Part shown: one piece after another, positions 1 through 34,400 of the stretch
How the letters are laid out: every line of letters starts with the position of its first letter
Position numbering within the stretch: the first letter of the stretch is position 1
Origin: Candidatus Zipacnadia bacterium
Lineage (GTDB): Bacteria > Armatimonadota > Zipacnadia > Zipacnadales > Zipacnadaceae
Direction: 5' to 3'
Length of the DNA: 34,400 bases
NCBI GenBank assembly: GCA_029821195.1
Contig: JALGTU010000022.1
Span: forward strand, 1-34,400
Program-made: the position numbers and the translations under genes
The notes under the pieces: generated by a model
What the model was told of the DNA's origin: nothing
Seen by the model: only the letters and a program-made list of their open reading frames with translations
The model's database searches: none

Positions 1-541
1 TCTCATTCTCCAGGCTGACCAGCGGCACGCCCAGCTCGCGGCAGACCCGCTTCGCCTCAGACATATCGAAGGTGACTGTGGCGCTATCGCAGCTGTGCTC
101 GACGACGACGACGCGCTTGGCCCCGGCCTCTTTGCACAGCGCGATGACCGCGGCCAGTACCCCCGGGCTGGTCGTCGCCGCCTGGGCGGGCTGCCGCGCC
201 CAGGCCAGATTGGGCTTGAGGGCCACCACATCGCCGGGCCTGACCCAACTGCCGATGCCACCGTACTTCTCCACCGCCGCGCGGACCAACTCGTCGGGCT
301 TCATATTCTGGGCGACGGCGATATCAACGTCCGCAGGACCCGCCTGCCAGCGATTATTGCCCAGCCGCGACTCGGCGACTGCGACCTCTGAATCGCCTGC
401 GGCGCCCGGCCCGGGCACTTCGCTGGGGGGCATCTGGGCAACTTCATCGCGCGAGCAGCCGCCGACTGTGCCCAGCGCAGTCAGTCCGATACCCAGTTGC
501 GCACACCTGGCCAGGAACTCACGCCGGCGCATCTTACTCAT
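1..541 (-). CDS. DUF362-family exported protein (3' end beyond window)
   Basis: The reading frame starts at the ATG at 541, with an AAGGAG ribosome site 5 nt upstream, and is still open at base 1, so only the first 180 residues are seen. The N-terminus has an RRREFL twin-arginine motif, then a hydrophobic stretch ending in VGGC, which could be a lipobox; I infer Tat export, possibly as a lipoprotein. From about residue 65 the sequence (VDIAVAQN, GDVVALKPNLAW, AGAKRVVVVEHSCD) matches the start of DUF362 domains, often found in proteins that also carry iron-sulfur ferredoxin modules; any such module would lie outside the window. It is the last gene after mreBCD, 56 nt beyond mreD. Its substrate is unknown. 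Confidence 0.75.
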   Translation of the reverse strand, partial: MSKMRRREFLARCAQLGIGLTALGTVGGCSRDEVAQMPPSEVPGPGAAGDSEVAVAESRLGNNRWQAGPADVDIAVAQNMKPDELVRAAVEKYGGIGSWVRPGDVVALKPNLAWARQPAQAATTSPGVLAAVIALCKEAGAKRVVVVEHSCDSATVTFDMSEAKRVCRELGVPLVSLENE

Positions 542-597
542 ATCATCTCCTTGCCTGATCAACACGAGACGAAACCGGTGATTATCTGGCTGACGCC

Positions 598-1086
598 TTA
601 GGACTCCGCCGGCGGCGGCAGGTAACTGAAAAGCGCACGCAGGCCGGCGAAGAGCGGAGCCGCCACCAGACCGCTGAGAATGGCCTGTGCCAAGGTACCC
701 GTCAGCCACCGCACGAAAACCGGGGGAGGCAGGAAGAGCAGTTCCACCAGGTTCATTGCGATAACTGTCGTCGCTGTCACCAGCATCGCCACGAACACCT
801 GATTGGGGAATATCCGCCCGCCGAGTAGGCCCAGCGCCGTGCCAGCACCGATGTGACTGACAAACAAACCACCCAGCGGCAGCCGGCCCAGCGATCCGAC
901 CATCAGGCCTGTGCTCAGTCCCGACCAGGCACCCTCCAGCGGGCCCCGGGTCAAGCCCACCGTGACCAGCAGCACAACGGCGAGGTCCGGGGGCTGGCCG
1001 TCCAGCCGCAGCCAGGTGGGCCAGGCGTATTGCCAGGCCACCAGGACCACAGCCAGAACGAACTCAGTGAGATAAACCCAGAACAA
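598..1086 (-). CDS. mreD: Rod shape-determining protein MreD
   Basis: This 162-residue protein is almost entirely hydrophobic with about five membrane segments. It has the MreD pattern of a first helix, a short PPDLAVVLLV segment and a Gly-rich middle (GLSTGLMVGSLGRLPLGG). MreD is an inner-membrane part of the elongasome, linking cytoplasmic MreB to periplasmic MreC and the RodA/PBP synthase. The start is a TTG at 1086 with AAGGAG 5 nt upstream. It lies 27 nt after mreC, in the canonical mreB-mreC-mreD order, so one transcript is likely. MreD is poorly conserved in sequence, so the call rests partly on gene order. Confidence 0.88.
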   Translation of the reverse strand: MFWVYLTEFVLAVVLVAWQYAWPTWLRLDGQPPDLAVVLLVTVGLTRGPLEGAWSGLSTGLMVGSLGRLPLGGLFVSHIGAGTALGLLGGRIFPNQVFVAMLVTATTVIAMNLVELLFLPPPVFVRWLTGTLAQAILSGLVAAPLFAGLRALFSYLPPPAES

Positions 1087-1113
1087 CGCTGCTCCTTCTC
1101 CCCTATAACCGGC

Positions 1114-1959
1114 CTACGGCGTCGGGACGACCCAGACGTAATCGAGGCGCTCAAAATCAACAAAGGGCCGGATGGTGGCGACAACGGTGTGCGCATAAGC
1201 CGGTGAAGTGGCGACGGCTTCAACCACGCCGACGGGTATTGAGCGGGGGTAGATGCCGTCCTCCCCTGAGGTGATGATGACATCGCCGGTGAGGATATCG
1301 GCCCGGCGGCGCAGTTTCTCCATCTGCAGTCGGTCGGGCCACCCCCCGCGCCAGTGCTGGACTGGTCTGACGATGCCCACCACGCGACTGCGCTGATCGC
1401 GCGCACCGAGACCGTGCTGGGCGTCTACGATCAGCAGCACCTGAGCGGCATTCCCATTCATCACCTCGATCACCCGTCCGACCAGGCCCCCCGCTTCCCG
1501 CACAATGTCGCCCTTGCTGAGCTCGCGACTCTCCAGGGCCTGGATCGTGATGCGACAGCGCTGGCTATCGGGAGCCCGGCCGATGACCCGGGCGGGGATA
1601 TCCTTGACCTCCTGATCCAGCTCGAGGCCGAGCTTCTCGCGGAACGCCTTATTCTCCCGGAAGTGCTCGGTCAGCAGGATCGTTTCATTCTCCAGTTGCT
1701 TACACTTCTGGCGCAATCGTCGGTTCTCCGCTGCCAGCGACTGGGCCCGGAATACCGACAGCGCCGTGTCGTGGAGAGCCTCGTTGACCCTGGTCACCAC
1801 ACTCATGACCGGATAGCCGAGCATCTGGCAAACGTATTCCGGTAAGCTAACCCGCTTGCTGTCCCCGGCGAGGTGCTGCCACATCGTCAGGACCATGGCC
1901 AAGGTAACCAGGAATAGCAGCGGACTGAGGCCTGTTCGACGGCGCGCATCCAGTAGCAT
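1114..1959 (-). CDS. mreC: Rod shape-determining protein MreC
   Basis: The 281-residue protein has the MreC layout: a short cytoplasmic N-terminus, one membrane helix at about residues 12-31, a charged coiled-coil at about 68-115 (AAENRRLRQKCKQLENE) and a periplasmic beta domain from about 120. The domain carries family signatures such as IPARVIGR, GDIVREAGGLVGRV and LTGDVIITSGEDGIYP. MreC organises the elongation-phase peptidoglycan synthase outside the membrane and contacts PBP2-type enzymes. It begins 21 nt after the mreB stop and ends 27 nt before mreD. The ribosome site is weak, which suggests coupling to mreB translation. Confidence 0.95.
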   Translation of the reverse strand: MLLDARRRTGLSPLLFLVTLAMVLTMWQHLAGDSKRVSLPEYVCQMLGYPVMSVVTRVNEALHDTALSVFRAQSLAAENRRLRQKCKQLENETILLTEHFRENKAFREKLGLELDQEVKDIPARVIGRAPDSQRCRITIQALESRELSKGDIVREAGGLVGRVIEVMNGNAAQVLLIVDAQHGLGARDQRSRVVGIVRPVQHWRGGWPDRLQMEKLRRRADILTGDVIITSGEDGIYPRSIPVGVVEAVATSPAYAHTVVATIRPFVDFERLDYVWVVPTP

Positions 1960-1980
1960 AATTGAGTGAACGGCTGCCGG

Positions 1981-3033
1981 CTAGGCCGACGAGCTGAAAG
2001 GCAAGTCGTCGAGTTCTTCCAGGTAGCGGGCGGTGCCCAGCACCACACAGTTCATCGGCTCCTGGGCCACGTAAACAGGTATGTCGGTCTCGGCGCTGAT
2101 GAGTTGGTCCAGGCCGCGCAGCAGCGAGCCGCCGCCGGCCAGAACGATACCCCGGTTCATAATATCCGCAGCCAGTTCCGGCGCGGTGGCATCCAGGGTT
2201 TCCTTGACCACCTCGACGATGGCCGCGACCGGCTCGGCGCAGGCTTCCCGGATCTCCGAGGAGGTGATCACCACCTTGCGGGGCAGACCGGTCACCAGGT
2301 CCTTGCCCCGTACCTGCGTCGTGGTTTCCTTGGGCAGCGGGAAGGCCGAGCCGATGCTGATTTTGATCTGTTCCGCGGTGCTCTCGCCAATATACAAGTT
2401 GGCCTCGTGGCGCAGATACAAGGCAATAGCTTCGTCAATCGCCTCGCTGGCAATGCGCAGTGAGCGCTGCGTGCAGATGCCGCCCAGCGAGATCACAGCT
2501 ACCTCGCTCGTGCCTCCACCGATATCAACGATCATATTGCCCACCGGCTCGGAGACGGGCATGCCGGCACCGATCGCCGCAGCCATTGGCTCATCCATTA
2601 TCCGGATTTCCCAGACCCCGGCCTGGCGGGCGGCATCCTGCACCGCGCGCCGTTCCACCTCGGTAACCCCGGCAGCAACACCGACGACAACGGACGGATG
2701 TAGGAACACGCGGCGGTCGTGCACCTTGCGGATGAAGTGCCGAATCATCGCCTCGGTGACGTCGAAGTCGGCGATTACGCCTTTGCGCAGCGGACGGATT
2801 GCCGATATCCGCGCCGGAGTGCGCCCGACCATCCGCTTGGCGTCATTGCCGACGGCGAGCACTTGCATGGTATCGTCATCAATGGCCACCACCGAAGGCT
2901 CATTGAGCACAATGCCTCGGCCCTTGACGTACACGAGGGTATTGGCCGTACCCAAGTCAATACCCATATCGCCGGGGCTGAGCACACTGTGCAGCGCCCT
3001 GCGCCACGCCCATTGAAATATGCTCCGTCTCAC
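1981..3033 (-). CDS. mreB: Rod shape-determining protein MreB (bacterial actin)
   Basis: I chose the GTG at 3033, which has AGGAG 6 nt upstream and gives a normal 350-residue MreB. An ATG 72 nt further upstream is in frame, but the extra residues do not look like MreB. Actin-fold ATP-binding motifs are clear: phosphate loop 1 DLGTANT at about 26-32, phosphate loop 2 VDIGGGTSE at about 169-177, and the adenosine motif GIVLAGGGSLLRG near 305-317. MreB polymerises under the inner membrane and positions lateral wall synthesis. It heads the mreB-mreC-mreD cluster. A candidate promoter lies within the maf remnant upstream. Confidence 0.97.
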   Translation of the reverse strand: MRRSIFQWAWRRALHSVLSPGDMGIDLGTANTLVYVKGRGIVLNEPSVVAIDDDTMQVLAVGNDAKRMVGRTPARISAIRPLRKGVIADFDVTEAMIRHFIRKVHDRRVFLHPSVVVGVAAGVTEVERRAVQDAARQAGVWEIRIMDEPMAAAIGAGMPVSEPVGNMIVDIGGGTSEVAVISLGGICTQRSLRIASEAIDEAIALYLRHEANLYIGESTAEQIKISIGSAFPLPKETTTQVRGKDLVTGLPRKVVITSSEIREACAEPVAAIVEVVKETLDATAPELAADIMNRGIVLAGGGSLLRGLDQLISAETDIPVYVAQEPMNCVVLGTARYLEELDDLPFSSSA

Positions 3034-3155
3034 ACTGATCTCCTGTTGATCTGCGATATCGCCCCCGGATGATTGGGGGGAATTGCCCGGGTGCGAACAC
3101 GCCACCCCCTAGCCAACACACGGTGACCGCCGCACGGCTCTGCGCAGCCCAGCGT

Positions 3156-3519
3156 CCCCCGAGCCTTGACCACCCTGGCTATCGGCAGGCCCACTACATT
3201 ATAATACGAACCCCGAATCCACTCAATAAAGCTTGCCACTGGCCACCACGGTATCAGCCCCCAGAACGAGCCGCTCCGGATGACGAAGGGCCACCCACAC
3301 GGCCTTACGTACGGCTTGGCGCATAGCCAGCCGGTATGGTGAGCCGGCGAGAGGACGCTGCCACTCCACCGGGCAGGGCACCACTTGGTAGGGGATGCCA
3401 GCTAACTTCAGGAGGCGGGCCCGCCGCGCGGAGGCTGCGGCCAGGATCAGCTGCTTCCTGGCTACCTGCGGAGGAACTAGCTCGCACTCAAACTGTCGTC
3501 GCCTGCTAGTGGGAAGATG
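3156..3519 (-). pseudogene. maf: maf (nucleoside-triphosphate pyrophosphatase), internal deletion and frameshift
   Basis: Maf proteins are house-cleaning nucleotide pyrophosphatases of about 190 residues. Here the N-terminal part is present in one frame: [19 protein letters not shown], then GIPYQVVP and LVLGADTVV. That frame stops at 3223. The C-terminal signature IRGSYYNVVGLPIARVV follows at once in another frame (about 3239-3156). About 80 central residues, including the LSGRTH-type and AGAYGIQG-type segments, are missing. The join lies near 3235-3243, and the frame changes there. The start is unclear; a GTG at 3519 is the best candidate, 9 nt after the ABC1/UbiB stop. It cannot make a normal Maf fold, so I call it a pseudogene, unless the join is an assembly error. 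Confidence 0.82.
3198..3226 (-). promoter_or_regulatory. Candidate promoter for mreBCD inside the maf remnant
   Basis: On the minus strand TTGAGT (3226-3221) is followed after 17 nt by a perfect TATAAT (3203-3198). This would place the transcript start about 158 nt before mreB. The TATAAT coincides with the TAT-TAT-AAT codons of the conserved SYYNVV segment of the decayed maf gene. The -35 box matches at 4 of 6 positions. Confidence 0.45.
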
Positions 3520-3527
3520 CACGGTAG

Positions 3528-5267
3528 TTATAAGCGCCCGGAGCGAATAATGGAGTAGAGTAACCAAACGCCCATTACTGCGCCGACTATAATGAAGGTA
3601 ATCGCTACGGGGCTACCCACTGTGCTAACCGCCTGCTCGCTGGTCAGAATCATTGCCGCAGCAATGATTACCGCTGCTACGATAATGCTGAACGCCAGGC
3701 GGTTTGCCATGGTGCTGAATTGGTGCAGAGGCCGATCGGTCTGCTCCAGTTCCACCCGCATCTTTAGACCATTGACCTGGGCACGCAGGAGCAGCTCGGA
3801 GAGCTGCCTGGGCAGACGGACGACATAGTGGCTCAGTTCGCGGCTGAAGCTGCCCAACTCATCCAGAATAGCCCTGGGCATCAGCCGGCGGAGCAGCGAA
3901 CGCTGCGCGGCATCGGCGGCCAGCGCGTCAAAGTCGAACTCCGGGTCAAGCTGCAGGCAAATGCCCTCCGCGATCGTCATCGCCCGCAGCAGGCTGATCC
4001 ACGCCGGCGGCATGCGGACGTCGTGAGTGAGCAACAGACCCATTAGATCATCAAACAGCTCGGACATCACCACCCGCCCAGCGCTTAACCCCCAGTAGCG
4101 AGATAGCTCCTTGTCTATATCCAGTCGCAGCCTCTGTAGGTCGGTCTTGTCGGAAATAACTCCGATACTCGTGATGACGTTGACCATCTCATTAGTATCT
4201 CCGGCAAGCAAGGCGCTAAGCATCTGGAGCATGCTGCTGCGTAGTTGCGGGCCAGCGGTGCCCACGTGCCCAAAGTCAAAAAACGCTATGCGACCATCAG
4301 GCATTATCTTTAGGTTGCCAGCATGAGGGTCGGCGTGGAAAAAGCCGTCGTCAATGACCTGCCGCAGCATTATCTCCGCGAATGCCTTGGCCACCTCGGC
4401 CCGGTCAACCTTCAGCTGCGCCAGTTCCTCTTCATTGTTGATACTGACTCCCACGATTAGCTGCGAGGTTAGCACTCGGCTGGCGGTGTACTCTTCCACG
4501 ACCCTGGGCACCACCGCGCGCGGCTCATCGGCCAGGTTCTCCCGCATCCTCTCGGCGTTGTGCCCCTCACGGGCGAAGTCCAACTCGTTTCGCAGGATAT
4601 GTGCGATTTCATCCGCCCATCCAACCAGATCATGATCTTGAGCCCACTTGCTGTGCCGCCGCGCCTGCCGGGCTCCCCAACGCATCACCGCCAGGTCAGT
4701 TTCAACCAGCTCCACCACTCCCGGACGTTGCACCTTCACTGCTACTTGCTCGCCACTGGGCAATTTTGCCGCATGCACCTGGCTCAACGAGGCCGAACCA
4801 AGCGGTTCGGGGGCAAATTCAACGAAGAGTTCCTCCAGCGGGGTCCCCAGTTCCGCTTCGATCACCGCCTTGGCCTGCTCGAACGGGAACGGCGGTACCT
4901 CCTCCTGCAGCTTACGCAGCTCCTGGATATACTCCTGCGGCACCAGATCGGGCCGCGTGGACAGCACTTGGCCGATCTTGATGGCGGTCGCGCCGATCTC
5001 CTCCACGGCTAGACGCAGGCGGACGGCCATCTCCAGCCCAGCGGTCGCGGCGTCAACTTTGCCATCCTGTTTGTCCTGGCGGCGCAAGAACCTATCCAAC
5101 CCCACGCTGTGCATTATCGAAGCGAAGCCAAATTTGACGAATATCGCCGTCACGTAGCCAGCCCGCCGCATCCACCGGCTGGCCCGGCTGCCCAGGTCTT
5201 CCGCGAAGGTTTTGCGCTCAGGTGACGATGTTGAGTCCGGCGCCACAACTGCCACACCTTCCCTCAT
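3528..5267 (-). CDS. ubiB: ABC1/AarF/UbiB-family kinase-like protein
   Basis: The 579-residue protein carries the full ABC1/UbiB motif set: KIGQ at about 97-100, the Ala/Ser-rich nucleotide loop ASLSQVH at about 159-165, AVKVQRPG with the ATP-site lysine at about 176-183, the ELD of the ExD motif at about 228-230, HADPHAGN at about 311-318 and DFG at about 331-333. Two C-terminal membrane helices (about 530-550 and 555-575) anchor it. Relatives support ubiquinone or other isoprenoid-lipid metabolism through an atypical ATPase activity; the lipid served here is unknown. The ATG at 5267 overlaps the upstream radical SAM gene by 50 nt. Internal GTG starts at 5255 or 5246 would reduce this and sit closer to a GGAAGG site. 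Confidence 0.93.
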   Translation of the reverse strand: MREGVAVVAPDSTSSPERKTFAEDLGSRASRWMRRAGYVTAIFVKFGFASIMHSVGLDRFLRRQDKQDGKVDAATAGLEMAVRLRLAVEEIGATAIKIGQVLSTRPDLVPQEYIQELRKLQEEVPPFPFEQAKAVIEAELGTPLEELFVEFAPEPLGSASLSQVHAAKLPSGEQVAVKVQRPGVVELVETDLAVMRWGARQARRHSKWAQDHDLVGWADEIAHILRNELDFAREGHNAERMRENLADEPRAVVPRVVEEYTASRVLTSQLIVGVSINNEEELAQLKVDRAEVAKAFAEIMLRQVIDDGFFHADPHAGNLKIMPDGRIAFFDFGHVGTAGPQLRSSMLQMLSALLAGDTNEMVNVITSIGVISDKTDLQRLRLDIDKELSRYWGLSAGRVVMSELFDDLMGLLLTHDVRMPPAWISLLRAMTIAEGICLQLDPEFDFDALAADAAQRSLLRRLMPRAILDELGSFSRELSHYVVRLPRQLSELLLRAQVNGLKMRVELEQTDRPLHQFSTMANRLAFSIIVAAVIIAAAMILTSEQAVSTVGSPVAITFIIVGAVMGVWLLYSIIRSGRL

Positions 5268-6225
5268 CGGTCATATTCACCAGGCGGCTACTGAATCCCG
5301 AGCGGCTGATGACCGTCTCGCCGCACTGCGGGCACACGGTATCGGTTGTTCCATTGAGAAAGATGTTGCCGACATACACGTACTTGAGTCGCTCCCGGGC
5401 CAGCTCGTAGGCCCGCTGGAGCGTTTCCGCCGGTGTCGGCGGCGCATCGAGCTTATGTGCGGGATGGTAGCGTGACAGGTGCACGGGCATATCCTCGCGC
5501 ACTGCCGCCGCCCAGTCGAAAATCGCCGTCAGTTCTTCGTCGCTGTCGTTGTAGCCAGGAATAATCAATACGGTAATTTCCACATGGCACTGCTCGACGG
5601 CGATTTCCACCGTCCGCCGCGCCGGCCAGGCCTCGCCGCTGCATAACTCTCGGTAGAAATCGTCGCTCCAGGCCTTGATATCCACGTTCATCGCCCCGAT
5701 ATAGGGAAGAAGCTCGCGCAGCGGCTCCTCTTCGATGATGCCGTTGGTGACCAGTACGTTTTGCATACCCGCTTCCTGCACCAGCCGCGCCGTGTCGTAG
5801 ACGTACTCGTACCAGATTATCGGCTCGTTGTAGGTGTAGGCAATGCCGATGTTGCCAGCTTTTGTCCGCCACTCCTCAGCCACTTTCAGCGCCTGCTCGG
5901 GCTCGATATGCTGCGTGGACGGGCGCCCCTGGGAAATCGTCCAGTTCTGGCAAAAGACGCAGGAGAGGTTGCATCCAAATGTGCCCAGCGAGAGGATATC
6001 TGTACCCGGAAAAAAATGATACAGCGGCTTTTTCTCGATGGGATCCATCGTTACAGAGGTAGCCTCGGCGTAGTTCAGCGACCGCAGGACGCCGTCCACA
6101 TTCTCGCGCACCCGGCAGCGCCCCGTCTTGCCTGGACGGATTCGGCAATGCCAGGGACACAGCCCGCACTGCAGGTATCCCTCAGCGGACTCGTAATACC
6201 GGCACTCGACCAGTTCCTTAGCCAT
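5218..6225 (-). CDS. amrS: AmmeMemoRadiSam-type radical SAM enzyme
   Basis: The 335-residue protein opens with a Cys cluster (CGLCPWHC, then GRCRVRENVDG). It has the SAM/[4Fe-4S] motif CNLSCVFC (C-x3-C-x2-C) near residue 85, followed by QNWTISQ, AYTYNEP and HLSRYHPAH. All are typical of the AmrS branch of pyruvate-formate-lyase-activase-like proteins (COG1180). A C-terminal zinc-ribbon-like part has CPQC and CGSC pairs. In other genomes the enzyme travels with AMMECR1 and Memo proteins; neither is in this window. The reaction is not established. It lies 6 nt after the nagA remnant and overlaps the ABC1/UbiB gene, so it is part of the same minus-strand operon. Confidence 0.93.
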   Translation of the reverse strand: MAKELVECRYYESAEGYLQCGLCPWHCRIRPGKTGRCRVRENVDGVLRSLNYAEATSVTMDPIEKKPLYHFFPGTDILSLGTFGCNLSCVFCQNWTISQGRPSTQHIEPEQALKVAEEWRTKAGNIGIAYTYNEPIIWYEYVYDTARLVQEAGMQNVLVTNGIIEEEPLRELLPYIGAMNVDIKAWSDDFYRELCSGEAWPARRTVEIAVEQCHVEITVLIIPGYNDSDEELTAIFDWAAAVREDMPVHLSRYHPAHKLDAPPTPAETLQRAYELARERLKYVYVGNIFLNGTTDTVCPQCGETVISRSGFSSRLVNMTDEGRCGSCGAGLNIVT

Positions 6226-6231
6226 TGTCCG

Positions 6232-7306
6232 TCACAACTCCCCCGTTCTCGAGTAGACGAATTCTCCCTGGACCAGTGTGGCCCATATCGTCTCATCGTG
6301 GTCCAGGATAGCCAGGTCGGCATCCTTGCCTACAGTGATAGTGCCGGTGCGGTGTCCCTGGCCCAGAATGCGCGCGGGGACCACCGAGGCCATAATCGAA
6401 GCCTGCTCGAGCGTGACGCCGGCGAACTCCATCATATTGAACACAGCCCGGTCCATGGTCAGGGTACTGCCCGCCAGCGGCCCGGTCTCAGTATCGCGAT
6501 GGGCCTCGCCACTGGTTATCACCGTGACCACGCCGTGGCGCTCGTAGACACCGTCGGGCATCCCGGCAGCCGCTACGCTGTCGGTAATGAGACAAGTGCG
6601 CTCGGGGCCCTTGACTCGATACAGCAGCTTGACCATCGCCGGGGCGACGTGGATGCCGTCGCAAATGATCTCAGCGATCACGCGGTCGTCGGTGAGCAGA
6701 GCAGTGGTCAGCGACAGGTCGCGATGGTGCAACTGTGGCATCGTGTCGAAGACGTGCGTACCCACCGAAGCGCCCCAGGCGATCGCTTCTTTGGCCTGCC
6801 CGAAGTCGGCGTTGCTGTGCCCCAGGCTGACGGTCACGCCCCGCTCACCCAGCCAGCGGATGACCGCCCTGGCACCGGGTATTTCCGGGGCGATCGTGAC
6901 CACCCGAATCTGCCCATCGGCAGCGTCCCAGAGCCGCTGTAACTGCGCGACGTCGCCGCTCACTATCGCCTCCTGCTTCATCGCGCCAGGCCGCTCGGGG
7001 CTGATGTAAGGCCCCTCCAGATTCAGCCCACAGATACGCGCGCCGACCGGGGGCGCAGTGTCGGGTTATCTCGCGGACTGATTCTTCGTCGGCATCCATA
7101 AAGGAGCAGCCGACGGCCCCGTGGATGTGTGTCTCCACGAAGCCGGGCACCACCCGCCGGCCCTCGACGTCCACCGGTTCTGCCGCCGGGGCAGCCACCG
7201 CTCCCGGCTGGCCCAGCGCCGCGATCTTGCCGTCCTGGATTAGTATCTCCCCCGGCCGGGGTGGCGCTGCGCCGCAGATAACCTCGGCGTTGGTAATCAG
7301 TTTCAT
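6232..7306 (-). pseudogene. nagA: nagA (N-acetylglucosamine-6-phosphate deacetylase), internal deletion and frameshift
   Basis: Intact NagA (about 380-400 residues) removes acetate from GlcNAc-6-phosphate in amino-sugar and wall recycling. The N-terminal part starts at 7306 and has the amidohydrolase strand RRVVPGFVETHIHG. It keeps the family reading to ITRHCA near 7050, then goes out of frame. The rest continues in another frame: GARICGLNLEGPYISPE, the metal site SLGHSNA, THVFDTM, the catalytic-Asp segment LITDSVAAAG, and a stop at 6232. About 40-45 residues between the two parts are absent. Metal and catalytic residues outside the gap remain, so the damage looks recent or could be an assembly error. 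It begins 32 nt after the isomerase gene. Confidence 0.85.
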
Positions 7307-7338
7307 AATGCGCGGCTCCCGGTTTGCGATCGCGCCTG

Positions 7339-8121
7339 TTACGAGCCGATAATGGCGGCCATTTGCGCCGCGGTGTCGTAGATGAACTGTCGGGCAAACT
7401 GCGGATAGGTCTTAAGCTCGGCGGTGATATAACCGTCGTATCCCACGCTGCGGAGCGCCTGCATTACTTTGGGGTAGTCCACATCGCCCTGGAGCAGTCC
7501 GACGAACTGCCTGGTGCTCACATTGAAGTCCTTGATGTGCACCTTCTTGATCCGCTCGCCCAGAATCGCTACCCACTGCTCCGGGTAGCCGTACAACAGG
7601 ATATTGCCGACATCGAAATATGCCTGTACCAGCGGGCTGGCGAAGCTGTCAATGTAGTCCCGCATCTCCAGGGGGCTGAGCAGGAACTTGTTCCAGACGT
7701 TCTCCAGGCACATCATCACGCCCAGCTCTTCAGCAAGGGGGAGCAGCTCGTGGATGCTCTTCTGGGATATCTCGTAGGCTGCATCATAACTAACTTCTTC
7801 ACTGACTACACCGGGCACGACCAGCACAGCGTCCGCACCCATCGCCGCCGCCTGCCGCAGTGCGTTCTGGATCCCCGCGATGCCCTGCAGGCGAGTCTGC
7901 TCATCAGTCGCCGAAAGCGGCAACTGCCAATGCGTCCCGCCCATTATGCTGGGGATCTCCAGGCCGATCTCCTGCGCCAGGCTCGCGACCTGCGCGACCT
8001 CGTCACGCGTCTCAAACTGACCTGGTTCTATCCCATCGAAGCCGGCGTCTTTGATGATCTCCATCCGCTCCCGGTGGCTTCCCAGAGCGGAACTGCTTGC
8101 GTAGCATATACCTTTCTTCAT
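7339..8121 (-). CDS. Sugar phosphate isomerase/epimerase (TIM barrel)
   Basis: The start is the ATG at 8121 with GGAGG 7 nt upstream, giving 260 residues; a longer in-frame extension lacks a ribosome site and family sequence. The protein has the AP-endonuclease-2/xylose-isomerase-like pattern, with metal-ligand strands CLENVWNKF, AYFDVGNIL, VHIKDFN and TAELKTY, which supply Glu, Asp, His and Glu. Such enzymes isomerise or epimerise keto sugars or inososes; the substrate cannot be read from sequence. It is first in a minus-strand operon with the nagA remnant, amrS and ABC1/UbiB, behind a good promoter. It is only distantly similar to the two isomerases at 19948-21651. Confidence 0.88.
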   Translation of the reverse strand: MKKGICYASSSALGSHRERMEIIKDAGFDGIEPGQFETRDEVAQVASLAQEIGLEIPSIMGGTHWQLPLSATDEQTRLQGIAGIQNALRQAAAMGADAVLVVPGVVSEEVSYDAAYEISQKSIHELLPLAEELGVMMCLENVWNKFLLSPLEMRDYIDSFASPLVQAYFDVGNILLYGYPEQWVAILGERIKKVHIKDFNVSTRQFVGLLQGDVDYPKVMQALRSVGYDGYITAELKTYPQFARQFIYDTAAQMAAIIGS

Positions 8122-8158
8122 AATGGCGCCTCCGTCATTTGCCGTGCCGACAGAAATA

Positions 8159-8187
8159 GTTGTACTTGCGGTGGGAGTATTCGTCAA
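8159..8187 (-). promoter_or_regulatory. Promoter for the isomerase-nagA-amrS operon
   Basis: Minus-strand TTGACG (8187-8182), 17 nt spacer, TACAAC (8164-8159). The predicted transcript start is about 30 nt before the isomerase ATG. The -35 box matches consensus at 5 of 6 positions and the -10 box at 4 of 6. Confidence 0.6.
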
Positions 8188-8269
8188 GTGGGCACGGCGA
8201 ACCTTCATACTAGGTCCGCGGTAAGGACCATCCCTAACCACCCCTACAGCATCCGCGGTTCTTTCCCAG

Positions 8270-9388
8270 CTAGTGTATGCGGCCGCGGGAGATGCCCGGG
8301 TTCCACCAGGTGGTGGCGAAGACCTTTGACCAGAGCTGCTGCTGGGTGGGAGTGCGGTTGCGACTTACCCAGTATTCCAGGCTTTCCCGACTGGTGTTGC
8401 CGCGGTATGCCACCACCGTGCGTCCCTCCGATGAACCATCTAATGTCAGCAGCCCGCGCAGGGTCAGGAACTTGACGCCCGGGTCGGTATTCACGGCGGC
8501 AGCGGCGATTGAATACGACTGGCGGACCACGGTGCCATAGAGGTTGCGGGTGTCCAAACGCTGCGGGATCTCGAAGGTTATCATGACATAGCCCATGTAG
8601 GGGTCCATGGCCACAGCTACCGCGTTGCGCATGGCCGTGCCGTCCGGCCAGCTCAGCGAGCCGATGGCTCTTTCCAAAACCAGGTCACGGTCGGACCGCG
8701 GGCCGGGCGGGACAGCTTCGCTCACGGCATCGCTTTTCGGGCTGCGCGGCCCTGGCTTCACCACGATAGTGGGTACGGCGGGCCGCTCGGGTCCAGAACC
8801 AGGCGTTGGTGGGCGCAGCCCGCCGCCGACCTCATCGTCACGGGGCGTGGGGGGCATCAGGCCGGCACCTGGCGCAGCGCGCCGCCCCGGCGCATACTCA
8901 GCCGAGGTCCCCAGTGAGCCAGGGGTTGGGGTGCCCGGCTCCTCGCCAACCGAAGGCGGAAGCGGCGGCGACGAAGGAAACAGCGTCAGCGCCGCAATCA
9001 GGCCAGCTATGACGATTAGCGCCCCGGCGCTGGCCAGCATTACCCACAGCCGGGTGCGCTGCTGCTCGAGCTCCGAGACGCTGGGCTGGCCAGGGTGCTG
9101 CACTTGCCCGCTGAGTTGCTCGCGGGCCTGGGCCAGTTTCTCCTGAGCGCTGTTGTCGCCCCGCGCGACGGCCTCGTGGTACCACTCCACGGCTTCCGGC
9201 CACATCCGCCGTCCCGCATAGGCGTCACCCAGAGCGGTATAAGCTTCGGCGTTATCAGGGAAGTCCTCGATCAGCTCCCGCGCCAGGGTAGTGGCGGCAT
9301 CGAAGCTCTCCCCTCGGAGGAGGCTGTTTACCGCCTCGAGTTGGCGCGCCAGTTGCGAAGCTTCAGGGGGCTCGACTTCTTCGTTCAT
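8270..9388 (-). CDS. TPR membrane protein with Pro-rich linker, function unknown
   Basis: The 372-residue protein has an N-terminal cytoplasmic part with about two tetratricopeptide repeats (residues about 28-95; DNAEAYTALGDAYAGRRMW is typical). One membrane helix follows at about 113-136, then a long Pro/Gly/Ser-rich linker (about 137-235). The C-terminal domain (about 236-372) is one I do not recognise; it contains FEIPQRLDTRNLYG and FLTLRGLLTLDG segments. By the positive-inside rule the linker and C-terminal domain are likely periplasmic. It is the last gene of a three-gene cluster with DUF1232 and GNAT genes, 27 nt after the latter. No enzyme motif is visible; the TPRs suggest a scaffold role. 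Confidence 0.8.
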   Translation of the reverse strand: MNEEVEPPEASQLARQLEAVNSLLRGESFDAATTLARELIEDFPDNAEAYTALGDAYAGRRMWPEAVEWYHEAVARGDNSAQEKLAQAREQLSGQVQHPGQPSVSELEQQRTRLWVMLASAGALIVIAGLIAALTLFPSSPPLPPSVGEEPGTPTPGSLGTSAEYAPGRRAAPGAGLMPPTPRDDEVGGGLRPPTPGSGPERPAVPTIVVKPGPRSPKSDAVSEAVPPGPRSDRDLVLERAIGSLSWPDGTAMRNAVAVAMDPYMGYVMITFEIPQRLDTRNLYGTVVRQSYSIAAAAVNTDPGVKFLTLRGLLTLDGSSEGRTVVAYRGNTSRESLEYWVSRNRTPTQQQLWSKVFATTWWNPGISRGRIH

Positions 9389-9415
9389 AGTCCTGGAATC
9401 TCTCCTTCGAGCTAC

Positions 9416-9874
9416 CTAGCCCAGAGGTTTTTCCATGCGCACCCGTGCTGCCCGATAGCCTACCTGCTCGTAGAACGCGAGGGCCTCCTCGTTGCACACG
9501 CTGGCGTCCAGGACGGACTTGGGTGCGCCCTGGCTGCGGAACCAGTCTTCAGCGATGCGCAGCAGCATCCGGCCATATCCCTGGCCGCGCAGCTCAGGAG
9601 CCACATAGACATTCTTAATATACCCCACAACCTCCTCGACCATACTTGTAATCAGCGTTGCCCACACAAGGCCGGATACCTGGCCGTCAACCTCCAGGAC
9701 CCAGAGCTGCTCACTGCGCTCGTCGGCTGCGGCGCGCAGTTGGCGCGCGAAATCCTCCAGGAAACCACGGTCAACCTGGAAGCCGGGGAAGTTGCGCTCG
9801 TAGGTTTCATACTGGAACTGCAATACCGTCTTGAGGTCTTTGCGCAGGTTGAAGTTCCGGATGCGGGCGGGCAA
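9416..9874 (-). CDS. GNAT-family N-acetyltransferase
   Basis: The 152 residues match a single GNAT domain. The acetyl-CoA pyrophosphate loop RGQGYG follows the strand YIKNVYVAPEL, and the C-terminal NEEALAFYEQVGYR is the usual GNAT motif B. GNAT enzymes move an acetyl group from acetyl-CoA to an amine on a protein, antibiotic or small molecule; the acceptor here is unknown. It sits between the DUF1232 gene (23 nt upstream) and the TPR gene (27 nt downstream) and is probably co-transcribed with both. Confidence 0.92.
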   Translation of the reverse strand: MPARIRNFNLRKDLKTVLQFQYETYERNFPGFQVDRGFLEDFARQLRAAADERSEQLWVLEVDGQVSGLVWATLITSMVEEVVGYIKNVYVAPELRGQGYGRMLLRIAEDWFRSQGAPKSVLDASVCNEEALAFYEQVGYRAARVRMEKPLG

Positions 9875-9897
9875 TCTGCCGGCCTCCTCGTGATGAG

Positions 9898-10215
9898 CTA
9901 GGCGCCTTCGTCAATCAGCCGGACGTGCTCTTCGACAATCCGCCGGGGACAGAGCGCCATAAAGCCCTTCGCCGCCAATACGAGCACCGCGGCGTCGTCG
10001 AGCAGCCCCACCGGGATCAGAAAGTCGAAGAGGGCGTCGGTGGGCACGAGCAAATAGACAACACCCAGCACCAATATAATCTTGGGCAAGAACGATACCC
10101 GGCGGTCGTTAAACAGCCGCCAGTACAGCTTAATGAAGTTGGGCAGGTGCATCAGAAAGCGCATTATCGTCAGCGGATCGCTGCGAGATCCGCCGGGCGC
10201 AGGTTCCTCGGGCAT
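9898..10215 (-). CDS. DUF1232 (YkvA-type) small membrane protein
   Basis: The 105-residue protein has the DUF1232 core: a helix with LPKIILVLGVVYLLVPTDAL, then FDFLIPVGLLDDAAVLVLA, equivalent to the family pattern P-x-D-x-IPDFIPVLGLLDD. Such proteins are small inner-membrane proteins of unknown role. The ATG at 10215 has GGGGGAG 8 nt upstream. It heads the cluster with the GNAT and TPR genes. Its promoter region is divergent from the first prepilin cassette. Confidence 0.88.
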   Translation of the reverse strand: MPEEPAPGGSRSDPLTIMRFLMHLPNFIKLYWRLFNDRRVSFLPKIILVLGVVYLLVPTDALFDFLIPVGLLDDAAVLVLAAKGFMALCPRRIVEEHVRLIDEGA

Positions 10216-10260
10216 AACCGGTCTCCCCCTGGCGACGGTACTGGCTAGCTATCTAACCCT

Positions 10261-10288
10261 ATTTTACCTCATCAGCGCGAAAATGTAA
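10261..10288 (-). promoter_or_regulatory. Candidate promoter for the DUF1232-GNAT-TPR cluster
   Basis: Minus-strand TTACAT (10288-10283), 16 nt spacer, TAAAAT (10266-10261). It lies back to back with the first prepilin promoter, about 75 nt away. The rest of the 10216-10535 intergenic stretch is the leader of the first prepilin cassette. Confidence 0.5.
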
Positions 10289-10364
10289 TCCCCCTATCGC
10301 AAATACGCCCGGTTCTGATTCGGCTCGACACTGCGCCCGGAAGATGGCCTGGTACTTTTTGTCC

Positions 10365-10393
10365 TTGACAACTTCCATCCAATCCGCTATACT
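10365..10393 (+). promoter_or_regulatory. Promoter of prepilin cassette 1
   Basis: A perfect TTGACA (10365-10370), 17 nt spacer and TATACT (10388-10393). The same TTGACA-N17 layout recurs before cassettes 2 and 3, at nearly the same distance from the first gene (the -10 box ends 142-145 nt before the ATG). Confidence 0.85.
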
Positions 10394-10535
10394 AACAATG
10401 GTGGAGCGGGCATGTGGACTGTCCCGGCGCAAGACTGTGAGCGAAGGAGGTGACAATCCGACCAGGACACCAAACCGAATAGTTCTTGTGTCATACCAGA
10501 CGTACTTTAGTCAAGCAAAGAAGGAGTGAAAAGCA
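10394..10535 (+). promoter_or_regulatory. Long 5' leader of prepilin cassette 1
   Basis: About 135 transcribed nt precede the ATG. The last part, AAGCAAAGAAGGAGTGAAAA, is shared with cassettes 2 and 3 and holds the true ribosome site (AAGGAG, 9 nt from the ATG). A second SD-like AAGGAGG sits at 10444-10450, 92 nt before the ATG, and the same motif is 91 nt before the ATG in leader 3. GTGACA (10450-10455) can pair with TGTCAT (10489-10494), so the upstream SD-like site could lie in a stem. No known riboswitch class is recognised. Confidence 0.5.
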
Positions 10536-11363
10536 ATGGCAACCAAGCGACAAGGTTTTACCCTGATCGAGTTGCTGGTGGTGATAGCAATCATCGCTAT
10601 CCTGGCAGCGATTCTGTTTCCCGTGTTTGCCCGCGCCAAGGCCAAGGCGCAAGAGACGCAGTGCCTCAACAACATTAAGCAGATCGCCACCGCGGTGCTT
10701 ACCTACTGCTCGGACTACGATCAGTTCGCTCCGCTGCAGTTTAGCGGCAACTACGACGACGATCCACCAGGTGTCCAGGACGTTTGGTATCTGCTGCGCG
10801 ACTACTTGAAGACAACGCAGATACTGCAGTGTCCAGTGGCCAAGGATGCCGCCGATATGACGGGGGTCCCCCATCTAGACAGCCTTTCCACCAGCTATGC
10901 GGTCAACGGCCTGCAAGTGACCGGCGATGTTGACGGGGACGGCGATAGCAACGATGGACCGACCGACGGCGTCTTCTATTACAAGATCGAGATGGACTCC
11001 CCCTGGTACTCCAGCCCCTATCCCGGCTATGCCTCCCCCTGGGAGAACATGTGCTCGATCGAGTTCCTGGCTCAGCCTGCGCAGACTTATATGGCCTGGG
11101 ACGCCAAGATAACCTATCCGACCGGCTGGACTGATTGGACCGCCATTGACGACCTGGCTCTGTGTAACCTCACCCGCATGTGCAAGAAGTTCGGCAGTTG
11201 CACCACCAATTCGACCGGCGGGACGGTCTTCCTCGATCCCGACTTCCGCCACGGCGGCAAGCACGACCGCTGCAACTTCGCCTTTATGGATGGGCACGCC
11301 AAGAGCCTGGATAGGTCGCAGGCGGAGACGGCCGGCTGGGCAACCTGGGACGTTAATGACTAG
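10536..11363 (+). CDS. Prepilin-type protein, A-type, cassette 1 (H-X9-DG-like C-terminus)
   Basis: The 275-residue protein has a type IV prepilin/pseudopilin leader: MATKRQG, the cleavage site before F8, and Glu at mature position 5 (FTLIE). A hydrophobic helix [14 protein letters not shown] follows. The signal is of the kind cut and N-methylated by a PilD-type peptidase, which is not in this window. The globular part has at least eight cysteines, likely in exported disulfides, and a DVDGDGDSND stretch resembling a calcium-binding loop. It ends with FRHGGKHDRCNFAFMDGH, the H-X(n)-DG element seen in large prepilin families of Armatimonadota and Planctomycetota. It is closest to the A-type protein at 14578-15405. 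It is followed 51 nt later by its B-type partner. Confidence 0.92.
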   Translation: MATKRQGFTLIELLVVIAIIAILAAILFPVFARAKAKAQETQCLNNIKQIATAVLTYCSDYDQFAPLQFSGNYDDDPPGVQDVWYLLRDYLKTTQILQCPVAKDAADMTGVPHLDSLSTSYAVNGLQVTGDVDGDGDSNDGPTDGVFYYKIEMDSPWYSSPYPGYASPWENMCSIEFLAQPAQTYMAWDAKITYPTGWTDWTAIDDLALCNLTRMCKKFGSCTTNSTGGTVFLDPDFRHGGKHDRCNFAFMDGHAKSLDRSQAETAGWATWDVND

Positions 11364-11414
11364 TCCAGCAGTGCGCGCGGGTAACCGCAAACTGCTAACA
11401 AGGAGCTGATAATA

Positions 11415-12230
11415 ATGTTGAGCAAGAAGGGCTTTACTCTGATTGAACTGCTCGTGGTCATCGCGATAATCGCGATTCTGGCCGCGATCCTCTTCCCGGT
11501 CTTTGCCCGGGCCCGGATGAAGGCCTACCAGACCCAGTGTCTGAACAACATCAAGAATATCGCCACCGCCACCAAGATCTACATCAGTGATTACGACAGC
11601 CTGTTCTGGCACACCCCCGAGGGGTCGGGGCCCCGACTGGTAAACGAGGGCTACGTCACTGACATTGACATCATGCACAGCCCCCTGGTGACCAAGGAAG
11701 ACTACAGCTACCTGTTCAACGGCTGCTACGAATGGGGCGGTAACAACTCCTGCAGGAGCTGGGGAGGCCTCTCCTGGAAGAGCTATTCCGCCGGGACGGG
11801 TGTCAAGTACATCGGCGCCAACGAGACCTGGGTCGAAGACCCCGCTAACACGGTAATGTGGGTAGACGGCAACTACTACAGCCCCTACTCTACTGGAGGC
11901 GACAAGTACTACTACTGGGGCGTCCCCGGCACGTATACCTTCACTCAGGCCCAAGGCTGCTGCAACGTGGGCTCAGGAGGAGGAGCGGGGTACAACTGCA
12001 TCGTCTACCGGTACAACGAGGGCACCAATGTGGCCTGGGTTGATGGTCACGCGAGCTGGGTCAAGAGAGACACCGGGCTCCGCGAGGATATTGACGGCTG
12101 CCTGGGCACCACCCGGTGGGACCTGGGGCCTGACACCATGGAGCTAACCGAAAGACTCTTTGGCGGCAAGAACATATCTGATGCTCCCGACGGCGTTGAC
12201 AATCCCGGAGGCAACTGCGACCGGTGGTAG
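11415..12230 (+). CDS. Prepilin-type protein, B-type, cassette 1
   Basis: The 271-residue protein starts MLSKKG before the cleavage site, then [20 protein letters not shown], so it is a class-III-signal prepilin like its neighbours. The ATG at 11415 has AAGGAG 9 nt upstream. The body is rich in Tyr, Trp and Gly (YYYWG, NNSCRSWGGLSWK) and Cys. Near the C-terminus, YNEGTNVAWVDGH is the H-X9-DG element, but Tyr replaces the first His. The end WDLGPDTMEL is shared with the other B-type proteins. It is closest to the protein at 15452-16309. No assembly ATPase or secretin gene is nearby, so it is a structural or substrate-binding candidate only. Confidence 0.92.
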   Translation: MLSKKGFTLIELLVVIAIIAILAAILFPVFARARMKAYQTQCLNNIKNIATATKIYISDYDSLFWHTPEGSGPRLVNEGYVTDIDIMHSPLVTKEDYSYLFNGCYEWGGNNSCRSWGGLSWKSYSAGTGVKYIGANETWVEDPANTVMWVDGNYYSPYSTGGDKYYYWGVPGTYTFTQAQGCCNVGSGGGAGYNCIVYRYNEGTNVAWVDGHASWVKRDTGLREDIDGCLGTTRWDLGPDTMELTERLFGGKNISDAPDGVDNPGGNCDRW

Positions 12231-12286
12231 TAAGCAGCTAACCGCCCGGACCCACGCTTGGGTCTGAGCACGAGCCAGAAGCAACC

Positions 12287-12319
12287 GGGGAAGGCCGGCA
12301 GGCCTTCCCCGTTTTCTTT
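12287..12319 (+). terminator. Intrinsic terminator of prepilin cassette 1
   Basis: A perfect 10-bp stem GGGGAAGGCC / GGCCTTCCCC with loop GGCA (12287-12310), followed by GTTTTCTTT. The same stem recurs after cassettes 2 and 3. Confidence 0.93.
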
Positions 12320-12360
12320 GCCTGAATCCGGCCAACTGGTATTGGGGAAGAGGCGCGCAC

Positions 12361-12389
12361 TTGACAGACATCCCTCGATATGGTAAACT
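12361..12389 (+). promoter_or_regulatory. Promoter of prepilin cassette 2
   Basis: A perfect TTGACA (12361-12366), 17 nt spacer, TAAACT (12384-12389). It lies about 40 nt after the cassette 1 terminator. Confidence 0.82.
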
Positions 12390-12533
12390 ATACGTGACAC
12401 ATTTGGCAAATAAGATTCGTATTTTTCGTGTTTCAGCAGTGGATGTGATAAGCTCGAAGGCCCAAAGAACCAGGAACGTTTGTTTTTGTGATGCGAAACG
12501 TGGTTTAGCCCAGCAAAGAAGGAGTGAAACTAA
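12390..12533 (+). promoter_or_regulatory. Long 5' leader of prepilin cassette 2
   Basis: About 138 transcribed nt, noticeably more AT-rich than the flanking genes. The last part, AGCAAAGAAGGAGTGAAA, and an upstream ACGTGGT match leader 3. The middle differs: it lacks the upstream AAGGAGG, and instead ACGTTT and AAACGT can form a perfect 6-bp stem near 12476-12500. Confidence 0.45.
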
Positions 12534-13370
12534 ATGGCAACGAGAGGCAAAGGCTTCACGCTGATCGAGTTGCTGGTGGTGATAGCGATTATTGCTATCC
12601 TGGCAGCAATCCTATTCCCCGTCTTCGCTCGCGCCAAGGCTAAGGCGCAGGAGACACAGTGTCTGAGCAACGTCAAGCAGATATCCCTGGCGATTCTGAC
12701 CTACGCCTCGGACTATGACCAGAAGCTGCCATCGGTGATTTTCGGTAACTTTAGCAGTGGCAATGAAGACGAAGCCAAGCACATCTGGGTAATGATCGCG
12801 TCTTACCTGAAGACCATGGACATCCTCCAGTGCCCGGTCGCGCCGAATGCCGTTCCCTTCGCCGAGCTCGCGGACGTCAACTGGTACTCGAGCAGCTACT
12901 CGGTGAACGGGGCGTGGTTCGGCAAGGACGATAAGTTCCCCACCTCGTGCATGCCGGCCAAATCGTCCTCGCCACGCGGCGAATGCCACTTCACCTGGCA
13001 CTTACGGATAGACGGGACCTACTGTGGTGACCCCTATCCCACCGGCTCCGTCTGGCCGCTGATGCCGCACAGCCTGGACAACTGCCCCAATCCGTCCAGC
13101 GAGTATATGCTGTGGGATGCCGAGATCGTTGACGGATGTACGGGCGGGATGGATAGCCTGTACGACCTGGACGTGAAATACGGCAAAGACAACCATCAAA
13201 TGTCCGCCAAATTTGGTGGCGACGCTTGTGCGGATGTCACCCCGGTGCTGCGGCACAATAACGGGATGAATGTGGCCTTTATGGACGGCCACGCCAAGCG
13301 GCAGAGCAAGAACGAAGCCGAAGCCTGGGGTTCCGGCCTTGACTGCAATGACAACTGGGACTTCGACTAA
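12534..13370 (+). CDS. Prepilin-type protein, A-type, cassette 2 (H-X9-DG)
   Basis: The 278-residue protein has leader MATRGKG, cleavage before FTLIE, and the same hydrophobic helix and [14 protein letters not shown] segment as the other A-type proteins. After residue 60 it diverges clearly from the A proteins of cassettes 1 and 3. It has its own Cys pattern (GECHF, DNCPNP, GDACADV). The C-terminal [13 protein letters not shown] fits H-X9-DG exactly. AAGGAG lies upstream in the conserved leader end. The B-type gene follows 26 nt later. Divergence of the exposed part with conservation of the helix suggests a different partner or ligand; this is inference. Confidence 0.92.
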
Positions 13371-13396
13371 CCGCAGACTACTCAAGAGATGAGTTG

Positions 13397-14257
13397 ATGA
13401 TAGTGCTGAGCACTCGGAAGGGCTTTACGTTAATTGAATTGCTGGTGGTGGTAGCAATCATCGCTATCCTGGCAGCGATTTTGTTTCCGGTCTTCGCCCG
13501 GGCACGGGCCAAGGCCTTCCAGACGCAGTGCCTGAGTAATATGAAGAACATCGCCACCGCCTTCAAGGTCTACACCAGCGATTACAAGTCCTGGTGGCCG
13601 CACGATATGCGCTACGCGTGGTACCAGAGCGGCAGCCTGAAAGGCCAAATGGCAGAGTACATTGGCGACGTGAATATGATCAAGTGCCCGGTCCTGTCTG
13701 CCTTTGGCCGAGGCGACGCGACCTGGGGATATAACTATCGGGAGACCAGTTATGGCTGGAACGCGCGCACGTACGGCTGGACGGGTACTTACAATGACGA
13801 GAGCGGCATCTACAAGGGCGGTCTGACGTTCTATGCCCGATGTGACTACGGGAGTGGATCAGTAACCGGCCGCTACTTCCCGGCCAACGAGACATGGATT
13901 AAGAAGCCTTCGGCCACCATCCTGCTGGTCGAAGTCTACTGCAAGAGCGGATCCTGGAGCACCTTCGGCGGCCGCTCCTGGACGAACCACGCAGATACGG
14001 CCACTACAAGCTTCGGCGCGGGCCGGCACCATTACCGCCATAACAGCGGTATGAACGTCGCCTTCACCGACGGGCACGCCCAGTGGCTGCGCTCGGACAC
14101 CGACGGCTTGAAGTTTGCCGATGCTAACTGGCCGGATGGCGAAAACGGCATCAACTTGTGGGACATCGGCCCGGCCGTTGACACCGACAGCGACGGGATT
14201 CTGGATGATGACCGCGGCGAGCTGTACCGACGCTACGAAGGCATAGGATGCTGGTAA
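13397..14257 (+). CDS. Prepilin-type protein, B-type, cassette 2 (H-X9-DG, Ca-loop-like)
   Basis: I take the ATG at 13397 (286 residues). A GTG at 13403 aligns with the start of the cassette 1 B gene, and a TTG at 13394 is also in frame. The leader ends RKG before [18 protein letters not shown], a prepilin signal. The body is aromatic-rich and unlike the other two B proteins in the middle, but keeps HNSGMNVAFTDGH (H-X9-DG). Near the C-terminus, DTDSDGILDDD has the spacing of a calcium-binding DxDxDG loop, inserted between WDIGP and the terminal ELYRRYEG. Adjacent genes and terminator place it in one transcript with the A gene. Confidence 0.9.
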   Translation: MIVLSTRKGFTLIELLVVVAIIAILAAILFPVFARARAKAFQTQCLSNMKNIATAFKVYTSDYKSWWPHDMRYAWYQSGSLKGQMAEYIGDVNMIKCPVLSAFGRGDATWGYNYRETSYGWNARTYGWTGTYNDESGIYKGGLTFYARCDYGSGSVTGRYFPANETWIKKPSATILLVEVYCKSGSWSTFGGRSWTNHADTATTSFGAGRHHYRHNSGMNVAFTDGHAQWLRSDTDGLKFADANWPDGENGINLWDIGPAVDTDSDGILDDDRGELYRRYEGIGCW

Positions 14258-14323
14258 GACTGAACCCGCTCTCCCCATCGGACCCGGAGAACGGAACTGA
14301 CTGAGGAATTGACAGCTTCTTTC

Positions 14324-14354
14324 GGGGAAGGCCCTCCGGCCTTCCCCTTTTTTT
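14324..14354 (+). terminator. Intrinsic terminator of prepilin cassette 2
   Basis: The same 10-bp stem GGGGAAGGCC / GGCCTTCCCC, here with loop CTCC (14324-14347), followed by seven T. Confidence 0.95.
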
Positions 14355-14403
14355 GCCTCGACCAGAGCACACAAAGCCGAGGTGGAACTGTCCGTTGTTG
14401 CCC

Positions 14404-14432
14404 TTGACAATTACTATTGACTGTGCTAATTT
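14404..14432 (+). promoter_or_regulatory. Promoter of prepilin cassette 3
   Basis: A perfect TTGACA (14404-14409), 17 nt spacer, TAATTT (14427-14432). The -10 box is weaker than in cassettes 1 and 2, but spacing and context (CCTTGACAA) match. Confidence 0.7.
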
Positions 14433-14577
14433 AGCCTTGGTAGGGAGGCATTGGGGTACTGTCAAGGAACAGAATATATGCGCGTCAAGGAGGTGGCAGC
14501 AAAGTAGCATACCAAACAAATTGGTGGTTGTGTCACCGGAGACGTGGTGTTATTAAGCAAAGAAGGAGTGAAAAGCA
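14433..14577 (+). promoter_or_regulatory. Long 5' leader of prepilin cassette 3
   Basis: About 139 transcribed nt. It shares with leader 1 the blocks ACTGTC, AAGGAGGTG (from 14487), ACCAAAC, TTGTGTCA, GACGT and the 3' ribosome-site block. GGTGGCA (14492-14498) pairs with TGTCACC (14531-14537) through six Watson-Crick pairs and one G-U. The equivalent position in leader 1 has A-U. The stem would cover the upstream SD-like motif. Confidence 0.5.
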
Positions 14578-15405
14578 ATGGCAACTACGCGCAAAGGCTT
14601 TACGCTCATTGAGCTGCTGGTGGTGATAGCGATTATCGCTATCCTGGCAGCAATTCTGTTCCCCGTATTTGCCCGGGCCAAGGCTAAGGCACAGGAAACA
14701 CAGTGCCTGAACAACATCAAGCAGATCGCCACCGCTGTGCTGACCTACTGCTCGGACTACGATCAGTTCACCCCGCTGCAGTTCAGCGGTGACCGCGACG
14801 AGGGCGATATGCAGGACGTATGGGACCTGCTCCACCCGTACCTGAAGACAGCGGATATCCTGAGGTGTCCGGTGGCGCCAGATTCCGCGGATATGCGCGG
14901 ACTAGTCACGCTGGATACCTATGCTACCAGCTACGCGGTCAACGGCCTGCAGTACACTTCCACCCAGACGGTGGACGATATTGCCTACGCCGACCATGCC
15001 CCCACCGACGGAGTTTTCATCTACTTCATCAAGGACGACAACGCCTGGTACGAGGAGGGCTACGGGGGAATTGGTTACGACCACCCCTGGGAAGCACAGT
15101 GTTCGATTGACTTCCTCAGCAACCCGGCCCAGATCTACATGGTCTGGGATGCGGTGGTGGAGTATCCGGCGGGGTGGAGTAACTGGTCGGACATAGATGA
15201 GCTGGCCCTGCATGCCACCTCGGCTGCGTGCAAGGGTTGGCAGGAGGCACATACGAACCGGACCAGCGGGACCGTCTTCCTGGACCCCGACTTCCGTCAC
15301 GGCGGCCACAACCGCTGCAACTTCGCCTTCTGCGATGGACACGCCAAGAGCCTGGACACGAACCAGGCAACCACGGGCGGCTACTCGACCTGGTACCTGC
15401 CCTGA
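14578..15405 (+). CDS. Prepilin-type protein, A-type, cassette 3
   Basis: The 275-residue protein has leader MATTRKG, cleavage before FTLIE, and is clearly the nearest paralogue of the cassette 1 A protein, with the same length and shared CLNNIKQIATAVLTYCSDY, PLQFSG and SYAVNGLQ. It lacks the DVDGDGD loop of that protein; the equivalent region reads TVDDIAYADHAPTDG. The C-terminus FRHGGHNRCNFAFCDGH has the His/DG element with spacing slightly off nine. The ATG has AAGGAG 9 nt upstream. The B-type gene follows 46 nt later. Confidence 0.92.
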   Translation: MATTRKGFTLIELLVVIAIIAILAAILFPVFARAKAKAQETQCLNNIKQIATAVLTYCSDYDQFTPLQFSGDRDEGDMQDVWDLLHPYLKTADILRCPVAPDSADMRGLVTLDTYATSYAVNGLQYTSTQTVDDIAYADHAPTDGVFIYFIKDDNAWYEEGYGGIGYDHPWEAQCSIDFLSNPAQIYMVWDAVVEYPAGWSNWSDIDELALHATSAACKGWQEAHTNRTSGTVFLDPDFRHGGHNRCNFAFCDGHAKSLDTNQATTGGYSTWYLP

Positions 15406-15451
15406 CCGGGCCTTCGCTAAGCCCACTAGTTCAGAAAAGGAGCTGATGATG

Positions 15452-16309
15452 ATGTTGCGCAAGTCACCCGGCTTTACCCTGATTGAATTACTCGTGGTCA
15501 TAGCGATTATCGCTATTCTGGCCGCGATTCTCTTCCCCGTCTTTGCCCGGGCGCGGGCCAAGGCCTACCAGACCCAGGACCTGAGCAACATCAAGAACAT
15601 GGCTACCGCCACCAAAATATACACCAGTGACTATGGGATGCACTTCTGGCCCGACCCGGACTGGTGCGTGGAGAGTTACCTAATCAGCGGGGGGTATGTC
15701 ACCGACTATGAAATCGTCCGTTCCCCCTACGTCAAGGGCAAGGCCTACGAATACAGCTATCAGTTCAACGGCTGCTACGAATACGACGGTCAGAACCGGT
15801 GCCAGAGCTGGGGGGGACTGTCCTGGAAGCACTATTGCTCGAGCCAAAGCCCAACTACGTACTACATCGGCGCCAACGAGACCTGGGTCGAGGACCCGGC
15901 CCAGACGGTGATGTGGGTGGACGGGAACTACTACGGCCCCGACGGGACGGACGGCGCCAAGTATAGCTGGATGGGCGTGGAAGCGCGCTACACATACAAC
16001 CAGTGCATGGGCTGCCGCTCGTTCGCCAACAGCAACGACCAGTATAACTGCCTGGTCTACCGGCATAACGACGGGATGAACGTGGCCTGGGTTGATGGCC
16101 ATGTGAGCTGGCTGAAGAGAGATACCAAAGCCCCACAATATAACATGGGCCTGCAGCGCGACGTGGACGGCTGCGATGATTACACGGGCGCGGACACCAT
16201 GTGGGACCTGGGGCCCAGAACCAGGGAGCTGTACGAGCGGCTCTGGGGCGACGGCAATGCCGACTGCCCGGGCGAAACTCAGATCCCGGCCCGGCCCTGT
16301 GTTTATTGA
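15452..16309 (+). CDS. Prepilin-type protein, B-type, cassette 3 (H-X9-DG)
   Basis: Three ATG codons follow each other at 15446, 15449 and 15452. The third aligns with the start of the cassette 1 B gene, with AAGGAG 9 nt upstream, and gives 285 residues. The frame is also open far upstream over the A gene, but that part is not prepilin-like. The signal is MLRKSPG before [20 protein letters not shown]. The body matches the cassette 1 B protein (FNGCYEYDGQNRC, YIGANETWVEDPAQTVMWVDG) and keeps HNDGMNVAWVDGH with the His that cassette 1 lost. The end WDLGPRTRELYERLWG is the B-type tail. A terminator follows 45 nt later. Confidence 0.9.
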   Translation: MLRKSPGFTLIELLVVIAIIAILAAILFPVFARARAKAYQTQDLSNIKNMATATKIYTSDYGMHFWPDPDWCVESYLISGGYVTDYEIVRSPYVKGKAYEYSYQFNGCYEYDGQNRCQSWGGLSWKHYCSSQSPTTYYIGANETWVEDPAQTVMWVDGNYYGPDGTDGAKYSWMGVEARYTYNQCMGCRSFANSNDQYNCLVYRHNDGMNVAWVDGHVSWLKRDTKAPQYNMGLQRDVDGCDDYTGADTMWDLGPRTRELYERLWGDGNADCPGETQIPARPCVY

Positions 16310-16353
16310 GATGATGCAGACCGCCGTGGTCTGGGCACAATGGCAGCGTAACA

Positions 16354-16385
16354 GGGGAAGGCCATCCGGTCTTCCCCGTTTTCTT
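16354..16385 (+). terminator. Intrinsic terminator of prepilin cassette 3
   Basis: GGGGAAGGCC / GGTCTTCCCC stem with one G-U pair and loop ATCC (16354-16377), followed by GTTTTCTT. It is the third copy of the cassette terminator. Confidence 0.92.
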
Positions 16386-16415
16386 CAGTCCCTGCCACCA
16401 CCCCCCTGGCTGGCC

Positions 16416-16445
16416 TTGACAACTGCTCGCCACCCCCCGTAAGCT
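16416..16445 (+). promoter_or_regulatory. Promoter of recD2, a fourth copy of the cassette promoter motif
   Basis: CCTTGACAACT, with TTGACA at 16416-16421, repeats the core seen before cassette 1. After 18 nt comes TAAGCT (16440-16445). The expected transcript start, 6-8 nt further on, falls on or next to the recD2 ATG at 16453. No SD is present. Confidence 0.5.
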
Positions 16446-16452
16446 ATTGACT

Positions 16453-18684
16453 ATGCAGCGGAACTCATTGTGGCCTGTGCCCCCTCAGGACGAGGCAGGA
16501 CCATCTGAGACATCCCTCGCCGGCGTCATCAAGCACGTCGTCTTCCACAACGACGACTCGGGCTGGGCAGTTCTGGGCCTCGCGACGCAAGAGAACGGGG
16601 AGCTGACCGCCGTGGGGGTGATGCTGGCGCCCTCCAGCGGCGAATCGGTCCGGCTGGTCGGGCAATGGGAGAATCACCAGCGCTACGGCCGACAGTTCCA
16701 CTTCAGCCGGTACGAATTGCTTCGCCCAACTACTGCCCAGGGCATTGAGCGTTATCTGGGCGGGCAGTTGGTGCAGGGCATCGGGCCGAAGCTGGCCGCG
16801 GCCCTGGTCGAGAAGTTCGGCGTCCAGACGCTAACCATCCTCGACGAGCAGCCGCATCGCTTGCGGGAAGTCTCCGGTATCGGCCCAAAACGCGCCGCCG
16901 CCGTCATCGAGGCCTGGCAGCGCCACCACGACGTGCATAACATAATGATCTTCCTCCAGCAGCACGGCATCGGCGCGGCGTTGGCTAATCGCATCTACAA
17001 CCGCTACGGCGCGCAGGCCATTGAGCTGATCGAGCAGCAGCCCTACCGCCTCGCCCGGGACGTCCGCGGCATCGGCTTCGCCACCGCCGACCGGATCGCC
17101 CGTAGCGTGGGCATCCCCCGCGACGACCCCCACCGCCGCGAGGCCGCCCTGCTCCACGTTCTGGGCAGCGCTACCGATAACGGCCATTTTTTTCTACCCC
17201 GCCAGCAACTGCTCGCTCGCGCTGCTGAACTGCTGCAAGTGCCTCCGGAGCTGGTGGAAATATCCCTCGACGAACTGGTAAAGCGCAAAGAACTGGCGCG
17301 CGAGCCAGCTGAGAATGCGCCCGTGTACCTGCCCGAGATGCTTGCCGCGGAGCGCGAAGTCGCCCAGCGGCTGCGTGATCTGGCGGCAAGAGCCGATCAA
17401 TACGCCCTGGGTGCGCAGCAGGTTGACGACTGGCAGCGCCGCCGAGCCTCCCTGGGCGCCCTGCCCCTGACCGAGGAGCAGAAGGCTGCGGTCACTGAGG
17501 CACTGCGGTCTGGGCTGTGCGTGATCACCGGTGGGCCCGGTACCGGCAAGACCACGATAGTGCGGGCGTTCGCCGAGTTGGGCACGATCCTGGGACGGGA
17601 GGTCGCCCTGGCCTCGCCTACCGGCCGAGCGGCCAAACGCCTGGAACAGCTCACCGGTCGCCCGGCATCTACCATACATCGCCTACTGGCCTACGATCCC
17701 CAGCATCACCGGTTCCGGCACGGTCAGGGCAACCCGCTGCCCGTGGACATGCTGATCATTGATGAGGCCAGCATGCTCGACGTGTTGCTCGCGCGGGACC
17801 TGCTGCGCGCGCTGCGCCCGGAGGCCCAACTAATCCTGGTGGGCGACGCCGACCAGCTTCCCAGCGTCGGGCCAGGTAACCTACTGCGCGACCTGGTCGA
17901 GTCGCAGGCAGTGCCGGTTTGCCAGCTCACCACCATCCACCGCCAGCAGGCCGACAGCCTGCTGGTACAAAATGCCCACCGCATCAACCACGGAGAAGCT
18001 CCCTACTTGCCCTCGGGCAAGCAGTGGCGCCACGAAGACTGCGTATTCATCGCGGAGGACGACCCGGAACAGACCGCTGAGAAGGTGATAAGGACGGTCG
18101 TGGAGAGTCTACCCAAGTTGGACTTCTCCCGCGACGACATTCAGGTCATCACGCCCATGCACCGCGGGCCGATCGGCGTCCATGCGCTCAACACAGCTCT
18201 CCAGGCGCGGCTTAACCCACCCGCTGCCGACAAAGCGCAGCTCCAGCGCGGCGACAGTATCTACCGGGCCGGCGACAGGGTCCTCCAGACAATCAACAAT
18301 TACGATAAATCGGTATACAATGGCGACATCGGCCGGATTAAGGCGATACACAGCGACCGCCAGGTGCTGCACGTCCAGTTCGACCGCGAGGAGGTCATCT
18401 ACGATTTCAACGAGATGGACGAACTGGAACTGGCCTACGCGCTCACCATCCACAAGTCGCAGGGCAGCGAGTACCCGGCCGTGGTCATCGTGATGCACAG
18501 CTCTCATTACATAATGCTCCAACGCAACCTGCTGTATACCGCCCTGACGCGGGCGGAGCGGATGGCCTGCATCGTCGGTAACCGCCAGGGCATCCACAAG
18601 GCGATAAACACGACTTCGGAGCGTCAGCGCTATACGCGCCTGCAGCAGCGCCTGCGCGGCGAGGCGTCGAAAGAGCCAGAATAG
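16453..18684 (+). CDS. recD2: RecD2-family SF1 DNA helicase
   Basis: The 743-residue protein starts at ATG 16453 (a TTG 6 nt upstream is also in frame). An N-terminal domain and helix-hairpin-helix-like repeats (VQGIGPKLAAALVEKFG, REVSGIGPKRAAAVIEAW, RDVRGIGFATADRIA) precede the helicase core. Core motifs: Walker A GGPGTGKTT at about 359-367, Walker B LIIDEAS near 434, motif III VGDADQLPSVGPG, the UvrD-C-like TIHKSQGSEYP near 664 and YTALTRAER near 695. RecD2 is a 5'-3' helicase of the RecD type found in genomes without RecBCD and acts in DNA repair and fork stability. It stands alone between the prepilin cassettes and a gene remnant. Confidence 0.95.
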   Translation: MQRNSLWPVPPQDEAGPSETSLAGVIKHVVFHNDDSGWAVLGLATQENGELTAVGVMLAPSSGESVRLVGQWENHQRYGRQFHFSRYELLRPTTAQGIERYLGGQLVQGIGPKLAAALVEKFGVQTLTILDEQPHRLREVSGIGPKRAAAVIEAWQRHHDVHNIMIFLQQHGIGAALANRIYNRYGAQAIELIEQQPYRLARDVRGIGFATADRIARSVGIPRDDPHRREAALLHVLGSATDNGHFFLPRQQLLARAAELLQVPPELVEISLDELVKRKELAREPAENAPVYLPEMLAAEREVAQRLRDLAARADQYALGAQQVDDWQRRRASLGALPLTEEQKAAVTEALRSGLCVITGGPGTGKTTIVRAFAELGTILGREVALASPTGRAAKRLEQLTGRPASTIHRLLAYDPQHHRFRHGQGNPLPVDMLIIDEASMLDVLLARDLLRALRPEAQLILVGDADQLPSVGPGNLLRDLVESQAVPVCQLTTIHRQQADSLLVQNAHRINHGEAPYLPSGKQWRHEDCVFIAEDDPEQTAEKVIRTVVESLPKLDFSRDDIQVITPMHRGPIGVHALNTALQARLNPPAADKAQLQRGDSIYRAGDRVLQTINNYDKSVYNGDIGRIKAIHSDRQVLHVQFDREEVIYDFNEMDELELAYALTIHKSQGSEYPAVVIVMHSSHYIMLQRNLLYTALTRAERMACIVGNRQGIHKAINTTSERQRYTRLQQRLRGEASKEPE

Positions 18685-18707
18685 CTACGGTCGGGCCGGA
18701 ATCCATT

Positions 18708-18962
18708 ATGCAGGATAACACCATGATCGCCAGTATTCCGCGACGCAAGGTGTGGCTAGCTGTGTGGCTGGTCCTGATGGTTATCTTGCTGGTCGGGCTG
18801 CGGCGCCGGCAGACCTCGCTCATTCTACTTAGCGGCATACTGGCAGGCATGACCTTCCAGGTGCACGGAGTGGTGGGGATGGATATTGCCGTGCTGGTGC
18901 TCATCATCGCCGCCTATACCATCTGGGTGGCGCGCCGCCCTCGCAGTTCCGGAGCCACCTGA
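18708..18962 (+). CDS. Small membrane protein, possibly a glycosyltransferase fragment
   Basis: An 84-residue frame opens 23 nt after recD2. The ATG at 18723, with AGGAT upstream, is an equally good start. It has two to three membrane helices: KVWLAVWLVLMVILLVGL, then a helix around TSLILLSGILAGMTF and one at DIAVLVLIIAAYTIWVARR. The order of helix, basic RRR, GILAGMTF and helix-RR recalls an inner segment of PMT/ArnT-type membrane glycosyltransferases, and the sequence right after it (other frame) resembles the C-terminus of such a protein. It may therefore be a piece of one decayed gene rather than a real small protein. Confidence 0.45.
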   Translation: MQDNTMIASIPRRKVWLAVWLVLMVILLVGLRRRQTSLILLSGILAGMTFQVHGVVGMDIAVLVLIIAAYTIWVARRPRSSGAT

Positions 18963-19150
18963 GCTCGATTTGGCACGAGGACCTTCAGGCGAATCCGCCC
19001 CAATATGTGTTGATAGGTGACCAAGCCGCACCAGATACCAAGAGGGCCATGGTGGCTTTGGGTATGGAGCAATTACTCAGCGAGGAATACACCGAACTTC
19101 CCGAGGTGGCCGGTTATCAGGTCTACGAGCGCATGAAGGGATTTCCTTAG
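18962..19150 (+). pseudogene. C-terminal remnant resembling a membrane glycosyltransferase
   Basis: This open stretch of 62 codons has no sensible start and begins where the preceding small frame stops. It reads SSIWHEDLQANPPQYVLIGD, then LLSEEYTELPEVAGYQVYER, then a TAG at 19148-19150. The pattern 'L..NPPQYVL' followed by 'Y....GYQVYER' is what I expect at the periplasmic C-terminus of PMT/ArnT-like glycosyltransferases. The catalytic N-terminus is missing. It overlaps the stop of the convergent phosphatase gene by 4 nt. I infer one glycosyltransferase gene that lost its beginning and middle; the family call is tentative. Confidence 0.5.
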
Positions 19151-19911
19151 CAGCTCTGCAGCGGGCAATACTCCGTATTAGCCGCCAGGATGTCGCAGCA
19201 AGACGCGGGCGCGAGAATCAGTGGCTCGTTCTTGCCTTGAGCCGCGAAGCCAGCGAAGCTGGTGACGCGCTCCCCGTGCAGATTACAGGCTGCCGCGCCG
19301 GCCCCGAAGCTGATAGCCGCTCCCGCTACCACGTCCCAGACCCACCAACTCGAGAAAAAGCAAGCCTTGAAGACGCCCGAGGCCACGTAACCCGTGTGCA
19401 GAGCCGCACTGCCCAGGTTGCGCTGGCTGTGGGGCAGGTCAAGACGCAGCTCATCAGCGGCCTCGGTGGTGAATGCAATCATATCGCTACGAGCAATCTT
19501 TGCGTTGTCGGCGACAGATAGGCGCTCGCCGTTGCAGTACGCGCCCTGTCCCTGGAACGCAGTCCACGTCAGGCCCAGTGCCGGGGCATGGATCACGCCC
19601 AGCACGGGAATCCCATCAGCGCACATCGCGATGCAAACCGCCCACAGCGGCAGGCCGCCAATGAAGTTGTGGGTGCCGTCAATCGGGTCGAGGCACCACA
19701 CACGTCCCCGGGACAGATCGTCGGCGCCCAACATCTCTTCGCCAATAATAGCGTCCTGGGGCCAGCGCTCCTGCAGGCCGGTGCGAATTAGCTGCTCGGC
19801 TTCCCGGTCCGCCTGGGTCACCAGACTGCCGTCCGGCTTGCCCTCGACCTCCAGCTTGTCGGCATAGTCGAGCGCCAGGTCGCCTGCAGCGCGGGCCAGT
19901 TCGATTATCAA
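19147..19911 (-). CDS. Inositol-monophosphatase-family phosphatase
   Basis: The 254-residue protein has the Mg-dependent IMPase motif set: GEEM with Glu58/59, CLDPIDGTHNF at about 73-83 with Asp75 and Asp78, and WDVVAGA with Asp193. Family members hydrolyse inositol phosphates, fructose-1,6-bisphosphate, PAP or histidinol phosphate; sequence alone does not decide. It is the last gene of the DegT-isomerase-isomerase operon, 36 nt after the second isomerase. The start is unclear: the only usual codon near the right place is a TTG at 19911 without a good SD, while family-like residues (ITQADQQ) continue upstream behind a GAGG, without ATG or GTG. Confidence 0.9.
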   Translation of the reverse strand: MIIELARAAGDLALDYADKLEVEGKPDGSLVTQADREAEQLIRTGLQERWPQDAIIGEEMLGADDLSRGRVWCLDPIDGTHNFIGGLPLWAVCIAMCADGIPVLGVIHAPALGLTWTAFQGQGAYCNGERLSVADNAKIARSDMIAFTTEAADELRLDLPHSQRNLGSAALHTGYVASGVFKACFFSSWWVWDVVAGAAISFGAGAAACNLHGERVTSFAGFAAQGKNEPLILAPASCCDILAANTEYCPLQSC

Positions 19912-19947
19912 CTGCTGATCGGCTTGAGTTATGATACCTCGATAAGG

Positions 19948-20778
19948 CTAGATTATGCCGCGCAGGTACTCCACGCTCCAGTTGAGCTTTTCCTGGACAG
20001 TATCGAACTTCGAGCCGAAGTCCTCGAGGGTCAGATATCCGTCGTAGCCAACTTCGCGCAGAAGCTGGATGATCCTGGCCCAGTCCAGCAGCCCACTGTC
20101 GAGTCGTCGCCACTCCACGGCCGTAGTGTCGCGCCAGCCGAGTTCTTCGGAATTCGTCTGGATAGCGTTCTTCACGTGGACCTGCTTGATGAGCTTGCCC
20201 AGCATATTGATCTGCACCTCAACACGCTCGTAGCCCTCCTGGAAGCAGTTGCCCGGGTCATAGATGACGCCCACGCGGTCGGTCTGGAGCCCGCGCATCA
20301 TATCCAGATTCTGCCCGGCAGAGGCGAACAAGCTGGCGCCGTGCTGCTCGAGGGTATACTCCACATCGAATTGCGCGGCCATCGCGCCGGCCTGCTCAGC
20401 CTGCACGCGGAAGAGCTCCCGCTGGCGCTCGTAGCCGACCTGGGCGTCAAAGTCCGCGCCCTTGCAGCGCACCAGGTGAGCACCCATCAGTTGGGCGATC
20501 TCGCTGGCGCGGCGCAGGTTACTTATATGCTGCTCGACTTCCGCGGGGTCAACTGCCCCAAGTAGGAAATACGTGGTTATTCCCGAAACGTGCATACCAC
20601 TCTCCCCCACCAGAGTACGGACCCGCTCAACCTCGGCGTCGGAAATGTCGAGCGGAAAATGGACGCCGTCTTCGTCGTAACGGAAGTCCACCGCGTCGAA
20701 GCCAGCCTCCGCCGCCATACTGACTGTTTCTTCAATTGAGTAGTCTCGGGTCACCAGACTGTACAGAGCAATTTGCAC
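19948..20778 (-). CDS. Sugar phosphate isomerase/epimerase (TIM barrel), paralogue 2
   Basis: The 276-residue protein starts at GTG 20778 with GGGAGGA upstream. It has the xylose-isomerase-like TIM-barrel pattern: YSLVTRDYSIEETVSMAAEAG at the first strand, YTLEQHG, VIYDPGNC, VHVKNA and LTLEDFG, which supply the metal-binding Glu, Asp, His and Glu. It is clearly homologous along its whole length to the next gene upstream (20812-21651), so the pair is a tandem duplication that has since diverged. Members of this family include inosose isomerases and dehydratases, hydroxypyruvate isomerases and ketose epimerases. The substrate is not known. Confidence 0.9.
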   Translation of the reverse strand: MQIALYSLVTRDYSIEETVSMAAEAGFDAVDFRYDEDGVHFPLDISDAEVERVRTLVGESGMHVSGITTYFLLGAVDPAEVEQHISNLRRASEIAQLMGAHLVRCKGADFDAQVGYERQRELFRVQAEQAGAMAAQFDVEYTLEQHGASLFASAGQNLDMMRGLQTDRVGVIYDPGNCFQEGYERVEVQINMLGKLIKQVHVKNAIQTNSEELGWRDTTAVEWRRLDSGLLDWARIIQLLREVGYDGYLTLEDFGSKFDTVQEKLNWSVEYLRGII

Positions 20779-20811
20779 CGTTCTTCCTCCCGTAAACCAG
20801 ACAATGATTGA

Positions 20812-21651
20812 TTACGCCGATTCGATAAGCCCACGCAGGTACTGGACATCCCAGTCTATCATCTCCTGGACACTGCCAAAACGTGGGTGCAAAGTCAACT
20901 CCTCCAGCGTCAGGTAGTTGTCGTAGCCGACGCGCCTGAGTTCGCTGACGATTTCAGCCCAGTCCAGCAAACCTTCGTCCAGGGGCATCTGCTTGCCGGG
21001 GATGCGGCCTGAGGCGCCCTCGCCCTGCACTGTGATCGCATTCTTGACGTGAACCGCCTTGACGATGTTACGCAGCATCTCGATCTGGTTAGGAATGCGC
21101 TCGAAACCCTCGCTCACGCAGTTGCCCGGGTCGTAGACGATGCCTATGTGGTCGGCAGACAGCCCGCGAATGAGGTCCATAATCTGGCCGGCCGAAGCAC
21201 ACATCCCGCCGCCATGTTGTTCGACGGTGACAGTGATGTCAGACTCCGCCCCGATCTGGTTGATCTGCTGAAGTTGCTCGCGGAAGATCCCCCGCTGCGT
21301 CTCGTAGCCAACCGCGAAGTCCAGGTCGAACGACGAGCAGCGCAGGAACTTCGCTCCCAGAATCCGGGCGACCTCGCAGCCGCGCCGGAAGCCCGCCAAG
21401 TGCTCAGCGGCCAGTTCAGGGTCCACCACGCCCACGCGCCAGTAATTGGTCAGCCCTGACACGTGCAGGCCGGCGTCTTCGACCATCGTCCTGATCTTCT
21501 TCAGTTCTTCATCACCGATATCAAGCGGCATATGCGTGCCGTCTTCGGCCTGGCGGATGTCCACGGCATCAAAACCCGCCTGGGCCGCCATCTCAATGCT
21601 CTGTTCCAGCGAAAACTCCCTGGTCACCAGCGTGTACATAGACAGTTGCAT
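20812..21651 (-). CDS. Sugar phosphate isomerase/epimerase (TIM barrel), paralogue 1
   Basis: The 279-residue protein starts at ATG 21651 with AGGAGG 8 nt upstream. Motifs: YTLVTREFSLEQSIEMAAQAG, VTVEQHGGG, IVYDPGNC, VHVKNA and LTLEEL. It aligns end to end with its neighbour at 19948-20778 and differs by a GEGASGRIPGKQMPLD insert-like stretch before the shared GLLDWAEI segment. The two enzymes could catalyse successive or alternative isomerisations on related substrates. It lies between DegT (94 nt upstream) and its paralogue (33 nt downstream), in the same transcription unit. Confidence 0.9.
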   Translation of the reverse strand: MQLSMYTLVTREFSLEQSIEMAAQAGFDAVDIRQAEDGTHMPLDIGDEELKKIRTMVEDAGLHVSGLTNYWRVGVVDPELAAEHLAGFRRGCEVARILGAKFLRCSSFDLDFAVGYETQRGIFREQLQQINQIGAESDITVTVEQHGGGMCASAGQIMDLIRGLSADHIGIVYDPGNCVSEGFERIPNQIEMLRNIVKAVHVKNAITVQGEGASGRIPGKQMPLDEGLLDWAEIVSELRRVGYDNYLTLEELTLHPRFGSVQEMIDWDVQYLRGLIESA

Positions 21652-21745
21652 TAGTACGTCCTCCTTTGAATTGTGGAGAAGCAGGCTGTCAGCCCGCTTT
21701 GCTCCACTTCAGAAAACAGCTAACTCGGTAGTTGCGGTGCCACAG

Positions 21746-23032
21746 TTAGATCAAAGCTCCATAGTTTGTAGTTACTTTCTCGAACGCAATCCGCCACTGT
21801 TCGAGCAAGCCTTCCGCCGGCTGGACCATATTGGGCAAAGAGAAGACCCGGGAATGGAGATCTTCCGCGATGGGGAAGTCGCCCATCTTATAAGGCTGCC
21901 AGTCGCTGCCCAGCGGGCCGCGGTCGTGCCCCCACAGGTCGAAGCCCCGCTGGAAGATAGGACGGAGGTGCTCCACGTGGCCAAGACCAATCCGGCCAAC
22001 CGGCACGCCTTCGGCCTTCAGGGCCTCAACGAAGCGCTCAATCGGTAGCCCGGCCAACTCGTCTGGCTCGTACACGAGCTTCAATCCTCCGTACATGTAG
22101 TTGGGCTTTGCCTTAGGATATGTGCCCGGCACACGCACGCCAGGGATTTCTTCCAGAAATGAGAATACTTCCGCGGTGTAGCGGTCACTGAGTGCAATGC
22201 GGTAATCCAGGTTGTCCAGAGAAACCTTGGCGATCGCCAGGGCCAGAGGATGGGCGCGGAATTTCCAGCCCAGCCCTGTGGCGTCAAAGATCTTATAAGC
22301 CGGGTTAGTCAATTCCTCGACTAGCCCCGGTCGGTGCAGGTGGCCGTAGACGAGGCAGCGCTCGTAAAGCTCGCGATTGTTCGTCGTCAACAAGCCGCCT
22401 TCGCCTGCCGCCACCGGCTTACCGGTCGGGTTCGCCCCCTGCATGCTGAAGCAGGTAATATCGCTGACGCTGCCAATCTTCACACCGTCCCATTCCGCGC
22501 CGTGGCAGTGCGAGGCGTCCTCAATTATCGCGATGCCGTACTTCTGGCCGATCTCCAGGTAACGATCCATGTTGCACAGATTGCCGCCCATGTGGATCGG
22601 CAGTATGAACCGAGTACGCGAAGTGATGCGGCGCTCAACGTCGTCGGGGTCCATCAGCAGCGTCGCTGGGTCTGGCTCCGCAAAGACTGGGCGCGCGCCC
22701 ATGTGCAGTGCCCCCGCGAATGCCCCGATGTAGCCGACGGTCGGTGTAATGAACTCGTCACCCGGCCCGCAGCCTACCGCCCAGAAGGCGCTGGCCAGCG
22801 CCGTATGGCCATGGTCAAGCGCCAGACAGTACTCAGCGCCTACATACTCGCGGAACTGCTCTTCAAACTCCTTGGGCAGGCCCGCACCCGACATCGAAAT
22901 CTGGCCCGCTTCCACCAGCTCTCGGATAAGCTTCATCTCCTCTTCCACCGGCCGTTGCCACTGCTCGCTGGCGTCAACCGTAACGGCGGGCTCGCCGCCA
23001 AGTATGGCCAACTTCTGCACGGTCTGGGACAT
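21746..23032 (-). CDS. DegT/DnrJ/EryC1/StrS-family PLP aminotransferase
   Basis: The ATG at 23032, with AAGGAG 8 nt upstream, gives 428 residues. It has the opening KLAILGGEPAV common in the branch often annotated as scyllo-inosose aminotransferases, the strand DEFITPTVGYIGAFAG, and EDASHCHGAEWDG at about 171-183. The PLP lysine is probably Lys205 in NPTGKPVAAGEGG, where a three-residue insert precedes the lysine compared with the common FxxxK form. These enzymes transfer an amino group to keto sugars or cyclitols, or act as PLP-dependent sugar dehydratases. It is first in an operon with two isomerases and an IMPase-family phosphatase, behind a consensus promoter. Confidence 0.92.
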   Translation of the reverse strand: MSQTVQKLAILGGEPAVTVDASEQWQRPVEEEMKLIRELVEAGQISMSGAGLPKEFEEQFREYVGAEYCLALDHGHTALASAFWAVGCGPGDEFITPTVGYIGAFAGALHMGARPVFAEPDPATLLMDPDDVERRITSRTRFILPIHMGGNLCNMDRYLEIGQKYGIAIIEDASHCHGAEWDGVKIGSVSDITCFSMQGANPTGKPVAAGEGGLLTTNNRELYERCLVYGHLHRPGLVEELTNPAYKIFDATGLGWKFRAHPLALAIAKVSLDNLDYRIALSDRYTAEVFSFLEEIPGVRVPGTYPKAKPNYMYGGLKLVYEPDELAGLPIERFVEALKAEGVPVGRIGLGHVEHLRPIFQRGFDLWGHDRGPLGSDWQPYKMGDFPIAEDLHSRVFSLPNMVQPAEGLLEQWRIAFEKVTTNYGALI

Positions 23033-23079
23033 CCAGATCACTCCTTCTTTCGTTGCCTGGCTTTGAGCACCGCCGTAGT

Positions 23080-23107
23080 ATTATAGTGGCGGGTAGTTCC
23101 TTGTCAA
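23080..23107 (-). promoter_or_regulatory. Consensus promoter of the DegT-isomerase-phosphatase operon
   Basis: Minus-strand perfect TTGACA (23107-23102), 16 nt spacer, perfect TATAAT (23085-23080). It predicts a leader of about 40 nt before the DegT ATG. It is the best match to sigma-70 consensus in the window. No operator repeat is obvious. Confidence 0.9.
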
Positions 23108-23240
23108 GGCGCGAGCCTCCTGCTTGTCCGCATCCCGGTGCGATCTCACACTGTACCCAGGAAGGAGCACACCGGGGTTGTCGGGAAATAGCGATCAGTG
23201 TTGAAGGGTCGGCGGCGCTTACGCCGGCGAATGAGCAGAG

Positions 23241-25634
23241 ATGCCAGGAATCATCAAACACGCACAACTACTTGCCCGGGTAATACTGGTGCTACTGCTG
23301 GCGGTGCTGCCCGTCATCGGCGGAAAGCTCTCCGACCAGGAGACGATGCTGGTGGCGCTGGTGGTGTTTGCTGCTGCCATACTCTTTCTCATCGGGCAGG
23401 CAGGCAACCCCCAGACGGCCCAGAGTAGTCTCGCCGACTGGGCTCTGGTCGGGGTCTTGCTGCTGGCACTGGTCAGCACCGTGCGAACCGTATACCTGCA
23501 CGCCAGCCTCCTGGCTCTGGCCCAGCTCTACAGCTACTTTATCGTCTTCTGGCTGGCGCGGGGCCTGCTGGGGACGCCGCCCTGGCGCAAAGCCGCCGGG
23601 GCAGCGATTATTGTCGGGGGCACGTTCGCCGCGGTCTCGGGATTGCGCGAGTACGTGCGGACGCTCGTCACCTCCGGGCAGGTCACCTGGCGGATCTACG
23701 GGCCCTTCTTCAACCCTAACCTGCTCGCCGGATACTTGCTGTTGGCTTTCCCCGTGGCACTGGCAGTTGTCTGGTGGGCCCGCGGCGATGCCGAGTCCCC
23801 TAACAGTCGGCTCGCGGCGCTCGGTGCGAGCTTCGCGGCACTGCTCATGGCGGCGGCCTTACTGCTGACCGGCTCCAAGGGCGGGATGATTGCCACCGTG
23901 GCGGTGGTTATCGTGCTGGCCTTCACACTGCCACGCCCAGGCACCAGCCTGGCCCGGCGAACCCGGCGGCTGGCCATCGGAGTTATCCTGGCCGGGCTGA
24001 TCGTCGCCCTGGTGGTCCCGACCATCCGCGTGCGTATCCTCAGCGCCTTTACCACTCAGCGGCGCTCGGCGGCCTTCCGCTACTATACCTGGTTGGGCAC
24101 CGTTGATATGATCAAGCAGCGGCCCATGTTCGGCTTCGGCCCGGGCAGCTACGAGTATGCCCACCCGCGCTTCGCCATCGCCGGCTTTACGCGCACCGCG
24201 CACCAGACCTTCCTCCAGGTTGCGGCGGAGACAGGGATCCTCTCCCTGGTGCTATTGGTGGTGGCAATCGCTGCTATCATGCTCAGCCTGCGCGGAGAGC
24301 TGCGCCGTGCGCCACCGGCGCGGCGGGCGCTTGCGGCGGCAGCCCTGGCCGCTTTCATCGGCTTTTGGGTGCACAACCTGGTGGATTACTCCTGGTATGT
24401 CCCGGCGGTGGGCATCACGCTGTGGGCGCTGGTCGGCCTGGCGACAGCTCGGGAGCAAACGCCGCAGGAAGAGATGGTCACCTCCCTGGGGCTTACGATG
24501 GCGCGCTGCGCTGGAGTGCTGGCGCTGGCGGTTGCAGTTGGGCTGCTCGCCCTGGGGCTGCGCAGCCAGGCGCTGGCCGGACGGGCCCAGGTCCTCAGCT
24601 ACCGGGGGATGCCCAGCGCTGCCGTCGCCCAGATCCGCCAGGCCATTGCGCTGGACCCTCTGAACGCGAGCCTGCACGAGAAACTGGCCGACTTTCTCGC
24701 TGAGCAGAAACCGGTGAGCGGAATGGCCGCGCTCGATCGGGCCATCATCGCCCAGAAGCAAGCCATTGCCCTTGCCCCGACAAAGCCGAGCCAACATCGG
24801 CGGCTAGCTCACCTCTACGCCGAGCGGGACGATTTGCCGGCGGCAGTCGCCTCAGCCCAGCAGGCCGTGGCCGTCTACCCCAACTACGACAAGGGCTGGA
24901 TAACTCTCGCCCAGTTGCAGAAGAGGAGCGGGGATACCGACCGCGCGCTGACCAGCTACCGGCGGGTCACTGAAATGTATTTCACGCCGGTGCGAAAGTA
25001 CGCGGCGATTGAGGAGATGGCCGAGCCAGGCTATGCCTACGCCTGGCACGCCGTTGGTGTGCAGGCGTTGGGGGAGGGCAACACCGCTGAGGCAAGCTTC
25101 GCCCTGGGCCTGGCCGCCAAGGTGCTGAAGACCTATTTCGAGCAGGTGCCGCTGCGCCGGGAGATACTGAAGCTTTTCGGCCAATGGGACGAGGCCCAGC
25201 ATCAGGACCTGCGGTTCCTGGCCGCTGAGACAGCGGAACGCATAGTGGCGCTGGGCCAGCCGATAGGGCTTATGCGGGCGGGGGAGCTATATGTATCTCT
25301 GGAACAGCCTACGGCCGCGCGACGCGTGTTAGTGCAGCTTTGTGAGTTGGGCGCTCAAGGGTCTATTGACGCGCCGCTGACGCAGTTAGTTGTGGGGCGC
25401 GGCTGCGTTAACCTGGCAGGGCTGTTGGCAGCGGCAGGCGAACCGGCGCAGGCTGAGCAGATGCGCGACCGCGGCCAGGCGCTGCTGGCGACTGGGCTTT
25501 CTGTCGCAGACAACTGGGCCATGCCGCGCGATTGGGAAGAAGACGATATGTACGTCGTGCGCTATATGCTCCGGCACGGCGAAGCGCCCCCGCCGTCGGA
25601 GACGATTTCGCTGGTTACGGGAGACAAGAGATGA
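23241..25634 (+). CDS. O-antigen ligase/polymerase-like membrane protein with TPR domain
   Basis: In this 797-residue protein the first about 450 residues form around a dozen membrane helices with a Wzy_C-like (O-antigen ligase) region. Key segments are [18 protein letters not shown] at about 155-172, LTGSKGG near 212, and the periplasmic loop [15 protein letters not shown], followed by [14 protein letters not shown]. From about 455 to 650 come TPR-like repeats ([40 protein letters not shown]). Such proteins polymerise or attach surface glycans; the fused TPR could hold partners in the periplasm. The ATG at 23241 has only a weak SD. Its TGA overlaps the aroQ ATG (ATGA). Confidence 0.9.
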
Positions 25635-26074
25635 GAGTATTGGTAGTCCACGGGCCTAACCTCAATATGCTGGGCCAGCGCGAGCCGGATACGTACGGCG
25701 CGCAGACGCTTGAGCAGATTGACGAAATGATCACCGAGGCAGCCGAGAAGCTGGGCATCGAGGTCAATATCATTCAGTCCAACCACGAAGGTGAGTTAAT
25801 CGAGGCGATCCAGCAGGCGTTGGCGTGGGCTGATGCTATCGTCATTAACCCGGCCGGCTATACTCATACCTCTGTCGCCATCCGCGATGCTCTCGCCGCG
25901 GTCGGCCTGCCCGCGATTGAGGTGCACCTGACCAACGTCCACGCCCGCGAGCAGTTCCGCCGCCGCTCGCTGACCGCACCGGTCTGCCGCGGGCAGATCA
26001 GCGGATTCGGCGGAGTGGGCTATGTCCTCGCCCTGCACGCCGCCCGCAAGATCGTCGAGGAGGAGTCGAGTTGA
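25631..26074 (+). CDS. aroQ: 3-dehydroquinate dehydratase, type II
   Basis: The 147-residue protein is the normal size for type II dehydroquinase, which converts 3-dehydroquinate to 3-dehydroshikimate in the shikimate pathway. Motifs: [17 protein letters not shown], with the catalytic loop Arg17 and Tyr22; [39 protein letters not shown] with catalytic His99. The ATG overlaps the preceding stop by 4 nt. An in-frame extension upstream lies inside the ligase gene and is not family sequence. Coupling to an M24 peptidase gene downstream is a common arrangement in bacteria, where efp often follows; efp is not present here. Confidence 0.97.
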
Positions 26075-27138
26075 GTGCCTACCCCAGCCGTCGCACCAGC
26101 CTGAGTGAGTGGACCGATGAGAACGAACTCGACGCCTTCCTGGTCACGTCGGAGACTAACCTGCGCTACCTCACCGGCTTCACCGGCGAGGGTATGGCGA
26201 TCATCAGCACGGACCAGCCAGTGGTGGTCACCGACCGCCGCTACGAGGTCGAGGCTGCTGATGAACTGGGCGATTGCGAAGTCGTCTTCGCCGAGCAGGG
26301 ATATCTCCAGTCCGTAGCAGACCGTCTCGACGACCGCGGCACGTGCCGGGTCGGCTTCGAGAGCCAACACTTGACCTACGCCGGTTACCAGAAGCTCAGT
26401 GAGTTGGCCGCCGAAGTCCAACTGACGCCCACCGAGCATGTCGTCGAAAAGCGCCGCGCTATCAAGGAGGCCGACGAAATAGCATTCCTTCGCCGAGCCG
26501 CCCAGGTGATTGACGAAGCGCTGCAGGTGATCCTGGCTACGCTGACAATCGGTGTCAGCGAACGCGAGGTGGCTCTGCAACTGCGCGAACAGATCAGCTA
26601 TGCCGGAGGCGATGACGTCAGCTTCGATCCGGTGGTTGCCTTCGCCGAGCACTCTGCTGCGGCGCACGCCGTGGCCGGTGATCGCAAGCTGGCACCGGGC
26701 GACATCGTGCTCATTGACGCCGGCGCGAAGGTTGACGGCTACTGCTCGGATATGACCCGGACAGTGACCATGGGCGAAGCCGGCGAGAAGTTCAGCGAAG
26801 TCTACCGAATCGTGCAGCAGGCTCAGCAGGCCGCGATGGCCGCAGTAGCACCGGACGCACGAGCGGTGGAAGTGGATGCCCAGGCCCGGGCCGTGATTGA
26901 TGCCAGCGAGTACCAGGACAAGTTCGGCCACAGCGTGGGCCACGGCGTGGGCCTGGCAGTGCACGAGTTGCCCAAGCTGGGCAAGAACTCCGAAGACGTG
27001 CTCGCCGCCGGCCAGGTGGTGACTATTGAGCCGGGGATCTACCTCCCGGAATGGGGCGGCATCCGGCTGGAGGAAATGGTCCTGGTAACGAAACAGGGCG
27101 CCGAGCCGCTGACTCAGACGCCCTATTTGCAACTGTAG
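26071..27138 (+). CDS. Xaa-Pro peptidase-like M24 metallopeptidase
   Basis: This 355-residue protein starts at a TTG that overlaps the aroQ stop (TTGA), with GAGGAGGAG just upstream. The N-terminal creatinase-like domain (about 1-130) has [15 protein letters not shown]. The C-terminal pita-bread domain holds all five metal ligands: Asp in [11 protein letters not shown], Asp in CSDMTRTV, His in [10 protein letters not shown], Glu in VTIEPGIY and Glu in IRLEEMV. It is a cytoplasmic aminopeptidase P or Xaa-Pro dipeptidase, removing residues next to proline. It is the third gene of a coupled trio. Confidence 0.95.
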
Positions 27139-27157
27139 CTACTGTGCGGACCGCAGC

Positions 27158-27859
27158 CTACTGCTGGATCTGGAAGCGATAGCCCACGCCCCAGACCGTG
27201 GCGATGCGCCACGGTACGTCGTGGCTCTCCTCGAGCTTCATTCGCAAGCGCTTGACGTGGGTATCTACGGTGCGCAGGTCATTGCTAACCGATTCGTAGC
27301 CCCACACGTGCCGGATGATCTCTTCGCGAGTGAAAACGGTCCCCGGCTCACTGGCCAGGAAGTAGAGCAAGTCGAACTCCTTGGGCGTGAGGTGTATCTG
27401 CTCGCCGTTGATCTCTACCATACGGGTGGGCAGATCAATCTCCAGGCCGGGGAAGCTGAGATGTTGCTCATGGGGAGCGGTACGCTCGCTGAGTACCGCC
27501 CGGCGCAGGATCGCGCGGACGCGGGCCACCAGCTCGCGGATGCTGAACGGCTTGGTCACATAGTCATCCGCGCCTAGCTCCAGCCCGACCACCAGGTCTA
27601 CCTCGTCATCTTTGGCGGTCAGCATTATCACCGGCAGATCGTAGTTGGCCCGAATCTGCCGACATACTTCCAGCCCGTCAATACCCGGGAGAATAAGGTC
27701 CAGTAGCACCAAGTCCGGTTCCTGCTCAGCGATCGCCTCCAACCCCTGCTCGCCGGTCTCAGCGACATCCACAACGTAGCCTTCACTCTCCAACGCTGTG
27801 GTTATGATGATCTGGTCCTGAGCATCATCCTCGATCAGCAGTACTCTTTCCTTGCTCAC
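27158..27859 (-). CDS. OmpR/PhoB-family response regulator (no adjacent kinase)
   Basis: The GTG at 27859, with GGAGG 8 nt upstream, gives 233 residues; an ATG 21 nt upstream is in frame but carries the SD inside it. The receiver domain has acidic Asp11/Asp12, phospho-acceptor Asp54 in VLLDLILPG, Thr81 and Lys103 in YVTKPF. A winged-helix DNA-binding domain (about 135-233) has LTPKEFDLLYFLA, FTREEIIRHVWG, RTVDTHVKRLRMKL and the end VWGVGYRF. It is a phosphorylation-controlled transcription factor. No histidine kinase is in the window. It converges on the M24 peptidase gene with a 19-nt gap and diverges from the Gfo/Idh gene. Confidence 0.95.
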   Translation of the reverse strand: MSKERVLLIEDDAQDQIIITTALESEGYVVDVAETGEQGLEAIAEQEPDLVLLDLILPGIDGLEVCRQIRANYDLPVIMLTAKDDEVDLVVGLELGADDYVTKPFSIRELVARVRAILRRAVLSERTAPHEQHLSFPGLEIDLPTRMVEINGEQIHLTPKEFDLLYFLASEPGTVFTREEIIRHVWGYESVSNDLRTVDTHVKRLRMKLEESHDVPWRIATVWGVGYRFQIQQ

Positions 27860-27943
27860 AAAAGGGTCCTCCCAACACATTCTTTACGAGCTTACCCATA
27901 GCATCAGTTTCTATGCTAGCCGATGCGTAACGAATTATTAGGG

Positions 27944-27993
27944 TTGTCGGCAACCACTGAGGTTAGTATATCACGTTCGTCACAAATGAGCAA
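27944..27993. promoter_or_regulatory. Overlapping divergent promoter candidates (response regulator and Gfo/Idh)
   Basis: Plus strand: TTGTCG (27944-27949), 17 nt spacer, TATATC (27967-27972). Minus strand: TTGCTC (27993-27988), 17 nt spacer, TATACT (27970-27965). The two -10 boxes share the same AGTATATC sequence, so the two polymerases would compete. Each hexamer except TATACT matches consensus at only 4 of 6 positions. Confidence 0.4.
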
Positions 27994-28065
27994 TAGATTT
28001 TATTAGATTCTTGCCGGATTTGTGTGAAGGTATTGCCGCTGGAGGAGAGAAGATAGCGCCAACGC

Positions 28066-28080
28066 TGAGCAAACTGCTCA
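28066..28080 (+). promoter_or_regulatory. Perfect inverted repeat just before the Gfo/Idh ribosome site
   Basis: TGAGCA-AAC-TGCTCA forms a 6-bp hairpin ending 3 nt before the ATGAGGAGG that serves as the SD. It could be an operator half-site pair or a translational control hairpin. Size and position are the only evidence. Confidence 0.35.
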
Positions 28081-28097
28081 CTATGAGGAGGATAATT

Positions 28098-29069
28098 ATG
28101 AGTGAACAGGTACGTGTCTGCTTTATTGGGGCGGGGAATATGGCCAACGCGGGCCACTACCCCGCACTGGCTGAAATGGACGATGTAGAGCTAGTGGGTA
28201 TATGTGATTTGCAGGAGGACCGGTTGACAGAGACGGCTGACAAATACAACGTCGAGGGCCGCTTCACCAACTACCGGGAAATGCTGGACCAGATGCAGCC
28301 CGACGCGGTCTACATCATCATGCCTCCCCATCACCTCTACGACCTGACCATTGACTGCCTGGAGATGGGGCTTAACGTCTTCGTCGAGAAGCCCCCGGGC
28401 CTAACTGCTCATCAGGCTACATGGATGGCGAAGTACGCGGACCAAAACGACGCCGTGGGAATGGTGGGCTGGAACCGGCGCTTCATCCCCGTGCTCAATT
28501 ACTGCCGGGACAAGGTACTCAGCTACAACAGCCAGGTCCAGCAGGTGATCTCCACTTTCTACAAATGTCACCCTGAGACCAGGGGCCCGTACTATCGTGG
28601 GGCCATTGACATACTGACGGTGGACGCCGTACACGCCGTTGATACCCTGCGCTGGCTCGCGGGCGGTGAGGTGACCAAGGTCGCCAGTTCGGTGCGCAAA
28701 GTGCACTACGACTTCGACGATAGCTTTACCGCACTTGTGGAATTCGACAACGGCTGCGTGGGGGTGCTGCTGGCTAACTGGCGCGCCGGCGCGCGGGTTC
28801 ACCAGTTTGAGCTGCACACCGATGGCGCTTCCGCCTTCATCAATGGTGACTACGAGTCGGTCATCCACGCCGACGGCGAGCAGTTCGTGGAGCGCCTCGA
28901 TGCCAAGGAAGTGGCGGGCAGTGACGAGCACTACCGCTACTACGGGTTCTTCGATGAGAATCGGCACTTCATTGACTGCGTGAAGTCGGGGGCGCAGCCC
29001 ATCGCCTCGTTCGAAGACTCGATAAAGACGATGGAACTGGTCGAGCAGATCTACCGCAGTGCCTGGTAG
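28098..29069 (+). CDS. Gfo/Idh/MocA-family NAD(P)-dependent oxidoreductase
   Basis: The ATG at 28098, with GAGGAGG 6 nt upstream, gives 323 residues. The Rossmann nucleotide site FIGAGNMANAGH lies at about 9-20. The family EKP motif (VEKPPGL) is at 97-99, and the active-site helix DAVHAVDTLRWL around 177-188 has His179. A C-terminal alpha/beta domain completes the fold. These enzymes oxidise or reduce sugars, inositols or related cyclic alcohols. The long AT-rich upstream region (27860-28097) holds overlapping divergent promoters and a small hairpin. Possible metabolic link: the DegT-isomerase-phosphatase operon 5 kb away. Confidence 0.93.
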   Translation: MSEQVRVCFIGAGNMANAGHYPALAEMDDVELVGICDLQEDRLTETADKYNVEGRFTNYREMLDQMQPDAVYIIMPPHHLYDLTIDCLEMGLNVFVEKPPGLTAHQATWMAKYADQNDAVGMVGWNRRFIPVLNYCRDKVLSYNSQVQQVISTFYKCHPETRGPYYRGAIDILTVDAVHAVDTLRWLAGGEVTKVASSVRKVHYDFDDSFTALVEFDNGCVGVLLANWRAGARVHQFELHTDGASAFINGDYESVIHADGEQFVERLDAKEVAGSDEHYRYYGFFDENRHFIDCVKSGAQPIASFEDSIKTMELVEQIYRSAW

Positions 29070-29142
29070 GACAAGCTGTCCGACCCGCGTTTAGCCGCAA
29101 GGGCCGCTGTGCAGCAGTTGACCACATACTGGAGGGTGCCGG

Positions 29143-29919
29143 CTAGCCGCCTCCGCCGGCGGTTGTACCTGCTGCTTCGGCAGGAGGTGCAGGCTGCTTG
29201 GTAACGGCTTCCAGGGTCTTTTGCTCCCGCTGATAGAGCTGGAAATCCCGGTAGCGCTTCAACTCGGTCAGCAGGTTCTCGAGGCGGACGATCAGGTCAT
29301 CAATGACGCCGTCGGCAACGATCGCCTCGTATATCTCGACCTCGCCCATCCCCACACACTTATCCGAACCGTGGTTGGCGGTGACCAGCAGCCGGACGTA
29401 CCGCGCCTCAACCGGCGTAAAATCAAAGAACTGCTGCACCGCGCGGTTGTCCACCAGGAAGCTGTGCACGGTCTTATACGGACCTTCGGGCGTCGTGGTC
29501 GAGACCTGGAGCGTGAACCAGCGTACCCACCGACCGATCACCGGCGGATCATCAGTCTGCGGATCGATGACGATCCGGCGCAGCAGATGCGTACGGTCGT
29601 CCTTGAAGCCGAACACTATCCATTCGGGCTTCTCGTCGGAGGGCACAGACTGCGAGGACCAGCCGTAAGAATCGGCGGGAGTGAAGTTGCCCACGATGTG
29701 CTTGCCGTCAATCAGGTTCGTCACCTGCCACTCAGGCATCACCTGGCCATTCTCGTCGAGCCGCTGGCTGGAGAACGCCTTAATCTGCCCCCCGTTTTCC
29801 GCGGCTGCGATATTGGTGATACCGGCGACAATGGGCTCAGCCGCGCCCACCGGCCAGGATAACACAGCCATCGCTAGCACAGTTATGACTAGGGTTGCTA
29901 CCAGCGGCGGTCTCGTCAT
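29143..29919 (-). CDS. Exported protein with discoidin-like (F5/8 type C) domain
   Basis: The 258-residue protein begins with a Sec signal peptide of about 27 residues (hydrophobic LVITVLAMAVLSW, cut near VGAA). Residues about 35-200 resemble a discoidin/F5-8 type C fold, a beta-sandwich that often binds sugars: LIDGKHIVGNFTP, then YGWSSQS, WIVFGFKDD, RRIVID and the closing RYVRLLVTANHG...GMGEVEIYEA. A charged, probably coiled-coil helix follows (about 205-245) and an Ala/Gly tail. It starts 53 nt after the PASTA kinase gene on the same strand, so it may be the last gene of the rodA-pbpA-pknB unit. Its ligand is unknown. Confidence 0.82.
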   Translation of the reverse strand: MTRPPLVATLVITVLAMAVLSWPVGAAEPIVAGITNIAAAENGGQIKAFSSQRLDENGQVMPEWQVTNLIDGKHIVGNFTPADSYGWSSQSVPSDEKPEWIVFGFKDDRTHLLRRIVIDPQTDDPPVIGRWVRWFTLQVSTTTPEGPYKTVHSFLVDNRAVQQFFDFTPVEARYVRLLVTANHGSDKCVGMGEVEIYEAIVADGVIDDLIVRLENLLTELKRYRDFQLYQREQKTLEAVTKQPAPPAEAAGTTAGGGG

Positions 29920-29971
29920 TGCTTCATTCCCCCTCGAGGAATAATACCTCCGTCATATTTGTAGACATCCG

Positions 29972-31828
29972 TTATTCACCCTCGTTGCTCTCCGGGGCAG
30001 CGACCGCGAAGGTGTGCTGCTTGATCAGCTTGCCGTTATGGTAAACCTCGATGGTAGTAGTACCGCGCCCATGAACGCGCCTCTCCTCGGACTGGCCCGG
30101 TTGCATTTTTCCGTCAAGCTCGATGATCGGTCCCCCGGTCGCGTCGCGCCTCATTACCCGGATCTCCTGGTCCTCCTGCTGGCCCAGCACGGTAATCTTG
30201 ACGATAAAGTCCCGCTCCATCCCATCGGCCGATACCGAACTTTCGTCCAGGTCAATGCTCACATGCGGATCGCTGGGCACCGGTTCTTCTCCCTCGGACT
30301 CACCCTCGGCTGGTGGGATCGGCTCTACCGGCACGAGCGGCTCCTCGGGCTCATCGGGCTCGGGCCCCTTGCTGACCACCAGGTCAACCGGCCAGCCCTT
30401 TTCTATCTGTGTGCCGGGCGCGTGGGACTGGCGCATTACCTCATCTTCCGGAATCTCGTCGCTGTACTTCTCCTCGATTTGCCCCACGCTCAGCCCGATT
30501 TTTTCCAGCTCCACCGTCGCCTGACGGTACGACATCCCCACCACGTCCGGCGCAGTAACCAGTTCCTTGCCCAGATTGATGGTGAAGCGAACCGTGGTGC
30601 CCAACGGCACCGACTCACCTTCGGGGGGATATTGTTCGATGACCTGGCCCACCGGCCGATCCGGGTCCCGATCCGTCTCGATCCTGCCGACCTCAAGCTT
30701 CGCATCCACTATCTTTTGCCGCGCCTCCGCCTCGGTCAGGCCACGGACCGAGGGCACCTGCACCTCAGCGGCCGGCGCGCCGGGGTAGAAGGCCTTCGTG
30801 AGCAGCCATCCGAACAGCACCAGCGCCGCCAGCGCCAGGACGATTACGACGACGGTGCTCCAGATGACCGTGGCATCGGCCTGGGCCTCGCGGCCCCGCC
30901 GCGCGGGGGCAGGTGAGGGCAGCGCCTCGACCGATTCCGGTGCTTGAGCCGGGGGCATCGCCACAGTGGCTTGCTCCTCCACCGAAAGCACACCGGTGCG
31001 GTCCAGCTCCTGGCCGGAGGCCAGCTTGGCCAGATCGGTACCCATCTCGTCGGCCGACCGATAGCGGCGGCCCAGATCCTTCGCCATCGCCTTGTTGATC
31101 AAATACTCTTCGGAGGTGGACACACTCGGGTTCGATATGCGCGGCGAGGGGGGCTGCTGGCGCACGTGCTTGGCCGCTACCTGTGCCGCGGTCTCCCCCG
31201 AAAACGGCGTCTGCCCGGTGAAGGCCTCGTAGATTATGCAGCCCAGAGAGTAGAGGTCGGACTGCGGCCCCACCGGCTTGCCCTGGGCTTGCTCGGGAGC
31301 GATGTAGTGGGCGGTGCCCAGCACCATCCCCGAGGTCACATCGGCTTCACTCCCCGCAGCCGCGGCGATTCCGAAGTCCGACAGCTTGGCTATTCCCTGG
31401 TCGGTAAACAGCACGTTCTGCGGCTTGACATCGCCGTGAACCAGCCCGTGCCCATGAATATAGGCCAGAGCCTGGCACACCTGTGCCGCCACCTCCAGCA
31501 CTTTCCGCGCAGGCAGCGGCGCGTACTCAGCGATGACCTGCTTCAGATCCGGCTCAGGCAGATACTCCATTACCAGGTAGTGGACGTCGCCATCCACGCC
31601 GGTGTCAAATACCTGGACGATGTTGGGATGGTTCAGCTTGGCAGCGGCACGGGCCTCGCGGCGAAAGCGCACTAACGCTTCCGGGTCCAGCGACCATTCA
31701 GGCTTGAGAATCTTCACCGCCACCGGCCGTTCCAGCGACAGGTCCATAGCGCGATAGACGGTGGCAAGGCCGCCCTCGCCGATGCGGCTGTCTATCCGAT
31801 ACCGGTCAGCGATTGTCCTGCCTTCCAT
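29972..31828 (-). CDS. pknB: Transmembrane Ser/Thr protein kinase with PASTA domains
   Basis: This 618-residue protein has a cytoplasmic kinase domain (about 9-270): Gly loop IGEGGLATVYRA, AVKILK with the ATP lysine, catalytic loop HGDVKPQN, DFG, and APEQ. One membrane helix follows at about 325-348. Two PASTA repeats (about 355-425 and 426-495; VPSVRGLTEAEARQKI, APDVVGMSYRQATVEL) are extracytoplasmic and normally bind muropeptides or lipid II. An acidic Pro linker and a terminal beta-rich domain (about 530-618) complete it. The catalytic loop reads HGD instead of HRD, so it is a non-RD kinase. Placement after rodA and pbpA resembles the actinobacterial rodA-pbpA-pknA-pknB operon and points to control of wall synthesis. 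Confidence 0.95.
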   Translation of the reverse strand: MEGRTIADRYRIDSRIGEGGLATVYRAMDLSLERPVAVKILKPEWSLDPEALVRFRREARAAAKLNHPNIVQVFDTGVDGDVHYLVMEYLPEPDLKQVIAEYAPLPARKVLEVAAQVCQALAYIHGHGLVHGDVKPQNVLFTDQGIAKLSDFGIAAAAGSEADVTSGMVLGTAHYIAPEQAQGKPVGPQSDLYSLGCIIYEAFTGQTPFSGETAAQVAAKHVRQQPPSPRISNPSVSTSEEYLINKAMAKDLGRRYRSADEMGTDLAKLASGQELDRTGVLSVEEQATVAMPPAQAPESVEALPSPAPARRGREAQADATVIWSTVVVIVLALAALVLFGWLLTKAFYPGAPAAEVQVPSVRGLTEAEARQKIVDAKLEVGRIETDRDPDRPVGQVIEQYPPEGESVPLGTTVRFTINLGKELVTAPDVVGMSYRQATVELEKIGLSVGQIEEKYSDEIPEDEVMRQSHAPGTQIEKGWPVDLVVSKGPEPDEPEEPLVPVEPIPPAEGESEGEEPVPSDPHVSIDLDESSVSADGMERDFIVKITVLGQQEDQEIRVMRRDATGGPIIELDGKMQPGQSEERRVHGRGTTTIEVYHNGKLIKQHTFAVAAPESNEGE

Positions 31829-31890
31829 ATTCTCACCTCACACATGCCCAGGGAGGAGCGCCACTGGCTGCACGCAGTTGGATCTCTACT

Positions 31891-33282
31891 CTACTCGTTA
31901 AGCAACGCTTTGAGAACCTCGCGGGCAATAGGCCCCGCGACGCTGCCGCCGGCTCCGCCATTCTCTACAACCACCGCCACGACCACCCGGGGTGCTGGCA
32001 CTGGGGCGAAGGCCACCATCCAGGCGTGGGGCTCGCCGTGCGGGTTCTGCGCGGACCCGGTCTTGGCCGCGATGCGGTAGCCGCCAAGATCAACCGACCC
32101 CGCAGTACCCTTTTCGACAGCCTCCTGCATCATACCTGCCACTTGCCGGGCAGTTTCTGCGCTTATCGCCTGCCCCAGCGAGCGCCCAGTGTACTCGCGA
32201 ACCACGCCGCCGTCGCGCCCGGCAATGCGCGCGACCAGGTGAGGCTGGACTACGTTGCCACCATTGGCTATGGTGGCCGCCAGGCGAGCCATCGCCAGCG
32301 GTGTCAGCAGCGTTGCGCCCTGGCCGAAGCCTGCCTCGACCAGCGCCATTTCACCCTTGTAGGCGCTGAAGTCCGCCATTCTCCCCTGAGCGCCGGGCAG
32401 GGGAATGTCGCTGCTGTCCAGCAGGTGAAACTTCTTAACATAATCGCGGAACCGCGCTACGCCAATTTGCTCCGCCAGCTTGGCAAATACCACGTTGCAC
32501 GAATCGGCCAGCGCCCGGGACAGCGTCAGCCGACCGTGGCCGCTGAGCTTGCGGCACTTCACCAGGGAGCCGGCAATGCGCTCAACCCCACCGCACGTGA
32601 ACACGGTATCCGGTGCAGCCAGGCCGGCGTCCAACCCGACCGCGGCCGTGAAAATCTTGAAGACTGACCCCGGCGGATACAAGCCCTGCGTGGCCCGGTT
32701 AAGTTCCGGCGAGTTGGGATCATTGCGAAACATCTCGTAGGTGAACTTGTCGTCGAGCACGCCCCCGGCATCGTAGCTCGGTGCACTGACCATCACCAGT
32801 ATTGCGCCGTTGCTGGGCTCCAGGGCCACCACCGCTCCGCGCTTGCCCCGCATCAGCCTGGTAGCCAGCTTCTGGGCACCACTATTGATAGTCAATTCTA
32901 CGTCCAGGCCGGCTGCGCCGTAGCGGACCGTGCGCCACCAGTCCTCGTAAGCGCCCACACCCAGCAGCGCCTCGCGCAGGCTCTTCTGCAGCCCGGTCTT
33001 GCGATCGTAGCCGGTCAGATGACAGTAGACTGCCCCGCCCGGGTAGGTGCGCACCCACTCGCCGCCGTCCTTCTCAGCACCCAGGACGACCTCACCATCA
33101 GCAGTGAGAATCCGGCCCGGCTTGATAATCTTCTCGCGCTGCTGGGCTTGTTCGTTGTAGGGATCAGCGCGCAGCGCAGCAGCCCGCCCGATCTGCCAGT
33201 ATCCTAACAACAGAGATACCAGCACGAACCCCCACAGTACCAGGAGAGCGATCCGTCTTATGTTGACGCTAAGCTCTTGCAT
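31891..33282 (-). CDS. pbpA: Class B penicillin-binding protein (peptidoglycan transpeptidase)
   Basis: The ATG at 33282 gives 463 residues and overlaps the rodA stop by 14 nt; an upstream start at 33312 is in frame but has no SD. One membrane helix (about 9-28) is followed by a short N-terminal dimerisation part and a transpeptidase domain. Active-site motifs: SVFK (Ser206, Lys209), SCN (261-263) and KTG (407-409). It crosslinks peptidoglycan in the periplasm, paired with the RodA glycosyltransferase encoded just upstream. The size and operon are those of the mycobacterial PbpA type, shorter than FtsI or PBP2 proteins with pedestal and PASTA extensions. Confidence 0.95.
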   Translation of the reverse strand: MQELSVNIRRIALLVLWGFVLVSLLLGYWQIGRAAALRADPYNEQAQQREKIIKPGRILTADGEVVLGAEKDGGEWVRTYPGGAVYCHLTGYDRKTGLQKSLREALLGVGAYEDWWRTVRYGAAGLDVELTINSGAQKLATRLMRGKRGAVVALEPSNGAILVMVSAPSYDAGGVLDDKFTYEMFRNDPNSPELNRATQGLYPPGSVFKIFTAAVGLDAGLAAPDTVFTCGGVERIAGSLVKCRKLSGHGRLTLSRALADSCNVVFAKLAEQIGVARFRDYVKKFHLLDSSDIPLPGAQGRMADFSAYKGEMALVEAGFGQGATLLTPLAMARLAATIANGGNVVQPHLVARIAGRDGGVVREYTGRSLGQAISAETARQVAGMMQEAVEKGTAGSVDLGGYRIAAKTGSAQNPHGEPHAWMVAFAPVPAPRVVVAVVVENGGAGGSVAGPIAREVLKALLNE

Positions 33283-34400
33283 CTTGTTCCGCCGCTTCCG
33301 GCTGCGGTACACAATCCCGCGAAATCGCCAACAGCAGGCCGATGGCCAGGAAGTTAACCACTACCGACGTTCCCCCGTAGCTGAGGAAGGGCGTGGTTAT
33401 GCCGGTCAGGGGAATCACCCGCAGCACCCCGCCCATAATGATCAGAGCCTGCAGCGAGAAAACGGTGGCTAAGGCCGCGGCCAGCAGACCAGCGAAGCGA
33501 TCGGTGGATTGCCAGGCCAGACTGTAACTACGCACCGATATCAGGGCGTAGACCAGCACAATCCCCAGAGCCCCGATAAGTCCCAGGTCCTCGCTCAGGA
33601 CCACCAGAATCAGGTCGGTAGCGGCGGCCGGCAGCCTGGTCACCGGCAACTGCGCAATTCCCGCCCCGAAGATACCGCCCTCGCCGAGGCAGAACATCGC
33701 CTGGAGGGGCTGATAACCCACGCCCTGCGGATCGGCCCACGGATTGAGCCAACTGCTCATCCGCGTGCTGACGTGGGGGAAGTAGTAGTAGGCAATGGCC
33801 AGACCGACCCCGAATAGCACCACGGCTGACAGCCCGTAGCCGCCCTGGCCCGTCGCCAGGTAAAACATCGTCACGAACAGGCCGAAGAAGAGCATCGCCG
33901 CGCCCAGATCGCGCTGGGCCACGAACATCGCCAGGCAGAAAACGACCACCACCAGCAGCGGCACCGCCGGTCGCAGCGAGGGCAGGCGCATGCCCATACG
34001 CCGTATGCCTGTGCGCCGCAGCAGCTCACCCCGGTCGGCTATGTACCCGGCCAGGAATATCGCCATCAGGAGCTTGGCGACCTCGCCGGACTGGAAAGTG
34101 ACCAGGTGCGGTATGGTCAGCCACAAGCGGGCGCCATTGACCTCCTTGCCCCACAGCATAGTGGCCACCAGCAGGGCAAGCGCGAAAAAGCCCGCAGTGT
34201 ACTTCAGGCGGGCCAGCGACCGGACATCCTCGATCAGGAAGTAGATGGCAACCATCAGGAGCACGCCCATAATTATGGCCATGAGTTGACGGGTGGCCAG
34301 GAGGATGTCGGTGCGCGTCAGGAAGACCACGCTCACGGTAACGAGCAGCCCGCACAGCGGCAGCAGCAGGCGATCACGGGGGCCGTTGACCAAGCCCATC
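33269..34400 (-). CDS. rodA: RodA/FtsW-family (SEDS) peptidoglycan glycosyltransferase, 5' end beyond window
   Basis: At least 376 residues are seen, with about ten membrane helices. SEDS signatures are present: FQSGEVAKL (usual FQPSELAKL), AQRDLGAAM, ATDLILVVLSEDLGLIG, and TPFLSYGGTS near the C-terminus. SEDS proteins polymerise lipid II glycan strands together with a class B PBP. An ATG lies at the very edge (34399), but the frame may continue out of the window, since relatives often have extra N-terminal helices; I treat it as partial. Its last codons overlap the pbpA start, so the two subunits are probably translated together. Confidence 0.93.
   Translation of the reverse strand, partial: MGLVNGPRDRLLLPLCGLLVTVSVVFLTRTDILLATRQLMAIIMGVLLMVAIYFLIEDVRSLARLKYTAGFFALALLVATMLWGKEVNGARLWLTIPHLVTFQSGEVAKLLMAIFLAGYIADRGELLRRTGIRRMGMRLPSLRPAVPLLVVVVFCLAMFVAQRDLGAAMLFFGLFVTMFYLATGQGGYGLSAVVLFGVGLAIAYYYFPHVSTRMSSWLNPWADPQGVGYQPLQAMFCLGEGGIFGAGIAQLPVTRLPAAATDLILVVLSEDLGLIGALGIVLVYALISVRSYSLAWQSTDRFAGLLAAALATVFSLQALIIMGGVLRVIPLTGITTPFLSYGGTSVVVNFLAIGLLLAISRDCVPQPEAAEQDARA

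Follow-up and report, generated by a model that had tools for sequence, protein, structure and literature searches.

The window, a stretch of 34,400 nucleotides, comes from a genome of Candidatus Zipacnadia (here G000; a 3.0 Mb assembly, 95% complete), a class of the Armatimonadota that has been described from marine sediments (PMC10290634). The features discussed here all lie on the minus strand. A gene for an ABC1/UbiB-type kinase (3528..5267; Pfam ABC1, E 2e-75) is followed by the remains of maf, by mreB (1981..3033; Pfam MreB_Mbl, PF06723, E 4e-140), by mreC (1114-1959; with a match to Pfam MreC) and by a probable mreD (598-1086), which is without a Pfam match and is named from its position. 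The probable start of mreB is a GTG at 3033, and AGGAG lies just ahead of it at 3044-3040.

What is left of maf consists of two abutting pieces in different frames. The N-terminal piece (3238..3453) covers positions 1-74 of the Pfam Maf profile (PF02545; E 5e-11), and its frame runs into a stop just beyond the deletion junction; its start codon is uncertain, the candidate being a GTG near 3528. The C-terminal piece (3165..3236; FIEWIRGSYYNVVGLPIA) covers profile positions 159-182 (E 3.5e-4), so that positions 75-158 (~84) are absent. Comparison with two relatives, G003 and G002, places the junction at 3228..3245, where ~84 codons and the reading frame are gone. We find no working Maf in G000 in the form of one continuous open frame over the domain, and a profile search of the whole 3.0 Mb assembly, of the kind that the earlier note had called for, revealed no second Maf elsewhere. 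The claims of that note that maf has lost its middle, with its two ends now abutting in different frames, and that the remnant sits in its ancestral place upstream of mreB are thus borne out. We reject an assembly artefact as the cause of the deletion, since the six other genomes of the genus, which were assembled separately, show either an intact maf (G002) or other truncations at the same place.

Within the C-terminal piece, and exactly as the earlier note had described it, lies a candidate promoter directed at mreBCD. The proposed -35 box, TTGAGT (3221..3226), is separated by 17 nt from the proposed -10 box, TATAAT (3198..3203), which is formed by the Tyr-Asn codons of SYYNVV. With 10 of 12 matches the pair fits a sigma70-type promoter, defined here as two hexamers near TTGACA and TATAAT that are 16-18 nt apart, and it is the only sigma70-like site within 2900-3700, where 0.2 would be expected. 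In G000 the maf deletion stops ~7-10 nt short of the -35 box, on its upstream side. The predicted untranslated leader of mreB (3034..3191) would run from ~7 nt past the -10 box up to the start codon, the position of the start site being taken from the sequence; no RNA element in Rfam matched in the window, this leader included. Across the whole genome of G000 there are 38 TTGA-N19-TATAAT sites, compared with none when the pattern is read backwards, and this type of promoter is therefore in use in the organism. Two features count against reading the site upstream of mreB as a promoter: nearly all of the 38 genomic sites have TTGAC, the TTGAG of the present -35 box being found in only two of them, and the leader would reach ~158 nt. 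We also considered a TTGACA that is conserved just before mreB in five relatives (G001, G002, G004, G005 and G006), and rejected it as a promoter, as it is part of TTGACAGGAGG in the ribosome-binding region and no -10 box follows it.

We compared G000 with six more genomes of its genus and eight more of its family. The maf-mreB locus can be read in 13 of these 15 genomes, G000 included, from four genera; the contigs of the other two (G007 and G013) stop just upstream of the mreB copy nearest to that of the window, which makes the locus uninformative there, and neither incomplete genome contains a Maf match anywhere. An intact maf lies upstream of mreB in five genomes, namely G002, which belongs to the genus of G000, G010, and G009, G012 and G014 (two other genera). 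In six, maf is truncated: in addition to G000, these are G003, in which the first half of the gene is lost, and G001, G004, G005 and G006, in which a short N-terminal piece and ~27 C-terminal codons remain. The pieces are joined in frame and without a stop in G004 and G005; in G006 an in-frame TGA and a Gly-to-Ser change both fall between the boxes and leave these untouched; and in G001 maf has eroded further, its N-terminal piece being garbled. We note that in G001 the -35 box is also immediately preceded by a near-tandem duplication of 9 nt (ACAGTCTGC ACAGTCTGG; L055, 80-112). Lastly, maf is unrecognisable in G008 and G011, where little except the two boxes remains between ubiB and mreB, the stop of the kinase gene being followed by the boxes within ~45-65 nt. 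Loss of maf seems to be common in the family. The UbiB-type kinase gene precedes maf in G000 and G005. It is gone from this place in G003 (L057), G004 (L058) and G006 (L060), where a radical-SAM gene stands directly before the maf remnant, and erosion thus extends to everything that lies ahead of the mreB promoter.

All 13 readable loci, whether maf is intact, truncated or absent, carry TTG-N20-TATAAT with identical spacing. We counted changes by parsimony on a tree of mreB (one gene), using an alignment anchored on TATAAT. The six genomes of the genus in which maf has decayed have no change at the 12 box positions; per site, third codon positions of mreB have 1.32 changes, the DNA immediately upstream of the boxes 1.0, that downstream of them 0.87 and the spacer 0.41. 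When all eight genomes that lack an intact maf are taken together, the count is one change at the 12 box positions, as against ~1.4-2.0 changes per site in the surroundings and 2.1 at mreB third codon positions; in 20,000 random samplings of 12 columns, no set was equally conserved. The hexamers are, at the level of the aligned sequences, more conserved across relatives than what surrounds them. Anchoring on TATAAT could inflate this conservation only for G008 and G011. The alignment of G011 with the intact mafs of G009 and G014 beats all 300 shuffles, and for G014 it falls in the same register; that of G008 alone with an intact maf falls short of significance. When G008 and G011 are compared with each other, agreement is 6/7 and 10/12 in and beside the boxes and ~25-36% elsewhere, and the spacer between the boxes varies freely.

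The earlier note had raised the possibility that coding DNA was reused as a promoter once maf had decayed. The comparison with sister genomes that it proposed favours a promoter within maf, and the SYYNVV codons do hold what is very likely the promoter of mreB; the timing it implied, however, does not stand, since both boxes are already found at the same spacing in the intact orthologues upstream of mreB (G002, G009, G010, G012 and G014), which represent three genera. We therefore reject a promoter made only after the decay of maf. The association of TATAAT with this part of maf appears to be particular to the family. Where Y-N-V-V-G-L-P is encoded, the site reads TATAAT in 9/9 genomes of the family and in 1/10 other Mafs among 291 genomes of the phylum (Fisher p 1e-4, uncorrected for kinship); a further TATAAT match, in G234, is not in a Maf. 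The other families of the order mostly have Y-F-N or Y-S-N as the motif and lack TATAAT, and outside the family in general the site reads YFN/YSN or TACAA[CT]. No comparable site is present in 11 maf-mreB intervals outside the family, although chance alone would provide few in any case, and among more distant mreB loci a recognisable maf end lies near mreB in one only, without the site. We thus reject the site as a general feature of neighbouring maf and mreB genes. Judging from this distribution, the promoter most likely dates back at least to the ancestor of the family.

The losses of maf fall into four structurally distinct states (that of G000, that of G003, that shared by G001, G004, G005 and G006, and that of G008 and G011), and more than one loss has occurred independently with the boxes kept; those of G000 and G003 are independent because each genome keeps a part of maf that is missing from the other. 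The minimum is four structurally distinct deletion events, the exact number hinging on the placement of G002. The mreB tree by itself forces two to three label changes, fewer because a tree is blind to differences between deletions. It puts G002, with its intact maf, among G001 and G004-G006, with moderate support within this group. Either recombination returned maf to G002, or the deletion in G001 and G004-G006 happened more than once, as the short imperfect repeats at its junction would permit. Deletions of three of the four types come to within ~17 nt of the -35 box on its upstream side, which is as expected if the promoter halts the erosion.

We consider it highly probable, from comparative sequence evidence, that the 3' end of maf holds a sigma70-type promoter of mreBCD that was born in a working maf and has been kept by selection through repeated losses of that gene. 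In such a scheme the C-terminal codons of Maf would form TTGAGT-N17-TATAAT, a promoter for the downstream mreBCD genes; this would have originated inside a working maf, at the latest in the common ancestor of the family; selection would have retained both hexamers while different deletions removed maf several times; and RNA polymerase with the housekeeping sigma factor would start transcription of mreB near 3191. The maf remnants, the excess conservation of the boxes and their greater age than the decay are the parts of this account that the sequence comparison establishes. With less assurance, though leaning in its favour, we suggest that the internal promoter freed mreB from maf transcription and so allowed the repeated loss of maf; every such loss would have been pared down towards the border of the -35 box, and in G008 and G011 the promoter would be the sole fossil of maf.

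The locus might instead be an ordinary maf pseudogene, a piece of neutral debris in which Tyr-Asn merely happens to be spelled TATAAT, a natural choice, and the losses are too recent for the motif to have gone. Y-Y-N can indeed be written with TATAAT, TAT AAT being expected about once in nine under the codon use of the window, and most of the truncated genomes belong to one genus. We nevertheless regard this as improbable: sites beside the boxes have accumulated changes at near-neutral rates and the boxes have not, nothing of maf except the boxes is left in G008 and G011, and in the intact mafs the Tyr codon beside the hexamer is TAT or TAC, whereas the Tyr-Asn pair within the hexamer is invariably TAT AAT. 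It is also conceivable that what is conserved is a short peptide made from the remnant, such as a mini-Maf encoded by G004 and G005, whose deletions keep the frame and leave no stop in the way; 10/21 changes in the tails of the truncated genomes fall at third positions, a slight excess. This we hold to be the least probable of the alternatives. A peptide is ruled out as the general reason for the conservation because the frame is broken in G000, interrupted by a stop in G006 and wholly lost in G008 and G011, and the N-terminal piece of G001 is garbled.

It is hardly more plausible that a promoter arose anew after each loss, or that the conserved DNA is the site of another protein, although random DNA is described as gaining promoters easily (PMC5906472) and TTGAGT departs from the TTGAC usual in G000. 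The position, spacing and box sequences in the decayed loci equal those in the intact mafs, and the rarity of TTGAG among the genomic sites makes it unlikely that the same variant arose independently. A site for another protein agrees poorly with hexamers and a spacing that fit sigma70, and with a spacer that is free to vary in G008 and G011. We thus favour retention by selection of a promoter inherited from maf.

The ingredients of this account are already known, in that intragenic promoters can serve the next gene and pseudogenes can keep their signals. In Mycobacterium tuberculosis, for example, recA is reported to contain a promoter for recX (PMC3062782). There, as is predicted here, transcription of a gene begins at a sigma70-type site among the codons of the gene before it; in the known examples, however, the host gene is intact, whereas here it has been lost repeatedly and the promoter has stayed. 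In Bacillus subtilis the arrangement is maf-radC-mreBCD, and mreB has its own promoter besides upstream transcription (PMC4630621). Maf likewise lies upstream of mreB in that organism and mreB likewise has a promoter of its own, which is a prediction here, but radC stands between the two genes, and the description consulted reports no promoter in the C-terminal codons of maf. The pseudogenes of Mycobacterium leprae, as presented in another study (PMC2753549), retain transcription signals, which resembles the present case in that signals outlast dead genes; in M. leprae the pseudogene itself is transcribed, whereas here the element points outward at a neighbour and its conservation can be measured. 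The literature that we searched contains no report of an mreB promoter embedded in maf, and no full series that runs from an intact gene with its promoter through independent truncations to bare boxes. Our findings suggest how codons of an enzyme can become a regulatory sequence of an unrelated gene for cell shape, and the series within the family offers a reason why fragments of dead genes, though short, persist. They also carry a warning that a retained gene tail need not imply a retained protein.

We note in addition that G000 has three mreB-like genes (C138:1984-3054, C109:2479-3471 and C180:52948-53925; loci L061, L081 and L051), those other than the mreB of the window being ~52% and 33% identical to it, and that a set of three is found in most genomes of the family. 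Lastly, the 38 enriched TTGA-N19-TATAAT sites of G000 are material from which a promoter map of this uncultured lineage could readily be drawn.
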